64,000 nt of DNA from assembly GCF_015277675.1 (NCBI RefSeq), contig NZ_JADHEC010000022.1:1-64000 (forward strand), in the 5' to 3' direction. Positions 1-64,000 of this stretch are shown one piece after another; the first letter of the stretch is position 1; every line of letters begins with the position of its first letter. The notes beneath the pieces were generated by a model. It was not told the origin of the DNA and ran no database searches. It saw only the letters and a list, made by a program, of their open reading frames with translations. Source of the stretch: Flavobacterium soyangense. GTDB taxonomy: Bacteria; Bacteroidota; Bacteroidia; Flavobacteriales; Flavobacteriaceae. The position numbers and the translations under genes are program-made.

Positions 1-126
1 AAATGTTATTTTTGACCACAATAAAAATTCCAATAGTACGTTATTGGATTGTACCATTTTTATAAATTTAATAATTTTTTTTCAATGCTTTAATAATAAG
101 AATCTAACCCTAAACTTTAATTTTAT

Positions 127-324
127 ATGTCTAAAGTAATGTTTGATTATACCAAGTCAGTACTCGAAAGAGTTAGTTTTGATCCCATACTTTTTTGCAA
201 AGAATTAGAAAAAGCAATAAAGGCTTTGTTACCCTACGAAATGGAGTTATTACGAGAATGGCTTTTAACTTTTATCATTGAAAAGCCAGAATTAAAACAA
301 TGCCTGTTAATTGTAAATAATTAA
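127..324 (+). CDS. Small conserved-type hypothetical protein, copy 1 of a tandem pair
   Basis: This 65-residue protein has no signal peptide, membrane segment or metal motif that I can see. It is charged and probably helical. It is a paralogue of the next gene (570-767): both share the blocks DYTK, VLE.VS.DP, LF.KEL.KA, LLPYE, LR.WL and PELKQ, and both are 65 residues long. That conservation argues for two real translated genes from a local duplication. The ORF ends just before a hairpin terminator, so it is probably monocistronic. I do not recognise a family with a known function. The shape (short, acidic and basic, helical) would fit a small regulatory or protein-binding factor, but that is a guess. 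Confidence 0.7.
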   Translation: MSKVMFDYTKSVLERVSFDPILFCKELEKAIKALLPYEMELLREWLLTFIIEKPELKQCLLIVNN

Positions 325-330
325 ATATAA

Positions 331-359
331 AGAGAACCTTATTTGGTTCTCTTTTTTTT
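331..359 (+). terminator. Rho-independent terminator of the first small gene
   Basis: AGAGAACC and GGTTCTCT form a perfect 8-bp stem around a 6-base loop, followed directly by a run of T. It begins 7 bases after the stop codon of the small gene ending at 324. Confidence 0.85.
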
Positions 360-498
360 CGTGAATATTATTCTGACAATTTTATTTACTTTCTTTTTTA
401 AATAATATATTTTATATACGTTATTTCTTATATTAATTAAAAAAATGTGTTAATAAACGTGTTTTTTAGTACTTAATCGGTTTTTTTTAATAATATTC

Positions 499-530
499 GT
501 TGAAATTAATGTTTATTTATTCTATCTTTA
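499..530 (+). promoter_or_regulatory. Bacteroidota-type promoter of the second small gene
   Basis: GTTG at 499-502 is followed after 20 bases by TATCTTTA at 523-530, one base from the TAnnTTTG -7 element of Bacteroidota. Transcription would start about 30 bases before the ATG at 570. Confidence 0.5.
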
Positions 531-569
531 TGCTATGTTCATATAAGATAACCCCAAATCTATTTTTTT

Positions 570-767
570 ATGCCTTATAGAATGATATATGATTACACGA
601 AAATTGTACTTGAAAAAGTGAGCATTGACCCCACACTTTTTCGTAAGGAATTAAGAAAAGCAAATAAAAATTTATTGCCTTACGAAATTGAACAATTAAG
701 AATTTGGCTGGAGCACTTTACCGAAGGTAGGCCAGAGCTGAAACAATATTTAAGCATTGTGAATTAG
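570..767 (+). CDS. Small conserved-type hypothetical protein, copy 2 of a tandem pair
   Basis: This 65-residue paralogue of the gene at 127-324 keeps the same core (DYTK, VLEKVS.DP, LLPYE, PELKQ). The two copies differ at many positions, so the duplication is not recent. A second in-frame ATG lies four codons in (582), and I cannot choose between the starts. The gene has its own promoter-like sequence upstream and its own terminator downstream, so each copy is an independent unit. The function is unknown. Confidence 0.7.
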   Translation: MPYRMIYDYTKIVLEKVSIDPTLFRKELRKANKNLLPYEIEQLRIWLEHFTEGRPELKQYLSIVN

Positions 768-774
768 TAAACAC

Positions 775-808
775 AAAAAAGGAGTCAAGATTATCGACTC
801 CTTTTTTT
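775..808. terminator. Bidirectional terminator between small gene and oxyR-like gene
   Basis: AAAAAAGGAGTC and GACTCCTTTTTTT pair around a 9-base loop. A T-run on the plus side and an A-run before the stem make it work in both directions. It serves the convergent genes ending at 767 (+) and 807 (-). Confidence 0.85.
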
Positions 809-1748
809 ATTTCTTCTGAATTGGACTAATTATTTGAACATTCTGAAAAGCAATAGCTCCTTTTACGACTCCTGAAATGGTATTTCTCAATGCATCAATA
901 ATATGGATTTTCAGTTCGCTTTTTGGATAAATCAAGCTTACTTCCCGGGCTGGTTTTGGTTCTTTGAACTGTCGTAATTTTGATTTGTCTTTTTCTGTTA
1001 AATTCAATGTATGTAAGTAGGGAAGTAGCGTTGTCCCTAATCCTTCGTCGGCAAGTTTTATTAAGGTTTCAAAACTGCCACTTTCTAACTGAAATGAATT
1101 TTTGGTTGCGATATCCTGATTTTTGCATAAATTTAAAATTCCATCACGGAAACAATGGCCATCCTGTAAAAGCAAAATATCATCAAGATTTAAATCAGAA
1201 ATTTCTATTTCATTTTTTTGTGAAATGCTAAAATTATCAGGGACATAAGCTACAAATGGCTCATAATAAAGTACAATTTCCTTTATTTTTTCGTCTTCCA
1301 ACGGTGTTGCTGCAATAGCTGCATCAAGATGGCCGTTTTTTAAGCGGAGGATAATTTCATCGGTATTTAACTCTTCAATGATGAGTTTAATTTTTGGATA
1401 TTTTTTGATAAAATTATTCAGGAACATTGGTAAAAGTGTGGGCATAATTGTTGGAATAATTCCCAAACGAAATTCACCTCCTATAAATCCTTTTTGATAT
1501 TCGACAATGTCTTTTATTTTGCCTGCTTCATTGACGATATTCTTTGCTTGTTCCACTATTTTTTGACCAATAGCTGTTAATTGTATGGGTTTTTTACTTC
1601 GGTCAAATATCAATATATTAAGTTCTTCTTCAATTTTTTGAATTTGCATACTCAGTGTGGGTTGAGTAACGAAACATTTTTCGGCGGCAAGCGTGAAATT
1701 CCTGTGTTCGGCAACTGCCAAAACATATTGTAATTGTGTAATAGTCAT
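807..1748 (-). CDS. oxyR: LysR-family regulator, OxyR-like peroxide sensor
   Basis: This is a predicted hydrogen-peroxide-responsive transcription activator of 313 residues, the usual LysR length. The N-terminal winged helix-turn-helix reads TLAAEKCFVTQPTLSMQIQK, followed by the linker helix and an effector domain. The segment DGHCFRDGILNLC, at about residues 188-200 after the chosen start, matches the OxyR redox pair: peroxidatic Cys in a GHC context and the resolving Cys eight residues on. I chose the ATG at 1748 (MTITQLQYVL) because LysR proteins start at this point; the upstream extension is not conserved-looking. It is divergent from a carbonic anhydrase with about 120 bases between them, so autoregulation or control of the neighbour is possible. 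OxyR identity rests on the Cys pair and is fairly secure. Confidence 0.85.
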   Translation of the reverse strand: MTITQLQYVLAVAEHRNFTLAAEKCFVTQPTLSMQIQKIEEELNILIFDRSKKPIQLTAIGQKIVEQAKNIVNEAGKIKDIVEYQKGFIGGEFRLGIIPTIMPTLLPMFLNNFIKKYPKIKLIIEELNTDEIILRLKNGHLDAAIAATPLEDEKIKEIVLYYEPFVAYVPDNFSISQKNEIEISDLNLDDILLLQDGHCFRDGILNLCKNQDIATKNSFQLESGSFETLIKLADEGLGTTLLPYLHTLNLTEKDKSKLRQFKEPKPAREVSLIYPKSELKIHIIDALRNTISGVVKGAIAFQNVQIISPIQKK

Positions 1749-1837
1749 AAAAAAATAGTATTTGATGATACAAAGATAAATAACTATCATTTTTAATTAT
1801 GGTTGTTTTTAAATAAATTCTGTTAATTTTTTTATTC

Positions 1838-1845
1838 TATCTTTG
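1838..1845 (+). promoter_or_regulatory. -7 element in front of the carbonic anhydrase gene
   Basis: TATCTTTG is an exact TAnnTTTG match 26 bases before the ATG at 1872. No good -33 TTTG lies at the expected distance, so the promoter may need an activator; the divergent oxyR-like gene is a candidate. Confidence 0.4.
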
Positions 1846-1871
1846 AATTACTTTAAAATGGGACTAAAACA

Positions 1872-2507
1872 ATGAGCGATTTTTACAAAAAGATATTAGA
1901 GAACAACAAAAAGTGGGTGGAAAATTCATTAGCACTTGACCCCAATTATTTTGAAGATTTGGCTAAACAACAAACACCTCCGTTGTTATGGATTGGTTGT
2001 TCTGACAGCAGAGTTCCTGCAAATGAAATAGTTGGTGCAAAACCGGGCGATGTTTTTGTACATCGGAATATTGCTAATATGGTCATTCATAGTGATATGA
2101 ATATGTTAAGTGTATTGGATTATGCAGTCAATGTTTTAAAGGTAAAACATGTTATTGTTTGTGGGCATTATGGTTGCGGGGGAGTTCTGGCGGCTATGAA
2201 TAATCAGTCGATTGGAATAATTGATAACTGGATTCGTCATATAAAAGATATTTATCGTTTGCATCAGGCTCATCTGGATTCCATTGAAGATGTAACTGAT
2301 CGTTTTAATGCATTTGTAGAAGTTAATGTGAAGGAACAGGTATTTGATTTGGCTAAAACATCTATTGTTCAGTCCGCTTGGAAAAACGGGCAAGATTTAA
2401 CGCTACATGGTTGGGCTTATGGATTGAATTCTGGATTTGTAACTGATTTAGATGTCAATATAAGTTCTGATGTAGATTTAGATGAAGTCTATCAATTAAA
2501 ATTTTAA
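1872..2507 (+). CDS. can: Beta-class carbonic anhydrase
   Basis: This 211-residue cytoplasmic zinc enzyme interconverts CO2 and bicarbonate. All beta-class landmarks are present: IGCSDSRVPANEI near residues 41-53 (zinc Cys plus the Asp-Arg dyad), then HVIVCGHYGCGG near residues 98-109 (zinc His and Cys). Length is typical. It is divergent from the oxyR-like regulator and ends in its own terminator. Its job is probably bicarbonate supply for carboxylases. It is not adjacent to the SulP transporter at 22716-24266, although such genes often pair in other bacteria. Confidence 0.95.
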   Translation: MSDFYKKILENNKKWVENSLALDPNYFEDLAKQQTPPLLWIGCSDSRVPANEIVGAKPGDVFVHRNIANMVIHSDMNMLSVLDYAVNVLKVKHVIVCGHYGCGGVLAAMNNQSIGIIDNWIRHIKDIYRLHQAHLDSIEDVTDRFNAFVEVNVKEQVFDLAKTSIVQSAWKNGQDLTLHGWAYGLNSGFVTDLDVNISSDVDLDEVYQLKF

Positions 2508-2532
2508 TAGAACAAAATATATTTAAAAATTT

Positions 2533-2560
2533 AAAACTGCCCGAAAGCAGTTTTTTTTTG
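2533..2560 (+). terminator. Terminator of carbonic anhydrase gene
   Basis: AAAACTGC and GCAGTTTT form the stem with loop CCGAAA, followed by an extended T-run, starting 26 bases after the stop codon. Confidence 0.85.
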
Positions 2561-2588
2561 TTTAGTAGTTATCTGATATCTGAAAAAA

Positions 2589-3803
2589 TTAATCTTCGTT
2601 CTCCAAGTTTTCATTAAAAGATGATGGTAAGAGTGTTGGGATAAATTTGATAAAAATAGGCAGCAACAAACTACCACCCGGAAGTAAAAAAATTGCTAAG
2701 GACGGAACAGTTTTGCAAATGTCCAACAATTGTTTTCGTACTTTCTTCTTTTCTTTCTCATTCAAATCCCTTCGGGTGGAATACGCCAATAACACCATCA
2801 ATTCCTTACTTTCAAGGATTTCTTTCACCAATCTGTTTTTGTTGCGGGTAATAAGTTTAATTACGGTTTGTGTAGTCTGGTCGTAAAAATGTTTGACCGG
2901 ATTAGAGTAATTAAAATAAGGGATTTCATTTTTATATTTTGTAATAAACTCATTTGTTTTCTCGATGCTTTCTGTAACAAAATTATCAGGAACTCCCATT
3001 AATTCGGCTAATTTGTGTAGAAAATATGCTTCATTTTTTTCAATAATTCCGTCACTCCACAATGCCATTCCTGCCATATCAACCAGATATTGTTTTTCTA
3101 ATTCGTTCGTGAAATAATCTAATTTTAATTCGTCCATTCCGAAACTTCGGGATTGAACATTCACTTTCGAAAATTTACTGTAACGAACGGAGGATTCGAA
3201 TAGTTTAATCAATAAATCGTCGTATTTTGACTTGTTGGATTTGGTTTTCAATGCCAGCGAAACAATGCTGATGATGGCTTCTTCTATCTTCTTTAGATAT
3301 TTTTCCGGTATTGCACCGTGAATTAAGTATTGGCGAAAAGCCAGAACATCTATAAACAGCAAAGCGTTGGTAACAATATGCGAAAAATTTTTGCTAATAA
3401 TATCTATATTGGTTTGAACCCTACTGTCGATAATTTTTTCCAAGTTTACTGAAGGTGAACTATCTGGTAATACTTTTCTAAACAAATTAAACCCTTGCGG
3501 ATTCATTTCGTTATAAAAAGCCACAGCTTTTAAAACAAAGTTTTTGGGATTACTTTCTTGATCTGTTAGTTTATAAATGCCATACAAAGTATTCAGAAGG
3601 GCGAGTTTAGAAATCTCGTTATCAAGCCAGCCTTTTGTTTGAATAGGAATTGCGGTGTCAAAAGAGACAATATGTCCATAAATAAAACCAGTTTCCCTGA
3701 CTTTTTTGTAAAATATACTGTGATGTGTCTCAGCTGGAAGCAAAGATTGCTTTTGCTTTAAGAAAAATTTGTCTATCCAGCCGGGTGCTGATGGGTTAAT
3801 CAT
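2589..3803 (-). CDS. LETM1-related (biofilm-associated type) protein
   Basis: This 404-residue protein has three visible parts: an alpha-helical N-terminal region, a central stretch with a TerB-like look (MALWSDGIIEKNEAYFLHKL, about residues 244-263), and a C-terminal LETM1-like segment. The C-terminal segment reads DLNEKEKKKVRKQLLDICKT, then two short hydrophobic runs rich in L, P, I and F (SLAIFLLPGGSLLLPIFIKF). RefSeq-style names for this flavobacterial family are LETM1-related biofilm-associated protein; that name is from memory. The hydrophobic C-terminus suggests membrane association. It stands alone on the minus strand. The molecular role is unknown. Confidence 0.7.
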   Translation of the reverse strand: MINPSAPGWIDKFFLKQKQSLLPAETHHSIFYKKVRETGFIYGHIVSFDTAIPIQTKGWLDNEISKLALLNTLYGIYKLTDQESNPKNFVLKAVAFYNEMNPQGFNLFRKVLPDSSPSVNLEKIIDSRVQTNIDIISKNFSHIVTNALLFIDVLAFRQYLIHGAIPEKYLKKIEEAIISIVSLALKTKSNKSKYDDLLIKLFESSVRYSKFSKVNVQSRSFGMDELKLDYFTNELEKQYLVDMAGMALWSDGIIEKNEAYFLHKLAELMGVPDNFVTESIEKTNEFITKYKNEIPYFNYSNPVKHFYDQTTQTVIKLITRNKNRLVKEILESKELMVLLAYSTRRDLNEKEKKKVRKQLLDICKTVPSLAIFLLPGGSLLLPIFIKFIPTLLPSSFNENLENED

Positions 3804-3865
3804 TGTTTAGTTTTGAATTGCAAAGCTATGTTTTTTTGTGGTTTTTGTATTATTTTAAAATTAAA

Positions 3866-3897
3866 AAACCGTCTTGTTTATATAAACAAGACGGTTT
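3866..3897 (-). terminator. Terminator of sodC, perfect 32-bp palindrome
   Basis: AAACCGTCTTGTTTAT is followed directly by its exact reverse complement. On the minus strand a T-run follows, as expected 22 bases beyond the sodC stop codon. Confidence 0.85.
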
Positions 3898-3918
3898 CAT
3901 ATGAATTCTTGCATTATC

Positions 3919-4446
3919 TTACTTGATAATAGCGGAACAAGCTACTCTAGCACCTGAATTTCCAGAAGGCTGAGTGGTAAAATCATCGGTACCCTGATGC
4001 ACGATTAATCCTTTTCCAAGAATGTTTTTTGAAGCATCTTCGCATCCAATGCACCATTCATCGGTGGTTAATGTGATGGTTCCATTTCCTTTTTCGTCGG
4101 CTATGAAATTGCCAATATCGCCTCTGTGGTATTCGCCAACGCCCCATTGACCGTGTTTTTTAAATGTTGGATTCCAATGTCCTCCGGCAGAACTTCCATC
4201 AGCGGCCGTACAATCTGATTTTTCGTGAATGTGAATGGCGTGAATACCAGGTTTTAATCCGGCTAATTTAGCAACAAAAGTCACCTTGCCTTTCTTTTCG
4301 GTAAATGTGGCAGTTCCTGTCACGGTACTATTACTTTTGGATTCAAAAGTAATGTTTAGGTTCTTGGAATCACCTGAATTGCTTTTTGTTTTGCAACCAA
4401 TGATGACGGCAATAATAAGTACAGTTGAGAAGATTACTTTTTTCAT
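3919..4446 (-). CDS. sodC: Cu/Zn superoxide dismutase lipoprotein
   Basis: This 175-residue envelope enzyme converts superoxide to peroxide and oxygen. A signal peptide with lipobox VIIGC near residue 18 makes it a lipoprotein. Copper and zinc ligands are visible in order: HIHEKSDC, GGHWNP, KKHGQWG, EYHRGD, and the late VHQGTDD. The conserved active-site Arg sits in GARVAC, where the Cys forms the family disulfide with the earlier SDC Cys. It is monocistronic, between its own terminator and the ammonium transporter. Nothing essential is missing. Confidence 0.95.
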   Translation of the reverse strand: MKKVIFSTVLIIAVIIGCKTKSNSGDSKNLNITFESKSNSTVTGTATFTEKKGKVTFVAKLAGLKPGIHAIHIHEKSDCTAADGSSAGGHWNPTFKKHGQWGVGEYHRGDIGNFIADEKGNGTITLTTDEWCIGCEDASKNILGKGLIVHQGTDDFTTQPSGNSGARVACSAIIK

Positions 4447-4636
4447 AGTATTGGGATTAAATTATTTATTACAATATTAATCATTAAAAATGTAAAATGT
4501 CTTAAATTTTCTTTGCAATTTTCTTTCAATTTTATTTTTTTGACATTCTCAAATAGAGGAATTATTCTGGTAAATTCAAGACTTAAAAAGTGCTAAAAAA
4601 TTAATCAATGCAATCTGTAACTGAAAATGTTATAAA

Positions 4637-4670
4637 AAAACACTCTAAAGACGAATCTTTAGAGTGTTTT
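4637..4670 (-). terminator. Terminator of the ammonium transporter gene
   Basis: AAAACACTCTAAAG and CTTTAGAGTGTTTT are fully complementary with loop ACGAAT. On the minus strand the stem is followed by a T-run. It lies 22 bases downstream of the amt stop. Confidence 0.85.
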
Positions 4671-4691
4671 AAAATTAAAAAAAAATGGTAT

Positions 4692-6017
4692 TTACAAGAA
4701 TTCTCCGTGTTGAGAAATATCTAATCCTAATTCTTCTTTTTCTTCACTAACTCTTAAAGGAGTAATTTTATTTACAATAAAAAATAAAGCGTAAGAAACA
4801 GAGAAGGCAAATATAGAAACAAGAACCATTGCTTTTAATTGGATTAAAAATAAGGTTGCATCGCCATAGATTAACCCTTGATTATCACCTACAATTGCAT
4901 TTACTGATTTTGAAGCAAACACTCCTGTCAAAAGCATACCTACCATACCTCCAACACCGTGACAAGCAAATACATCTAAAGCATCGTCAATTTTTCCTTT
5001 AGGGAATTTACTAACTACTAGATTACTAACTATACTGGCAATAAAACCAATGGCCAATGCAGAAGGAATTGATACAAAACCTGATGCAGGAGTAATAGCA
5101 ACTAATCCTACAACTGCTCCGATACATGCTCCCATCGCTGAAAGTTTGTGTCCAAGAATTTTATCCAAAAATACCCAACCCATTGCGGCAGCTGCAGCAG
5201 CAACAGTTGTAGTTCCTAAAGCTTGTGCGGCAAGACTACCTGATCCAACAGCAGATCCCGCATTGAAACCAAACCAACCGAACCACAATAATCCAGTTCC
5301 TAATAATACATAAGTAATACGGGCAGGGTTTGCTTTTTGTACTTTTCTTTTTCCTAAGAAGATAGCTCCTGCTAATGCGGCCCAACCTGCACTCATGTGT
5401 ACAACAGTTCCACCAGCAAAATCTAATACTCCCATTTTAAAGAAAATTCCATCAGGATGCCAAGTCATGTGACATAATGGAGCATATACAAATATTATGA
5501 ATAATACCATAAATAACAGGTAAGCCCAGAAACGAACACGTTCTGCAAATGCTCCTGTTATTAAGGCAGGTGTAATGATTGCAAATTTTGCCTGAAATAA
5601 GGCAAACAAAATAAAAGGAATAGTTGGAGCTAATTCCCAAGCAGTATTAGCACCTACGCCTTGAAAAAATAAATTTGAAGATGGGTTACCAATAAAACCA
5701 CCAATTGAGGGGCCAAAACATAATCCAAATCCAACTACTACCCATAGCACGGTTACTATAACCATTGCCATAAAACTTTGTAATACAGTACTAATAACAT
5801 TCTTTTTACCTACCATACCACCATAAAAGAATCCAAGCCCTGGAGTCATTAGCAATACAAGCCCTGTTGCACATAACATCCAAGCTGTGTCACCAGTATC
5901 TAATTTTAGAGCAACAATGTGAGCTCCTAATGTTGTGCTTTCTGGAAATAAATAAATTGAAAAAACGGATAACACCAAAATTGTGATTAGAATCACGCTT
6001 AAAATAATCTTTCGCAT
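4692..6017 (-). CDS. amt: Ammonium transporter (Amt/MEP/Rh family)
   Basis: This inner-membrane ammonium channel has 441 residues and about eleven membrane helices. Family landmarks include LMTPGLGFFYGGMV, the first pore His in LCHMTWHPDGIF, and the second in FACHGVGGMVGMLLTG. A hydrophobic N-terminus (MRKIILSVILITILVLSVF) looks like the cleaved signal sequence seen in AmtB. I moved the start to the ATG at 6017 because the upstream 13 residues lie before this signal. No glnB/glnK gene is adjacent, which is unusual since Amt is often co-transcribed with its PII regulator. It is probably induced by nitrogen limitation. Confidence 0.93.
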   Translation of the reverse strand: MRKIILSVILITILVLSVFSIYLFPESTTLGAHIVALKLDTGDTAWMLCATGLVLLMTPGLGFFYGGMVGKKNVISTVLQSFMAMVIVTVLWVVVGFGLCFGPSIGGFIGNPSSNLFFQGVGANTAWELAPTIPFILFALFQAKFAIITPALITGAFAERVRFWAYLLFMVLFIIFVYAPLCHMTWHPDGIFFKMGVLDFAGGTVVHMSAGWAALAGAIFLGKRKVQKANPARITYVLLGTGLLWFGWFGFNAGSAVGSGSLAAQALGTTTVAAAAAAMGWVFLDKILGHKLSAMGACIGAVVGLVAITPASGFVSIPSALAIGFIASIVSNLVVSKFPKGKIDDALDVFACHGVGGMVGMLLTGVFASKSVNAIVGDNQGLIYGDATLFLIQLKAMVLVSIFAFSVSYALFFIVNKITPLRVSEEKEELGLDISQHGEFL

Positions 6018-6181
6018 AGTTTTTAGTTTTAAATTTCGATAAAAGTATAAAATCATTTCATATACCCATAAAAAACTTTACTTAAAGCGTTATTTTTATT
6101 AAATTTATATTTTATACCCTAAAATTTTGTGGGGGTATGTAAAATAAATTGCAAAAATCTTTAATTTGTTAATGGAGAAAT

Positions 6182-7198
6182 TTATAAATTTGAATTCAAT
6201 TGTGTCAATAGTTGTTCTAAATCTTGAGTAGTGTGATTAGATGTTATGACAATTCGATTAAGTCTTCCGGATGCATTAGTGTGTTTGAAAGAGGTAGTTA
6301 TGATTTTGTTTTCTAATAATTTTTTTGAAATAGATTCATCTTCAAAATAAATGTTAGGATAGTTAGCATTGAAAGTAAATAGTTCTCTTTTTGTAAAATT
6401 AGCATCTATATAGATGAGATTTTGCAGTAATTTTTGTTTTTGTGAAAGATAAACTTTTTGTGCATTGATATAAGTTTCCAAAAAAGCAGGATTCATCCCT
6501 GAAGCTCCTATGAAACAATCCAAATTACGTATTTCGGAAATAAAAGAACTATTTCCGGCAATCACACCACCAGAAAGCCCCAAAGCTTTGCCTAAAGAAG
6601 CCACTTTAATTATCTTGATGTTTTCTTTTTTTAAGATGTTTTGCCACTCGTTCCCATAAATTCCCAAACTATGTGATTCATCGATGACTAATGTTATTTT
6701 CTTTTCTTTTGGAATCTTTAGTAAAATGCTCAAGTCAATTGGTTCAATGCATAAAGAAGGAATAGCATCGGATAAAACGGTTATTTTTGTAATACTTTCA
6801 TCAAATATTTTAGAGTTTAGTTCTCCGTTTTTTTTGATAAGAAGGCTCTGAGAGCTCATTATTGCAGGATGAGCATCTGGAAAATGAAATATCGCATCGG
6901 TAGTTTTTAAAAGGTATTCGATAACTAATTTCCCTGCCAGCATTCCAGAAGAGACTGTCAATGCAGCTTCGGTATTTATATTTTTTGCCAATAATTTTTC
7001 GGCAGTTTTGTATATTGAAAGCTCGATATTTGAATTTCTGGAACTTCCATAAGAGGTTTCCCATTTTTTGATACTTTCGAATAAAATGTTTTGGAAGTCA
7101 GTATTGGTCGACATTCCCAAATAATTGGTACCGCCAAAATATAAATAGTCTACGCCATCTACTTTTATTTTTCGATCTGGGAATTCATTTACAATCAT
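6182..7198 (-). CDS. PLP-dependent alpha-oxoamine synthase-like aminotransferase
   Basis: This 338-residue fold-type I PLP enzyme looks like the BioF/KBL group. The motifs are YLYFGGTNYLGMS, SSGMLAG (cofactor phosphate), VIDESHSLGIYG (Asp to the pyridine nitrogen), and the Schiff-base Lys in VASLGKALGLSGG. It is shorter than BioF or KBL (about 385-400), mainly at the C-terminus. Its ATG overlaps the stop of the dipeptide epimerase gene (TAATG), so the two are translationally coupled. No biotin or threonine-degradation genes are near, so BioF or KBL function is not supported. A role in processing peptide-derived amino acids is my inference from the neighbour. Confidence 0.7.
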   Translation of the reverse strand: MIVNEFPDRKIKVDGVDYLYFGGTNYLGMSTNTDFQNILFESIKKWETSYGSSRNSNIELSIYKTAEKLLAKNINTEAALTVSSGMLAGKLVIEYLLKTTDAIFHFPDAHPAIMSSQSLLIKKNGELNSKIFDESITKITVLSDAIPSLCIEPIDLSILLKIPKEKKITLVIDESHSLGIYGNEWQNILKKENIKIIKVASLGKALGLSGGVIAGNSSFISEIRNLDCFIGASGMNPAFLETYINAQKVYLSQKQKLLQNLIYIDANFTKRELFTFNANYPNIYFEDESISKKLLENKIITTSFKHTNASGRLNRIVITSNHTTQDLEQLLTQLNSNL

Positions 7199-8214
7199 TA
7201 TTTAGAAATTAAAGTGACACCAGTTCCATTTAATTCGGAGTATTTTATAACACCATTTTTAATTGTTATACCAGTTGCAATGTCTTCGGCTAATAATAAT
7301 GCACCATCCATATCTACAAAGTCCAGTTCTGGAAGTAAATGGGCAATCGCTGATATTCCCACAGTAGACTCCGTCATACAGCCTACCATAGTTTTCATTC
7401 CTAATTTTTTTGCCTGTGAAATCATCATTCTGGCTGAAGTAAGGCCTCCACATTTTACTAATTTTATATTGACACCGTGAAAATGATTGTGACATTTAGC
7501 GACATCTTCTTCAATGATACAGCTTTCATCAGCGATTATGGGTAAAACCGAGTGTTTGAAAAGTTCCTTGTGACCTTCCCAATTATCGGCTTTTAAAGGT
7601 TGTTCCAAAAATTCGACGCCCAATTTTTTCAATTCAATAGCATTGTTTATAGTTTCGGAAACCGTCCAACCACAATTGGCATCTATTCTAAAAATGGCAT
7701 CGGTGTGTTTTCTTAATTCGGTGACAATGGCAATATCTTCTTTAGTTCCTAATTTAATTTTGTAGATTGGCCAGGGCAATTCTTTCATTTTTGACACCAT
7801 TTTTTCTATACTGTCAATGCCAATTGTATAATCTGTTTTTGGATTCTTATTGATGGAATAGCCCCATAATTCGTATAGCTTTTTACCTTTTTTGCAAGCG
7901 TATAAATCATTGTAAGCAATATCCAAAGCACAAAGAGCAAACATATCATTTTCTAATAATTTATGGGCTTTAAGCCAAAATTCTTCTGGAGTTTCGTTAG
8001 TAACACTTTCGATAAATGGAATTATTTTTTCCAAATTATGTTTCATCGAATCTACCGTAATTTTGTAATATGGATTTGACGTAGCTTCTCCAAAACCTGA
8101 ATATCCTTCACTTTGTAATTCGACAATTAAGGAAGGTTGTACATCATAAGATTCTCTTGAAATGGTAAAAGTATGTTTTAGCTGAAGGTTAAATGTTCGG
8201 AGAATTACTTTCAT
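7198..8214 (-). CDS. Dipeptide epimerase (L-Ala-D/L-Glu epimerase-like), enolase superfamily
   Basis: This 338-residue enolase-superfamily enzyme carries the acid-base lysine pair in YKIKLG. The metal ligands are Asp in RIDANCG, Glu in EQPL and Asp in IADES. The second catalytic Lys is in NIKLVKCGG, and the substrate-loop DMDG follows GCMTES. These are the marks of L-Ala-D/L-Glu epimerases, which rework murein peptides so that D-Glu can be recycled. The exact dipeptide preference cannot be read from sequence. It is first in a two-gene overlapping unit with the PLP enzyme downstream. Confidence 0.85.
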   Translation of the reverse strand: MKVILRTFNLQLKHTFTISRESYDVQPSLIVELQSEGYSGFGEATSNPYYKITVDSMKHNLEKIIPFIESVTNETPEEFWLKAHKLLENDMFALCALDIAYNDLYACKKGKKLYELWGYSINKNPKTDYTIGIDSIEKMVSKMKELPWPIYKIKLGTKEDIAIVTELRKHTDAIFRIDANCGWTVSETINNAIELKKLGVEFLEQPLKADNWEGHKELFKHSVLPIIADESCIIEEDVAKCHNHFHGVNIKLVKCGGLTSARMMISQAKKLGMKTMVGCMTESTVGISAIAHLLPELDFVDMDGALLLAEDIATGITIKNGVIKYSELNGTGVTLISK

Positions 8215-8287
8215 TTTTATGAATAATTAGTAACAAAGGAAATTAATATAAATTAGTTTGCAAACAAAATCGGGAAGTAAATTTCAT

Positions 8288-8319
8288 TTTGAAAGGGAAT
8301 TAAATTAAATTTAGATTTT
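8288..8319 (+). promoter_or_regulatory. Candidate Bacteroidota promoter of the Gfo/Idh/MocA gene
   Basis: TTTG at 8288-8291 is followed after 20 bases by TAGATTTT at 8312-8319, one mismatch from TAnnTTTG. It lies 14 bases before the ATG, a short leader. Confidence 0.35.
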
Positions 8320-8333
8320 AAAGTAAAAATAAA

Positions 8334-9314
8334 ATGGATAATAAAGATAAAGTAAAATGGGGAATTATAGGTTTAGGAAATATTGGTCATCAATTTGCTA
8401 AAGAATTGTTGCTAATTGAGGAGGCTCAACTTACTGCAGTAGCTTCAAGAAATATAGATAAAGCAAAAGATTTTGCGAATAGTTATAATTGTACTAAAGC
8501 GTATGGCAACTACGATGCTATTTTTAATGATGTAGATGTTGACATAATTTATATTGCCACACCCCATGATTCCCATGCCGCTTTAACCATAAAAGCGTTG
8601 CAGAATAATAAACATGTGCTTTGCGAAAAGCCCATTGCATTAAACTATAATGATGCTTTGCAGATGATTAATGCATCGAAAAATAATAATAAATTTTTCA
8701 TGGAAGCCTTTTGGACAAGATTCAATCCTTCGTTTCAGGAATCTTTTTCTAAAATTAAAACGGGTGAAATTGGAGAAATCAAATACATTAATGCTGATTT
8801 TGCCTTTCAAGTTGAAAAACTCGAAGGTAATAGGATGACTGACATAAATTTAGGTGGAGGATCGCTTTTAGATATTGGTGTATATCCCTTGTTTTTAAGT
8901 TATGTATTGTTAGGGATTCCAACAGAAATACTGGCAAAATCAAATTTTCATGAGTCCGGTGCTGATTTACAAACATCCATGATTTTGCAATATGATAATG
9001 CACAAGCCATTTTGCATTCAAGTTTTGTTTCTTCATCAAATATGAAAGCAACAATTAGCGGCACCAAAGGAAGAATTAATTTAAATCCTCTGTGGTTTGA
9101 AGCCCAATCCTATACTCTGATAAAAAACAATCATAAAATAAAATTTAAATTACCTACCAAAGGCAAAGGATATACATACGAAATTGAGGAATGTCACCAA
9201 TGCATAAAGGAAAACAGAATTGAAAGTAAATTATGGTCTCATCAAAATAGTTTAGAGCTTATCAAAATAATTGATGAAGTCAGAAGCCAAATAGGATTAG
9301 AATATCCTTTATAG
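8334..9314 (+). CDS. Gfo/Idh/MocA-family NAD(P)-dependent oxidoreductase
   Basis: This 326-residue cytoplasmic dehydrogenase has an N-terminal Rossmann fold (WGIIGLGNIGHQFA, residues 9-22) and the family motif CEKPIALN near residue 98, with the catalytic-type Lys. The C-terminal alpha/beta domain carries GGGSLLDIGVYPL, where the His of some relatives is replaced. It most resembles the dihydrodiol/xylose dehydrogenase branch. The substrate is probably a sugar or polyol but cannot be assigned. It stands alone, divergent from the epimerase gene. Confidence 0.85.
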   Translation: MDNKDKVKWGIIGLGNIGHQFAKELLLIEEAQLTAVASRNIDKAKDFANSYNCTKAYGNYDAIFNDVDVDIIYIATPHDSHAALTIKALQNNKHVLCEKPIALNYNDALQMINASKNNNKFFMEAFWTRFNPSFQESFSKIKTGEIGEIKYINADFAFQVEKLEGNRMTDINLGGGSLLDIGVYPLFLSYVLLGIPTEILAKSNFHESGADLQTSMILQYDNAQAILHSSFVSSSNMKATISGTKGRINLNPLWFEAQSYTLIKNNHKIKFKLPTKGKGYTYEIEECHQCIKENRIESKLWSHQNSLELIKIIDEVRSQIGLEYPL

Positions 9315-9470
9315 AATAGAGATATTGTTTTTATAATTGTATGTTTCTTCAATTTTATTCCAATGTTTTAACAGGTACTTCTGAAGATTGTAGGAATTTT
9401 TTCAAATATTTAATTCAAATAGCCGAAATATTGAAATGTTTTCTATATTTTTAAAATCTAATAAATAAGT

Positions 9471-11006
9471 ATGCTAGTTAAAGTTTTTGGAAGTGCCGTT
9501 TTTGGAGTCGAAGCTACAACAATTACAGTCGAAGTTAATATGGACAAGGGAATTGGCTATCATTTAGTTGGTTTACCAGACAACGCCATAAAAGAAAGTA
9601 GTTATAGAATTGCAGCCGCACTCAAAAACAATGGCTATTCTATGCCCGGTAAAAAGATTACCATCAATATGGCTCCCGCCGATTTGCGGAAAGAAGGTTC
9701 GGCTTATGATTTGACTTTGGCAATAGGCATTCTCGTGGCTTCCGCCCAAATAAAAGCCGATGAAATTGATAAGTATATTATTATGGGAGAGCTTTCTCTT
9801 GATGGTGGTTTACAACCCATTCGCGGTGCTTTGCCCATTGCCATTAAAGCTAAAGAAGAAGGTTTTAAAGGTTTTTTTCTGCCAATGCAAAACGTTAAGG
9901 AAGCTGCAATTGTTGCTGGTCTAGATGTTTATGGGGTCGAAAACATTCAGGAAGTTGTTGATTTTCTGGAAGGAAAAGGAACTTTAGAACCAACAGTGAT
10001 CGACACTAGAGCGGAGTTTTATAAAACATTGGATTTTCCAGAATTTGATTTTTCTGATGTCAAAGGGCAAGAAAGCATCAAGCGTTGTATGGAAATAGCC
10101 GCAGCCGGTGGTCATAATATCATTCTTATTGGCCCGCCTGGAGCAGGTAAAACAATGCTTGCCAAGCGTTTACCCAGTATTTTGCCGCCAATGACTTTGC
10201 GAGAAGCATTAGAAACTACTAAAATTCATAGTGTTGCCGGAAAATTAAAAGAGGCCGGATTAATGAACCAACGGCCGTTTCGAAGTCCTCATCATACCAT
10301 TTCGAATGTGGCACTTGTTGGAGGTGGGAGTTATCCGCAACCCGGTGAAATTTCTATGGCGCACAATGGCGTTTTGTTTCTGGATGAATTACCGGAATTC
10401 AAGCGAGATGTTCTCGAAGTGATGCGTCAACCCCTGGAAGATCGTGAAGTGACCATTTCCAGAGCCAAGTTTACTGTGACCTACCCTTCGTCATTTATGT
10501 TGGTTGCCAGTATGAATCCAAGTCCGAGTGGCTTTTTTAATGATCCGGATTCACCACAAACTTCTTCGCCACACGAAATGCAACGGTATTTAAGTAAGAT
10601 TTCAGGGCCTTTATTGGATAGAATAGACATTCATATTGAAGTAACGCCAGTTCCTTTCGAAAAATTATCAGAAGATCAAAAAGCCGAAAGTAGCGTCGAT
10701 ATCCGGAAACGAGTTACCGCAGCGAGAGAAATCCAAACGGAACGTTTCGTGCAAATGGAAAACATCCACTACAATGCTCAAATGAATACCAAACATATCA
10801 GGGAATATTGTGTTCTTGATGATGTTTCGAAACAATTATTGAAAACCGCAATGGAACGCCTGAATCTTTCGGCGCGCGCATACGACAGGATTTTGAAAGT
10901 AGCCAGAACAATCGCTGATTTAGAAGCCGCACCAAAGGTTATTTCGTCACATATTGCCGAAGCGATTCAGTATAGAAGTTTGGATAGAGATGGGTGGTTG
11001 GGATGA
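9471..11006 (+). CDS. YifB/ComM-type Mg-chelatase-like AAA+ ATPase
   Basis: This 511-residue protein has three parts. The N-terminal ChlI-like domain (about 20-140) contains KEGSAYDLTLAIGIL. The Mg-chelatase AAA+ core (about 190-395) has Walker A GPPGAGKTM, Walker B LFLDELPEF, and the sensor region SMNPSPSG. The C-terminal helical domain (about 405-500) contains LSARAYDRILKVARTIADLE. ComM of this family is a hexameric helicase that promotes branch migration of incoming DNA during natural transformation; many non-competent bacteria keep it. The start at MLVKVFGSAVFG is the standard one. It appears monocistronic. Confidence 0.93.
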   Translation: MLVKVFGSAVFGVEATTITVEVNMDKGIGYHLVGLPDNAIKESSYRIAAALKNNGYSMPGKKITINMAPADLRKEGSAYDLTLAIGILVASAQIKADEIDKYIIMGELSLDGGLQPIRGALPIAIKAKEEGFKGFFLPMQNVKEAAIVAGLDVYGVENIQEVVDFLEGKGTLEPTVIDTRAEFYKTLDFPEFDFSDVKGQESIKRCMEIAAAGGHNIILIGPPGAGKTMLAKRLPSILPPMTLREALETTKIHSVAGKLKEAGLMNQRPFRSPHHTISNVALVGGGSYPQPGEISMAHNGVLFLDELPEFKRDVLEVMRQPLEDREVTISRAKFTVTYPSSFMLVASMNPSPSGFFNDPDSPQTSSPHEMQRYLSKISGPLLDRIDIHIEVTPVPFEKLSEDQKAESSVDIRKRVTAAREIQTERFVQMENIHYNAQMNTKHIREYCVLDDVSKQLLKTAMERLNLSARAYDRILKVARTIADLEAAPKVISSHIAEAIQYRSLDRDGWLG

Positions 11007-11030
11007 TTTAGAGTATGTTTGAATTGGAAT

Positions 11031-11070
11031 GGGCACGGATTGCAAATCCGCTATCGGATTTGTTTGAGTA
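11031..11070. repeat. Dispersed hairpin repeat, copy 1 (GATTGCAAATC..GCTATCGG family)
   Basis: The segment GCACGGATTGCAAATCCG is followed by CTATCGGATTTG. It folds as CAAATCC/GGATTTG around loop GCTATC. Related copies occur at 13846-13890 and 25179-25215. It sits between yifB and the orphan genes that follow. Confidence 0.5.
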
Positions 11071-11101
11071 GGTACAGAATAATAAATGTAAAAAGAATAA
11101 A

Positions 11102-11341
11102 ATGAATAATATAAATCAAAACGAATATGAGGATTACAATAAACTAATGCTACAACTAAGAGGGATGGATCTTAAAGAAATCATTTTGCTTTTTGTAGAG
11201 TCACGAACAGGTCCCTTGGAAAAAAGAGAATATATAACTCTTTCTTTAGTATTTGAAATTGCTAAAATAGAAGATATGTTAGAAAAAAATTATGGAGATA
11301 GAGTGAAAATTGGAAACCTTCGACATCCCTTAGGACTCTAA
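11102..11341 (+). CDS. Small hypothetical protein
   Basis: This 79-residue, acidic, predicted helical protein has no signal, membrane segment or known motif that I recognise. The ORF starts a short accessory patch between yifB and the DEAD-box helicase. It is followed after 87 bases by the SEC-C-tailed gene on the same strand, with which it may be co-transcribed. Codon use looks native (AT-rich). It may be translated, but only the clean ORF and its neighbour support this. Confidence 0.5.
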   Translation: MNNINQNEYEDYNKLMLQLRGMDLKEIILLFVESRTGPLEKREYITLSLVFEIAKIEDMLEKNYGDRVKIGNLRHPLGL

Positions 11342-11428
11342 AAATATTGAATTTTATGTAGTATTTGGCGCGCAAAATTATCGTTTCTTATAATGCAGAA
11401 TTTTTACTACTAACAGTAAATTTATAAT

Positions 11429-12079
11429 ATGATTACTTACCTAAGCCCAATTATAAAAACCCTTATCATTCAAAAATTATTTGATAAAATTAATAGCGAA
11501 TTTGAAGAAGAGATTATTCCAGTGATTCCAGAAAAATATGCTATAAACAGACATTGTCTTTATAATGTTGAACAAAAAATAAAAAATGATGGCGGCACAG
11601 CGTGTTTTGGATGGTCAATATATCAATCTGAAGACTTATGTGAAGCGGAAAAACACGTTGTTTGGGAAAACTCAGAGGGTGATTTAATCGATGTAACACC
11701 AAATGAAGTTGGGTTAAAACAAATAATGTTCTTACCAGATAATAGATACAAAAATGTAGATGAGTTAAATGTCAGAATAAATTTGTCTGATTCTAAAGCT
11801 ATAGATACTTTAATAAGTTTGTTTTCGATAGACCATCAATTATATCTTGATTACGCAATAAAAATCAAGAATGGATTTACGATGCCCAATGACGTAAAAA
11901 GGATGCAAGATGAAGTTAAAAATATAATTGATTTTTATCAAGATTATATTGGTAAAGGTGTTAAAAGATTTACTGTATGTTATTGTGGTAGTAATAAATC
12001 ATATAATAATTGTCATTCTAATATTACTATAAAAGACTTAAATAAGAAATTAGTTGAATTTAGATTAAATAGAAAATAG
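11429..12079 (+). CDS. Hypothetical protein with C-terminal SEC-C-type zinc motif
   Basis: This 216-residue soluble protein of unknown function ends in CYCGSNKSYNNCH (residues about 186-198). That fits the SEC-C pattern CxCGSxKxYxxCH known from the SecA tail, where it binds zinc and contacts SecB and ribosomes. The rest is novel to me. It includes AEKHVVWENSEGDLIDVTPN, a pattern seen in small hypothetical zinc-binding proteins. It lies between two repeat elements (11031-11070 and 12237-12309), which suggests mobile accessory origin. Confidence 0.6.
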   Translation: MITYLSPIIKTLIIQKLFDKINSEFEEEIIPVIPEKYAINRHCLYNVEQKIKNDGGTACFGWSIYQSEDLCEAEKHVVWENSEGDLIDVTPNEVGLKQIMFLPDNRYKNVDELNVRINLSDSKAIDTLISLFSIDHQLYLDYAIKIKNGFTMPNDVKRMQDEVKNIIDFYQDYIGKGVKRFTVCYCGSNKSYNNCHSNITIKDLNKKLVEFRLNRK

Positions 12080-12180
12080 TTTTGATTTTTAAAGTTAAAA
12101 TTAAACTAGTCCGCTCGGATTTTCACTAAACAAATCAAGTTGGTTAGCACAGTTTTGCAAAATGTTCCCATTAACGATAG

Positions 12181-12215
12181 AGACTTTTATCTCAAAGATT
12201 TTAATATAAAAGTCT
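12181..12215. repeat. Inverted repeat between the SEC-C gene and the DEAD-box helicase
   Basis: AGACTTTTAT (12181-12190) and ATAAAAGTCT (12206-12215) are exact reverse complements with a 15-base loop. An A-run follows rather than a T-run, so it is not a classical terminator on the plus strand. Confidence 0.5.
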
Positions 12216-12236
12216 TTAGAAAAAAAAAGTAGATTA

Positions 12237-12309
12237 TAACCCCGATTGCAGAGGAAATCCTCCCGATTTTTCATCGGGAGATTGCAACGTAAAGCGGGAA
12301 ATATTTTCT
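12237..12309 (+). ncRNA. Diverged Flavo-1-like structured RNA element
   Basis: The 5' part TAACCCCGATTGCAGAGG, then AAATCC, is followed by the hairpin CTCCCGAT/ATCGGGAG and the 3' part GATTGCAACGTAAAGCGGGA. Part by part this aligns with the better copies at 26938-27021 and 58517-58600, with a one-base insertion and several substitutions. It lies downstream of both convergent neighbours. The family name is my recollection and needs a covariance-model search. Confidence 0.45.
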
Positions 12310-12344
12310 TAAGAAACTAAAATTGTGTGCTCCTAAAAAACAAT

Positions 12345-13634
12345 TTATCTATTAGAACGTCTATCATTATTTTGTTGAGGACGTCTTGGACCAAAGCTAT
12401 TATTACTGCTTCTATTTGTAGTATCTGTTTTGGGTTGTCGAGGAGTTGAATTGCGTTGTTGTCTTCCTTGGCCTTGCTTTATTGGCTCGGTCGAAGCATT
12501 AGGATCTGGCTCAAAACCTTTGATGTTTTCTTTCGGCAATTTCAAACCCACTAATTTTTCGATATCGCGTAAAAAAACAGTTTCGTCTGGACTAAACAAC
12601 GAAATGGCTTCTCCACTTGCTCCGGCACGACCTGTTCTCCCAATTCGGTGAACGTAATCTTCCGGAATATTAGGCAATTCAAAATTTACAACGTGTGGTA
12701 ATAAGGGAATGTCCAAACCACGTGCGGCAATATCGGTAGCGACTAAAGCGGTTAGCGTTCCATCTTTAAAACCGGCTAAGGCTTTTGTTCTGGCGCCTTG
12801 ACCTTTATTACCGTGAATAGCTGCTGCTTTTATGCCTGCACTAATCATGCTTTCGGTTAGTTTATTGGCACCTTGTTTGGTACGCGTAAAAACCAAAATC
12901 TGTTTCCAGTTGCCTTCGGTAATCAGTTTTATGATAAATTCTGTTTTTTTCTCTTTGGCGCAAGGATATACTTTTTGGATAATTGCGTCAACTGTTGTGT
13001 TTTCTGGTGTGGCTTCGACCTGAACAGGATGGTGCAAAATTCCCATTGCTAATTTCTTGATGTCTTTTGAAAAGGTTGCCGAAAATAGCAAGTTTTGCCT
13101 TTTGGATGGCAATACTTTCATAATACGTTCAATATCCCGTAAAAATCCCATATCAAGCATACGGTCCGCTTCATCTAAAACCAAAATTTCAACTTTAGAC
13201 AGCGATACCAAACCTTGATTATGCAAATCGATCAATCGACCGGGAGTGGCCACCAAAATATCAAGACCTTGTCGTATTTGGGCAGCTTGTGGATTTTGGT
13301 TTACACCTCCAAATATTACGGCAGAGCGCAAATCGACAAACTCACTGTATTCTTTTATATTAGCTAAAATCTGAGCTGCTAATTCTCGTGTTGGGGTCAA
13401 TATTAAGGCACGAATAGGTCTATGACTTAAGTGTTTTCCTTGCGATAATATTTGTAATATTGGTAACGTGAAACCTGCTGTTTTTCCAGTTCCTGTTTGT
13501 GCAGATGCTAATACATCTTTGCCTTCTAAGATGGGTGGAATTGCTTTTTTTTGTATTGGAGAAGGTGTTGTGTATCCTTTTTTGCTGATGGCTTTTAATA
13601 AAGCATCAGATAAGCCTAATGAGTTAAATGACAT
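12345..13634 (-). CDS. DEAD-box RNA helicase, RhlE-like
   Basis: This 429-residue ATP-dependent RNA-unwinding enzyme has all core motifs in order: Q motif [14 protein letters not shown], motif [11 protein letters not shown], Ia [27 protein letters not shown], then ARGLDIP and [10 protein letters not shown] in the second RecA domain. The last 50 residues are low-complexity, rich in Q, N, R and P ([13 protein letters not shown] at the very end), a typical RNA-binding tail. It acts in ribosome assembly or mRNA decay. A small inverted repeat GTGTTTA/TAAACAC (13640-13658) lies just upstream of the ATG and could form a leader hairpin. Confidence 0.92.
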
Positions 13635-13845
13635 AAATTGTGTTTATGAAGTAAACACTATTATTTTGTGTACTTCTTTAATTTGGCGCGAAGGTACAGC
13701 TAATTTTATGGATGTGGTTTTGATTGCTTGACTTTGTTTCGATATTTGGTTTTTAATGCGTACTCATTGCAATTATCAAGACTGTCTTTTTGATTAAAAT
13801 TACATGTATCGGTTCTTACTTTTTTGCATGCATTTATGGGAATAG

Positions 13846-13890
13846 ATTGCAAATCTAAGCTATCGGAGATAGTTTGCAACAAACTTGTTG
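13846..13890. repeat. Dispersed hairpin repeat, copy 2
   Basis: GATTGCAAATCTAAGCTATC is followed by GGAGATAGTTTGCAAC. It shares GATTGCAAATC and GCTATCGG with the copies at 11031 and 25179. It lies in the 292-base gap between the helicase gene and the membrane-protein gene, which is otherwise empty apart from the helicase promoter region. Confidence 0.45.
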
Positions 13891-13926
13891 TTATTAGCGA
13901 TTTTATAAAGCAAAATTTTGTTAATC

Positions 13927-14724
13927 TTAAATTTCTTTATTGGCTATTTCCTCAATTTCACTTATTGAATCAATCCCTATTATGTTTTTGTAAATCATAT
14001 AATTCATTGAATATACAAATGGCATTGTAAAAAGCATACCAATGCAAAAACCAAAAATCCCAATCATTGCTGCAATAAGTGATACAATTATTAATCCTAA
14101 TAGAATTAATGGTTGTTTTGAAACGATTATAATACTTGATTTTATGGCATCAATGGAATTCAATTTTCCAAAAATAATAAACGGAATTGTCAAAAAAGTT
14201 AAAAAAGATATTGTCAAAGAAATTAAAGAACCAATTATATTAAATCCTACAAATTCAAGGAGCGTCGTAAGGCTCATATTTACCAATGTAATTATAAAAA
14301 CTGCAATAAAAATATTAGAAAAATAGGGAGATTTGTAGTACGAAAACATCGTTGACACATGAAATTCCTCATCTTTTTCGCCACAATCTGCCATTTTAAG
14401 AAAACCAGCCATAAACGGATTTAGAAGTCCGGAAAGTAATATCGTAACTGCATTGATTTGTATTACAATATCTAGAGGCTTTTCCTTAAGTTCAGAAAAA
14501 TGTATTAGCTTTTTGCTAAACGCTTCCATATTTTCAATTCCAATGTAAGAAATCATTCCAACGGACATAAGAATAATCATAAATATAAAAAAGAACAAAA
14601 GTATCAAACCGGCATACAATGCTATTTTTTTATAATTTTTAAAAGCATTTTCGAAAACTGTACCAAAATCAAGTTCGTATCCATTAATTCTTATATCTTC
14701 TATTCTTTCTTTTACTGACTTCAT
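13927..14724 (-). CDS. Hypothetical multi-pass membrane protein
   Basis: This 265-residue protein has about five or six hydrophobic helices. The first is ALYAGLILLFFFIFMIILMS near residue 36, and the later ones are rich in G, I and F. The N-terminus is charged and cytoplasmic-looking. It resembles DUF975-type or glycerophosphodiesterase-membrane-domain proteins only in general layout. I do not recognise the family. It is the last gene of a minus-strand run, 29 bases after the nitroreductase stop. Confidence 0.6.
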   Translation of the reverse strand: MKSVKERIEDIRINGYELDFGTVFENAFKNYKKIALYAGLILLFFFIFMIILMSVGMISYIGIENMEAFSKKLIHFSELKEKPLDIVIQINAVTILLSGLLNPFMAGFLKMADCGEKDEEFHVSTMFSYYKSPYFSNIFIAVFIITLVNMSLTTLLEFVGFNIIGSLISLTISFLTFLTIPFIIFGKLNSIDAIKSSIIIVSKQPLILLGLIIVSLIAAMIGIFGFCIGMLFTMPFVYSMNYMIYKNIIGIDSISEIEEIANKEI

Positions 14725-14753
14725 ATTTTGTTTTTTGTTAGTTTAATTTATTA

Positions 14754-15491
14754 TTATATTTTAAAATAGACTTCTTCAAAAGGAACTCTGAATCGTTCTG
14801 TAAAAACTCCTTTTTCTTCCCGAATGCCGCAGGCGATAATCATATTTATTTCTGCAGAAGATGGTAATTTCAATGCTTTCTTGACCATTACCGAATCAAA
14901 ACCTTCCATCGGACAGGTGTCATAATTTATGGCGGCCATACTAATCATAAAATTTTGAGCAGCAAGTCCAGCACTTTTATGCGCTACAACTCTCATATCG
15001 CTTTGTCGTGCTTCCCGATAAATGGGTCTAAATAGTCCAATAATTTGGAAGGCAATGTATTTTATAATTCCCAGAATTCCCAAAAATTCAGAGTAAATTG
15101 ATGGTACAATTTTTTTATAATAATTCATGGCAAATTTTTCTCTTTTTGAATATTCTGATGCCGGTTTATCTCCATATTGCGATTTTAAAAAGTCAATATT
15201 GGATTGAGCTCTTTTTCGCCACAAATCTTTTCTGGCTACAATAACCACCATTTGTTGTGCTGTTTTTGCAGCTGATTGACCAAAACTTGCTTCTGTGAGT
15301 TTTTTAAGAATTTCCGGAGAAACGACGTGGTAAAATTCCCAAAGTTGCATATTACTGCTTGTCGCTGCCAATGTTGCTAAATGGATGCATTCTTTTACTT
15401 TGTTATCATCGATAGGTTCGGTTTTATAAACTCTAACGGAACGGCGGTAGTTTATGGCTTCGCTTACCGTTTTTTCATTGGTTACAACCAT
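14754..15491 (-). CDS. Nitroreductase-family flavoprotein
   Basis: This 245-residue FMN-dependent NAD(P)H oxidoreductase has the FMN-phosphate motif RRSVRVYKTEPI near the N-terminus, SSNMQLWEF, and the C-terminal GIREEKGVFTERFR. It is longer than minimal nitroreductases because of an insert (about residues 105-150) with a hydrophobic run GILGIIKYIAFQIIGLF that may touch the membrane. Its start overlaps the aldehyde dehydrogenase stop by 10 bases, so the two are coupled. The natural substrate is unknown. Confidence 0.85.
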   Translation of the reverse strand: MVVTNEKTVSEAINYRRSVRVYKTEPIDDNKVKECIHLATLAATSSNMQLWEFYHVVSPEILKKLTEASFGQSAAKTAQQMVVIVARKDLWRKRAQSNIDFLKSQYGDKPASEYSKREKFAMNYYKKIVPSIYSEFLGILGIIKYIAFQIIGLFRPIYREARQSDMRVVAHKSAGLAAQNFMISMAAINYDTCPMEGFDSVMVKKALKLPSSAEINMIIACGIREEKGVFTERFRVPFEEVYFKI

Positions 15492-16810
15492 TTTAATATT
15501 GTTTTAATTGTTGCTAATTTGTCTTTATAGGGAGCATAACGCATTGGTAAATCTAAGAAATTTGATTTTTTTAGAATACTTTTTCTATGTGAAAAGACGT
15601 CAAAACTTAAACTTCCGTGGTATGCGCCAATGCCACTGTGACCAACACCTCCAAAAGGCAATCTTTTATTCGAAAAATGAACCATAGTGTCATTGACACA
15701 GCCACCTCCAAACGAATATTTTTGAATCATTTGTTTTGTAAAAATATGATTCTCGGTGAATAAATATAAGGCCAAAGATTTTTCGTATCTGGAAATTACG
15801 GTTTCAATATCAGTCTCGTTTTCGTATGCTATTATTGGTAATATGGGCCCAAAAATCTCGTCTTTCATAACTTGACTGTAAGGCAATGGCTCTTCCATAA
15901 GGGTAGGGGCAATGTAGCAATTTTTGATATCGCTTTGTCCTCCAAAAATCACCTTTTCAGGCTCAATCATATCTACTAATCGTTGCCAGTTTTTTGTATT
16001 TACTATTCTTGCGTAATCAGGTGATTCACTAGGATTTTTGCCATAAGCTTTGGTAATTTCTTCTTTCAAATAGCCGATAAAATGACTTTTCATATCTTTT
16101 TGAATCAGAATATAATCAGGGGCAATACACGTTTGTCCCGCATTCATAAATTTTCCCCAAACGATTCTTTTGGCAGCCATTTTCAAATTAGCCGTTTCAT
16201 CAATGATACAAGGGTTTTTCCCGCCGAGTTCAAGTGTCACGGGAGTAAGATTTTCGGCGGCGGCTTTTGCCACAATTTTGCCTACAGCTACACTTCCTGT
16301 AAAAAAGATATAATCCCAACGTTCAGATAGTAATTTTTGTGAAACTTCAACTCCGCCTTCAATAACTTCTACGTGGGTTTTATCGAATACTTTCGCAATT
16401 ATTTCAGCAATAATCTCAGATGTTTTTGGTGTGAGTTCAGATGGTTTTACCACGACTTGATTTCCTGCTGCAACCGCTGAAATTAAGGGACAAAGTGCCA
16501 ACTGAAAAGGATAATTCCAAGGAGCAATTATTAAAACTTTGCCGTAAGGTTCTTTGTAGATATAATCTTTTGAAGGGAAATTTAGAATTGAAGGAAAAAC
16601 TCTTTTTGGTTTAGACCATTTTTTTATGTTCTTAATAGTGTCTTTTAATTCTGAAATTACATAACTGGTTTCGGTGAGAACGGCTTCAAATGCTGGCTTT
16701 TTAAAATCATCGTATAAAGCCTGAATGATTTCTTTTTCGTGAGTGATAACAGCATTAAGAAGCTTTATCAGTGTCTCTTTTCTGAAATTAATGTTGGTTT
16801 TATAGTCCAT
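15482..16810 (-). CDS. NAD(P)-dependent aldehyde dehydrogenase
   Basis: This 442-residue class-3-like aldehyde dehydrogenase is short, as in the fatty-aldehyde group. Visible motifs: APWNYPFQLALCPL, the cofactor-binding FFTGSVAVGK, the general-base Glu in TLELGGKNP, and the catalytic Cys in NAGQTCIAPDY. The C-terminal segment RYAPYKDKLATIKTILKWL is amphipathic, as in membrane-attached relatives. It oxidises aldehydes to acids, perhaps lipid-derived ones. It is coupled to the nitroreductase downstream. Confidence 0.92.
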   Translation of the reverse strand: MDYKTNINFRKETLIKLLNAVITHEKEIIQALYDDFKKPAFEAVLTETSYVISELKDTIKNIKKWSKPKRVFPSILNFPSKDYIYKEPYGKVLIIAPWNYPFQLALCPLISAVAAGNQVVVKPSELTPKTSEIIAEIIAKVFDKTHVEVIEGGVEVSQKLLSERWDYIFFTGSVAVGKIVAKAAAENLTPVTLELGGKNPCIIDETANLKMAAKRIVWGKFMNAGQTCIAPDYILIQKDMKSHFIGYLKEEITKAYGKNPSESPDYARIVNTKNWQRLVDMIEPEKVIFGGQSDIKNCYIAPTLMEEPLPYSQVMKDEIFGPILPIIAYENETDIETVISRYEKSLALYLFTENHIFTKQMIQKYSFGGGCVNDTMVHFSNKRLPFGGVGHSGIGAYHGSLSFDVFSHRKSILKKSNFLDLPMRYAPYKDKLATIKTILKWL

Positions 16811-16853
16811 AAATTAAAACTTAAATAAGTCCTAAAGATACATTTTTTTCAAA

Positions 16854-17543
16854 TTAAATGGCATTCCAAATCACATCATTTGGAACAGGAGCAATAATTA
16901 TTAAATTTTCTTTGGAAACAGGATGAACAAAAACCAGTTTTCGGGCATGAAGATGAATTCCTCCATCAGGATTGCTGCGGTCAAAACCATATTTCAAATC
17001 TCCTTTTATCGGAGAACCTATTGCCGAAAGTTGGGCACGAATTTGGTGATGTCTTCCGGTATGAAGGTTGATTTCCAGGGCAAAATAATTATTGAGTTCC
17101 TTGATAATTTTATAGTCTAAACTTGCTAATTTACTGTCGGGAACTTCTTTTAAATGTGCTTTTGAAGTATTGTTTTTTTCGTTTCTTTTTAGAAAATGAA
17201 TGAGTTTATCTTCCGGATTTTCAGGCCTGTTTTTCACGATTGCCCAATAGGTTTTTTGGGTTTCCCGATTGCTGAACAATTCGTTCATTCGAGTTAAAGC
17301 CTTACTGGTTCTGGCAAAAACTACAATTCCTGTTGTAGGTCTGTCCAATCTGTGTACGACTCCCAGAAAGACTTCGCCGGGTTTATTGTATTTATCTTTG
17401 ATGTATTCTTTTACAACCTCAGAAAGTGGTTTGTCGCCTGTTTTGTCGCCCTGGACAATATCGCCCACACGTTTGTTGACCACAATTATATGATTGTCTT
17501 CGTGCAGAATTTGGATGTTATTTTTGTTGGATAGTATTTTCAT
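16854..17543 (-). CDS. RluA-family pseudouridine synthase
   Basis: This 229-residue RNA-modifying enzyme has the catalytic motif VVHRLDRPTTGIVVFARTSK, with the active Asp in HRLDRPTTG near residues 64-72. It also has the later GRHHQIRAQL and the C-terminal LHARKLVF. No S4 domain is present, so it is the short type. I start at the ATG at 17543, because the codon in front is TTG. It is 16 bases downstream of the ArnT-like gene. The target RNA (23S, 16S or tRNA) cannot be told from sequence. Confidence 0.9.
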   Translation of the reverse strand: MKILSNKNNIQILHEDNHIIVVNKRVGDIVQGDKTGDKPLSEVVKEYIKDKYNKPGEVFLGVVHRLDRPTTGIVVFARTSKALTRMNELFSNRETQKTYWAIVKNRPENPEDKLIHFLKRNEKNNTSKAHLKEVPDSKLASLDYKIIKELNNYFALEINLHTGRHHQIRAQLSAIGSPIKGDLKYGFDRSNPDGGIHLHARKLVFVHPVSKENLIIIAPVPNDVIWNAI

Positions 17544-17559
17544 CAATTAAAAGACTTCT

Positions 17560-18981
17560 TTATTTAGTTACAAAAATGGAAGTTTTGTAATTGCTTTGGG
17601 TCAAAATCATTTTATCCAGCTGTTTTTTTGAGATATCTTTCTCCTCTTTCGTCGGAATTACAAAAAACATCTTTTTATTTAAAGTTTGAACAGAATCCAA
17701 TTGCATTTCAGTTTTTACGACTTGCGCCTTACCATTGGTGTAAAACTGTCCCGAATAATTTTTGCTTTTCCAATAATAGATTGGTATTTCTTTATTTTCG
17801 GTTGTCATCTTTAAATTTTCCAAAAGATATTTATCAGAGTTCATTTTATAGTCTAATTTTCCTGTGGCAAAAAGGCCAAAATAAGCAATAAATACTAAGA
17901 CTGGAAAAAATAATGCAACACTAATTAGGAGTTTTTTTCTAGTGAATTCTTCCCAGAAATAAACCACTAAAAACATAATTGGCATTGTTGATGGAAGAAC
18001 ATAAGTATGTAAAATATTGCTTGAAATGGTAAAAAATAGTGGTGTCCAAAACGCCCATAATAGCAAGAAGGAAATCCAATTGTTTTTGAAAATAGTGGCT
18101 CTTTTTTTCCATAATTTATACAACACAATCTGAATCCACGGAAGCACAAAAGCTATTATATAAAGCCAAATCATTCCTTTTGGTTGTGAGTGGCCACTTC
18201 CATATAAATCGCCTTTCCATCCAGGTTCTACAAAACGTTTGTAATGTTCTCCAACAATAAAATAATCTAAAAAACCCGGCGATTGTTGCTCGCAAAAATA
18301 ATACCATGGAACAGCTATTATTGCGGTTATTAAAATTCCCAATACTATTGAAAATTTTGAAAATACATCCCAAAATCTTTTCATATCTAGACAGCACCAT
18401 AAAAACAACGGAGGAAATGTAAGTACAATAATTAGCGGACCTTTTGAAAGTAATCCTAATCCTAAAGCAACAAAAAATACATAATTCCAAGAGGTTTTTG
18501 TTTCACTTTTCATCGTTTTCCAAAAGGAAATCATCATCATTGTAATGCAAAATTCTAAAGCTGTGTCAGTTGAAACAACGCCTGTATGAATTAAAAACTC
18601 GGGCATTGTCAACAAAATAAAACCAGGTAAATAAAAAGAATAGCCTTCCTTTTTTACCATTTTCCCAGCAATAATAATTAGGATTACACTCAGCAAAAAA
18701 GAAGGAAAACGGGCAGCAAATTCATTTACTCCAAATAACTCAAAACTTCCCGCAGACAGCCAAGTAGATAAAGGTGGTTTTGCCCAAAACGGAACGCCAT
18801 AATCTATTTGTAAAACAATCCATTGTTTCGTTTCCTGCATGATCCGGGCAATTTCGGCATAGCGTGCTTCTGTTTTGTCCAATAAAGGAATGGTTGCAGT
18901 CAATAACAATCTAAAAATCAAGAGAACAATTACCGAAACGGAAAGTATTTTGGAGTTGTTTTTAAGTTTTTCTGAAATCAT
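17560..18981 (-). CDS. Membrane glycosyltransferase, GT39/ArnT-like
   Basis: This 473-residue GT-C-fold enzyme has about ten or more membrane helices. The first periplasmic loop carries DKTEARYAEIARIM and FWAKPPLSTWL, the hallmarks of ArnT/PMT enzymes that take a sugar from polyprenyl-phosphate. Its ATG follows the stop of the GT2 gene directly (TAAATG). This supports a relay: GT2 loads polyprenyl-phosphate and GT39 transfers the sugar outside. The acceptor could be lipid A or protein; the sequence does not say. Confidence 0.85.
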   Translation of the reverse strand: MISEKLKNNSKILSVSVIVLLIFRLLLTATIPLLDKTEARYAEIARIMQETKQWIVLQIDYGVPFWAKPPLSTWLSAGSFELFGVNEFAARFPSFLLSVILIIIAGKMVKKEGYSFYLPGFILLTMPEFLIHTGVVSTDTALEFCITMMMISFWKTMKSETKTSWNYVFFVALGLGLLSKGPLIIVLTFPPLFLWCCLDMKRFWDVFSKFSIVLGILITAIIAVPWYYFCEQQSPGFLDYFIVGEHYKRFVEPGWKGDLYGSGHSQPKGMIWLYIIAFVLPWIQIVLYKLWKKRATIFKNNWISFLLLWAFWTPLFFTISSNILHTYVLPSTMPIMFLVVYFWEEFTRKKLLISVALFFPVLVFIAYFGLFATGKLDYKMNSDKYLLENLKMTTENKEIPIYYWKSKNYSGQFYTNGKAQVVKTEMQLDSVQTLNKKMFFVIPTKEEKDISKKQLDKMILTQSNYKTSIFVTK

Positions 18982-19755
18982 TTACAATAAATTTGTGTTA
19001 TAGGTATTCTTTGCTATTTTTTTGTATTCCCGGCTAATTTTAAACAAATCAAACCAGAGTTTAAAACCGTAGGTAAATTTTACTTTGGAATCTCCTTTTT
19101 CGACCCATAATCTCAAAGGTATTTCTTTCATTTTTTCTATAGCTTTCTCTCTTCCGTAAAGGTGAATCATCCTGTAAAATATTTCTACGTCGAAGAGCCA
19201 TTTTGATATAAATTCTTTTTGGAATAATTGCTCCGAAATTTCTCTTGTAAAAAGTTTACTGCCACATTGGGTGTCATAAACTTTGATGTCAAGTATATTT
19301 GAAATAAAGGTTGCCACAACTCTTCCTATCAAAAACCGACTGTTTTCACGTTCAATTGTAGAACCAATTTTTCTGATTCGGGAGCCAAAACTAAAAATTA
19401 TTTCTCCTTTTAAATGGTTCCTAAGTTCAATAAATTCTTCTAATGTCGTAGCTAAATCGGCATCTAAATAGCCAATGTATTGATGTTTGGAGATTTGATT
19501 GCAATAATTTATTCCTGCTCGAACGGCTTCAGCCTTTCCTGAATTTTTTTCTAATGAAAGAACTTGAATTTGAGTCGGGTGTTTTGCTTTTAAAACATTC
19601 AATACTTCCAGCGTATTATCAGTTGAACCATCATTTACAAAACATATAGATGCCTCCGGATTGTTCTCCAAAAAAATCGAATACTCATTAATTGAAATAC
19701 CCTTTTCTTCATTATAACAAGGAATAACAATGGTGGTATCGTGTTGTGTTGACAT
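18982..19755 (-). CDS. Family 2 glycosyltransferase (polyprenyl-phosphate sugar synthase-like)
   Basis: This 257-residue soluble or peripheral GT-A enzyme has IVIPCYNEEKGI at the N-terminus, CFVNDGSTDNTLE, and the metal-binding GYLDADLATT near residue 100. The later CGSKLFTREI and the C-terminal basic region resemble dolichyl-phosphate glucose or mannose synthases (DPG1/ALG5 type). It lacks the C-terminal membrane helices of GtrB. It is directly fused in transcription to the GT39 gene, which would use its product. Confidence 0.88.
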   Translation of the reverse strand: MSTQHDTTIVIPCYNEEKGISINEYSIFLENNPEASICFVNDGSTDNTLEVLNVLKAKHPTQIQVLSLEKNSGKAEAVRAGINYCNQISKHQYIGYLDADLATTLEEFIELRNHLKGEIIFSFGSRIRKIGSTIERENSRFLIGRVVATFISNILDIKVYDTQCGSKLFTREISEQLFQKEFISKWLFDVEIFYRMIHLYGREKAIEKMKEIPLRLWVEKGDSKVKFTYGFKLWFDLFKISREYKKIAKNTYNTNLL

Positions 19756-19815
19756 ATAAATGTTTTATGTTTGGTCAAAAAAGCAAGCTAATGTAATGTT
19801 ATCTTTGATTAAAAA

Positions 19816-20634
19816 TTAATATTGCTCTTTCTCATTTGGAAAATCACTCGATTTCACATCCGTAACATAGTGACCGATGGCTGTTGTCATTTCTTCGTAT
19901 AAATTCATATAACGACGCAAAAAGCGCGGACTAAATTCATTATTCATTCCCAGCATATCATGAATTACCAAAACTTGTCCGTCAACGCCACCACCAGCAC
20001 CAATTCCGATGATGGGAATGGAAACGCTTTTGGCTACCTTCTCAGCTAAATCTGCTGGAACTTTTTCGATAACGATTGCAAAACATCCTAATTTTTCTAA
20101 AAATTTGGCATCTTTCATTAATTTTTCGGCTTCTTCTTCTTCTTTGGCACGAACAGTGTAAGTGCCAAATTTGTATATCGATTGTGGGGTTAAACCCAAA
20201 TGTCCCATAACAGGAATTCCAGCATTCAAGATTCTTTTAATGGACTCTTTAACTTCGCTTCCGCCTTCTAGTTTTACTGAGTGTCCGCCACTTTCTTTCA
20301 TAATTCGGATGGCTGAACGCAAGGCTTCTTTTGGGTCTGACTGATAGCTTCCAAAAGGCATATCGACTACAACTAATGATCTATGTATAGCGCGAACTAC
20401 GCTAGATGCGTGATAAATCATTTGGTCTAATGTAATAGGCAAAGTTGTTTCGTGACCAGCCATGACATTCGATGCTGAATCTCCCACTAATATTACATCG
20501 ACACCAGCAGCATCAACAATTTTTGCCATAGAATAATCATAAGCCGTAAGCATGGAAATCTTTTCTCCATTTGCCTTCATTTCAGTTAATGACTTTGTGG
20601 TAATTCTTTTGTAATCTTTTTTTGTTGCAGACAT
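19816..20634 (-). CDS. panB: 3-methyl-2-oxobutanoate hydroxymethyltransferase
   Basis: This 272-residue enzyme of pantothenate synthesis adds a hydroxymethyl group from methylene-tetrahydrofolate to alpha-ketoisovalerate. Family motifs are clear: [12 protein letters not shown], the Mg-binding [36 protein letters not shown], and [20 protein letters not shown]. Length is standard. No panC or panD is adjacent. It is followed by the GT2/GT39 run after 60 bases. Confidence 0.97.
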
Positions 20635-20767
20635 CCTTTATGTTTGGAATTTAGATTTTAGACTGCAAAATTAATCAATTAATCTAAAATTAGTAAAGAT
20701 TGCTATCTTTAAAATATCGAATCTTAAATAATGGGCTTTTAAATTGTCAAAATGTTTTTGATGAAGG

Positions 20768-21148
20768 TTAGTATCCCTGATTTCTCTTAAAAAATCTTGA
20801 ATCAATCCCATATGCAATCAAAATTCCCAGAATATAAAAAACCAAATCGCTCCAAAGAAAACCTTGTCCTAATGCATAATGCCCTAATGTAGTTCTTCGT
20901 ATTACCATGATCCATTCTGCTCGATACAGTTGAAGGAACTCAATGCAAAAACAAAAAGCCAGGGCAAGTTCCATTGTTTTTATAAAACTGTTTTTGATAA
21001 AGAACAACCGCATACCAAAATAAACCATAACGGCATATAAAGTGTCACCAAAAAAAGTTGGGAAACCATCAATTTTTCTGGATAATATTCCAAGAATGAT
21101 TACAGAAACTATTAAAATGAAATAAGGAAACCGATTGTTTTTTAGCAT
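20768..21148 (-). CDS. DUF2809-type small membrane protein
   Basis: This 126-residue protein has four hydrophobic segments and the conserved-looking FCIEFLQLYRAEWIM in the middle, LGHYALGQGFLWSDLVFYIL later, and GIDSRFF at the end. This pattern is what I recall for DUF2809, a relative of VanZ-like proteins. Function is unknown. It starts 6 bases after the serine dehydratase stop and so is in the same transcript. Confidence 0.75.
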   Translation of the reverse strand: MLKNNRFPYFILIVSVIILGILSRKIDGFPTFFGDTLYAVMVYFGMRLFFIKNSFIKTMELALAFCFCIEFLQLYRAEWIMVIRRTTLGHYALGQGFLWSDLVFYILGILIAYGIDSRFFKRNQGY

Positions 21149-21154
21149 AATAAA

Positions 21155-22582
21155 TTAACAATCAGCCATGTTTACTGCAACTGCCAGACCACCTTGGGAA
21201 GTTTCCTTGTATTTGTTGTTCATATCTTTGGCAGTTTGCCACATCGTGTCAATGACTTTGTCCAACGGCACTTTTGCATTTTTTGGGTCGGTTTCCAATG
21301 CTAATTCGGCAGCGTTTATTGCTTTTATGGCTCCCATTGTATTTCTTTCGATACACGGAATTTGGACTAAACCCCCAACGGGGTCACAAGTTAATCCAAG
21401 ATGATGTTCCATTGCGATTTCGGCAGCCATTAATACCTGAGCCGGAGTCCCACCCATTAATTCGCACAAAGCTGCTGCGGCCATTGCTGATGAAACGCCA
21501 ATTTCTGCCTGACAACCTCCCATAGCTGCGGAAATGGTAGAACCTTTTTTGAAAATACTGCCTATTTCACCTGCAACCATAAGGAATTGTTTGATTTCCT
21601 TTTCGCCAGCCTTGTGATTTTCGATGACTAGATAATACATTAAAACTGCAGGAATTACACCGGCACTTCCATTGGTTGGAGCGGTAACCACACGGCCTAA
21701 AGAAGCATTGACTTCGTTTACTGCCAAGGCAAAACATGAAACCCATTTTAAGATTTGCCGAAACTTCACTTCTGTCAAGCGAATTTGTTCCAGCCAGGTT
21801 TGCGGCGAATCATAATTGGCTAAGCCAATAAGATGTTGGTGCATATCAAATGCTCTGCGGCGAACGCTTAAACCGCCGGGAAGAATTCCTTCGGAATGAC
21901 AACCAATGTACATGCATTCGAGCATTGTGTTCCAAATGCGCATTAATTCGTGATGAATCTCTGCTTCGGGGCGCATTGATTTTTCGTTTTCATATACAAT
22001 TTCCGATATGCTTTTGTTTTGCTGTATTGTATAATTTAACAATTCATTGGCGTTTTGAATTGGAAACGGGAAAGCACATTTTATCTGGATTTTCTTTTTA
22101 GCATTGATTCGCTCTTCTACTACAACAAATCCTCCACCAATGGAATAGTAAGTTGAAGTGTATTCTCCGCCATCTTCGGTATAGGCTGTAAAGGCCAAAC
22201 CATTAGCGTGAAAGGGAAGAAATTTTTTATTGAAAACAATATCATTCAAAAAATGAAAAGGTATCGTAATTTCATTTCCGAGAATTATTTCGTTGCTGTC
22301 TTGGATTGATTTTACAACTTTTGAAATGTTTTCTATTGGAATATATTCGGGATCTTGACCACTTAAACCAAGCATAATGGCTAGATCAGTGGCATGGCCT
22401 TTTCCGGTCAGAGAAAGTGAGCCATATAAATCTACTTTTATTCTGTCTATGGAATGCATCAGGTTTTCATTTCGCAATTCTCCCAAAAACCTTTCGGCAG
22501 CTCGCCAAGGTCCAAGAGTGTGAGAACTTGATGGTCCAATGCCGATTTTTAGCATATCAAAGACCGAGATACATTCTTCCAT
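21155..22582 (-). CDS. sdaA: L-serine ammonia-lyase (iron-sulfur, single chain)
   Basis: This 475-residue enzyme deaminates L-serine to pyruvate with a 4Fe-4S cluster. The N-terminal SDH-beta domain carries [18 protein letters not shown]. The C-terminal SDH-alpha domain has [29 protein letters not shown] and [19 protein letters not shown]. The Cys residues in these last segments are cluster ligands, and [14 protein letters not shown] links the domains. It is a fused one-chain form, as in most Gram-negative bacteria. It is co-transcribed with the DUF2809 gene. Confidence 0.96.
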
Positions 22583-22715
22583 AAGAGTAATTTTCGTAGA
22601 ACAAATATATAGTATTGAACAGGCAAAAAGAATTTTTAAGAATTAAAAATTGAGGATTTGATAAAACAACACTAAAATGCAGATGATAGTTTAAATAAAG
22701 ACAATGTTTTTACTT

Positions 22716-24266
22716 TCAATGTACTGCTGTCACACTTACTCTTTCGATATTTATCAGGTGTAATTCAATATGCCTGTCTTTTGCTTTTCTATGAAATTCG
22801 CTTATAATTTCTAAAATATCGTAATCAATTAAACGGCTTTCACTACCATCAATAGTCAAAATAGTATATTCAGGAACTTCATCCAATGTTTTTCTCAATT
22901 TGACCTTATTCAAAAAAGTCACATTGTGGTTGAGTTTGATGCATTGGCTTTCAATTCCCTGTTGTCGTGTTTGGGTAATTCTATATTCTATTTTAAAATT
23001 ACTCTGAACGATATAATAAACAGAAATCAAAAGGCCAATGCAAACACCAAGAAGCAAATCAGTAGAAAGGATGACAACAACAGTAATCATGAAAGGAATA
23101 AATTGTTTGCGTCCCAGACTCCACATATTGCGATATAATTTGGGTTTTGTTAAATTATATCCAGTAATCAAAAGAATTGCTGCAAGAGAAGCATAAGGAA
23201 TCTTGTTGAGTAAAAACGGAACAAGCAAAACTGCAAGCAGCAGAAAAAGTCCGTGCGTAAAAGCCGAAAGTTTTGTCCTTCCGCCAGCATCGACATTTGC
23301 CGCACCTCTTACCACGACTGCCGTAATGGGAATTGCTCCCAAAAGTCCACAAGTCATGTTGCCAATTCCTTGTGCAATCAATTCCCGATTCACGGGAGTA
23401 ATTCTATTGCGTTTGTCTAATTTGTCAACCGCTTCAATACAAAGCAAGGTTTCCAATGTTGCAAGCAAACCTATAAGGATTCCATCTTTCCAGATTTCGG
23501 AAGTGGAAAAGATTTTCGAAAAATCTGGAAAGGATATGTTTTCAAAAATGTTCGAAGAAATATTGACTAATTGGGTTTGTTTTAAGGAAAAGTCCGAAGC
23601 TATATTTGTAAAAAGAATATTGACAATGATACCAATAATTACCACTAATAAGGGAGCTGGAATTACCTTTAGTTTCTTTGCAAAAGGTTGTTGCAGAATA
23701 ATAAGAACGACTAACGAAATTGCCGTAATCAGAATGGCACCTCTGGTTATGTGATGGTTGAAGTTTTCTATATTACCAAAAAAGTTGTCTACCGAAAATA
23801 ATTGTATAAAACCACTCGTCCAAAAGTCGGGTTTGTCGTAACCCAAAGCCAGTGGAATTTGTTTTGAAACCAAGATTATTCCTATTGCTGCCAGCATTCC
23901 CTTGATTACTGATGAAGGAAAATAATTAGCGATTGCTCCAAGTCTAAAAATACCCAGTAATAGCTGGAACACGCCAGCAATCATAACGGCGAGCAAAAAA
24001 AGTTTGTAGTCGCCCAATGAAATGATAGATGCGGCAACTAGAGATGTCAAGCCGGCACCAGGTCCGGAAACAGCAAGTTGAGAACCACTGATTAATGAAA
24101 CCACTACTCCTCCAATGATTCCTGACAATATTCCAGCATAAAGTGGCGCTCCCGAAGCCAAAGCAATTCCCAAGCAAAGCGGCAACGCCACTAAAAAAAC
24201 AGAAAGCCCAGCCGGTAAATCGTGTTTGAACCAAATAATCCGGTAGTATTTTATGGCTCGTTTCAT
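22716..24266 (-). CDS. SulP-family inorganic anion transporter
   Basis: This 516-residue inner-membrane transporter begins with DLPAGLSVFLVALPLCLGIA and the conserved SGPGAGLTSLV. It continues through about twelve hydrophobic helices and ends in a STAS-like cytoplasmic domain (about residues 425-516) with ILTIDGSESRLIDYDILEII. The substrate could be bicarbonate or sulfate. The closest recollection is the group often found with carbonic anhydrases, but that enzyme lies 20 kb away here. No sulfate-assimilation gene is adjacent. Confidence 0.9.
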   Translation of the reverse strand: MKRAIKYYRIIWFKHDLPAGLSVFLVALPLCLGIALASGAPLYAGILSGIIGGVVVSLISGSQLAVSGPGAGLTSLVAASIISLGDYKLFLLAVMIAGVFQLLLGIFRLGAIANYFPSSVIKGMLAAIGIILVSKQIPLALGYDKPDFWTSGFIQLFSVDNFFGNIENFNHHITRGAILITAISLVVLIILQQPFAKKLKVIPAPLLVVIIGIIVNILFTNIASDFSLKQTQLVNISSNIFENISFPDFSKIFSTSEIWKDGILIGLLATLETLLCIEAVDKLDKRNRITPVNRELIAQGIGNMTCGLLGAIPITAVVVRGAANVDAGGRTKLSAFTHGLFLLLAVLLVPFLLNKIPYASLAAILLITGYNLTKPKLYRNMWSLGRKQFIPFMITVVVILSTDLLLGVCIGLLISVYYIVQSNFKIEYRITQTRQQGIESQCIKLNHNVTFLNKVKLRKTLDEVPEYTILTIDGSESRLIDYDILEIISEFHRKAKDRHIELHLINIERVSVTAVH

Positions 24267-24350
24267 AGAGAAAAATGATTATTCCCAAAGGTAGCGAAAA
24301 CAGTGGTCTAGCAATTTTATGAATAATTCCGTAATAATTAATGTAATGAT

Positions 24351-24950
24351 TTATTTTGAATTCCAATTCAGTGCTACAATCACTTCATTTCTTCTTTCAA
24401 AAAGTTGATAAGGCGGATTATAACCCAAGTAGCGAAAATCACCATAATAAGAAAGTCCTTTATTCTTTAATTCATTTTCAAGAATAGCTTTATGTTTTTC
24501 AATACTTTCATTAGAAGCAAAGCCACCAAACTGTATTACTGCAACATATTCTGGTTCTGTAGTTATAATGGATATACTTGAATCATTTGGTTTTGGTAAA
24601 TTAGTTTGATTGTAAGCTGATGGAAGTACAAATGCCATAGTAGATTTGGTGTCGCTAATATCCATATGAACTGGCGATGTCATCGCTATTTGTTTCTGTT
24701 CGCTATTTCCTCCAAAAATATATTTTGCCAATTTTCCAAAACCAGAAGATCCTAAATCACGATACGATTTTGAAGTGGAAGAAATCATTGCCATCGTTGC
24801 AGCAGGATAGTGCCGAATTTCAAATTTCTCTTCCACCTTAATCACTTTGTATGCCTGAGTTTCTGTTTTATTGATGGACATAATGGTGTAAATTTGAAAT
24901 AGAACAAATATTCCAATTAGTATAATTACTGTGATGATAAATATTTTCAT
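24351..24950 (-). CDS. SOUL-family heme-binding-like protein
   Basis: This 199-residue protein has one N-terminal membrane anchor (IFIITVIILIGIFVLFQIY). The SOUL domain follows, with YKVIKVEEKFEIRHYPAATM, the FGKLAKYIFGGNSE segment, KQIAMTSPVHM, and the C-terminal FRYLGYNPPYQLFERRNEVIVAL. SOUL proteins bind heme or porphyrin in some species. The His known from mouse SOUL is not a reliable marker in bacteria. It is anchored to the membrane and probably faces the periplasm. It lies 84 bases upstream of the SulP gene on the same strand. Confidence 0.88.
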   Translation of the reverse strand: MKIFIITVIILIGIFVLFQIYTIMSINKTETQAYKVIKVEEKFEIRHYPAATMAMISSTSKSYRDLGSSGFGKLAKYIFGGNSEQKQIAMTSPVHMDISDTKSTMAFVLPSAYNQTNLPKPNDSSISIITTEPEYVAVIQFGGFASNESIEKHKAILENELKNKGLSYYGDFRYLGYNPPYQLFERRNEVIVALNWNSK

Positions 24951-25178
24951 TGGGAATTCTTTTAGATTGTTAATGAATTTTCACACAAGCATAAAGGTAA
25001 ACATTTTTTGAACTAAAACCTTACACAATTATTTAAAAGACTTACATCTTTCACTTATTAATCAAGTCTGTATTTAGTTGTATTGTCATTTGTATTGCCG
25101 TGATTTTTACCTTAAATTCTAATTGTTTGGTTTAATGTAAAATTGAATATGGTTTATCACATTAGGATTGGTGTTTAT

Positions 25179-25215
25179 GCGCACGGATTGCAAATCTGCG
25201 CTATCGGGGGACTTT
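25179..25215. repeat. Dispersed hairpin repeat, copy 3
   Basis: GCGCACGGATTGCAAATCTG is followed by CGCTATCGGGGGACTTTGC, ending just before the stop of the HEPN-like gene (25221). GCAAA and TTTGC can pair. It shares its core with the copies at 11031 and 13846. The rest of the 270-base gap 24951-25220 holds nothing I can identify. Confidence 0.5.
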
Positions 25216-25220
25216 GCTTA

Positions 25221-25907
25221 TTATTTAAAAATTTCTTTAATCAAAACGCCAAGATATTCTTCACTTGTAGTTGTAAAGTCCTTTAAAAATTCAACATTGT
25301 TTATTTTAAAACTAACTTCTTCCTGAAAATATTCAATTTTATGCTGTTTAAGTTTACGCATTCCACGTATTGAATTTAAGTTTTTTGTCTTTGTTTTATT
25401 TAATTGGTTTTCATTGTGAACAATTGCGTTACGGATATTTCTAAATTCTTCAATATCAGCCCATAATTTTTCACTTGACTTTGCTGAATCAAGTTTACAA
25501 ACTAAATTCATATATTTTCTTATTGTATCAATGTCGCTTGTTCCTTTTAAATCTTTGATTTTAAGGTCGCTTTCAGACAATTCTTCACATATTTTCCCAA
25601 GTTTTACAAATTGTATTTCAAACAATGAAAACAGATTTATAAAAATTGAATTGTAAAAAAGATAGTTGAATTCAAATAAATACACTCCTTGACTTTTTAA
25701 ATCATCACTATTTAATTTAAAAAATTCAGTGAATTTATCATCATTTAGTAAATCTTCTGGTGAAATATCTAGTTTCTCGTTTAAATATTCAAGTTTTTGC
25801 TCTCGAAATGAAACAACATCTTGACAGATAGTAAGCAATGAATCAAAACTCTTTTTAATATCAATGTGAACCTTAATTAACTTTATAATAATCTCGTTTT
25901 TTTTCAT
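25221..25907 (-). CDS. HEPN-like hypothetical protein
   Basis: This 228-residue (from ATG at 25907) or 233-residue (from 25922) all-helical protein has no signal or membrane segment. Near residues 154-165 it has EEFRNIRNAIVHNEN, which contains RNxxxH, the catalytic motif of HEPN ribonucleases, inside a helix next to a conserved-looking FNYLFYNSIFINLFSLFEIQ. HEPN proteins act in toxin-antitoxin, abortive-infection and CRISPR systems, but many similar ORFs are uncharacterised. No antitoxin-like ORF is adjacent. The upstream sequence is copy 1 of a 183-bp direct repeat, so the gene looks like an acquired unit. Confidence 0.55.
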   Translation of the reverse strand: MKKNEIIIKLIKVHIDIKKSFDSLLTICQDVVSFREQKLEYLNEKLDISPEDLLNDDKFTEFFKLNSDDLKSQGVYLFEFNYLFYNSIFINLFSLFEIQFVKLGKICEELSESDLKIKDLKGTSDIDTIRKYMNLVCKLDSAKSSEKLWADIEEFRNIRNAIVHNENQLNKTKTKNLNSIRGMRKLKQHKIEYFQEEVSFKINNVEFLKDFTTTSEEYLGVLIKEIFK

Positions 25908-25945
25908 GGGGATGTTGTGCAAATTACCGCTAACTTGTATATAGA

Positions 25946-26128
25946 CAAAACAAACATTCGTTTATACACCCAAAAATGGGTAGATTGGCTAAGTTTTGTT
26001 TTGTTTTATATTTCTTTCAACTATATTTATTTTTATTTACAAATTATATTATTTTGATTCAGAAGGTTTCTGTATAACATAATGATTTTTATATCCTGAA
26101 TGCCTAGCCCAGATGGAAACGGCATCCT
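25946..26128. repeat. 183-bp direct repeat, left copy
   Basis: It matches 26781-26963 at a constant offset of 835 bases without indels. The first 85 bases (beginning CAAAACAAACATTCG) and the last 28 (TGCCTAGCCC to GGCATCCT) are nearly or fully identical; the middle has diverged. It lies just upstream of the HEPN-like gene start (minus strand). Confidence 0.85.
26101..26127 (+). ncRNA. Truncated Flavo-1-like element (5' half only)
   Basis: TGCCTAGCCCAGATGGAAAC followed by GGCATCC is identical to the 5' half of the complete element at 26938-27021. The hairpin and 3' half (GATATAG...) are missing: the sequence continues TATTGTGGCGG instead. It is a broken copy carried by the direct repeat. Confidence 0.55.
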
Positions 26129-26158
26129 ATTGTGGCGGTGTTCGCCTCGTCAATGACT

Positions 26159-26716
26159 TTATCTTCGTTTTATAAGTTTTAATTGTTCTTCACAATAATC
26201 TTTGTTCATTTCTCTATTGTCAAATTCTAATCTTGATTTTACTCTTAATATTCCTATTTCATAGAGTCCTACTACACCATTTCTAAATCCACTATCAATT
26301 GCTTCTTTATTGTATTGTCTGTTCATTTGTGTATCCTGTTTTGACAATTCAATCGCCTTTTCAATATCCTTTATTTCTCCTTCATAATCTAAAATCACCT
26401 CTTTGCTTAGAGCACGATTATAGTATAAATTACAATTATTGGGAGAAAATATTATCGCTTTATTGAAATCTTCAATAGCATCATAATCGTAACCTAAAGC
26501 TTGTAAACACATACCTCTCAATTCAAATATATCATCTTTTTTATAATCTTTTTCTATTGCTTTGTCAAAATGATATAATGCATCATTCCATTCTGAATTA
26601 AAGAAATATTTCTCACCTCGAGCAAAACTAATAAATGCATCCCATTCGGAATCCGAATTATCATTACTAGTATTATTTTTTGTTTTTTTCTTAAATAGAT
26701 TTGAAAACCAATTCAT
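26159..26716 (-). CDS. Tetratricopeptide-repeat hypothetical protein
   Basis: This 185-residue soluble protein has an N-terminal amphipathic KKKTKNN patch. It has about three TPR motifs between residues 27 and 130: YFFNSEWNDALYHFDKAIEK, GYDYDAIEDFNKAIIFSPNN, and DYEGEIKDIEKAIELSKQ. TPRs mediate protein-protein contacts; no catalytic motif is seen. The gene sits between the two copies of the 183-bp repeat. Together with the right copy it looks like one inserted unit. Codon use is AT-rich like its HEPN-like neighbour. Confidence 0.7.
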   Translation of the reverse strand: MNWFSNLFKKKTKNNTSNDNSDSEWDAFISFARGEKYFFNSEWNDALYHFDKAIEKDYKKDDIFELRGMCLQALGYDYDAIEDFNKAIIFSPNNCNLYYNRALSKEVILDYEGEIKDIEKAIELSKQDTQMNRQYNKEAIDSGFRNGVVGLYEIGILRVKSRLEFDNREMNKDYCEEQLKLIKRR

Positions 26717-26780
26717 AATTAAAACTGTTTTTTTGTTATTGAATTTGTCTTTTTGTAAAAGTGTTTTCCTTGTTTATAGG

Positions 26781-26963
26781 CAAAACAAACATTCGTATAT
26801 ACATCCAAAAATGGGTAGATTGGCAAAGGTTTGTTTCGCTTTATATTTCCTTCAAATATATTAAAATTTTCTTACAAATTAGCATATTAAACGGAGGGAT
26901 TTCTAAATAAAAGCAAATCGTCTGGTTTACTCAATTGCCTAGCCCAGATGGAAACGGCATCCT
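26781..26963. repeat. 183-bp direct repeat, right copy
   Basis: It is the partner of 25946-26128 at an offset of exactly 835 bases. It lies just upstream of the TPR gene (minus strand) and upstream of dnaK (plus strand). Its right end runs into the complete Flavo-1-like element. Confidence 0.85.
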
Positions 26964-27021
26964 TTATGTTCTTTTTTTAAGAACATAAAGATATAGTGAA
27001 CAGCTGGATTAGCGCCTAAAA
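26938..27021 (+). ncRNA. Flavo-1-like structured RNA, complete copy
   Basis: The 5' block TAGCCCAGATGGAAACGG and CATCC is followed by the perfect hairpin TTTATGTTC/GAACATAAA and the 3' block GATATAGTGAACAGCTGGAT, then TAGCGCCTAAAA. The blocks match the minus-strand copy at 58517-58600, while the hairpin sequences differ completely but stay paired. This covariation is strong evidence for a structured RNA. It lies about 140 bases upstream of dnaK. The Flavo-1 name is from memory. Confidence 0.65.
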
Positions 27022-27088
27022 TGTCATCTTGTCATACCTTTTTGCGCCAATTTTAACATTAACTGACAATTTATTTGGGTTTTTTCTA

Positions 27089-27104
27089 TTGGCACAAAGA
27101 TTGA
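27089..27104 (+). promoter_or_regulatory. Candidate sigma-54-type promoter of dnaK
   Basis: TTGGCAC followed after 5 bases by TTGA fits the -24/-12 pattern TGGCAC-N5-TTGC with one mismatch at the -12 element. It lies 59 bases before the dnaK ATG. Bacteroidota have RpoN, but the assignment to sigma-54 is inference. Confidence 0.4.
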
Positions 27105-27162
27105 CTATAGCAACTCGAACCGTAAAAAATAAGTATTCAATAAAAATTAAATATAAATAAAA

Positions 27163-29052
27163 ATGGGTAAAATAATCGGAATTGATTTAGGTACAACAAA
27201 CTCTTGTGTTTCTGTAATGGAAGGTAGTGAAGCAGTAGTAATTCCTAATTCAGAAGGAAAAAGAACAACACCATCTATCATCGCATTTGTTGAAGGTGGC
27301 GAAATTAAAGTGGGTGATCCTGCAAAAAGACAAGCAGTGACAAATCCTACAAAAACGATTGCTTCCATCAAACGTTTTATGGGGCATTCTTTTTCTGAGG
27401 TTTCGGCTGAGGCAAAAAGAGTTTCTTACAAAGTAGTAAAAGGCGACAACAATACTCCACGTGTGGATATTGACGGTCGTTTGTATTCTGCACAAGAATT
27501 GTCAGCTATGACACTTCAAAAAATGAAAAAAACGGCTGAAGACTACTTAGGTCAAACAGTTACCGAAGCAGTTATCACTGTTCCTGCTTACTTTAATGAC
27601 GCACAACGTCAGGCTACAAAAGAAGCTGGTGAAATTGCAGGTCTTAAAGTGATGCGTATTATCAACGAACCAACAGCTGCAGCTTTGGCTTATGGTTTGG
27701 ATAAAAAAGGAAAAGATCAAAAAATTGCTGTTTACGATTTAGGTGGAGGTACATTTGATATTTCTGTTCTTGAATTAGGAGACGGAGTTTTCGAAGTATT
27801 GTCTACAAATGGTGATACTCACCTTGGTGGAGATGATTTTGACCACGAAATTATTGACTGGTTAGCTGCTGAATTCTTGACTGAAGAAGGTATTGATTTA
27901 CGTTTAGATCCAATGTCTTTGCAACGTTTGAAAGAAGCTGCTGAGAAAGCAAAAATTGAATTGTCTTCTTCTACTGAAACTGAAATCAACTTACCTTACG
28001 TAACTGCTACAGCTTCAGGACCAAAACACTTAGTTAAAAAATTAACTAGAGCTCAATTTGAAAAATTAACTGATTCATTAGTAAAACGTTCTATGGCGCC
28101 AGTTGCCAAAGCGTTGAAAGATGCAGGTTTATCAGTTTCTGATATTGACGAAGTAATCCTTGTAGGAGGTTCTACACGTATGCCAAGAATTGCTGACGAA
28201 GTTGAAAAATTCTTTGGTAAAAAAGCATCTAAAGGAGTTAACCCTGATGAGGTTGTTGCAATTGGAGCAGCTATTCAAGGTGGAGTTCTTTCTGGAGATG
28301 TAAAAGATGTATTGTTACTTGACGTTACACCTTTGTCCTTAGGTATTGAAACTATGGGTGGCGTTATGACTACATTAATTGAGTCTAACACAACTATTCC
28401 AACAAAAAAATCTCAAGTATTCTCAACTGCTGCAGATTCTCAACCAACAGTTGAAATCCACGTATTGCAAGGAGCTAGAGCAATGGCTGCTGATAACAAA
28501 ACTATTGGTCGTTTCCATTTAGATGGTATTCCACCAGCACCAAGAGGTGTTCCTCAAATTGAAGTAACTTTTGATATTGATGCTAATGGTATCATCAAAG
28601 TTTCGGCAACTGATAAAGGAACTGGTAAATCTCATGATATTCGTATCGAAGCTTCTTCTGGATTAACAGCTGAAGAAATCGAAAGAATGAAAAAAGATGC
28701 TGAAGCAAATGCTGATGCTGACAAAATTGCAAGAGAAAGAGCTGAAAAATTGAACGAAGCAGACGGAATGATCTTCCAAACTGAGTCTCAATTGAAAGAA
28801 CTTGGAGCAAAATTAACTGACGAAAACAAAGTGGCTATCGAATATGCTTTGACTGAATTGAGAATGGCACACCAATCTCAAGATATCGACGCTATCCAAA
28901 TTGCACTTGACAAAATCAATGCTGCTTGGAAAACTGCTACTGAAGCAATGTATGCTCAAGGAGAACAAGCTCAAGGTGGTGCTCAACAACCACAAGGAGA
29001 ACAACCTCAAGGAGACAATGTTGAAGATGTTGAATTCGAAGAAGTTAAATAA
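27163..29052 (+). CDS. dnaK: Hsp70 chaperone DnaK
   Basis: This 629-residue ATP-dependent folding chaperone starts with [20 protein letters not shown] and has [19 protein letters not shown] and [10 protein letters not shown] in the ATPase domain. The linker [20 protein letters not shown] leads into the substrate-binding domain. The C-terminal lid is followed by a flexible Q/G-rich tail ending EDVEFEEVK, the usual DnaK end. No grpE or dnaJ is adjacent. It is monocistronic with a strong terminator. The leader contains a Flavo-1-like element and a possible sigma-54-type promoter. Confidence 0.98.
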
Positions 29053-29087
29053 TAAGAGAACTCCTGATTAATCGGGATCTAAAATAG

Positions 29088-29119
29088 AAAACCGAGTCTA
29101 GAAATAGCTCGGTTTTTTT
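29088..29119 (+). terminator. Terminator of dnaK
   Basis: AAACCGAG and CTCGGTTT pair around an 11-base loop, followed by TTTTT, 35 bases after the stop codon. Confidence 0.88.
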
Positions 29120-29133
29120 ATATAATAATAATT

Positions 29134-29208
29134 TAAATTTTTTCGATCCATTTTCGGGTATTCACAAAGGCTTCGTGCCAAGGCGACACTTCGTCGTTTC
29201 TGTCTTTT
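29134..29208 (-). pseudogene. Duplicated purL 3' end fragment
   Basis: On the minus strand this region encodes KDRNDEVSPWHEAFVN, then TRKWIEKI and a stop. The real purL end (30528-30604) encodes the same with ARSWIEKI. The DNA copies share long identical runs but differ at scattered bases, so the duplication is not recent. No other part of purL is present on its upstream side. The fragment and the real purL end bracket the broken histidine-kinase gene. Confidence 0.85.
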
Positions 29209-29254
29209 ATATTCCTTTTAATTATTTAAAAGTAAGTGGAGAATATGATTAATT

Positions 29255-30343
29255 TCAATCTTTAAAAGATATGATAAATTTTGTTCCCTCGTTGACTTTA
29301 CTCTCTACGGTTATGTTACCTCCCAAACTGCTAATGTTGTTATAAACTAAATAAAGTCCGATGCCTTTGCTGTCAATATGATTATGAAATTTTTGGTTTA
29401 AACCAAAAATTTTGTCTTTTACGATATCCATGTCAAATCCAATTTCATTATCCGAAAATACTAATTGACTAATTCCGTTGATTTTTCTGGAATAAACGGA
29501 TATGATAGGCAATCGTCCAGGTTTGGCATACTTAATAGAATTTGTAATTAAATTTAGAAATATACTTTCTAGATATGCTCTATTGAAATTAATTTTTTGA
29601 AGCTCGGAAAAGTCAACATTTATGGTTGCTTTAGAATTTTGAATCAAGAAATTTATGGAATGAATCACTACTTTAAAGGATTTATTAAACTCGATTTCTT
29701 CGATTTGAGTAATATTGTTATTCTCTAAAATAATAAGGTCTATAGTTTCGTTTAATGTCTGCCTTATATTTTCACTGGTTATATATAGCAGTTCTATTAA
29801 TTGAAACGTTTCAGGATCCTCAATTTTTGAAAAATCTAAAAGATTAAAAATAGAAACAAGATTGTTTACGGGAGATCTTAAATCATGGGAACTTGTGTAG
29901 CTTATTTTTTTGAGGTCTTTATTTATTTTTGCAAAATTTGCAAGAAGTATATTTCGGTCTTCCTAGTGTTTTTTATTGTGGGTAATATTTTTAGCAATTG
30001 CATAGACTAATTTCTCGCTTTCTATTGGCATAGAAGTCCATGATAACCAAATTATTTCACCACTTTTTGTCAAATATCTATTTTCAAAATTCAGAAGTGG
30101 GGTGTTTTTTGTGATTTCTTCTCGAAACTTTGCGGTAATTTCCTGGTCATCTACATAAATAAATTCATTAATGGGTTTAGAAAATAGTTCTTCATTTGTA
30201 TATCCCAATATTTTAGAAACAGCAGGATTTATTTTTTTAAAAAATCCGTCAAATCCAGCAATACAAAGTAAATCTGGAGACAATTCAAAAAAATGTTCGA
30301 ATAAATATTCACTTTCTTGAATTAAATTATGCTTTCCTGTCAT
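29255..30343 (-). pseudogene. PAS histidine kinase interrupted by an amber codon
   Basis: One reading frame of 363 codons runs from the ATG at 30343 to the stop at 29255, broken only by a TAG at 29963-29965. The first part (126 residues) is a PAS domain (FELSPDLLCIAGFDGFFKKI). After the TAG the frame continues EDRNILLANF into a HisKA region with the phospho-acceptor His in TSSHDLRSPVNNL. A HATPase domain follows with N box NLITNSIKYA and G2 box KGIGLYLVYN. The G1 box reads DNEIGFD where DNGIGFD is expected, a single G-to-A change. Two hits point to decay. The two halves could still be expressed separately. Confidence 0.8.
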
Positions 30344-30527
30344 TTTTTATCGTTAAGATTATCCGTCGACCTAAATTAATGAATTGGAGGTAAATATAAA
30401 TGATTTAAACCAAGATTTTGATATTATTTGATAAATTAACAAAATTATTGCTTTTATGATAAATTTAGATAAAGAAAAGTGCTCACCATTGGGGAGAGTG
30501 CTTTTAAAAATATAAAGAAATTGTTAC

Positions 30528-33500
30528 TTATATCTTCTCAATCCACGACCTGGCATTCACAAAGGCTTCATGCCAAGGCGAAACTTCGTCGTTTCTGTCT
30601 TTTGGATAATTAGCCCAGTTCCATTGAAAAGTGGAACGCTCAATGTGTGGCATCATTACCAAGTGTCTTCCGGTTTTATCACACATCATTGCTGTATTAA
30701 AGTCAGAACCATTTGGATTAGCAGGATAACTATCGTAACCGTATTTTCCAACGATATTGTATTGTTCTTGGGCTAGTGGCAATTGGAATTTTCCTTCTCC
30801 GTGTGAAACCCAAACTCCCAAAGTACTTCCTGCCAAACTCGATAACATCACCGAATTATTTTCTTGAACTTTCACCGAAGTAAAAATACTTTCGTGTTTC
30901 TGGCTTTCGTTGTGCAACATTCTTGGTTTTTGATCGTGCTCTGGATTAATTAATTCTAATTCAATAAACAATTGACAACCATTGCAAATCCCAACCGATA
31001 AAGTATCTTCTCTTTTAAAGAAGTTATCCAAAGCCATTTTTGCTTTTTCATTGTATAAAAATGCTCCAGCCCAACCTTTGGCAGAGCCCAAAACATCCGA
31101 ATTCGAGAATCCTCCAACAGCACCTATAAACTGAATGTCTTCCAGATTTTCACGTCCCGAAATCAAATCGGTCATGTGAACGTCTTTTACATCAAACCCT
31201 GCTAAGTACATAGCATTTGCCATTTCACGCTCGGAATTACTTCCTTTTTCACGAATAATGGCTGCTTTCGGGCGAGGTTTTGTATTGTCGATAACTGGTA
31301 ATTTTCCGGTGAAATGGGCTGGAAAAGTATAATTTAAAACTTGGTTTTTGTAGTTGTCGAAACGCGCTTGAGCCGTTCCATTTTTGGCTTGTTTTTGGTC
31401 TAACAAGAATGAAGTCTTAAACCAAATATCCCTATACTTGGCAATATCCAATTTGCAAGATCCAAAATCCAAAGTTGCTTCATTGATAACTTTCCCTAAT
31501 TTATGGAAAACGATATTATTTGATTTCAACTTGCTTTCGACAATGGCATCATCTTTGGCTTGGAAAACAATCGCAATATTTTCGGAAAATAAGTATTTGA
31601 TAATGTCTTTTTCTTCGAAAACGGAGAAATCTATTTTGGCTCCTAAATTCACGTCGGCAAAACACATTTCTAACAAAGTGGTAATCAAACCGCCACTTCC
31701 TATGTCGTGCCCCGCCAAGATTTGATCGTCTAAAATTAATTCCTGTAATGTATTGAATGCGTTTTTAAAGAAAGTGGCATCTTTAATAGTTGGGGCTTCG
31801 TTTCCAATAGAATTCAGGATTTGTGCAAACGACGAACCGCCTAATTTGAAATCGTCTTGCGAAAGATTGACATAATAAATAGAACCCCCGTCTTTTTGCA
31901 AAACGGGTTCTACCACTTTTCGAATATCAGTGCAATTTCCACCTGCTGAAATAATCACCGTTCCCGGTGCAATCACTTCGTCGTTCGGATATTTTTGTTT
32001 CATCGAAAGTGAATCTTTTCCTGTTGGAATGTTGATTCCCAATTCGATTGCGAAATCCGAACACGCTTTTACGGCTGCGTATAAACGAGCATCTTCTCCT
32101 TCGTTTTTACACGCCCACATCCAGTTTGCCGACAATGAAATTCCATCTAATCCATTTTTTATTGGTGCCCAAACGATATTCGATAAGGATTCGGCGATGG
32201 CAGTTCTTGTTCCTGCAACCGGATCAATTAAGGAAGCAATAGGTGAGTGCCCAATGGAAGTTGCGATTCCTTCTTTTCCCAAATAATCCAAAGCCATTAC
32301 ACCACAATTATTTAAAGGCAATTGCAAAGGTCCGGCACATTGTTGTTTGGCGACTTTTCCGCCAACGCAACGATCCACTTTGTTAGTCAACCAATCTTTA
32401 CAGGCAACAGCTTCCAGTTGAAGCACTTGCTCCAAATAAACGGTAATATTTTCTTTCGAATAGTCTAAATCAGCATATTTTCTATCAATAGTTTTATCGG
32501 TCATTACCACTTTTGGCGAACTTCCGAAGAAATCTTCCAATGCGTAATCCATTGGTTTTGCACCTGTTTTTTTGCTTTCGAAAGTAAAACGATGATCCGC
32601 AGTAACGTCACCCACTTGGTACATTGGAGCGCGTTCTCTGTCGGCAATTCGTTGTAAAATGTCAATGTCTTTTTTGCCAATAACTAATCCCATTCTTTCC
32701 TGAGATTCATTACCGATTATTTCTTTTGCCGAAAGCGTAGGATCACCAACAGGCAATTTATCCAAATCAATCAAACCACCCGTTTCTTCCACTAATTCCG
32801 AAAGGCAGTTCAAATGTCCGCCAGCGCCGTGATCGTGGATAGAAACAATTGGATTATGGTCACTTTCCACCAAACCACGAATGGCGTTGGCAGCGCGTTT
32901 TTGCATTTCAGGGTTCGAACGTTGCACCGCATTCAACTCAATTCCGGAACTCATTGCTCCAGTATCGGCAGAAGAAACAGCCGCTCCGCCCATTCCGATT
33001 CTATAATTCTCTCCACCAAGAATCACGATTTTATCGCCTTCTTGTGGTTTATGTTTTAGGGCTTGATCTAATTTTCCGTAACCAATTCCGCCCGCTTGCA
33101 TGATTACTTTATCATAACCTAACTTGCGGTTGTTTTCTTCGTGTTCGAAAGTCAAAACTGAACCTGTAATTAACGGTTGTCCAAATTTATTTCCAAAATC
33201 AGAAGCTCCGTTCGATGCTTTTATCAAAATATCCATTGGCGTTTGGTACAACCATTTTCTTTCGGCAACGGCATTTTCCCATTCTCTATTTGCTGATAAA
33301 CGAGAATACGAAGTCATATAAACTGCTGTTCCCGCCAATGGCAATGAACCTTGGCCACCAGCCAAACGATCCCTAATTTCTCCTCCAGAACCAGTTGCAG
33401 CTCCATTGAATGGCTCAACAGTTGTTGGGAAATTGTGGGTTTCAGCTTTTAAGGAAATAACCGAATCGAATTCTTTTATTTCGTAAAAATCAGGTTTGTC

Positions 33501-34181
33501 AGCCGTTTTTGGGGCGAATTGTTGCACTCTTGGTCCTTTTACAAATGCCACATTATCTTTGTAAGCCGAAACAATATCGTGGGGATTTTCAGTCGAAGTT
33601 TTCTTGATGAGTTTGAATAGGGAAGAAGGCATTTCTTCGCCATCAATCACAAATGTTCCGTTGAAAATTTTGTGACGACAATGCTCTGAATTGGCTTGCG
33701 AGAAGGCAAAAATTTCGGAATCCGTTAATTTTCGTCCTAGTTTTGTGGATAGATTATCTAGGTATTCCACTTCGTCCGGACTTAAAGACAAACCTTCTGA
33801 TTTGTTATAGGCAGCAATATCATCAATGTCTAAAATAGGTTCAGGTTTGATATTAATCGTGAAAATTTTCTGGTTTAATTCAGAATATTTTTGGGAAAGC
33901 ATTGGGTCAAAATCAGAATTATCTTCTGCAACTTTATAAAATTCCTCAATTCGAATGATTCCTGAAATGCCCATGTTTTGGGTAATTTCCACAGCATTAG
34001 TGCTCCACGGTGTAACCATTGTGGCACGAGGACCAACAAAAAAATCCGTTAACACGGATTTTTCTATTTTATTGGAATCGGCAAAAAGCCAGTTGAGTTT
34101 TGAAATGTCTTGAGCCGAAAGTAGGTCTTGCGTTTGTACTGCAAAGACAGTTTTGCTTTGGTTTTCAAAGAAATGAATCAT
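30528..34181 (-). CDS. purL: Phosphoribosylformylglycinamidine synthase, large single-chain form
   Basis: This 1217-residue enzyme makes FGAM from FGAR, glutamine and ATP in purine synthesis. The order is an N-terminal PurS-like part, two AIRS-like halves (SEHCRHKIFNG, KAETHNFPTTVEPFNGAATG, GKDSLSMKQKY), and a C-terminal glutamine amidotransferase with nucleophile Cys in VGICNGCQLF and the His-Glu pair in MMPHIERS. The length fits the large PurL type. I start at the ATG at 34181 (MIHFFENQSK); the upstream extension is hydrophobic and unlike PurL. A fragment of its 3' end is duplicated at 29134-29208. Confidence 0.97.
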   Translation of the reverse strand: MIHFFENQSKTVFAVQTQDLLSAQDISKLNWLFADSNKIEKSVLTDFFVGPRATMVTPWSTNAVEITQNMGISGIIRIEEFYKVAEDNSDFDPMLSQKYSELNQKIFTINIKPEPILDIDDIAAYNKSEGLSLSPDEVEYLDNLSTKLGRKLTDSEIFAFSQANSEHCRHKIFNGTFVIDGEEMPSSLFKLIKKTSTENPHDIVSAYKDNVAFVKGPRVQQFAPKTADKPDFYEIKEFDSVISLKAETHNFPTTVEPFNGAATGSGGEIRDRLAGGQGSLPLAGTAVYMTSYSRLSANREWENAVAERKWLYQTPMDILIKASNGASDFGNKFGQPLITGSVLTFEHEENNRKLGYDKVIMQAGGIGYGKLDQALKHKPQEGDKIVILGGENYRIGMGGAAVSSADTGAMSSGIELNAVQRSNPEMQKRAANAIRGLVESDHNPIVSIHDHGAGGHLNCLSELVEETGGLIDLDKLPVGDPTLSAKEIIGNESQERMGLVIGKKDIDILQRIADRERAPMYQVGDVTADHRFTFESKKTGAKPMDYALEDFFGSSPKVVMTDKTIDRKYADLDYSKENITVYLEQVLQLEAVACKDWLTNKVDRCVGGKVAKQQCAGPLQLPLNNCGVMALDYLGKEGIATSIGHSPIASLIDPVAGTRTAIAESLSNIVWAPIKNGLDGISLSANWMWACKNEGEDARLYAAVKACSDFAIELGINIPTGKDSLSMKQKYPNDEVIAPGTVIISAGGNCTDIRKVVEPVLQKDGGSIYYVNLSQDDFKLGGSSFAQILNSIGNEAPTIKDATFFKNAFNTLQELILDDQILAGHDIGSGGLITTLLEMCFADVNLGAKIDFSVFEEKDIIKYLFSENIAIVFQAKDDAIVESKLKSNNIVFHKLGKVINEATLDFGSCKLDIAKYRDIWFKTSFLLDQKQAKNGTAQARFDNYKNQVLNYTFPAHFTGKLPVIDNTKPRPKAAIIREKGSNSEREMANAMYLAGFDVKDVHMTDLISGRENLEDIQFIGAVGGFSNSDVLGSAKGWAGAFLYNEKAKMALDNFFKREDTLSVGICNGCQLFIELELINPEHDQKPRMLHNESQKHESIFTSVKVQENNSVMLSSLAGSTLGVWVSHGEGKFQLPLAQEQYNIVGKYGYDSYPANPNGSDFNTAMMCDKTGRHLVMMPHIERSTFQWNWANYPKDRNDEVSPWHEAFVNARSWIEKI

Positions 34182-34265
34182 TGTAATAAGGTAGTTATCG
34201 TTGTTTTGCAAATTTAGTTTAAAAAACAGGAAGAGCAAAGGAAAAAATAACAAAGACCTTAAAAT

Positions 34266-35792
34266 TTATTTTGGAAATGTTTTGCTTTGATAGGCACCCA
34301 AATCTGGAGGCAAAGTTCTAGTGTTTCCTTGTATATCCAAAGGTATTAGATAAGTCGAATTCCCTTTGGCGAAAGCCGCAGAAGTATTATCGATATTTAA
34401 TTTATTTAATGATACTTTAAAAAACTTGGGATCTTTATTTTGAATAATTGCGTTATAATGAACTGGGTCTGTAGTAAATTGATATTCAGGGTTATTAGTG
34501 TACTGATTTGAAGTGTTTTCAAACTTTATAAGGCAATTATTAAATTGGTAAACAAATGTGGCTCCCGCTTTTTTGTTTAAAATCATTTCGTTTGAATACG
34601 AACCATAAACGATACAATTGTTGAATGTAGCCGCTGTCAAATTCTTTACTTCCGGAATTGAACCAGTATAATAGTTGTTAACTAAAACTGCTACCTGACT
34701 AGAACTAGGCCAATTATTGTTGAAAGTACAATGAGTAAATTTATAATCTCCACCATAAGTGCAGGCTAAACTGCCAAGTCCTGCATTATTGATGACCAAG
34801 TTTTCCCCATTAATTTTGGCTGTCTGAGCAAGAATTCCATAATTGGTAGAATTATAAATCTGTGTGTTTTTTATTTGTACTGTAGTTCCGTTATTGTTTT
34901 GAATCAACAATCCAATACTTGCATTTTTAATCGTTAAATGATTTATTTTATGATTTGTACTTCCGTCGGTTAGCCAAATTGCTCCCCATTGTCCTGGAAC
35001 ATCTGCAAAATCAGGTTCTAATCGATCGCCTTCAAAAATCACTTCGTTTTCTAATTTATCTGTTGTTGAAGCTAAACCATTTACATTTAGTGATGTATTT
35101 GCCGCTAAAATAAGCCCTGAATTTGCGTGAAAATGGACTCTTGCCCCTGGATCAAAAGATACCGTTTTTCCGGTAGGAACCGCTGCATAACCATAAATAA
35201 CATAGGGCTTTTCGTTTGTAAAGGTGAGTTCATTGCCATTTAATGGGTCACTTTCACTTAAAAAGAAACCATAAATTTCCTGATCACCTATGGGAAGTGT
35301 TTCTGTTGTTCCATTAGCAAATCGTTTTGGATAAAGAAATACAGCATCCTGAATTAGCGTCACTAGTTCCACTTTTTGAAGATTTGCTCCGCCGTCAAAT
35401 AAAATTTGGTCTGTGTATAGAAAATCAGTTGGGTTGGCATCTGCAATGTTTGCAGTTGTTTCAATAAAAATATACATACTGTCTTTTGCCAAAAGATTTA
35501 CGTTTTCGAATGTTTTCCCTTGATTTCCATGCATTCCGTCAACAGTCATTCTGTATTTTGAACTTAATCCTTTTCCTAATTTTATACTTGGAATGGTAAT
35601 GTCATTTTTGCTGTGATTGTAAACTTTTAAGGTATAAGTGCTTGAACTAATGTTAGTAAAAACTGTATCTAAATAAATGGTATCTCTTGAAAATTTTAAA
35701 TCTCCAGTGCTTGGAACGGTTTCAAAATCTGTTCGACATGAGCTAAGAGAAATAAGGATTCCAATAAAAAACAAAAAAGTAAACTGACGCAT
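34266..35792 (-). CDS. Right-handed beta-helix lipoprotein
   Basis: This 508-residue exported lipoprotein has the signal MRQFTFLFFIGILISLSSC, with lipobox LSSC at about residue 19. A beta-sandwich-like region follows (about 40-170, with FSRDTIYLDTVFTNISSSTY). The beta-helix region is at about 200-480, shown by repeated N-rich turns such as LLIQNNNGTTVQIKN, YGILAQTA and NNAGLGS. The C-terminus LGAYQSKTFPK ends in the common DLGAYQ motif of this family. It is probably surface-exposed. No catalytic site is obvious, although some relatives are polysaccharide lyases. It precedes purL by 84 bases; co-transcription is possible. Confidence 0.8.
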   Translation of the reverse strand: MRQFTFLFFIGILISLSSCRTDFETVPSTGDLKFSRDTIYLDTVFTNISSSTYTLKVYNHSKNDITIPSIKLGKGLSSKYRMTVDGMHGNQGKTFENVNLLAKDSMYIFIETTANIADANPTDFLYTDQILFDGGANLQKVELVTLIQDAVFLYPKRFANGTTETLPIGDQEIYGFFLSESDPLNGNELTFTNEKPYVIYGYAAVPTGKTVSFDPGARVHFHANSGLILAANTSLNVNGLASTTDKLENEVIFEGDRLEPDFADVPGQWGAIWLTDGSTNHKINHLTIKNASIGLLIQNNNGTTVQIKNTQIYNSTNYGILAQTAKINGENLVINNAGLGSLACTYGGDYKFTHCTFNNNWPSSSQVAVLVNNYYTGSIPEVKNLTAATFNNCIVYGSYSNEMILNKKAGATFVYQFNNCLIKFENTSNQYTNNPEYQFTTDPVHYNAIIQNKDPKFFKVSLNKLNIDNTSAAFAKGNSTYLIPLDIQGNTRTLPPDLGAYQSKTFPK

Positions 35793-35920
35793 TTCGTTAG
35801 ATTTTTTGTAAAAATAGTAAAAAACTAATAGCATTGAATAACGATTTTCAATTTTGAACATATAATACCATTTAACTTCCTAATCTTTTATATAAATTTA
35901 CACTTTTATAGGAAAAACAT

Positions 35921-36355
35921 ATGACATTCGACAAAGATAAATTCATTCAATATTGCAATGATATTTCGAAAAACACTTTAATGCAAACACTAAATATTGA
36001 ATTTGTTGATGCAGGAGAAGATTATTTAGTGGCAACAATGCCTGTGAATCCTACTGTTTATCAACCCATGGGCTTATTGCATGGTGGAGCTTCAGTAGCT
36101 TTAGCCGAAAGTGTAGGAAGTGCGGCCTCGATGTTATTTGTTAATGCGGAACATAGTGAAGTTCGTGGAATTGAAATATCAGCAAATCATCTTAAAGCAA
36201 AACGAGAAGGAATTGTAACAGCTACGGCAAGAATTCTTCACAAAGGAAGAAGTATCCATCTTTGGGAAATTAGAATTACCGATGAAAAAAATTCTTTAAT
36301 TTCGCTTTGTAAACTGACCAATATGGTTTTACCAAAAAGAAAAAGCCAAGATTAA
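35921..36355 (+). CDS. Hotdog-fold acyl-CoA thioesterase (MenI/PaaI-like)
   Basis: This 144-residue single hotdog-fold enzyme has the signature GLLHGGASVALAESVGSAAS, with the catalytic Glu within, and EISANHLKAKREG. It ends 2 bases before the isochorismate synthase gene. The pairing suggests the DHNA-CoA thioesterase of menaquinone synthesis; that is inference, since PaaI-like enzymes share the same fold. Confidence 0.85.
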   Translation: MTFDKDKFIQYCNDISKNTLMQTLNIEFVDAGEDYLVATMPVNPTVYQPMGLLHGGASVALAESVGSAASMLFVNAEHSEVRGIEISANHLKAKREGIVTATARILHKGRSIHLWEIRITDEKNSLISLCKLTNMVLPKRKSQD

Positions 36356-36357
36356 TA

Positions 36358-37401
36358 ATGGAAATAATTTTAGACAAAGTCAAGAATCAATTTGAACAAA
36401 ATCTTCCTTTTGCAATTTATAAAAAGCCTAATGATGCTATTGTTATCGGGATTTTTCAGAAAAACGATACTTTATTTGAAGTAACTGATTTTACCGAAAA
36501 AGGTTTTGTTTTTGCTTCTTTCGACGGAAGTAAAACTGTGATAATTCCGGAAAAGGATTCCGAAATAATTAGTGTTGTTTTTAACAAAAACACTGCTGTT
36601 CTTCTTGAAAATGAATACAGTTTGCCAAATGAACCAGACAGTAATAATTTTAAAAATTTGGTTACCAAAGGGATTCAAGCCATTGAAAATAACGAATTCA
36701 AGAAAGTTGTTCTGTCTCGAAAAGAAACGCTTACTGTAGATAATTTTGATTTAGTTGGTGCTTTCGAAAAGTTGGTTCAGTTGTATCCCAGCACTTTTGT
36801 TTATTGCTTTTTTCATCCAAAGATTGGAATTTGGCTTGGCGCTACTCCAGAACGACTATTGAAATCTAAAAATAGCATATTCGAAACTATTGCTTTGGCA
36901 GGAACTCAAAAAGACAATGGTTCGAATGAAGTTTTTTGGCATAAAAAAGAAGAAGAAGAACAGCAATTTGTCACCGATTATATTGTGGAAATTCTGAATG
37001 AAGTTGCTTTTGATATATTAGTTTCAAAACCTTACAGTGTCAAAGCAGGGAATATTTGGCATATCAAAACTGATATTTCGGGTGTTCTGAATTCGGATTT
37101 TGGCTTGCAACAAGTGATTCAATTATTGCATCCGACACCTGCTGTTTGTGGCTTGCCAAAAGAACAATCGAAAGTATTTATTTTAGAAAACGAAAATTAC
37201 GACAGAACTTTTTATACCGGTTTTCTTGGGGAATTAAATTTGGAAAACAAAACCGATTTGTTTGTAAATTTGCGCTGTATGGAAATTTGTGAATCGCAGG
37301 CAAATTTGTTTATGGGTTGTGGCATAACAAAAGACAGCATACCAGAAAAAGAGTGGGAGGAAAGCATTAATAAATCGTTGACAATGAAAAGGGTTTTATA
37401 A
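36358..37401 (+). CDS. menF: Isochorismate synthase
   Basis: This 347-residue chorismate-utilising enzyme makes isochorismate for menaquinone. The motifs in order are FKKVVLSRKETL, GATPERLLKS, ETIALAGTQ, LHPTPAVCGLP, YDRTFYTGFLGELN, NLRCMEI, and GCGITKDSIPEKEWEES. These include the Mg-binding Glu residues. The other men genes are not in the window. It is coupled to the thioesterase upstream. It could in principle feed a siderophore, but no such genes are near. Confidence 0.9.
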   Translation: MEIILDKVKNQFEQNLPFAIYKKPNDAIVIGIFQKNDTLFEVTDFTEKGFVFASFDGSKTVIIPEKDSEIISVVFNKNTAVLLENEYSLPNEPDSNNFKNLVTKGIQAIENNEFKKVVLSRKETLTVDNFDLVGAFEKLVQLYPSTFVYCFFHPKIGIWLGATPERLLKSKNSIFETIALAGTQKDNGSNEVFWHKKEEEEQQFVTDYIVEILNEVAFDILVSKPYSVKAGNIWHIKTDISGVLNSDFGLQQVIQLLHPTPAVCGLPKEQSKVFILENENYDRTFYTGFLGELNLENKTDLFVNLRCMEICESQANLFMGCGITKDSIPEKEWEESINKSLTMKRVL

Positions 37402-37561
37402 AACGGAATACAAATGAGACTGATTTTCTTCGTAAAGACTCGGATAAAAACAGATTTTTTTAAGTATTCAAACATAATTAAAATCTCTTTTTATCCATGT
37501 TTTAGCATAGCTAATCGGTGATTATCCACACATCCTAAATTAATATTAATAAAAAAAACAA

Positions 37562-38278
37562 ATGAAACTAGACATATTAGCATTCGGTGCACATCCTGAT
37601 GATGTGGAATTAGGTTGTGGCGGAACTATCGCCAAAGAAATAGCATTGGGAAAAAAAGTGGGAATTATTGATTTGACACGTGGCGAACTTGGCACACGAG
37701 GTTCTGTTGAAATTCGGAACCAAGAAGCTACTAATGCAGCAAAAATTCTGGGTGTTTCTGCTCGGGAAAATCTGGATATGCGTGATGGATTTTTTGTAAA
37801 TGACGAATCACATCAAATGGGAATAATAAAAATGCTTCGAAAATATAAACCTGAAATAGTTTTATGCAATGCTATTGACGATCGTCATATTGATCACGGA
37901 AAAGGAAGCCAATTAGTTTCAGATGCTTGTTTTTTGTCTGGTTTGATAAAAATTGAATCCGAAATTAATGGAGAAAAACAAGAAGTCTGGCGACCAAAAT
38001 TAGTCTATCATTATATACAATGGAAACACATAACACCCGATTTTGTAGTTGATATTACAGGTTATAACGACAAAAAGGTAGAGGCTATTTTAGCATACAG
38101 TTCCCAGTTTTACAATCCAAATTCGGATGAGCCAGAAACACTGATTGCATCAAAAAACTTTTTGGAAAGCCTTAATTATAGAGCACAGGATTTAGGAAGA
38201 TTGATTGGTACAGATTATGCTGAAGGATTTACGGTCGAAAGATATTTGGCAGTCAATAGTTTAGGCGACTTAATGTAA
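37562..38278 (+). CDS. bshB1: Bacillithiol biosynthesis deacetylase BshB1
   Basis: This 238-residue zinc deacetylase of the PIG-L/LmbE family removes acetate from GlcNAc-malate. The zinc motif is FGAHPDDVELGCGGT, followed by DLTRGELGTRGS, DMRDGFF, and DDRHIDHGKGSQLV with the later zinc His. These are the BshB1 marks. It indicates that the organism makes bacillithiol, a thiol buffer relevant to the sulfur module at 46-53 kb. It stands alone before the tRNA gene. Confidence 0.93.
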   Translation: MKLDILAFGAHPDDVELGCGGTIAKEIALGKKVGIIDLTRGELGTRGSVEIRNQEATNAAKILGVSARENLDMRDGFFVNDESHQMGIIKMLRKYKPEIVLCNAIDDRHIDHGKGSQLVSDACFLSGLIKIESEINGEKQEVWRPKLVYHYIQWKHITPDFVVDITGYNDKKVEAILAYSSQFYNPNSDEPETLIASKNFLESLNYRAQDLGRLIGTDYAEGFTVERYLAVNSLGDLM

Positions 38279-38294
38279 TTTTTTGAATATTTTC

Positions 38295-38325
38295 TTTGCA
38301 AAAGAAAACTTTAATACTATATTTG
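38295..38325 (+). promoter_or_regulatory. Bacteroidota promoter of tRNA-His
   Basis: TTTG at 38295-38298, 19 bases, then TATATTTG at 38318-38325: an exact match to TTTG-N19-TAnnTTTG. It ends 15 bases before the tRNA. Confidence 0.85.
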
Positions 38326-38340
38326 CACTCGTTAAAAATG

Positions 38341-38414
38341 GTGGTTGTAGCTCAGCTGGTTAGAGTATTGGTTTGTGGTGCCGAGGGTCGCCGGTTCGAA
38401 CCCGGTCAGCCACC
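38341..38414 (+). tRNA. tRNA-His (GTG anticodon)
   Basis: The acceptor stem GTGGTTG/CAGCCAC pairs with one G-U. The D-arm is AGCTCAGCTGGTTAGAGT. The anticodon stem TTGGT/GCCGA holds loop TTGTGGT with anticodon GTG. The T-arm is GCCGG-TTCGAAC-CCGGT. Base 38414 is C, the discriminator typical of tRNA-His, and a G lies at 38340 for the extra G-1. The CCA tail may be encoded in part. Confidence 0.96.
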
Positions 38415-38423
38415 CAGAACGCA

Positions 38424-38453
38424 AAAGCTTCGAAGAAATTCGAGGCTTTTTTT
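38424..38453 (+). terminator. Terminator of tRNA-His
   Basis: AAGCTTCGAA and TTCGAGGCTT pair (with one G-T pair) around loop GAAA, followed by a T-run. The same sequence recurs inverted at 42217-42245. Confidence 0.85.
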
Positions 38454-38484
38454 GTGGGCATATTTTGCGATGTTGTTTTTAAGA

Positions 38485-40020
38485 TTAAAAACTGCTATTT
38501 ACGGCCGATTGATATATCTCAATTTCTTTCTGAATATCAAAAACTCCAGTTTCTACTATTGCTTTTCCTAGTTTTTCTATTACTGGGACAGAAACGCTAT
38601 TTCCTATTAATTTCATCCATCTAGCACGATTTTCGGGTAATAAATAATCTTCAGGAAAACCTTGAATTAAACATGCTTCTTTTTTTGTAATCCTTCTAAA
38701 TTCTTGAGTTTTATATATTTCTTTTAAAAACTTTTCTCGATATTCTAGTTCGCTATTAGCGTTAATTTCTTTAGTAGTAATATAATCATTGGTGTCACTG
38801 GCTACCAATGTTGGAAAAATGTTTGATGTTGGTAGGAATATTCTATTTATACCGTATAGACCGGTACTTATTTTAGTGTTTTTAAAATCGTATCGAATTT
38901 CTTCAGGAGTAATTATATTTTTTTCTTGTAAAGTTTTTAAAGTTTTTGAAATTGAAATTTTCTTTAATTTCAAGTCTCGATTTGTTTTTAAATAATCTAC
39001 AAATAAAACAGTATTGATGTTACATTCTAAAATACGTTTTTCATCTTCAGAAATTTCATTTTTATCATATTCGTTTATCAAAAATGAATAACCTTCCTTT
39101 TTTAGAATTTCAAGCGAAACTAAATCGTCTAGCTCTACTTTGCCAATTGTTTGGTCTAGATCTTTGAAATGTTTGTACGATAACGGGTTTCCGTCTAAAT
39201 TTCCGTAAGCACTTTTCCGTCTGTTTTTAAGCAATAAATAACAAATTTCTTTTTGTCTATCAGTTGTGTCTAAAATATCCCAGGAATGGATGGTCGAATG
39301 ACCATTTCTTAAGTCATTGAATAAAAAATAATCATTAAATCCATTACTGTTTGACAAACTCATATTTCTTGGTTTTATAACTTCGCCAAACAAATCTTTT
39401 TCAAAATTTTCATTTGATTTTACTGGGCTTGCTACAAAATCAGTTAAAATATTTCCTAATCGTATTTTGTTCTGAATTGGTTTAGGCAAACTGAATTTTA
39501 GTGAGTATTCTTCTTCTCGAAAACCTATAATATATATTCTTAATCTATTTTGTGGGACTCCATAATCGAATGAGTTAATCAAATAATAATTGGCAAAATA
39601 TCCTGCCTCTTTTATTCTTTGCAAAATATAAGTTAATGCTTCTTTATTCCTTGGGTCGACCAATCCTTTTACGTTTTCAAAAACAAATGCTTTTGGTTTT
39701 GACTTATTTAATAAGTAAATTGTATCATTCCACAATTGTCCTCTATCATCATCAAATCCTAAATTCCGTCCAGCAATCGACCAACTTTGACACGGAACAC
39801 CTCCAGTTAATAAATCGTGTGCGGGTAAATCTTTAATTTTAGTAATATCACCTAAATTATATTCAAAACCTTCGTTAAAATTGGTACAATAAGTATTTAT
39901 TGCATCTTTGTTTATCTCGCTAAAGTTCAAGCATTCTCCACCAATGCTATTGAGCGCCATTCTAAAACCACCAATACCTGCAAAAAGGTCTATAAAAGTA
40001 AAATTATTATTGCTATTCAT
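38485..40020 (-). CDS. DNA cytosine-5 methyltransferase of a type II R-M system
   Basis: This 511-residue m5C methyltransferase has SAM motif I DLFAGIGGFRMAL near residue 11, the catalytic PCQ loop TGGVPCQSWSIAG, motif VI FENVKGLV, and QNRLRIYIIGF. Motif IX/X appears as CLIQGFPEDYLLP and LIGNSVSVPV at the C-terminus. A large insert between motifs VIII and IX (about residues 200-430) should hold the target-recognition domain and is longer than usual. It is the last gene of the R-M operon, 6 bases after the endonuclease stop. Confidence 0.93.
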   Translation of the reverse strand: MNSNNNFTFIDLFAGIGGFRMALNSIGGECLNFSEINKDAINTYCTNFNEGFEYNLGDITKIKDLPAHDLLTGGVPCQSWSIAGRNLGFDDDRGQLWNDTIYLLNKSKPKAFVFENVKGLVDPRNKEALTYILQRIKEAGYFANYYLINSFDYGVPQNRLRIYIIGFREEEYSLKFSLPKPIQNKIRLGNILTDFVASPVKSNENFEKDLFGEVIKPRNMSLSNSNGFNDYFLFNDLRNGHSTIHSWDILDTTDRQKEICYLLLKNRRKSAYGNLDGNPLSYKHFKDLDQTIGKVELDDLVSLEILKKEGYSFLINEYDKNEISEDEKRILECNINTVLFVDYLKTNRDLKLKKISISKTLKTLQEKNIITPEEIRYDFKNTKISTGLYGINRIFLPTSNIFPTLVASDTNDYITTKEINANSELEYREKFLKEIYKTQEFRRITKKEACLIQGFPEDYLLPENRARWMKLIGNSVSVPVIEKLGKAIVETGVFDIQKEIEIYQSAVNSSF

Positions 40021-40026
40021 TTTGGT

Positions 40027-40863
40027 TTATTTAAGTATAACTTCTTCAAAATCAAGAGGTGGCTCCATTTCTAAAAACTCTCTGTAAATCCGTTCTCTGT
40101 AAGTTGCGCCCAAAAGATTAACTTCTTTAATGAAATTATTATAAGTTCCTTTTCCTCCAATTAATTCCCAAAATTCATTTCCAATTAAAACAGAGCTATC
40201 ACTTTGCATATTGAACCATCTCAATGGGAATGTCCATTTGTATTCTTCTTTCTTACCATACGGATTGTAAGGCAAGGCATAATAAGCAAAATCTACCTGT
40301 TTAGGGTTCATTGCCAAAAGTTTGAACATTTTTTCTTTACTCACTTTTGTTTGGTCGCTATTTGGTAATGGCCCTTTTAACTCAAAAGCATATTTAATAT
40401 TTGTAGTTTCGTTGTGAATAAAAACATCACAAGTTACACTAACAGGGATAGGATTTCCACCACCTTCTTGTATGTATTTTAATTCGGTTTCCCAATCTGG
40501 TTTTATTTTTAATTCTCCTTTTTTATTGTGCTCTAGTTTGTTTAAAACTTCTTGAATTCTCCTCAAACTTTCGCTTCCAACAATTCCATTAACACTATGA
40601 CCCATCGAGCAATTTCCGTGTGCTTCGATTGCAACAACTTGAGCTAGTTTTTCCCAAACTCCTCCAAAAGGAGTAACAAATCTTCTTTCAAAATGAGAGC
40701 CTTTAAATATTTCGTCAGGAACTAATGCAGCATAAAGCGGTTTATTAGCCCGATGCACTTCTTTTTCAAATGGATTTTTATATAAAACGTTTTCCAAAAC
40801 TCGATCCATCATTTTTGAAACTACATTCTTGATGGCTAATGCTACACGTTCTTCTTTACTCAT
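40027..40863 (-). CDS. Type II restriction endonuclease, TdeIII-like
   Basis: This 278-residue soluble protein lies between two m5C methyltransferases with 6-base gaps. The segments HFERRFVTPFGGVWEKLAQV and NCSMGHSVNG resemble what I recall of the TdeIII endonuclease family. A PD-(D/E)xK-like site appears as TCDVFIHN followed by YAFELKGPLPN (Asp, then ExK). Recognition of GGNCC in TdeIII is memory, and specificity here is not established. Position alone makes it the nuclease. Confidence 0.75.
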   Translation of the reverse strand: MSKEERVALAIKNVVSKMMDRVLENVLYKNPFEKEVHRANKPLYAALVPDEIFKGSHFERRFVTPFGGVWEKLAQVVAIEAHGNCSMGHSVNGIVGSESLRRIQEVLNKLEHNKKGELKIKPDWETELKYIQEGGGNPIPVSVTCDVFIHNETTNIKYAFELKGPLPNSDQTKVSKEKMFKLLAMNPKQVDFAYYALPYNPYGKKEEYKWTFPLRWFNMQSDSSVLIGNEFWELIGGKGTYNNFIKEVNLLGATYRERIYREFLEMEPPLDFEEVILK

Positions 40864-40869
40864 CTTTAT

Positions 40870-42105
40870 TTATTTTATACAATGATAATACTTATTCAAA
40901 AAATTCACAATTGAATAGCCAACTTCTTTCCCTAAATTTACAGGAACTGCATTCCCAATTTGTTTGTATTGCTGTGCAATAGAACCTTCAAATTTCCAAT
41001 CATCAGGAAAAGTTTGAATTCTCGCATATTCTCGAACTGTAAACGGTCGTGTTTCTTCGGGATGACATCTTTCGGTTTGCTTTTGCGCAGGACTACACAT
41101 AAGAGTCAAACAAGGTTCGTCCCAACCCATTCGTCTAGCCATTCCAGTTTTTCCACCGCCAAGATGGAAACTTCCGCCCATAAACTCTTTTTGAATTTCT
41201 AATGGTAAATCACGCCAATACCCTTTTTGTGGAACTAAATCTAAAACATCGATTTTGCTTTTTGGGTATTTTGAACCTTCAGATTTTGGAACATTGCAAT
41301 CAAATAAATCTCCTTTTTTAAGCGCATCTTTTAAATTATAGATTTTCTTGTAAGGTTTAGGATATTCGTATTTTAAATCGATATCTTTTCTGATTCCAAC
41401 TAAAATTAGACGTTCACGTTTTTGGGGAACATTAAAATTTATTGCTTTCAAAACTTGGACAGGTACAACATTATAACCAATTTCATCAAGGATTGAAATC
41501 ATTCCTTGCAGAGTTTTTCCGTTTTCGTGACTCAACAAACCACGAACATTTTCACCAATACAAATCGGAGGATTTACTTCTTTTACGGCTCTTGCAAACT
41601 CGTAAAACAAAGTGCCGCGAGCATCGGCTAAACCTAGTTTTTTGCCAGCATAACTAAACGCTTGACAAGGAAAACTGCCAGTTACAACATCGACTTTATT
41701 ATGATATTCAGAGAAATCAAATGATTTTATATCGCCTTCCAAAACATTCCAATTTGGACGATTATTTCTTAAAGTCTGGCAAGCCCATTTGTCAATTTCA
41801 TTTAAAGCAACACATTTCAAACCTGATTTTTCCATTCCAACAGCCAAACCACCTGCTCCAGCGAATAATTCTAAAACTGAATATTCATTATGGGGTTCTA
41901 CATAATTTGAAACAGTTTCTATCGCATTGTTTTGAATTAAAAAATCAGTAAATAGAGTTTCAACTTGTTCTTTATGATACACTCTATAATTGCTCATAGG
42001 CTCACGAACAGCTGATAATTTCCCTTCTCTATCCCAACGCCTTAAAGTTTCTTTGCTTTTCCCAATCAATTCTGCGGCTTCGGACAGTGTTAAATATTCA
42101 TTCAT
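40870..42105 (-). CDS. m5C DNA methyltransferase with N-terminal helix-turn-helix
   Basis: This 411-residue fusion has residues 1-55 as a MerR/excisionase-like DNA-binding domain (LTLSEAAELIGKSKETLRRW). The methyltransferase core starts at about residue 75: motif I LELFAGAGGLAVGM, catalytic GSFPCQAFSYAGK, motif VI GENVRGLLSHENG, QKRERLILVGI, and the C-terminal YKQIGNAVPVNLG. The HTH could repress the cassette, as in other self-regulating methyltransferases. I start at the ATG at 42105, since the first codon of the longer ORF is TTG. It is the first gene of the R-M operon. Confidence 0.93.
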   Translation of the reverse strand: MNEYLTLSEAAELIGKSKETLRRWDREGKLSAVREPMSNYRVYHKEQVETLFTDFLIQNNAIETVSNYVEPHNEYSVLELFAGAGGLAVGMEKSGLKCVALNEIDKWACQTLRNNRPNWNVLEGDIKSFDFSEYHNKVDVVTGSFPCQAFSYAGKKLGLADARGTLFYEFARAVKEVNPPICIGENVRGLLSHENGKTLQGMISILDEIGYNVVPVQVLKAINFNVPQKRERLILVGIRKDIDLKYEYPKPYKKIYNLKDALKKGDLFDCNVPKSEGSKYPKSKIDVLDLVPQKGYWRDLPLEIQKEFMGGSFHLGGGKTGMARRMGWDEPCLTLMCSPAQKQTERCHPEETRPFTVREYARIQTFPDDWKFEGSIAQQYKQIGNAVPVNLGKEVGYSIVNFLNKYYHCIK

Positions 42106-42216
42106 AACCAAGTAGTTTAACCTTATACATTGGTTACAAATTTAGAATTAAAAATGGAATAACCTATATTAATAAAGAAAATTATAATTATTAAAATTTC
42201 TAAAAAAACAAACCAT

Positions 42217-42245
42217 AAAAAAGCCTCGAATTTCTTCGAAGCTTT
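42217..42245 (-). terminator. Terminator of the M28 peptidase gene, inverted copy of the tRNA-His terminator
   Basis: On the minus strand it reads AAAGCTTCGAAG, then AAATTCGAGGCT and a T-run, the same as the tRNA-His terminator including the loop. It ends 27 bases from the peptidase stop codon. Confidence 0.85.
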
Positions 42246-42271
42246 CTGTTATTTTATTTAAGTTATAAAAT

Positions 42272-43288
42272 CTAACTCCCGCTTTTATCAACCATCGGAC
42301 GATTTTCTCTGTTTGCTAATTCCCAGGCAATTGTGAATGCGAGTTGCGCTCTTTTTGCCAAAGCATCAAATTCAATTTTATTGACTTCATCGGTAGCTTT
42401 GTGATAATCAGCATGAACACCATTGAAAAGAAAAACAGATGGAATCCCGTTTTTGGCAAAATTATAATGATCCGAGCGATAATAAAAGCGATTTGGATCC
42501 GCTCTATCATTGTATTTGTAATCTATCAATAAATTCACATATTTTTTATTGGCATCTTCACAAATGTTATATAAATCTGTCGAAAGATAATCAGAACCAA
42601 TTAGGTAAACATAATTACTCGAATTATTATGTAATTCATCATGGCGACCAATCATATCAATATTGATGTCGGTTATGGTGTTTGCAAATGGAAATAAAGG
42701 GTGTTGAGAATAATAGCTGGAACCCAATAATCCGTGCTCTTCGCCAGTCATATGAAGAAATAAAATAGAACGTTTTGGGCCGTGACCTTCTTTTTTAGCT
42801 TTTGAAAATGCTTGAGCTATTTCGAGTAAAGCCACGGTTCCGGAACCATCATCATCGGCTCCATTGTAAACTTCTCCATTTTTTATGCCAATATGATCAT
42901 AATGGGCTGAAATTACAATGATTTCATTGGGCTTCTCAGAACCTTCGATAAAAGCCCAAATATTTTCAGAATCAGGCAAATTATCATTCCGAATGGCATT
43001 CAGGAAAGAAGCCGGAATTCGTTGATAAAAATCTGTTGCTCCTTTTGGAAAAGAAATATTATTTGCCTTGTACTGACCGATAAGGTATTCTCCTGCTTTT
43101 TTCTGACCAACAGAACCTGTTTGACGACCTTCCATTTCGTCAGAAGCTACTATATAAAGGTGTGTTTTTAAATCAGCGGCGGTAATTGTATTCGTATATT
43201 TTGTTGGTGAAACATCAGAAACACTACTTTTTTGCGAAGTACAAGAAATTGAAGCGCCTAGTAATAAAAGAATTAGTATTTTTTTCAT
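42272..43288 (-). CDS. M28-family zinc peptidase lipoprotein
   Basis: This 338-residue exported aminopeptidase-like enzyme has the signal MKKILILLLLGASISC, with lipobox SISC. The dizinc site appears as AHYDHIG (His, Asp), GADDDGSG (bridging Asp), TGEEHGLLGS (catalytic and metal Glu), IDMIGRHD (Asp), and the final His in SDHYNFAK. It is anchored in the envelope and probably cleaves peptides outside the cytoplasm. It lies downstream of the dienelactone hydrolase-like gene with a 42-base gap. Confidence 0.93.
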   Translation of the reverse strand: MKKILILLLLGASISCTSQKSSVSDVSPTKYTNTITAADLKTHLYIVASDEMEGRQTGSVGQKKAGEYLIGQYKANNISFPKGATDFYQRIPASFLNAIRNDNLPDSENIWAFIEGSEKPNEIIVISAHYDHIGIKNGEVYNGADDDGSGTVALLEIAQAFSKAKKEGHGPKRSILFLHMTGEEHGLLGSSYYSQHPLFPFANTITDINIDMIGRHDELHNNSSNYVYLIGSDYLSTDLYNICEDANKKYVNLLIDYKYNDRADPNRFYYRSDHYNFAKNGIPSVFLFNGVHADYHKATDEVNKIEFDALAKRAQLAFTIAWELANRENRPMVDKSGS

Positions 43289-43330
43289 TTTAAATAGCTA
43301 TTGGTATGTTTTTGGGGCTAAATTAAGGCT

Positions 43331-44104
43331 TTATTTTTTTAAAACTTCATTAAGGAAAAGTTTCATATGCTCCCAAGATCTTTTAGCTGCAATTTCGTTA
43401 TAGGCTGCGCCTTTTGAATTGTCATTTCCTGATTCTGGATTAGTAAAAGCGTGAACTGCATTAGCGTAATAAATCATTTGCCAATCGGCTTTTGTGTCTC
43501 GCATTTCTTGTTGGAAAGCAGCAATTTCTTCTTTGGATTCATAAGGATCGTCCGCGCCGTGGCAAACCAAAACCTTTGCTTTAATTGGCTCAATCGTTCT
43601 TTTTGCATCTCTGCCCAAACCTCCGTGAAAGGAAACAACTCCTTTTACGTTCATATTTGAACGTGCAACTTCAAGAACTCCTGTCCCTCCAAAACAATAG
43701 CCAATCACAACAATATTATCAGCATTGGCACCCGAAAGAATTAATTGTTCCAGTGCCAATGAAATCCTTTTTTGATATTCTGTAAAATTAGTTTTGTAAT
43801 AACCGGCAATTTTTCCTGCCTCAGTATTGTCTTTTGGATAATTTCCTTCTCCATAAATATCGGCTACGAAAGCATAATAACCCAATTTAGATAAGTTTTC
43901 GGCAGTATTTTTCGAAAGTTTGTCGATTCCTCTCCAAGCCGGAAGAATAAGAATTCCAGGTTTTTGTTGACTTTTGGTTTTTGGCTGAATGCCAAAGCCG
44001 TTTAAAACCTGAACTCCATCTTTGTATTTCACTGGTTTTAATTGGGCAAATGAAACACTTGAATATGATAACATTGCCAAGAATAAATATTTTAATTTTT
44101 TCAT
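43331..44104 (-). CDS. Dienelactone hydrolase-family exported enzyme
   Basis: This 257-residue alpha/beta hydrolase has a cleavable signal peptide (MKKLKYLFLAMLSYSSVSFA). The nucleophile motif is GYCFGGTG with a Cys, as in dienelactone hydrolase. The Asp is in CHGADDPYE and the His in NAVHAFTNPESG, completing the triad. It is secreted to the periplasm. The substrate is unknown; many such proteins in Bacteroidota are not true DLH. It probably forms a transcript with the M28 peptidase. Confidence 0.88.
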   Translation of the reverse strand: MKKLKYLFLAMLSYSSVSFAQLKPVKYKDGVQVLNGFGIQPKTKSQQKPGILILPAWRGIDKLSKNTAENLSKLGYYAFVADIYGEGNYPKDNTEAGKIAGYYKTNFTEYQKRISLALEQLILSGANADNIVVIGYCFGGTGVLEVARSNMNVKGVVSFHGGLGRDAKRTIEPIKAKVLVCHGADDPYESKEEIAAFQQEMRDTKADWQMIYYANAVHAFTNPESGNDNSKGAAYNEIAAKRSWEHMKLFLNEVLKK

Positions 44105-44198
44105 AAATAAATTGTTTTAAACAAATATCTGAAATAAAATAGAATAGTTATCTATAAACGGTTGTTAATTGTACAATTTTTATCATCAGGGATACCAT

Positions 44199-44651
44199 TT
44201 ACAAAGTAACATTCCGCTTGAAAGCGCAACCTAATTCCATTATTGAATCGGTTTTTGATATCCCGGGAATATTGTCGATTTTTTCATAAAGCACTTTCCG
44301 CATGTGTTCATGATTTCTGGCAATAATTTTAATATAAAGCGTGTATAAACCCGATATATAATAGCATTCTGTAATTTCGGGAATTTTTTTCAACTCTTCG
44401 ATAATTCTATTAGAATCTTGGTCTTTATTCAAGGTAATTCCTGTGAAAGCTCCCCAATCGTAGCCTATTTTTTTCTCATTGATTACGGGTTTTATTCCAA
44501 GTAGAATTCCTTGTTCTATCAACCGATTCACTCGCTGATGCACCATTGTGTTTGAAATTTTCAAATTGGCAGCGATTGTTGAATAGGCCATTCGCCCGTC
44601 TTTTTCCAATTCTTTGATGATATTGGTATCGAATTGATCTAATGTCTCCAT
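44199..44651 (-). CDS. Lrp/AsnC-family transcription regulator
   Basis: This 150-residue regulator has an N-terminal HTH (LEKDGRMAYSTIAANLKISN) and a C-terminal RAM domain, with ECYYISGLYTLYIKIIARNH. It is divergent from ornithine aminotransferase with 146 bases between them. It is therefore likely to sense an amino acid and control arginine/ornithine use, as Lrp-type activators of rocD do elsewhere; this is inference. Confidence 0.9.
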   Translation of the reverse strand: METLDQFDTNIIKELEKDGRMAYSTIAANLKISNTMVHQRVNRLIEQGILLGIKPVINEKKIGYDWGAFTGITLNKDQDSNRIIEELKKIPEITECYYISGLYTLYIKIIARNHEHMRKVLYEKIDNIPGISKTDSIMELGCAFKRNVTL

Positions 44652-44741
44652 GATTTTATTAATTAAATTGACTTTTATTTAACTTTAAAAGTTAAATATG
44701 ACTTATTTTAATCAAAAGTAAGTCAAAATTTTTATTTTTTA

Positions 44742-44770
44742 TTGTAAAATAAAATATTTTATTATTTTTG
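44742..44770 (+). promoter_or_regulatory. Promoter of the ornithine aminotransferase gene
   Basis: TTG at 44742-44744, 18 bases, then TATTTTTG at 44763-44770, an exact TAnnTTTG -7 element. It ends 27 bases before the ATG at 44798. Confidence 0.6.
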
Positions 44771-44797
44771 TATTCGAAAATTTTAAAAGCAGTCCAA

Positions 44798-46048
44798 ATG
44801 GAACAATTACATCAAACCCTTTCTACTAAATTATCAGCAATGATAGAAAAAGAAAATCAATATGGTGCTCACAATTACCATCCACTGCCTGTGGTTCTCG
44901 AAAGGGGAGAAGGGGTTTTTGTTTGGGACATGGACGGAAAAAGATATTTTGATTTCCTTTCAGCTTATTCAGCAGTAAATCAAGGGCATTGTCACCCGAA
45001 AATTGTGAATGCGTTGATTAAGCAAGCGCAAACTTTGACATTGACATCGCGTGCTTTTTATAATGACCAATTAGGGAATTACGAAGAATATGTAACCAAA
45101 TATTTTGGTTTTGATAAGGTTTTACCAATGAATACCGGTGCCGAAGCAGTAGAAACAGCGCTTAAATTATGCCGAAAATGGGCGTATGAAGTCAAAGGAA
45201 TTCCCGAAAATCAAGCGCAAATTATAGTTTGTGAAGGTAATTTCCACGGAAGAACGACAACGATTATTTCCTTTTCGAATGACGAAACTGCCCGTAAAAG
45301 TTTTGGACCTTTCACTGCCGGATTTATTAAAATTCCTTATGATGATATCGAATCTTTAGAAAACGTATTAAAATCATCAACAAATATCGCCGGATTTTTA
45401 GTAGAACCCATTCAAGGAGAAGCCGGTGTTTATGTTCCTTCCGACGGTTATTTGGCGAAAGCCAAAGCGCTTTGCGAGCAACATAATGCGTTATTTATCG
45501 CTGACGAAGTGCAAACTGGAATTGCAAGAACTGGAAAATTATTGGCGGTACATCACGAAAATGTACAACCCGATATTTTGATTTTAGGAAAAGCACTTTC
45601 TGGAGGCGTTTATCCAGTTTCGGCAGTTTTGGCCAATAACGAAATAATGAACGTCATAAAACCGGGTCAACACGGTTCTACTTTTGGTGGAAACCCAATT
45701 GCTGCAGCCGTTGCCATTGCCGCTCTTGAAGTTATAAAAGACGAGAAATTAGCCGAAAATGCAGAACGTTTAGGAAGTATTCTGAGAAAAGGATTGAACG
45801 AAATTGCCCAAAGAAATTCCTTGATTACCTTGGTTCGAGGAAAAGGTTTGCTGAATGCCATTGTGATTGATTGTGATGAAAACTCCGATTTGGCTTGGGA
45901 TATTTGCATAAAATTTAGCGAATATGGCTTATTGGCAAAACCAACGCATGGCAATAAAATTCGTTTAGCGCCACCATTAGTGATTACTGAAAGTCAAATT
46001 CAGGAGTGTCTTGCCATTATTGAAAGGGCTTTGAACGATTTTAGATAA
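44798..46048 (+). CDS. rocD: Ornithine aminotransferase
   Basis: This 416-residue PLP enzyme converts ornithine and 2-oxoglutarate to glutamate semialdehyde. Landmarks are [70 protein letters not shown], and the Schiff-base Lys in [27 protein letters not shown] follows. These are the ornithine-type marks rather than acetylornithine. I start at the ATG at 44798, because the longer reading frame begins with TTG inside the promoter. Divergent from an Lrp gene. Confidence 0.95.
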
Positions 46049-46066
46049 TCGAATCTCAATAAATAG

Positions 46067-46104
46067 AAAACGGCTGTTATGTGATATTAACAGCCGTTTT
46101 TTTT
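46067..46104. terminator. Bidirectional terminator between rocD and the CoA-disulfide reductase gene
   Basis: AAAACGGCTGTTA and TAACAGCCGTTTT pair around an 8-base loop with T-runs on both strands. It serves the two convergent genes. Confidence 0.9.
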
Positions 46105-46121
46105 AGAATTAATGTTGGTTT

Positions 46122-47762
46122 TTAACTATTCACCGGTTTCCAAACCCCGTAACCACCATTGAGATTCACGGAATAAATATTGTTATTTCTCAATATTCGC
46201 TGTGCTAAATAACCTCTTAAACCTATCTGACAATATATAACATACTTTTTGTTTTTATCAAAGAAATCAAGATTATCTCTCAAAGTATCTACGTCCATAT
46301 TTATGGCTTTTGGTATGGCGCCATTTTCGAATTCTGTTTTGGTTCTTACGTCAATCAGGACTGCATTTTCGGTGGCAATATAATCGTTCAATTGGTCGTA
46401 ATTTATAAATCGTACATCATCGTTCAGCATATTTTCGGCAACGTAACCCAGAATATTCACAGGGTCTTTGGCCGAATTATAAGGCGGAGCATAGGCGACT
46501 TCAATTTCCTGTAAATCATAAATGGTTAAATTTCCTTTTATGGCCGTCGCCAAAACATCGATGCGCTTGTCAACTCCTTCTTGTCCTAAAGCCTGAGCAC
46601 CATAAATAGTTCCGTCTTCTCCGAAGTTCATTTTCAAAACAATATTCGTCGCTCCAGGATAATAACTGGCGTGATTCGCTCTGGTTACGGTAACGGTTCG
46701 GTACGGAATGTTATAGCGTTTCAATAATTTTTCGTTGAGTCCGGTTGCTCCAACGGTCAGATCGAAGAATTTTATAATCGAAGTTCCCAAAGTTCCTTTA
46801 TAGGAAATTTTATTTCCTCGAGTGATATTATCGGCAACAATTCGACCTTGGCGATTAGCCGGCCAAGCAAGCGGAATCAGCACTTTTGCCTGATTGATAT
46901 AATGTGAAACTTCTACGGCATCGCCCACGGCATAAATATCCGGATCCGAAGTTTGCATAAACTCGTTAACAGTAATTCCGCCAGTAACGCCAATATCGAG
47001 TCCGGCAGCTTTGGCCAAACTATTTTCGGGTTTTACACCAATGGCAAAAACGACTGCATCGGCAAGAATGGTTTTGCCATTATTCAATTTTAATTCAATT
47101 GCATTGCCTTTTTCTTCGAAAGCTTCGACGCCTGTATTGACAAGAATATTTAGCTTTTTGAAAGTTGCGTGATGTTGAACCATTTTTGCAAATTCATAAT
47201 CTACGGGAGCCATAACTTGGTTTCCTAATTCGATGACAGTTACACTGAGTCCTTTTTCAACCAGATTTTCCGCAACTTCCAAACCAATGAAACCGCCACC
47301 TACAACGGCAATATTCTTTAAATCCTTGGTTTTAGCAATGATTCTGTCCATATCGGCTACATTTCGAAGTGTCATTATTTTATCCGAACTAATTCCGGGA
47401 ATATTTGGTCTAAATGGTTCTGCACCGGGAGAAAGCAGTAATTTATCGTAGGTTTCGGTATACGTTTCTTTGGTGAAAAGATTTCGAACTTCGATATATT
47501 TTTCTGCTGCATTTATTTTCAAAACTTCATTAAAAATGCGAACATCTAAGTTATATCTTGTTTTTAAAGAAGAGGGAGTTTGCAATAATAATTTGGAACG
47601 TTCCACAATTACACCGCCTATATGATACGGTAACCCGCAATTGGCAAAACTCACATGTTCTCCTTTTTCGAAAATTATAATTTCATTTTCTTCACTCAAT
47701 CTTCTTAATCTTGCTGCGGCAGTGGCTCCACCGGCAACTCCGCCTATAATAAGTATTTTCAT
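46122..47762 (-). CDS. CoA-disulfide reductase with C-terminal rhodanese domain
   Basis: This 546-residue flavoprotein (FAD and NAD domains GGVAGGATAAARLRR and VVGGGFIGLEVAENLVEKG) has the active Cys in HVSFANCGLPYHIGG near residue 43, the CoADR/NADH-oxidase mark. Its last 100 residues are a rhodanese domain with active Cys in YCQIGLRGYLAQ. Such CDR-rhodanese fusions reduce CoA polysulfides or persulfides. It is divergent from the Crp/Fnr regulator, and a candidate operator lies between them. It is part of the sulfur module. Confidence 0.92.
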   Translation of the reverse strand: MKILIIGGVAGGATAAARLRRLSEENEIIIFEKGEHVSFANCGLPYHIGGVIVERSKLLLQTPSSLKTRYNLDVRIFNEVLKINAAEKYIEVRNLFTKETYTETYDKLLLSPGAEPFRPNIPGISSDKIMTLRNVADMDRIIAKTKDLKNIAVVGGGFIGLEVAENLVEKGLSVTVIELGNQVMAPVDYEFAKMVQHHATFKKLNILVNTGVEAFEEKGNAIELKLNNGKTILADAVVFAIGVKPENSLAKAAGLDIGVTGGITVNEFMQTSDPDIYAVGDAVEVSHYINQAKVLIPLAWPANRQGRIVADNITRGNKISYKGTLGTSIIKFFDLTVGATGLNEKLLKRYNIPYRTVTVTRANHASYYPGATNIVLKMNFGEDGTIYGAQALGQEGVDKRIDVLATAIKGNLTIYDLQEIEVAYAPPYNSAKDPVNILGYVAENMLNDDVRFINYDQLNDYIATENAVLIDVRTKTEFENGAIPKAINMDVDTLRDNLDFFDKNKKYVIYCQIGLRGYLAQRILRNNNIYSVNLNGGYGVWKPVNS

Positions 47763-47821
47763 CTGTAGCTAATTATGTTTTAATTCTGGAACAAATTTCT
47801 GCAAACCTTTTTTTAGGGTTT

Positions 47822-47835
47822 GTAGCTTTTGTTAC
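47822..47835. promoter_or_regulatory. Candidate Crp/Fnr operator GTAgC-N4-GTTAC
   Basis: GTAGCTTTTGTTAC differs by one base from GTAAC-N4-GTTAC. It sits 60 bases upstream of the CoA-disulfide reductase ATG (minus strand). The matching site is at 48614-48627. Confidence 0.5.
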
Positions 47836-47981
47836 ATAAGTTAAAATCTTTGAAATGAAAATGGGTTTTGGTAGAAATGGAGAAGGCAATATACTTAATA
47901 ATATTCCAAAGTATTTTTGTTTTGTTCTTAAAGTAGTTTTTTTTTGCGAAATTTACAGTTCTTAAAAAGTTAGAAACAATA

Positions 47982-48611
47982 ATGAAAGACTTACTCAAAC
48001 AAACCTACGGATATATATATGAAGAGAAATTAATTGATGAAATTGCCGAGGTTTCTTTGCTACGAGATTTCAAGGAAGGTGATATTCTTATTGATTTTGG
48101 TGATTCTATCAGAAAGATGCCTTTATTGATAAAAGGAGCTATTAAAATATTGCGTGAAGATTTTGATGCAGGCGAATTGTTATTATATTTTATTGAAAAA
48201 GGGGATACTTGCGCCATGACAATGGCCTGTTGTATGGGGGAAACCAAAAGTGAAATTAGAGCTGTTGCCGAAACAAATGGTATAGTTGTAATGATTCCGG
48301 TAATGAAAATGGAAGAATGGCTGGGGAAATATAAAAGCTGGAGGAATTTTGTTTTCAACAGTTATGATAATCGATTGAAAGAAATGCTTTCTGCGATTGA
48401 TAATTTGGCGTTCATGAATATGGATGAACGATTACTGAATTATCTTCAAGAAAAATCTAAAATAAATAACTCAAACGAAATTAATAATACGCATCAAGAA
48501 ATTGCCTATGACTTGCATACGTCCAGAGTTGTTGTTTCGCGCTTGTTAAAAGCATTAGAAAACAAAGGTAAAATCAGTTTAAACAGAGCTTCAATTGTAA
48601 TGCTGAATTAG
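47982..48611 (+). CDS. Crp/Fnr-family regulator with Cys cluster
   Basis: This 209-residue regulator has a cyclic-nucleotide-binding-like beta-roll (about 20-130) and a C-terminal HTH_Crp with HTSRVVVSRLLKALENKG as recognition region. In the roll it has GDTCAMTMACCMGETKSEIR, with three Cys residues instead of cAMP-binding residues. A redox or persulfide sensor is a good guess. It sits between the two sulfur units, and sites fitting GTAAC-N4-GTTAC flank it. No Fnr-type N-terminal Fe-S Cys set is present. Confidence 0.88.
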   Translation: MKDLLKQTYGYIYEEKLIDEIAEVSLLRDFKEGDILIDFGDSIRKMPLLIKGAIKILREDFDAGELLLYFIEKGDTCAMTMACCMGETKSEIRAVAETNGIVVMIPVMKMEEWLGKYKSWRNFVFNSYDNRLKEMLSAIDNLAFMNMDERLLNYLQEKSKINNSNEINNTHQEIAYDLHTSRVVVSRLLKALENKGKISLNRASIVMLN

Positions 48612-48613
48612 AG

Positions 48614-48627
48614 GTAACATTTGTTAC
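48614..48627 (+). promoter_or_regulatory. Candidate Crp/Fnr operator GTAAC-N4-GTTAC
   Basis: GTAACATTTGTTAC has perfect arms (GTAACA/TGTTAC). It lies directly after the regulator stop and 50 bases before the TauE gene. A -7-like TATTTTTG follows at 48650-48657. GTAAC-N4-GTTAC resembles the motif I recall for HcpR-type Crp/Fnr regulators. Confidence 0.6.
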
Positions 48628-48676
48628 AAAATTGAAATTATAAAAGACTTATTTTTGTGTCAATAAATTTTTATAA

Positions 48677-49480
48677 ATGGAAATATCTCAAATAATTGGT
48701 TACATTTTAGCAGTTTTTGTTGGCATGACACTAGGTATGTTAGGAAGTGGAGGTTCTATACTTTCTGTTCCTATTTTAGTGTATGTAATGGGCATCGAAC
48801 CTACATTGGCAACGGCTTATTCGTTATTTATAATTGGTACAACATCTTTGGTAGGCGGAATTCAAAAGGCCAGACAAAAATTAGTTGATTTTAATAAGGT
48901 TATTTTATTTGGCATTCCGGCGGTAATTACGGTTTTTATTACTCGAAAAATTCTTGTTCCAAGAATTCCGGATATTATTTTTTCGAGCGGAAACTTCACT
49001 TTGAGTAAGTCAATTCTTATTATGATAGTTTTTGCTGTTGTGATGATTTTTGCCTCGGTCAGAATGATAAAACCTATAAAAGGAAAAATTAATACAGATG
49101 GTGAAAAACTCAATTATTATAAAATAGCATTACTGGGAATTATTATTGGGCTTATTTCTGGATTTGTGGGAGCTGGAGGCGGATTTTTAATAGTTCCTAC
49201 TTTATTGTTTTTTGTAAAGACTCCAATGAAAATGGCTGTTGGAACTTCACTTTTTATAGTTTCTTCACAATCGTTAATTGGATTTATAGGAGACATAATG
49301 GGAAGCCAAATCATAGATTGGGGATTATTGCAACTCTTTACTTTAGCATCAATAATTGGAATATTTATTGGAAGTATCCTCTCCAAAAAAGTGGAAGATG
49401 AAAAACTGAAAACTGGTTTTGGTTGGTTTGTGCTTGCAATGGGAATTTACATCATTATAAAAGAACTTTTTATGTCATAA
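48677..49480 (+). CDS. TauE/SafE-family sulfite/anion exporter
   Basis: This 267-residue membrane protein has about eight helices and two related halves: FVGMTLGMLGSGGSILSVP near the start, and ISGFVGAGGGFLIVPTL in the second half. These glycine-rich repeats mark the TauE/SafE family, which exports sulfite, thiosulfate or other sulfur compounds. It is the first gene of the sulfur operon. The dioxygenase product sulfite is a likely cargo; this is inference. Confidence 0.9.
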   Translation: MEISQIIGYILAVFVGMTLGMLGSGGSILSVPILVYVMGIEPTLATAYSLFIIGTTSLVGGIQKARQKLVDFNKVILFGIPAVITVFITRKILVPRIPDIIFSSGNFTLSKSILIMIVFAVVMIFASVRMIKPIKGKINTDGEKLNYYKIALLGIIIGLISGFVGAGGGFLIVPTLLFFVKTPMKMAVGTSLFIVSSQSLIGFIGDIMGSQIIDWGLLQLFTLASIIGIFIGSILSKKVEDEKLKTGFGWFVLAMGIYIIIKELFMS

Positions 49481-49560
49481 TAATTTCATAAAATGTTGCT
49501 TGTGAGGTAGAAAGTAATTAAAAAATTAAATAAATTTACATTATAAATACACTTTGAAAA

Positions 49561-50967
49561 ATGAAAATTAAACAAATTTATACAGGTTGTTTAGCACAAG
49601 GAGCCTATTATATAGAGAGTAAAGGAGAAGTCGCCATTATAGATCCATTGCGTGAAGTACAGCCTTATATTGATAAAGCGAATAAAAATAATGCAAAAAT
49701 CAAGTATATTTTTGAAACCCATTTCCACGCTGATTTTGTTAGTGGTCACGTTACTTTAGCCAAAAAAACAGGCGCTCCAATAATATTCGGGCCAACGGCC
49801 AATCCTAGTTTTGAGGCTCATATTGCCACTGATGGCGAAGTTTTTAAATTAGGAGAAATTACAATAACGGTTTTGCATACACCCGGACATACATTAGAAA
49901 GTTCTTGTTATCTTTTGAAGGATAAAAATGGCAAGGATTACGCACTTTTTAGTGGTGATACCTTATTTTTAGGTGATGTTGGTCGTCCAGATTTAGCCCA
50001 AAAAGCGGCTAATATGACTAAAGAACAACTGGCTGGAATTTTGTTTGATAGTTTAAGAAACAAAGTGATGACTCTAGCTGATGATGTCATTGTTTATCCG
50101 GCTCATGGTGCCGGAAGTGCCTGTGGCAAAAATTTGAGCAAGGAAACAATAGGCTCTATTGGGGAGCAAAAGCGAATAAATTATGCGCTTCGTGCCAATA
50201 TGACAAAAGATGAATTTATTAAGGAAGTTACGGACGGTTTATTGTCTCCGCCAGCTTATTTCCCAATGAATGTGAAACTCAATAAAGAAGGTTATGAAAA
50301 TGTGGAAGACATTATTAGTGAAGCCATTGCTTATGATGCCAAAACTTTTGAATTAGTTGCCAATAAAATCGATACTGTAATTCTTGACGTTCGTCATCAG
50401 GATGATTTTGCAAAAGGACATATTCCAAAATCTATTTTCATAGGCATCGACGGAGATTTTGCTCCATGGGTTGGGGCTTTAATTCCAGACATCAAACAGC
50501 CTTTACTATTGGTAACACCTATAGGCAGAGAGGAGGAGAGTATCACGCGTTTAGCACGAGTAGGCTATGACAATACCTTGGGTTATTTGAAAGGGGGATT
50601 TGATACTTGGAAAACTGCCGGAATGGAATATGATACCGTAAATTCGGTTACAGCCGAGACTTTAGAAGAAATAATGGAGGAAAAAGTTCCCGTTTTTGAT
50701 GTCAGAAAAGAAGGAGAATATACCGCTGAACATATTGTTGATGTTCCGTCAACGCCTTTGGATTTTATTAATGACCATTTATCCGAATTTCCAAAAGAAG
50801 AAGAATTTTATTTGCATTGTGCTGGAGGATATCGTTCTATGATTGCGGCGTCAATTCTAAAAGCAAGAGGTTATCATAATGTAATTAATGTTTTAGGCGG
50901 ATTTACTGCCATTAAAAAAACTGCGATTAAAACCACAAATTATGTTTGTCCAACAACATCAAAATAA
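49561..50967 (+). CDS. MBL-fold persulfide dioxygenase-like protein fused to two rhodanese domains
   Basis: This 468-residue enzyme has an MBL domain (residues about 1-250) with ETHFHADFVSGH, TPGHTLESSCYLL, FSGDTLFLGDVGRPD and VYPAHGAGSACG, the ETHE1/persulfide dioxygenase pattern. The first rhodanese (about 255-360) lacks a Cys in its active loop (LLLVTPIGREEE). The second (about 365-460) has the Cys in LHCAGGYRS. The likely reaction is oxidation of glutathione- or bacillithiol-like persulfide to sulfite, with sulfur transfer by the second rhodanese. The thiol used is not known. Confidence 0.9.
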   Translation: MKIKQIYTGCLAQGAYYIESKGEVAIIDPLREVQPYIDKANKNNAKIKYIFETHFHADFVSGHVTLAKKTGAPIIFGPTANPSFEAHIATDGEVFKLGEITITVLHTPGHTLESSCYLLKDKNGKDYALFSGDTLFLGDVGRPDLAQKAANMTKEQLAGILFDSLRNKVMTLADDVIVYPAHGAGSACGKNLSKETIGSIGEQKRINYALRANMTKDEFIKEVTDGLLSPPAYFPMNVKLNKEGYENVEDIISEAIAYDAKTFELVANKIDTVILDVRHQDDFAKGHIPKSIFIGIDGDFAPWVGALIPDIKQPLLLVTPIGREEESITRLARVGYDNTLGYLKGGFDTWKTAGMEYDTVNSVTAETLEEIMEEKVPVFDVRKEGEYTAEHIVDVPSTPLDFINDHLSEFPKEEEFYLHCAGGYRSMIAASILKARGYHNVINVLGGFTAIKKTAIKTTNYVCPTTSK

Positions 50968-50968
50968 G

Positions 50969-51172
50969 ATGAAAAATTTACTGTTTACAAATTGGCATTT
51001 AATGCGTTGGGCACGATTAGCTTTTGCAGTTTTTCTATTTGTTCAGGCTTATACCATTCACGAGTGGCTTTTTATAGCTTTTGGTTTGTTTTTTTTATTT
51101 CAGGTTATTTTCAATTTAGGCTGTGGGCCAAATGGCTGCGCTGTTCCAAACAATAAATATTCAAAAAAATGA
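50969..51172 (+). CDS. Small membrane protein with C-terminal Cys pair
   Basis: This 67-residue protein has two hydrophobic helices (LAFAVFLFVQAY and LFIAFGLFFLFQVIFNL) and ends with GCGPNGCAVPNNKYSKK. The C-terminal CGPNGC pair resembles those in small proteins of sulfur islands; I know no function for it. I start at the ATG at 50969, one base after the dioxygenase stop; the longer reading overlaps it. Its stop overlaps the thioredoxin ATG by four bases. Confidence 0.8.
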   Translation: MKNLLFTNWHLMRWARLAFAVFLFVQAYTIHEWLFIAFGLFFLFQVIFNLGCGPNGCAVPNNKYSKK

Positions 51173-51471
51173 ACAATAGTTTTGAAAATATTATCCAATC
51201 AGAAAAACCAGTTTTGATTGATTTTTTCGCTACTTGGTGTGGACCTTGTAAAACGCTTGCGCCAATTTTAAAACAGGTTAAAGACAATATGGGAGAACGA
51301 ATTACCATACTAAAAATTGATGTGGACAAGAACCAGGAATTAGCAGCAAAATATCAGGTTCGTGGAGTTCCTACAATGGTTTTGTTTCAAAGCGGTAAGC
51401 AATTGTGGCGTCAATCCGGAGTTTTAAGCAAAGAAGAAATTTTAAAAACGATTTTAGAAAAAAGTAACTAA
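51169..51471 (+). CDS. Thioredoxin-family protein
   Basis: This 100-residue cytoplasmic disulfide reductase has the active site FFATWCGPCKTLAP and the cis-Pro segment VRGVPTMVLFQSG. It overlaps both neighbours by the ATGA-type or shared-base joints typical of tightly coupled operons. In this setting it may reduce persulfides or restore the rhodanese or dioxygenase Cys. It is not necessarily the main cellular thioredoxin. Confidence 0.93.
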   Translation: MNNSFENIIQSEKPVLIDFFATWCGPCKTLAPILKQVKDNMGERITILKIDVDKNQELAAKYQVRGVPTMVLFQSGKQLWRQSGVLSKEEILKTILEKSN

Positions 51472-51668
51472 TGACTAAGAAATCAATGATTATAAGAGGA
51501 ATAGGAATAATTATTGGAGCAATTGCAGGTTATCTTTATTACTTTTATGTTGGTTGTGCTTCCGGAACCTGTGCTATAACATCAAAACCGTTGAATAGCA
51601 CTTTGTACGGCGCATTAATGGGCGGATTGATATTCAATATATTTGTAAAATCACCAAAAAGATTTTAA
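51471..51668 (+). CDS. DUF6132-like small membrane protein
   Basis: This 65-residue protein has an N-terminal helix (IRGIGIIIGAIAGYLYYFYV), then the Cys pair GCASGTC, AITSKPLNSTLYGALMGG, and a second helix. This matches what I recall for DUF6132, common in Bacteroidota near thioredoxin and sulfur genes. The two Cys residues close to the membrane suggest a redox or sulfur-binding role, not proved. It starts inside the thioredoxin stop. Confidence 0.82.
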   Translation: MTKKSMIIRGIGIIIGAIAGYLYYFYVGCASGTCAITSKPLNSTLYGALMGGLIFNIFVKSPKRF

Positions 51669-51696
51669 TATTTTTAACCAATTAAATTCAAAAATC

Positions 51697-51900
51697 ATGA
51701 AAAAAAACATGGGCTCAACAGACAAAATTATCCGTATTCTTATCGCTCTTGTAATTGTGGGTTTGTGGTACAAGGAAATAATTAGCGGAACAATCGCTAC
51801 AGTTTTGGGAGTATTTGTTATTATCTTTTTACTTACAAGTTTAATCAGTTTTTGCCCTTTGTATTCGATGTTTGGTATAAATACCTCTAAAAAATCTTAA
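51697..51900 (+). CDS. DUF2892-family small membrane protein
   Basis: This 67-residue protein has NMGSTDKIIRILIALVIVGL, a second helix, and the C-terminal CPLYSMFGINT. That is the DUF2892 pattern known from the membrane tail of the YgaP rhodanese. Function is unknown, but it regularly appears with rhodaneses. Here it is the sixth gene after the regulator, fourth small membrane/thiol gene of the operon. Confidence 0.85.
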   Translation: MKKNMGSTDKIIRILIALVIVGLWYKEIISGTIATVLGVFVIIFLLTSLISFCPLYSMFGINTSKKS

Positions 51901-51910
51901 TGAAAATTGA

Positions 51911-52213
51911 ATGAAAACTGAAAGTCCAATAAATAAGGATCTTATTTTAAGAGAGCGATTGGCTTTGCAAAGAACAATCTTAGCCAATCAATCTACTTTT
52001 TTAGCATTTCTTAGAACATCGCTTTATTTTTTTGTTGCCGGATTAAGCATAACTAGTTTGTTAAATTTGACTAACAGTATCACTATTGAAATATTCTTCT
52101 TTACTAGTTCATTCATAATTTTTTTGATAGGAATTGTAAATTATTTCAGGCAGAAAAAATTAATTATAGAAAGCGAAAAAAATATTGGAGATTTTATAAA
52201 TAATTATTTATAA
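51911..52213 (+). CDS. DUF202-family membrane protein
   Basis: This 100-residue protein has three hydrophobic helices. The N-terminal motif RERLALQRTILANQSTFLAFLRTSLYF resembles the DUF202/YidH pattern (NxRTxLAWxRT). It ends 17 bases before the TPMT-like gene. Role unknown. Confidence 0.78.
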   Translation: MKTESPINKDLILRERLALQRTILANQSTFLAFLRTSLYFFVAGLSITSLLNLTNSITIEIFFFTSSFIIFLIGIVNYFRQKKLIIESEKNIGDFINNYL

Positions 52214-52230
52214 ATTAAGAAATCAATTAC

Positions 52231-52833
52231 ATGATGGCAAATGAAAAACAACTGGATCAAGAATATTGGAATAACCAATATAATACTAACGCTACCGGTT
52301 GGGATTTAGGAAAAGTTTCTCCTTCAATAAAAGAATATATTGACACATTAAAAAACAAGAATAGTAGAATTTTAATTCCGGGTTGCGGTAATTCTTACGA
52401 AGCAGAATATCTTTTAGGTCAAGGTTTTACTAATGTTACGGTTATTGATATTGCACCAACATTAGTTGAAAGCCTTCAAGAAAAATTCAAAAATTATCCC
52501 AATATAAAAATTATGTTAGGTGATTTTTTTGCTCTCAAAGGCAAATATGATTTAATTTTGGAACAAGCTTTTTTCTGTGCTTTATCACCAACATTGCGTC
52601 AAAAATACGTTTTGAAAATGAACCAACTTTTGGTTGAAAATGGTAAATTAGTTGGATTATTATTTAATAAAAATTTTGATGGCGGCCCACCTTTTGGAGG
52701 AAGCAAAGCAGAATATGAGCACCTATTTAAAAATTATTTTGAATTTAAAATATTCGAATTATGCCATAATTCAATTAAACCTAGAGCAAATTCCGAATTA
52801 TTTTTTGAATTCCAAAAGAAAGATGTAAAATAA
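52231..52833 (+). CDS. TPMT-like S-methyltransferase
   Basis: This 200-residue SAM enzyme has WDLGKVSPSIKEYI, motif I ILIPGCGNSYEAEYLLGQG, the acidic VTVIDIAPT, and GGPPFGGSKAEYEHLF. This is the thiopurine/thiol methyltransferase family. Position at the end of a sulfide operon suggests it methylates sulfide or small thiols, making methanethiol or a methylated product. That is inference. It has two possible ATG starts (52231, 52234). A terminator follows. Confidence 0.85.
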   Translation: MMANEKQLDQEYWNNQYNTNATGWDLGKVSPSIKEYIDTLKNKNSRILIPGCGNSYEAEYLLGQGFTNVTVIDIAPTLVESLQEKFKNYPNIKIMLGDFFALKGKYDLILEQAFFCALSPTLRQKYVLKMNQLLVENGKLVGLLFNKNFDGGPPFGGSKAEYEHLFKNYFEFKIFELCHNSIKPRANSELFFEFQKKDVK

Positions 52834-52858
52834 TTTTATTTCATTAATAAAATATTTT

Positions 52859-52887
52859 AAGTATTTCATGCTGAAATACTTTTTTTA
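52859..52887 (+). terminator. Terminator of the sulfur operon
   Basis: AAGTATTTCA and TGAAATACTT form a perfect stem with loop TGC, followed by a T-run. Confidence 0.88.
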
Positions 52888-52889
52888 TT

Positions 52890-52913
52890 TACCTTTGTTA
52901 ACCATATGGTTAA
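52890..52913 (+). promoter_or_regulatory. TetR promoter and operator
   Basis: TACCTTTG (52890-52897, exact TAnnTTTG -7) is followed directly by the perfect 16-bp palindrome TTAACCATATGGTTAA (52898-52913), which covers the expected transcription start. It is a likely binding site of the TetR regulator encoded next. Confidence 0.65.
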
Positions 52914-52932
52914 ACTAAACAGTTAATTCAGA

Positions 52933-53526
52933 ATGACAACCGAAGAAAAAATATTCAATGCCGCCCGGATTGTATTCCAAAAAAAAGGTTTTGCCGGTGC
53001 TCGAATGCAGGAAATAGCCGATGAAGCGGGCATAAACAAAGCAATGTTACATTATTGTTTTAAGAATAAAGAATTGCTTTTTAAGGCAATTTTCATGAAT
53101 GCTTTTGGTCAGTTAGCGCCCCAAATTAACGAGATTTTTAATTCTCAAGAAACGGTTTTTGATAAAATAACCAAGTTTACCCATAGTTATATCTCGTTTG
53201 TGATTCTTAATCCGTATTTGCCGCAATTCGTAATTCAGGAAATGAATAACAATCCTGAGTTTGTGATGTCTTTTATGAATTATGAGAATAGACCGAATCC
53301 TGCTGTCTTAATTGCCCAAATCGAAAAAGAAATTATGGACGGAATCATAAGACCGATTCATCCAAAACAGCTTTTGCTGGATATTTTTTCGATGACTGTT
53401 TTTCCGTTTGCCGCTAAAATGATGGTAAAAGGAATGATCCAAATTTCAGATGCAGAATTCAATCTAATGATGGAAGAACGTAAAACATCCATTGCTGAAC
53501 AAATCATTAATTCAATTAAAAAATGA
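52933..53526 (+). CDS. TetR/AcrR-family regulator of the efflux operon
   Basis: This 197-residue repressor has the N-terminal [23 protein letters not shown], then [15 protein letters not shown]. The ligand-binding C-terminal domain follows. Its stop overlaps the TolC ATG (ATGA-type overlap), so it is in the efflux operon and probably represses it by binding the palindrome upstream. The inducer is probably an efflux substrate. Confidence 0.93.
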
Positions 53527-54785
53527 AACTACTTTTAAAGATAACATTTGCATTTTTGCTGTTGCCAATTTTATCCAATGCACAACAAACTTTGTCATTG
53601 GAAAATTGCTATGATTTAGTCAATAAAAATTATCCTTTGGCCAAACAAACGGAATTATTGCAACAAAAATCAGCTTTCGAAATTGATGCACTCATCAAAG
53701 GGAAATTGCCTAAAATTGATCTTAATGCACAAGGAACCTATCAATCAGCGGTTACGGAATTGCCGATTCATTTGCCAAATCTAACGGTGAATCCAGCTAA
53801 TAAAGACCAATATCGTGCGACTTTAGATGTCAATCAATTGGTGTATAATGGTGGAATAATTGATGCGAATTCTAAACTTAAAGAAGTTCAAACCAAAACA
53901 CAGCAACAACAAGTTACGGTAAATTTATACCAAATTAAAACCAAAATCAATCAGTTATATTTTTCGGTTTTGTTGTTGCAGGAACGAAAAGCGATTCTGA
54001 TTTCGAAACAAGAGCAATTGATTACTAAAATTAATGAAGTGAAAGCCGGCGTTAAATTTGGTGCTATTTTTCCCGCTTCGGAGAAAGTGCTTGAAGCCGA
54101 AAATTTGAAAATTAAACAGCAACTTGTCGAAATTCAATTTGATAAAAAACGATTATTAGAAAATTTATCTTCGCTTACTTTTTCGACAATTGACGAAAAT
54201 ATTACTTTGGTTCTACCAATAATTTCCAATGATTTTAATCTAGAAAATAATCGTCCAGAACTAAAATTGTTTGATTTTCAAAATGAGCAAATTGAGGATT
54301 CAAAAAATATAATTTCTAAAAATAAGTTGCCAAAAATAAATGCTTTTGGTCAAGCGGGTTATGGAAATCCTGGCTTGAATATGTTGGATAATTCATTTCA
54401 AACTTTTTATTTGGTGGGCTTGAAAGCCAATTGGAATGTGTTCGATTGGAATAAATCAAAAACTGAGAAACAAGCGCTTTCAGTTTCAGCAAACATCGTT
54501 TCGACAGAAAAAGAGACTTTTTTGCTGAACAATAAGTTACAATTACAAGAAATGGAAAATGAAATTCATAAAACGGAAGCTGTTATCAATACCGATTCGG
54601 AAATCATTTCCTTGCTTGAATATGTTGTCAAATCTTCGGATTCACAATTGAAAAATGGCGTGATAACTTCATCGGAATATTTGGTGGAATTCACCAATTT
54701 GTATGAAGCCAAAACGAATCAAAAACTGCATGCAATTCAATTGGCTTTGGCGAAAGCGAATTATCAAACTGTAAAAGGAAACTAA
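53523..54785 (+). CDS. TolC-family outer membrane efflux protein
   Basis: This 420-residue protein has signal peptide [19 protein letters not shown] and two TolC-like coiled-coil repeats ([20 protein letters not shown] early; the second half with [20 protein letters not shown]). It should form the trimeric outer-membrane duct. It overlaps the TetR gene and is followed by the adaptor gene after 18 bases. Confidence 0.9.
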
Positions 54786-54803
54786 AAATAAAAATGTATA
54801 ATA

Positions 54804-55679
54804 ATGAAAAAAATAATCACATTTCTAATGTTTGCAAGTCTAGTTTCTTGTAATAAAAACCAAGACAAAGCCGATGGTTACGGCAATTTTGAAGCTACAG
54901 AAGTTACGATTTCGGCAGAAGCCAACGGAAATATCGAATATTTAAAACTCGAAGAAGGCGATATTCTTGAACCAAAAATACAAGTTGGCTTGGTTGATAC
55001 CACGCAATTATATTTCAATAAGCAGCAATTAATTGCTTCAAAAGCAACTGTTTTTTCGAAATCTAAAAACGTGTTGTCACAAAGAAATGTATTGCAAGAG
55101 CAACTCAAAACTACATTGATTGAGAAAAACAGAATCGAAAATATGTTTGCCGAAAACGCTGCAACTAAACGCCAAGTTGACGAAATTATTGGTAAAGTAA
55201 ATGTGTTGAATGAGCAGATAAAAAGCGTCGAAACCCAAAATGCGCCAATTGTAAATGATGTCAAATCGATTGATGTTCAAATCGAAAAAATCAACGACCA
55301 AATGGAGAAAAGCAAAATTATCAATCCAATAAAAGGAACAGTTTTGGCCAAATATGCCGAGGCAAATGAAGTTACTTCTTTTGGAAAACCACTTTATAAA
55401 ATCGCCGATATTTCCGAAATGACTTTACGCGTTTTTATCAGCGAAAACCAATTATCGAAAATAAAAGTAGGTCAAAATGTGAGCGTAAAAATTGATTCGG
55501 ATAAAGAAATGAAATCGTATCAAGGAACTGTTTCTTGGATTTCATCTTCGGCCGAATTCACGCCAAAAGTAATTCAAACCAAGGAAGAACGCGTGAATTT
55601 AGTTTATGCCGTGAAAGTGAAAGTAAAAAATGACGGAACTTTAAAAATAGGAATGCCGGCTGAAATGTGGGTAAAATAA
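54804..55679 (+). CDS. HlyD-family periplasmic adaptor (lipoprotein)
   Basis: This 291-residue membrane-fusion protein has an N-terminal lipobox (FASLVSC), a lipoyl-like half (FEATEVTISAEANGNIEYLK), a coiled-coil hairpin, and the second barrel part (INPIKGTVLAKYAEANEVTS). It links the ABC transporter to TolC. The lipid anchor replaces the usual N-terminal helix. Confidence 0.92.
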   Translation: MKKIITFLMFASLVSCNKNQDKADGYGNFEATEVTISAEANGNIEYLKLEEGDILEPKIQVGLVDTTQLYFNKQQLIASKATVFSKSKNVLSQRNVLQEQLKTTLIEKNRIENMFAENAATKRQVDEIIGKVNVLNEQIKSVETQNAPIVNDVKSIDVQIEKINDQMEKSKIINPIKGTVLAKYAEANEVTSFGKPLYKIADISEMTLRVFISENQLSKIKVGQNVSVKIDSDKEMKSYQGTVSWISSSAEFTPKVIQTKEERVNLVYAVKVKVKNDGTLKIGMPAEMWVK

Positions 55680-55686
55680 TTATTTA

Positions 55687-56583
55687 ATGGGTATAATTGT
55701 TCAAAATATTTCCAAATCCTACAACAAAATCAAAGCTATTGATGCGATTTCTTTTGAAGTAAAAGAAGGAGAATTGTTTGGATTGATTGGACCTGATGGA
55801 GCAGGTAAGACGACAATTTTTAGAATACTGACGACACTTTTGCTTGCCAATGAGGGTTCAGCATCCGTTGCGGGTTTCGATGTGGTGAAAGATTATAAAG
55901 CCATTCGGAATTCCGTTGGTTATATGCCTGGAAAATTTTCGTTGTATCAGGATTTATCCGTGGAGGAAAACCTGAAATTTTTCGCCACTATTTTCGGGAC
56001 AACGATTGAAGAAAATTATGATTTAATCAAAGATATTTACATCCAAATCGAACCTTTCAAAGCGAGAAGGGCAGGAGCACTTTCGGGCGGTATGAAACAA
56101 AAACTTGCACTTTGTTGTGCTTTGATTCATAAACCAAAAGTCCTTTTTCTTGACGAACCCACCACGGGAGTGGATCCCGTTTCTCGGAAAGAATTTTGGG
56201 AAATGCTCAAGCGATTGCAAGAAAAAGGTCTCACGATTTTAGTTTCCACGCCTTATATGGATGAGGCTGAGCTCTGTGACCGAATCGCTTTAATCCAAAA
56301 AGGAAGTATTTTAAAAATTGATAAACCCGCAAACATTATTAAGGATTATCATCGAATAATTTATGATGTTAAAGCAAAAAACAGGCACCAATTAATTCTG
56401 GATTTGAAAAATTATCCAAGCCAATATAGCGTTTTTGCCTTTGGAGAATACATCCATTATATTGATAAAAATGAAAATTTTAGTGCAACGGATTTAGATA
56501 ATTATTTACGACAAAATCAACATTCAGAAATAGAAATTCGGGTTACAAACCCAACAATTGAAGATGTTTTCATGGATTTATAA
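55687..56583 (+). CDS. ABC transporter ATP-binding protein 1
   Basis: This 298-residue ATPase has Walker A GPDGAGKTT, signature LSGGMKQK, Walker B VLFLDEPT, and a long C-terminal part (about 215-298) resembling the N-terminal half of YbhF. The D-loop region reads GVDPVSRKEFWEM. It starts 7 bases after the adaptor. The second ATPase gene follows after 84 bases with no gene; I see only AT-rich spacer there. Confidence 0.94.
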   Translation: MGIIVQNISKSYNKIKAIDAISFEVKEGELFGLIGPDGAGKTTIFRILTTLLLANEGSASVAGFDVVKDYKAIRNSVGYMPGKFSLYQDLSVEENLKFFATIFGTTIEENYDLIKDIYIQIEPFKARRAGALSGGMKQKLALCCALIHKPKVLFLDEPTTGVDPVSRKEFWEMLKRLQEKGLTILVSTPYMDEAELCDRIALIQKGSILKIDKPANIIKDYHRIIYDVKAKNRHQLILDLKNYPSQYSVFAFGEYIHYIDKNENFSATDLDNYLRQNQHSEIEIRVTNPTIEDVFMDL

Positions 56584-56667
56584 ATAATTACGAATTATAA
56601 ATTACGAATTGCAAATTGAAAAAAGTGTGTTTAAAAATGAGATTGCTTCAGGCTCCACAATAACAAT

Positions 56668-57402
56668 ATGAACAAAGAAAAAATCATACAAGTACATAAT
56701 CTAACCAAGCAATTTGGCAGCTTTACGGCGGTAAATTCAATTTCTTTTGATGTGTATAAAGGAGAGATTTTTGGCTTTCTTGGTGCTAATGGTGCTGGAA
56801 AAACGACGGCTATGAAAATGCTTATCGGAATTTCGAAACCCACTTCGGGCGAAGCGCTTGTTGCCGGTTTTGATGTGAAAAGCAATACCGAAATGGTCAA
56901 GAGAAGCATTGGTTATATGAGTCAAAAATTCTCGATGTATGACGATTTGACGATCAAGGAAAACATCACTTTTTTTGGAGGAATTTATGGATTGAGCAGA
57001 ATTCAAATCAAAGAAAAAACTGCGCAATTAGTCGAAGAATTAGGACTTGAAGATGCAATTGGTAAATTAGTTGGCTCATTGCCATTAGGTTGGAAACAAA
57101 AATTATCATTCTCAGTTGCTTTATTGCACGAACCTAAAATCGTCTTTCTGGACGAACCAACCGGAGGAGTCGATCCTATTACGAGACGACAATTTTGGGA
57201 AATGATTTACGCCGAAGCCAATAAAGGAACCACTATTTTCGTGACTACACATTATATGGACGAAGCTGAATATTGCGACCGGGTTTCCATTATGGTCGAA
57301 GGAGTCATTGAAGCACTTGACTCTCCAAAAAACCTAAAAAGTAAGTACAATGTGGTTTCTATGAATGATGTCTTTTTGAAATTAGCCAGAAATGTTGAAT
57401 AA
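56668..57402 (+). CDS. ABC transporter ATP-binding protein 2
   Basis: This 244-residue ATPase has Walker A GANGAGKTT, Walker B IVFLDEPT, and a changed signature LPLGWKQKLS instead of LSGGxKQ. That altered signature is what I recall for the second half of YbhF. With ATPase 1 it forms a split two-gene version of YbhF. It is followed after 6 bases by the first permease. Confidence 0.93.
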   Translation: MNKEKIIQVHNLTKQFGSFTAVNSISFDVYKGEIFGFLGANGAGKTTAMKMLIGISKPTSGEALVAGFDVKSNTEMVKRSIGYMSQKFSMYDDLTIKENITFFGGIYGLSRIQIKEKTAQLVEELGLEDAIGKLVGSLPLGWKQKLSFSVALLHEPKIVFLDEPTGGVDPITRRQFWEMIYAEANKGTTIFVTTHYMDEAEYCDRVSIMVEGVIEALDSPKNLKSKYNVVSMNDVFLKLARNVE

Positions 57403-57408
57403 AGAAAT

Positions 57409-58515
57409 ATGAAAAGATTCATCGGTTTTGTAAAAAAAGAATTCTATCACATTTTTCGTGATAAACGAACTATGTTCATCCTTTTTGGGATGCCAATTGC
57501 CCAAATTATGTTGTTTGGTTTCGCCATTACAAACGAAATCAACAATGTCAATATTGCTATTTTGGACAAATCTAAAGATAATGAAACCCAAAAAATAATC
57601 AACAAAATCAGTGCTTCAAGCTATTTCAAAATCAATGAAAAAATTACGAATGAGGACCAAATAGAAAGTGTTTTCATGAAAGGAAAAGTAAAAGCCGTTT
57701 TGGTATTCGAAAAGGACTTTATTAAAAATTTACAAACACTAAAACAAGCTAAAGTTCAAGTGATTACGGACGCTACGGATCCAAATGTTGCTAACACCAT
57801 TTCGAATTATGTAAATGCTATTTTGCAGAATTACACCCAAGAAATCAATAAAAACAACAAGCCAAGTCACCAAATACAGACGCAAACCCAACTCTATTAC
57901 AATCCCGAATTAAAGAGCGTTTTCACCTTTGTTCCCGGAGTTATGACCATTATTTTGATGCTCGTTTCGGCAATGATGACTTCGATTTCCATCACACGCG
58001 AAAAAGAATTAGGCACCATGGAAGTCCTGCTGGTTTCGCCCATTAAACCCTTTCAAGTCATCATCGGAAAAGTATTCCCGTACATTTTCTTGTCTATAAT
58101 TAACGCCACAATTATCCTGCTTTTAGGATTTTTTGTATTCAAAATGCCCATCGAAGGAAACCTGTTTTTATTGGCTTTCGAAAGTATATTGTTTATTACC
58201 ACGGCACTTTCGTTAGGCATATTAATATCGACAGTTTCTAATTCGCAACAAACAGCAATGATGCTTTCGTTGATGGGACTAATGCTGCCTGTCATTATCC
58301 TTTCAGGATTTATTTTTCCCGTTTCGAGTATGCCTTTGCACTTGCAAATTATCAGCAATATTATTCCAGCCAAGTGGTTTATCATCATCATAAAAGCCAT
58401 ATTACTCAAAGGAGCAACGCTAAATATGATCTGGAAAGAGACGATAATCCTCATCGGAATGACTTTATTTTTCATCGGATTAAGTGTCAAAAAATATAAA
58501 ATAAGATTAGAATAA
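57409..58515 (+). CDS. ABC-2 type permease 1 (YbhS-like)
   Basis: This 368-residue membrane subunit has an N-terminal helix (FGMPIAQIMLFGFAITN), a periplasmic domain (about 45-165) and five C-terminal helices. The ABC-2 motif SITREKELGTMEVLLVSPIK follows the second helix. It is the first of two permeases that form the channel half with the second at 58715. Probable drug or lipid efflux. Confidence 0.92.
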   Translation: MKRFIGFVKKEFYHIFRDKRTMFILFGMPIAQIMLFGFAITNEINNVNIAILDKSKDNETQKIINKISASSYFKINEKITNEDQIESVFMKGKVKAVLVFEKDFIKNLQTLKQAKVQVITDATDPNVANTISNYVNAILQNYTQEINKNNKPSHQIQTQTQLYYNPELKSVFTFVPGVMTIILMLVSAMMTSISITREKELGTMEVLLVSPIKPFQVIIGKVFPYIFLSIINATIILLLGFFVFKMPIEGNLFLLAFESILFITTALSLGILISTVSNSQQTAMMLSLMGLMLPVIILSGFIFPVSSMPLHLQIISNIIPAKWFIIIIKAILLKGATLNMIWKETIILIGMTLFFIGLSVKKYKIRLE

Positions 58516-58516
58516 A

Positions 58517-58600
58517 TTTCAGGAGCTATTTCCTGCTGTTCGCTATATCTTTTCTTGCCTAAAGGAGGCAAGAAAAGGATGCCGCTACCATCAGGGCTAA
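58517..58600 (-). ncRNA. Flavo-1-like structured RNA, minus-strand copy
   Basis: Read on the minus strand, TAGCCCTGATGGTAGCGG and CATCC precede a hairpin (TTTTCTTGCCT/AGGCAAGAAAA), then GATATAGCGAACAGCAGGAA and ATAGCTCC. It aligns with 26938-27021 in both conserved blocks but has a different, still paired, hairpin. It lies antisense between the two permease genes of the efflux operon. Confidence 0.65.
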
Positions 58601-58714
58601 AAATCAGTATTAAACAAGAAAAATTGAAATTAGCGACTCAGATATAGTCCTTTGAATCCTTTAAATCTGTGGCAAAAAGACTTTGCGACTTAGCGCCTTC
58701 GTGGCTGATTAATT

Positions 58715-59839
58715 ATGAAAACAATACTATTCATTATTCAAAAGGAGTTCCGTCAGATCTTTAGAAATAAGGCAATGCTTCCTATTATATTTGTTTTACC
58801 AATGGTTCAACTGCTTATTTTATCGAATGCTGCCAGTTTTGAAATAAAAAATATCAAGTTTTCCTATATAGATAACGATCATTCTTTGGCTTCAAGGGAA
58901 TTAATTTCGAAATTTCAAGCATCAAGTTATTTTAATATCATCGAAAGTTTTTCTTCTAAAAAAGAGGCTAATTTCCAAATGCAAGCCGGAAAAATCGATG
59001 TCATTCTCGAAATTCCCAATCATTTTGAACGGGATTTAATCAAGGAGAATTCCACCAATCTTTCGGTAAGCATCAATGCCATCGATGGTGCAGCGGCAGG
59101 AGTGGAAAATGTGTATATTTCGCAAATTATAACGGGTTTTAACCAAAAAATCCAAACCCAATTGTATCAATACAACGAAGTTTCTTATGAGCAACCCATT
59201 AATATTGTTACGATTCCTTCCTTTTGGTATAACAATACATTGAACTATAAAACCTTTATGGTTCCGGGAATTTTGGTGTTGTTGGTTACCATGCTCACAC
59301 TATTTTTATCTTCGATGAACATTGTTCGCGAAAAAGAAATTGGCACCTTAGAACAAATTAATGTGACACCTATCAAGAAATACCAATTCATCGTTGGTAA
59401 ATTATTTCCATTTTGGGTTTTAGGATTAGTGATTTTGACCGTTGGTTTAACCATTGCCAAACTCGTTTTCAACGTTCCCATATTAGGAAACATTGGCTTG
59501 ATTTATTTCTTTACTTCCATTTATTTATTGGTAATTCTGGGCATTGGGTTAATCATTTCCAACCATTCCGATACGCAGCAACAAGCCATGTTTATAGCTT
59601 GGTTTTTCTCTGTGATTTTTATCTTAATGAGCGGATTATTCACGCCAATTGAAAGCATGCCAGTCTGGGCGCAAAATATTACGATGCTGAATCCTATTCG
59701 TTATTTTGTGGAGATTATCAGGATGGTAATGCTTAAAGGCGCAACGTTTTCGGATATTTCGAGACCGTTTTTTATCATTGTTTGTTATGCTATTGCGTTG
59801 AACGGAATCGCGGTTTGGAGTTATAAAAAAGTGAATTAG
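58715..59839 (+). CDS. ABC-2 type permease 2 (YbhR-like)
   Basis: This 374-residue membrane subunit has the same plan as permease 1: N-terminal helix (MLPIIFVLPMVQLLILSN), large periplasmic region, and helices carrying NIVREKEIGTLEQINVTPIK. The 199-base gap before it holds an antisense Flavo-1-like element. The stop codon lies inside the terminator stem at 59825-59865. Confidence 0.92.
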   Translation: MKTILFIIQKEFRQIFRNKAMLPIIFVLPMVQLLILSNAASFEIKNIKFSYIDNDHSLASRELISKFQASSYFNIIESFSSKKEANFQMQAGKIDVILEIPNHFERDLIKENSTNLSVSINAIDGAAAGVENVYISQIITGFNQKIQTQLYQYNEVSYEQPINIVTIPSFWYNNTLNYKTFMVPGILVLLVTMLTLFLSSMNIVREKEIGTLEQINVTPIKKYQFIVGKLFPFWVLGLVILTVGLTIAKLVFNVPILGNIGLIYFFTSIYLLVILGIGLIISNHSDTQQQAMFIAWFFSVIFILMSGLFTPIESMPVWAQNITMLNPIRYFVEIIRMVMLKGATFSDISRPFFIIVCYAIALNGIAVWSYKKVN

Positions 59840-59865
59840 TTTTATTGAAATTAATTCACTTTTTT
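59825..59865. terminator. Bidirectional terminator between the efflux operon and the kinase gene
   Basis: AAAAAAGTGAATTA and TAATTCACTTTTTT pair around a loop; the permease stop codon lies in the left arm. T-runs on both strands serve both convergent genes. Confidence 0.85.
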
Positions 59866-59879
59866 AGACTAAAAATGGT

Positions 59880-62800
59880 TTATTTGACCAGCCATTTTAA
59901 TAAGGTCTTTTCTAAATCGGATACGATAATGGGCTTGGCTAGAAAGTCATCCATTCCCGATTCAAAACATTTTTCTTTTTCGTCTATTAAAATTCCTGCC
60001 GTTAAAGCAATGATTGGCGTTTTTTCAAGACCTTCCATATCCCTAATTTCATTAGTTGCTTCATATCCGTTTTTATTGGGCATTTGGATATCCATCAATA
60101 TAATATCAGGTTTGTCATTTATATAGTGTTTTATTGCTTCATTTCCATCTGAAGCCTCAATAATAATAGAATTAGGAATTATTCTTTTGACCAGTGTTTT
60201 TGCTAAGAACATATTGATTTTATTATCCTCAACGATTAAAATTTTCTTATTGCTTAAAATTTCAATTGCAGTAATTTCATTCATTGAATTATCCAATTTT
60301 GGATCATGATTTTGATTAAAGTGTGATTTTTTTAACTTAATTGAAAAAAAGAAATCACTCCCTTCTCCATAAACACTTTTTAGCTCTAATTTACTGCCCA
60401 TTAGAGCTAATAACTGATTCGAAATAGATAATCCTAAACCGGTGCCCCCAAATTTTCTGCTTGTTGAATTGTCTTCTTGAACAAAAGAACTGAATATTTT
60501 TTCATTGTTATTAGGCTGTATCCCGATACCTGTATCCTTTACCGAAAAAACTAACATACATTCATCCTCAAATCTGGAAGTCTCAGTAATGTCAAATCGT
60601 ATTTCACCAAAATTAGTAAACTTTAGGGCATTGCTCAGTAGGTTTACAAATACTTGTTTTAATCGAACCGAGTCTCCATAAATGTATTCTGGCACATTGT
60701 CACCTATAGTTAAGATTAATTTTATGTCTTTTTTATCTGCTTGATATTTAAATAGATGAATAACTTGATTTATCAGATCCAAGAGATTTAATTCATCAAT
60801 ATTCAATTCCAGTTTTCCTGATTCTATTTTAGAAAAATCCAAAACATCATTAACTATATGGAGCAATGAAGTTGCGGATTCATTAATAGTACTCATATAT
60901 TCTAACTGATTATTTTCTAGATTTGATTTCATTAACAAATGCGTAAACCCAATAATTCCATTTAGGGGAGTCCTGATTTCATGACTCATGTTGGCTAAGA
61001 AATCTGTTTTGGCTTTATTGGCAGTTTCGGCTAAAACCTTGGCTTTTTTAATCTCAATTTCCATTTGTTTGCGCTCAGTGATATCAATGAAACTTATTAC
61101 AATTTCTGAGATATCCTTGTTATTATCTAACATTGGAAATCCATTGATGTTTACCCAAACAATTTTCTTTTTCTTTGGCCTTTTAATCCCAATAGTAAAA
61201 TTTTTAAGAGGCAGTTTGGTTTTAATAATTTGATTTACTGGATATTGATCAATTAACAGCGGTGAATTATCCTCATTTATAAACTTCCATAGAGGATCAA
61301 ATGCTGTTTTGCCTAAAATTTTATTTTGCTTTAATCCGAGAAATTTTGAAGCTTTCTTGTTACTCATTATGATAGATGTATCAGAAGCATGAACAATTAT
61401 TGCTGCATCTAGACTACTTAACAATCCTCGGTATCTTTGTTTGCTTTTTAACAAGGCCGAATCTGCTTCTTTTGCCTTTGTAATATTTCTTGTAAGACAA
61501 ATAAAATGGATTTCGTGATCGTCACTTTCTGCCATTGGAGCTATTGATAATTCAAACCAATGAGTTTCATTCAAATGTTGTAGTTTGTATTGTTTTCCAT
61601 TAGAGAATCCTTTTTCTGCAGCTTCTTTTACTGCTGATAAAAACAATTCAGCTGCATCGGGAGGTAATATTTCAGAAATTGCTTTACCTACAAATGCATT
61701 GGTAGATTTTGAAGAAAGGATATTTTGATTCGAATGGTAGTTATAAATCAAGCCATCAATATCAACCTCAAATAAGGCATCAGGAATAGCTTCAAGAATA
61801 GCTTTAATTTTCTCATGCATATTTTTGATGTTATCTTCTGCCTGTTTTCGTTCCGTTATATCTGTTACTGTACCAATATAACCAATTATTTCATTTTTTT
61901 TATTTTTTTCAGGAATGGCTTGCCCCATAATCCAAGCAATGGAACCATCAGGTCGCACAAAACGGTATTCTGACAACGATTTGTCTCCAGTATATGTTGC
62001 ATTTTTCCATCCATCTACTATTCCTTGTTTATCGTCTTTATGCACTGCATCAAGCCAGCCATAACCTAGGGCTTGCTGAAATGACATACCCGAAATTTTA
62101 GCCCAACTTTTATTTACAAAAGTGGTTTGTCCTTTTGCATCGGTACGAAAAATACCAACTGGTGATACTTCTGTGAGGGTATGATAACGCAGCTCACTTT
62201 CAGAAACTTCTCGTTCAGCCTTTTCTCTTAATATTTCTTTATCAAAAAGTTCTAAGGCAAAAGCAACATCTTCTGTTGCTTCATCTAACAAGGCAATTTC
62301 CTCATCATCAAAAAAATTCTTTTCGCCAGCATAAAAAGTAAAAATTCCAATTACATTTCCGAATTTTTTTATGGGAAATGACATTACAGATTGAAAACCA
62401 CGTTTTAAAGCTTCCTCTTTCCAAGGAGCCATTTTTAAATCATTTTCAACATCGTTGCATACACAATAAACACCTTCTCTAGCAGCTGTTCCTGCTGGTT
62501 CAGATCCTCCGGTTGTATTTTTATCAGTAGTTATCTTTTTAATTATTTCAAAATACTTTTGATCATCGCCGGTTATCATTGCCGGAAAGACATTGTTGGT
62601 GGCCGGATCAATTAATCCAATCCAAGCCATTTTAAATTTACCCAAATCTACCGCAATATTACAGGCTTCTCTAAATAGTGTTTCCTGATCATTTGTTCGG
62701 ACAATCATTTGATTAATCTGGCTAATAAACAGATAAAGGCGATTGGCTTTAAGAAGTTTTTGTTTGGCTTCAATTCTTTCAGTAATGTCAGTAACGATAC

Positions 62801-64000
62801 CATGGCTAATTACCGAGCCATCAGGTTCAACAACGGGTAAAGAATTTACTTCATGCCAAACCAGACCTTTTTTAGGGTGGAAATATCGATATACTCCTTT
62901 AAAAGGGACTAAAGTTGTTTTAGTTTTTATAATTTTTGCATTTATCTCATCAATATCATCAGGATGTATTAATTCAAAAATTTTATTTGAGCTATTTTTT
63001 ATTTCTTCAAAACTAAATCCATAAATCTCTTTTATGGAATCACCGGCATAAGGAAAGCATATTGAACCATCGGGATTCATAACCATAGAATAAATTAAGT
63101 CTGAAGATGTAGCGACTATATTAGCAAAAAAATCACGCTCTTTTTTTAGTATGGCTTCGGATTCTATTCTATCGGTTACATCCCTAAAATTTGCAATAAT
63201 ACCATTTATGCTAGGGTCATGAAGCCTATTGTTAAGCACTCCTTCTAACCAGATATAGTGCCCTTGTTTATGTTTTACCTGAAACAAAGCAGGAAATGGT
63301 TTGCCTGGGCTCTTTATTGTTTTTTGTACCAGTTGAAAAACGTACCCTAAATAATCTGGATGAAAATAGTCATTATCGGAAATCTCATCTAACTCTTTGT
63401 TTGAGTATCCGGTTATTCTGGCTGATGAGGGGCTGCGAAACAAAACTTTACGATTCTCATCAACGACTGTAATTACTCCATTATTGTTTTCAACTAACGC
63501 CCTAAATCGTTTTTCGCTTTCTTCAATTTTGTTTTTTGCTGTTTTTTCTTCGGTTATGTCTCTAAAAAAAATTGACAATCCATTAGAAGAGGGGTAAATG
63601 TGATTTTCAAACCATAAATTATAGGGTTCATAGTGTTCTTCCAGATAAATATATTTTTGGTCATTTATTGCTTGATAATAAGTATTATAAAAAGGCTTGT
63701 CAATTCCTTCAGGAAATTCAGTCCAAATATGTTTACCTATTATTTCTTTGGGGTTACAACCAAATATCTCTCCCGCTTTTTTATTCATATAGGTGTAACA
63801 CCAATTATTATCCAGAGCTACAAAAGCATCGGTAATTCGATCAAAAGTATTGGTGAGTAATTCATTGGCACTTTTTATCTCAGTTATATCCTTAATAAAG
63901 CCCAAAAATCGGGTATCAGAAAGTTTTACTGAATCAACAGTGCTCCATTTAATTTCCCCGGATTTTTGAATTGTTTTGAATTCTCCTTTAGATTTTCCTA
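59880..64000 (-). CDS. Multi-PAS hybrid histidine kinase (5' end beyond the window)
   Basis: At least 1372 residues are visible; the frame is open to the right edge, so the N-terminus is missing. In order from the edge: the end of one PAS domain, three PAS domains (each closing with a RDITE, RDVTD or TDITE motif), a GAF domain (around 62250-62700), three more PAS domains, HisKA with NMSHEIRTPLNGIIGF (phospho-His near 60985), HATPase with N box LLSNALKF, G1 DTGIGI and G2 GGTGLGLSI, and a REC domain with ILIVEDNKIN, phospho-Asp in IILMDIQMPN (near 60095) and ALTA. No transmembrane segment is seen. It is a complex soluble sensor; the signal is unknown. The partner regulator may be a downstream phosphorelay protein not in the window. 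Confidence 0.93.
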   Translation of the reverse strand, partial: GKSKGEFKTIQKSGEIKWSTVDSVKLSDTRFLGFIKDITEIKSANELLTNTFDRITDAFVALDNNWCYTYMNKKAGEIFGCNPKEIIGKHIWTEFPEGIDKPFYNTYYQAINDQKYIYLEEHYEPYNLWFENHIYPSSNGLSIFFRDITEEKTAKNKIEESEKRFRALVENNNGVITVVDENRKVLFRSPSSARITGYSNKELDEISDNDYFHPDYLGYVFQLVQKTIKSPGKPFPALFQVKHKQGHYIWLEGVLNNRLHDPSINGIIANFRDVTDRIESEAILKKERDFFANIVATSSDLIYSMVMNPDGSICFPYAGDSIKEIYGFSFEEIKNSSNKIFELIHPDDIDEINAKIIKTKTTLVPFKGVYRYFHPKKGLVWHEVNSLPVVEPDGSVISHGIVTDITERIEAKQKLLKANRLYLFISQINQMIVRTNDQETLFREACNIAVDLGKFKMAWIGLIDPATNNVFPAMITGDDQKYFEIIKKITTDKNTTGGSEPAGTAAREGVYCVCNDVENDLKMAPWKEEALKRGFQSVMSFPIKKFGNVIGIFTFYAGEKNFFDDEEIALLDEATEDVAFALELFDKEILREKAEREVSESELRYHTLTEVSPVGIFRTDAKGQTTFVNKSWAKISGMSFQQALGYGWLDAVHKDDKQGIVDGWKNATYTGDKSLSEYRFVRPDGSIAWIMGQAIPEKNKKNEIIGYIGTVTDITERKQAEDNIKNMHEKIKAILEAIPDALFEVDIDGLIYNYHSNQNILSSKSTNAFVGKAISEILPPDAAELFLSAVKEAAEKGFSNGKQYKLQHLNETHWFELSIAPMAESDDHEIHFICLTRNITKAKEADSALLKSKQRYRGLLSSLDAAIIVHASDTSIIMSNKKASKFLGLKQNKILGKTAFDPLWKFINEDNSPLLIDQYPVNQIIKTKLPLKNFTIGIKRPKKKKIVWVNINGFPMLDNNKDISEIVISFIDITERKQMEIEIKKAKVLAETANKAKTDFLANMSHEIRTPLNGIIGFTHLLMKSNLENNQLEYMSTINESATSLLHIVNDVLDFSKIESGKLELNIDELNLLDLINQVIHLFKYQADKKDIKLILTIGDNVPEYIYGDSVRLKQVFVNLLSNALKFTNFGEIRFDITETSRFEDECMLVFSVKDTGIGIQPNNNEKIFSSFVQEDNSTSRKFGGTGLGLSISNQLLALMGSKLELKSVYGEGSDFFFSIKLKKSHFNQNHDPKLDNSMNEITAIEILSNKKILIVEDNKINMFLAKTLVKRIIPNSIIIEASDGNEAIKHYINDKPDIILMDIQMPNKNGYEATNEIRDMEGLEKTPIIALTAGILIDEKEKCFESGMDDFLAKPIIVSDLEKTLLKWLVK

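Follow-up and report, generated by a model that had tools for sequence, protein, structure and literature searches.

A Crp/Fnr-family regulator and a conserved composite promoter at a predicted sulfide/persulfide detoxification locus of Flavobacterium soyangense

Genes of the locus and their neighbourhood

The window is a stretch of 64,000 nucleotides from Flavobacterium soyangense, in which ten genes and two predicted promoters occupy positions 46122 to 52833. All ten reading frames of an earlier note were confirmed at their coordinates and strands, as was the layout, in which a regulator gene separates a divergent CoA-disulfide reductase (CoADR)-rhodanese fusion on the (-) strand from eight (+) strand genes reaching 52833. 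The (+) genes overlap or are separated by 10-80 bp, as expected of one operon. A sigma70-type promoter/terminator scan of 47700-53000 gave no useful signal, with 32 promoter-like matches (25.1 expected) and 7 terminator-like matches (3.1 expected). The features are as follows.

46122..47762, (-): CoA-disulfide/CoA-persulfide reductase-rhodanese fusion, rhodanese C-terminal; Cys42, Cys511
47792..47835, (-): predicted CoADR activator promoter, GTAACaaaaGCTAC-N22-GAaaTTTG, 2 mismatches; palindrome 47822-47835
47982..48611, (+): Crp/Fnr regulator, 209 aa; Cys77, Cys83 and Cys84 in the part that aligns with the phosphate-binding cassette of CRP
48614..48657, (+): predicted operon activator promoter; palindrome 48614-48627, N22, -7 box TATTTTTG at 48650-48657
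48677..49480, (+): TauE/SafE exporter; PF01925, 141 bits, E 6.5e-41
49561..50967, (+): persulfide dioxygenase-like (PDO) protein; MBL and two rhodanese stretches, CstB-like layout
50942..51172, (+): small membrane protein M76, CGPNGC, 76 aa; membrane location read from its hydrophobic sequence
51169..51471, (+): thioredoxin, WCGPC; TIGR01068, 114 bits (cut-off 96.8)
51471..51668, (+): DUF6132 protein, GCASGTC; PF19628, 32.8 bits, above cut-off
51697..51900, (+): YgaP-like transmembrane protein; PF11127, E 1.8e-20, above cut-off
51911..52213, (+): DUF202 protein; PF02656, 34.7 bits, above cut-off
52231..52833, (+): SAM-dependent thiol/halide-type methyltransferase; PF05724, 107.7 bits (cut-off 26)

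Judged by homology, the enzymes are of known kinds, namely a CstB-like PDO, a CoA-persulfide-reductase-like fusion, TauE and a thioredoxin. Specifically, the CoADR fusion aligns over its full length to PDB 3icr (E 4.8e-185) and to 8a56, annotated “Coenzyme A-persulfide reductase” (1e-159), and passes PRK13512 (395.4 bits, cut-off 394). It falls below the curated TIGR03385 cut-off (523.8 vs 578.8 bits) and outside that family, and it shows the layout of CoA-persulfide reductase fusions, with a single active Cys42 and the rhodanese Cys511. The PDO-like protein aligns over residues 3-451 to PDB 3tp9 (E 2.5e-66) and 3r2u (6.7e-54), with AGSxCGK conserved, and carries the ligand-type sequence motifs THFHAD, HTPGH, SGD and PAHG. 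Its first rhodanese stretch has no Cys, the second has Cys420 in CAGGYRS, and no Cys lies between 188 and 420. CstB combines an MBL domain with a Cys-less and an active rhodanese, and the predicted layout of the PDO-like protein is, over its full length, that of a CstB-type persulfide dioxygenase-sulfurtransferase.

Four small membrane proteins, two of them with close Cys pairs, had been proposed, and the pairs were found in M76 and the DUF6132 protein. In M76, which matched no Pfam family when the 50942 frame was scanned, both Cys of the CxxxxC are present in 33/33 ungapped rows of a 34-row alignment that includes the window; since conservation starts at the second Met, its start is probably 50969 rather than 50942. 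Both Cys of the DUF6132 pair occur in 30/30 alignment rows, and the one Cys of the YgaP-like protein in 20/20.

The description of the last gene as TPMT-like stands as far as PF05724 is concerned. Its product scores 73.5 bits against a cut-off of 223.2 for thiopurine methyltransferase (TIGR03840), which places it outside that family, and its best PDB matches are 8ajp, a halide methyl transferase (8.3e-22), and 9h0g, thiol methyltransferase 1 (1.2e-20), together with 9h04 and 3lcc. Going by these closest solved structures, the label thiol/halide methyltransferase relative, within PF05724, suits it better. We rejected this gene as a constant operon member, strong matches (at least 180 bits) being present in just 13/60 loci and 15/80 named loci. 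The corresponding gene cluster of 19 loci in the 60-locus set also includes weak matches.

In sediments and biofilms, Flavobacteriaceae are exposed to sulfide, and a search of that family for a conserved neighbourhood gave a divided answer: the core order of regulator, TauE and PDO recurs, whereas the divergent CoADR (11/80 named loci, every one with a regulator 87-94% identical) and DUF202 (5/80) do not belong to it. Of 60 hand-chosen regulator loci, 33 contain TauE and 42 contain PDO, and each of the two is present in 54 of the 80 named loci, which exceeds chance. Flavobacterium alvei (locus L163) and F. franklandianum (L168) are among the species that carry this operon. Porphyromonas loveana has a 68% regulator homolog with no sulfur neighbours, and 3/20 loci of more distant homologs have none of the tested neighbours.

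Because the core order recurs across Flavobacteriaceae, the detoxification operon itself is a version of the cst type known from Staphylococcus, and what is new here is its control, that is, the Crp/Fnr switch and the promoter. The available text of PMC5480029 gives the S. aureus gene set as tauE-cstA-cstB-sqr. As in that operon (CstR, TauE, CstA, CstB, SQR), TauE here accompanies a CstB-like MBL-rhodanese dioxygenase and one dedicated regulator (PMC5480029). In contrast to cst, which has a CsoR-type repressor, the regulator here is a Crp/Fnr protein with activator-type promoter geometry; the locus further contains a CoADR-rhodanese fusion, a thioredoxin, small membrane proteins with Cys and the methyltransferase, and the window operon has no SQR. 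The FisR/BigR regulons of Acinetobacter baumannii likewise have persulfide dioxygenase, SQR, TauE and YeeE/YedE in common with the present system, and are described in the accessible part of PMC7315123 as PDO-SQR-TauE and YeeE/YedE-PDO with raised CydAB. FisR activates transcription (PMC7315123), as we propose for the present regulator; however, it does so with sigma54, and BigR is a repressor of the ArsR family, in contrast to the sigma-A-type box and palindrome at -41.5 predicted here. The Bacillus licheniformis yrkD-pdo cluster has similar parts (TauE, the thioredoxin YdfQ, a rhodanese and two PDOs), but, in the text available from PMC9918477, uses the CstR-like YrkD and the two-component NreBC.

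The regulator and its cysteines

Only cNMP_binding (33.1 bits, cut-off 27.5), HTH_Crp_2 (32.3, cut-off 27) and Crp exceeded their Pfam cut-offs in the regulator, and a structure search matched CRP/FNR entries, with 4ev0 in first place (Z 16.0, rmsd 5.5 over 200 residues). Pfam and structure thus agree on a Crp/Fnr family member with a cNMP-binding beta-roll and a Crp-type HTH. It is not CRP proper (52.6 bits against the PRK11753 equivalog cut-off of 266) and, by Pfam, belongs to none of the CstR, BigR-SqrR and FisR families (CsoR, ArsR and sigma54-activator, respectively). Its best profile match is 3dv8, the solved structure of a Eubacterium rectale Crp/Fnr protein (E 3.5e-29), which carries C-x5-C at the same place and is 22% identical in the structure alignment. 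The window genome encodes a single such regulator (338 bits, the next protein scoring 54).

The regulator holds exactly three Cys, at 77, 83 and 84, which align to the cAMP-binding (phosphate-binding) cassette of CRP; this region is the weakest of the AlphaFold2 model (block means 74 and 64, overall mean pLDDT 87.3). Of 59 sequences compared, all have C77 and C83, and 57 have C84, a count that omits L049 and L068, where the gene start is called elsewhere or not at all. Among 20 more distant homologs, C77 is present in 20/20, C83 in 17/20 and C84 in 10/20, so the three Cys are not a fixed requirement. In addition, the 3/20 distant homologs in which GG replaces Cys83-84 still adjoin TauE, PDO or thioredoxin, and the triad is therefore not needed for the association with sulfur genes. 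FNR has an N-terminal cysteine cluster for its [4Fe-4S] centre. Since the regulator lacks such a cluster and has only Cys77, 83 and 84, we rejected FNR-type Fe-S sensing.

A composite promoter and its predicted regulon

The composite promoter GTAAC-N4-GTTAC-N22-TAnnTTTG sits behind the regulator gene, with operon transcription predicted to start (+1) at about 48662. In F. psychrophilum, the -7 box lies at -12 to -5, according to the available text of PMC9723704, and this published position would place the palindrome centre at -41.5, the position of a class II activator. On the CoADR side, the palindrome variant and spacing are the same in 11/11 divergent loci while the 22-bp spacer diverges; the site has 2 mismatches in ten of them and 3 in L164. 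The claim that the module is organised around its regulator is thus strengthened, with a conserved activator-type promoter before both transcription units.

The site at 48614-48657 is the only exact composite match in the 3.47-Mb window genome, where a one-mismatch site precedes two rhodanese genes. The bare palindrome gives 12 strand matches, fewer than its control (28), and allowing up to 3 mismatches gives 70 against 127 for the reversed control, no more than chance. Since matches at 2-3 mismatches are mostly noise, we used only the exact site, the one-mismatch rhodanese site and the phylogenetically conserved CoADR site. One 2-mismatch match (C95, L099), between genes reading by eye as enolase and citrate synthase, was rejected.

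A perfect GTAAC-N4-GTTAC lies behind the regulator in 34/60 regions (the window plus 59 loci, L068 omitted); in 30 single-base shuffles no inverted repeat reached more than 3 loci. The spacing is rigid: 69/130 palindromes in the 60 loci have TAnnTTTG at exactly 22 bp, followed by 21 and 23 bp with 2 each. Among the 80 named loci, 21 have the exact composite site and 61 have it with at most one mismatch (reversed control, 0 and 1). The exact site occurs in 202/299 Flavobacteriaceae genomes (reversed control 3, its column read by eye) and in 36/395 genomes of a phylum sample, where no control match was seen. Within the family, the exact site is found in 195/238 genomes with a close ortholog of the regulator vs 7/61 without (Fisher 6e-25, phylogeny ignored), which leaves 43 and 7 genomes, respectively, as exceptions; within the genus the numbers are 6/6 vs 1/18 (5e-5).

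Directly behind 70 exact sites, several of which share one genome, we found 28 sulfur genes, 17 TolC, 6 thiol-redox genes and others. The sulfur genes comprise TauE (10), PDO (7), SulP (6), rhodanese (2), YeeE (1), an SQR-like gene (1) and a hydroxylase followed by a PDO-like gene (1). Sulfide/persulfide genes are thus the largest named group, and the TolC pump, not an established sulfur gene, is the commonest single target. Altogether, homology, conserved neighbourhood and predicted regulon support the sulfide/persulfide reading of the module well.

Proposed control and alternative explanations

We propose, with a probability of roughly 0.6, that the genes here form a regulon for sulfide/persulfide detoxification under a dedicated Crp/Fnr-family activator, acting as follows. 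Rising low-molecular-weight persulfides or polysulfides, likely the signal, would modify Cys77, along with Cys83/84 in regulators that have them, in the part corresponding to the cAMP-binding region of CRP. The regulator dimer would then bind GTAAC-N4-GTTAC centred at -41.5 and, activating rather than repressing, recruit sigma-A polymerase at the TAnnTTTG box in class II style. Activation one way would yield TauE, PDO, thioredoxin and methyltransferase, and the other way the CoA-persulfide reductase/rhodanese. PDO and rhodanese would convert persulfide sulfur to sulfite or thiosulfate for export by TauE, CoADR and thioredoxin would return persulfides to the reduced state, and capping of hydrosulfide or thiols may fall to the methyltransferase.

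To the broader proposal, that this is a dedicated persulfide sensor on the Crp/Fnr fold, in which Cys chemistry replaces cAMP in the effector pocket and which, as a class II activator at a near-invariant composite promoter, controls a sulfur regulon throughout Flavobacteriaceae and in some of the other Bacteroidota, we give even odds. The recurrence of the same switch and promoter layout in many related bacteria suggests a persulfide sensor from a family not yet known for that job. Persulfide sensors named in the available literature belong to the CsoR, ArsR, MarR, LysR-type (OxyR), sigma54 and two-component families. Among the top matches listed from the open PMC literature none was a Crp/Fnr persulfide or sulfide sensor, a weak negative; the accessible texts on persulfide regulation name no sulfide regulator for Flavobacteriaceae, and the available part of PMC8510549, which places a Flavobacteriales CRP/FNR protein near MalR, gives no such composite motif. 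If true, the sensor would extend these families by a structural class, and by an activator. As a ready regulon finder, the composite promoter would tie unexplained conserved genes to sulfur stress, namely the TolC-RND pump, a fatty-acid hydroxylase and a DoxX-SoxB-like operon and, via the operon, the DUF6132 and CGPxGC proteins; under the sensor reading, the pump, the DoxX-SoxB-like operons and the small Cys-pair membrane proteins would be new sulfur-handling parts.

Crp/Fnr proteins are mostly ligand binders, and the same regulon and activator could answer a signal other than Cys persulfidation, either a small ligand in the cNMP pocket (a nucleotide, a thiol, or sulfite/thiosulfate) or general thiol oxidation, with the Cys structural or auxiliary. 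The dispensability of C83/C84 in the wider family and the OsmC, peroxiredoxin and thioredoxin genes among the targets fit this explanation, as does the allosteric activation of Vfr and PrfA by glutathione that is cited in the accessible text of PMC7315123. We nevertheless hold it to be doubtful, if a serious contender, given that the Cys lie within the cassette itself, that C77 is invariant among the 59 close sequences and the 20 more distant ones, and that sulfide/persulfide genes form the largest named group of targets.

Two further explanations keep the sulfur genes and change what is sensed. An ordinary cst-like operon whose regulator answers oxygen or redox in the manner of FNR or HcpR, with the sulfur genes as part of respiration, would suit a Crp/Fnr protein with CydA and CydB nearby (12/60 loci each); the missing FNR-type cluster and the near absence of respiratory-type first genes behind the 70 sites (only cytochrome c/Tll0287, in 3) make it improbable. 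Sensing of copper or another soft metal, in which the Cys group would bind Cu(I) and the sulfur genes answer copper sulfide stress, draws on HMA-domain genes at 15/60 regulator loci, the prominence of the TolC pump and one HYC_CC_PP target. We consider it very improbable: for the one RND permease scanned (L220), a multidrug permease model gives 461 bits and the CusA/CzcA model 244, both below cut-off, and the GG variants retain their sulfur neighbourhood.

A predicted composite promoter that accompanies the regulator

The analysis concerns the following features:
46122-47762, minus strand: CoA-disulfide/CoA-persulfide reductase-rhodanese fusion (CoADR), divergent from the regulator
47982-48611, plus strand: Crp/Fnr regulator, 209 aa, with eight plus-strand genes behind it
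48614-48657: composite motif GTAAC-N4-GTTAC-N22-TAnnTTTG, a predicted activator promoter
49561-50967, plus strand: persulfide dioxygenase-like MBL protein (PDO)
52231-52833, plus strand: methyltransferase (PF05724, "TPMT")

In 60 loci of 12-17 kb each, picked by hand, the perfect palindrome GTAAC-N4-GTTAC lies downstream of the regulator in 34 of 60 intergenic regions (those of the window and 59 of the loci); in 30 single-base shuffles, no single inverted repeat reached more than three loci. TAnnTTTG follows exactly 22 bp from the palindrome end in 69 of the 130 palindromes in these loci, and every other distance occurs at most twice. PMC9723704 describes TAnnTTTG as the -7 box of flavobacterial sigma-A promoters, spanning -12 to -5. 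Given this placement, the predicted +1 is 48662 and the palindrome centre falls at -41.5. Since this centre is at the classical class II activator position, and since the motif lies upstream of many separate genes, we argue that the regulator would act as an activator at the composite motif.

The window site is the sole exact composite match in the 3.47-Mb genome; the second-best match (one mismatch) lies 57 bp upstream of the start ATG of a rhodanese gene, the leading one of a pair. The predicted site on the CoADR side, GTAACaaaaGCTAC, has identical spacing to a near-consensus box. Its palindrome variant is kept in 11/11 divergent CoADR loci (two mismatches in ten, three in L164), and its spacer drifts. 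Neither the bare palindrome nor loose composite matches are enriched in this genome; the promoter signal depends on the motif as a complete composite and on its being conserved. A 44-bp stretch of the same genome, present in 12 copies and one variant (e.g., contig positions C3:60-103, C7:59-102, and C33:216-259), three copies lying at most 260 bp from a contig start, is a repeat or mobile element.

Across the family, the regulator is present at E <= 0.001 in 261 of 299 genomes (231 of the 249 high-quality ones). The exact motif occurs in 202/299 (reversed-pattern control, 3) and in 36/395 genomes of a phylum sample (control, none). Among the best 80 of 361 loci, mostly Flavobacterium and several on short contigs, it is exact in 21 and within one mismatch in 61 (controls, 0 and 1). 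The motif is found in 195/238 genomes with a close ortholog of the regulator (E < 1e-50), in 5/23 with weaker homologs only, and in 2/38 without any homolog (Fisher 6e-25 for close ortholog versus the other 61 genomes). Inside the genus, a comparison better matched for relatedness and genome size than the family-wide count, it occurs in 6/6 genomes with a close ortholog versus 1/18 without (p 5e-5). Some Flavobacterium-genus genomes without a close ortholog carry a 42-44% homolog (L266-L268, L270) with CAISMIC and recognition helix SREVVSR, which adjoins TauE and lacks the motif; these homologs are a sister group, probably with a different DNA site.

Predicted regulon and gene neighbourhood

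First gene behind 70 motif sites
Named sulfur genes: 28 (TauE 10, PDO 7, SulP 6, rhodanese 2, YeeE 1, SQR-like 1, fatty-acid hydroxylase then PDO-like gene 1)
TolC: 17 (8 with a visible RND adaptor downstream, remainder mostly too short to tell)
Thiol-redox: 6 (thioredoxin/TlpA 2, Thioredoxin_9-like 2, peroxiredoxin 1, OsmC 1)
120-aa protein heading a DoxX, DsrE-like, partly SoxB-like operon: 6 (L310 alone scanned, DsrE-like and SoxB-like matches under curated cut-offs; five others grouped by first-protein similarity and, where printed, next genes)
DUF983 gene or the regulator: 4 (in two, DUF983 precedes the regulator)
Cytochrome c/Tll0287: 3
YgaP-like: 3 (at 92-298 bp)
Lone fatty-acid hydroxylase, HYC_CC_PP, no gene found: 1 each

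The SulP carriers may have anions other than sulfate as cargo. TolC is the commonest single target, with RND adaptor and permease where the sequence reaches (L218, L220, and the 17 TolC sites) and, in L220, a YgaP-like membrane gene after the pump genes; the pump substrate may be a sulfur species. The operon of 120-aa protein, DoxX, and DsrE-like genes behind the motif (L310, L313, L316, L307; L146 and L321 via the first protein), followed by a SoxB-like gene in L310 (from the scan) and in L313 (read by eye), is a possible flavobacterial thiosulfate branch.

Families at regulator loci
60 hand-chosen loci (one representative per accessory family scanned; SQR-like scores under the curated cut-off): PDO 42; TauE 33; rhodanese 26; cytochrome c/Tll0287 19; YeeE-like 15; HMA 15; CydA 12; CydB 12; SulP 11; SQR-like 11; thioredoxin 10
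Best 80 of 361 loci: TauE 54; PDO 54; thioredoxin 43; 76-aa membrane protein with CxxxxC 33; DUF6132 29; YgaP 19; TolC 16; TPMT 15; CoADR 13 (divergent in 11); SQR-like 12; DUF202 5

The operon core is conserved and its periphery is modular; among the loci examined, the complete ten-gene order occurs in close relatives only.

Regulator cysteines and a candidate persulfide signal

The regulator's only cysteines, C77, C83, and C84, are conserved in 59, 59, and 57 of 59 sequences (the window and 58 loci). In a profile alignment, they fall on the CRP stretch GDFIgELGL..eegq, the phosphate-binding cassette for cAMP. The AlphaFold2 model has a Crp fold (mean pLDDT 87.3), but the two cysteine-bearing blocks reach only 74 and 64. 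Among 20 hand-chosen distant homologs (33-55% identical), C77 is kept in all 20, with C-x5-CC in 10, C-x5-C in 7, and GG in 3. At least one tested sulfur or pump family lies within ~6 kb in 17 of these loci, and none in L275, L276, and L282. No further member of the regulator's group is encoded in the window's genome. A Porphyromonas loveana record (L232) contains a regulator of 68% identity with no sulfur genes recognised next to it, which may reflect transfer, contamination, or another role.

Since C77 lies in the effector cassette, and given the regulon content, we argue that persulfide or polysulfide would be the signal. PDO and rhodanese would then oxidize sulfur species, TauE export them, CoADR and thioredoxin reduce them, and the methyltransferase perhaps methylate them. 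The conserved CxxxxC and GC-x4-C of the small proteins resemble, by eye only, YeeE-type carrier Cys motifs; our guess is that these proteins handle sulfur.

By gene content, the locus is a cst-like module, of a kind already known (PMC5480029, PMC7315123, PMC9918477). These and other sources name CstR, SqrR, BigR, FisR, YrkD, OxyR, CsoR, and MarR-family proteins as persulfide sensors and NreBC as a sulfide sensor; A. baumannii Crp is persulfidated, with effect not known (PMC7315123). No Crp/Fnr persulfide sensor was among the papers listed in searches of the open PMC literature, which is weak evidence of absence. Given these sources, the regulator is plausibly a step to a new persulfide sensor class.

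Gene identities

All ten genes named in the earlier note lie where it placed them, and its names held in family scans with one refinement: "TPMT" belongs with halide/thiol methyltransferase relatives. Its product scores above the Pfam cut-off and is closest to solved halide and thiol methyltransferases; it falls below the cut-off of the thiopurine equivalog. Along its whole length, CoADR aligns with 3icr, a CoA-disulfide reductase, and with 8a56, a CoA-persulfide reductase. Residues 3-451 of the MBL protein align with single chains of 3tp9 and 3r2u, covering the MBL and both rhodanese regions and sharing the linker AGSxCGK. The first rhodanese has no cysteine, and the second carries Cys420. 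This predicted architecture is the CstB layout. Beginning 100 bp past the methyltransferase on the same strand, genes reading as TetR, TolC, HlyD-type, and ABC exporter (52933-56583) probably form a separate unit.
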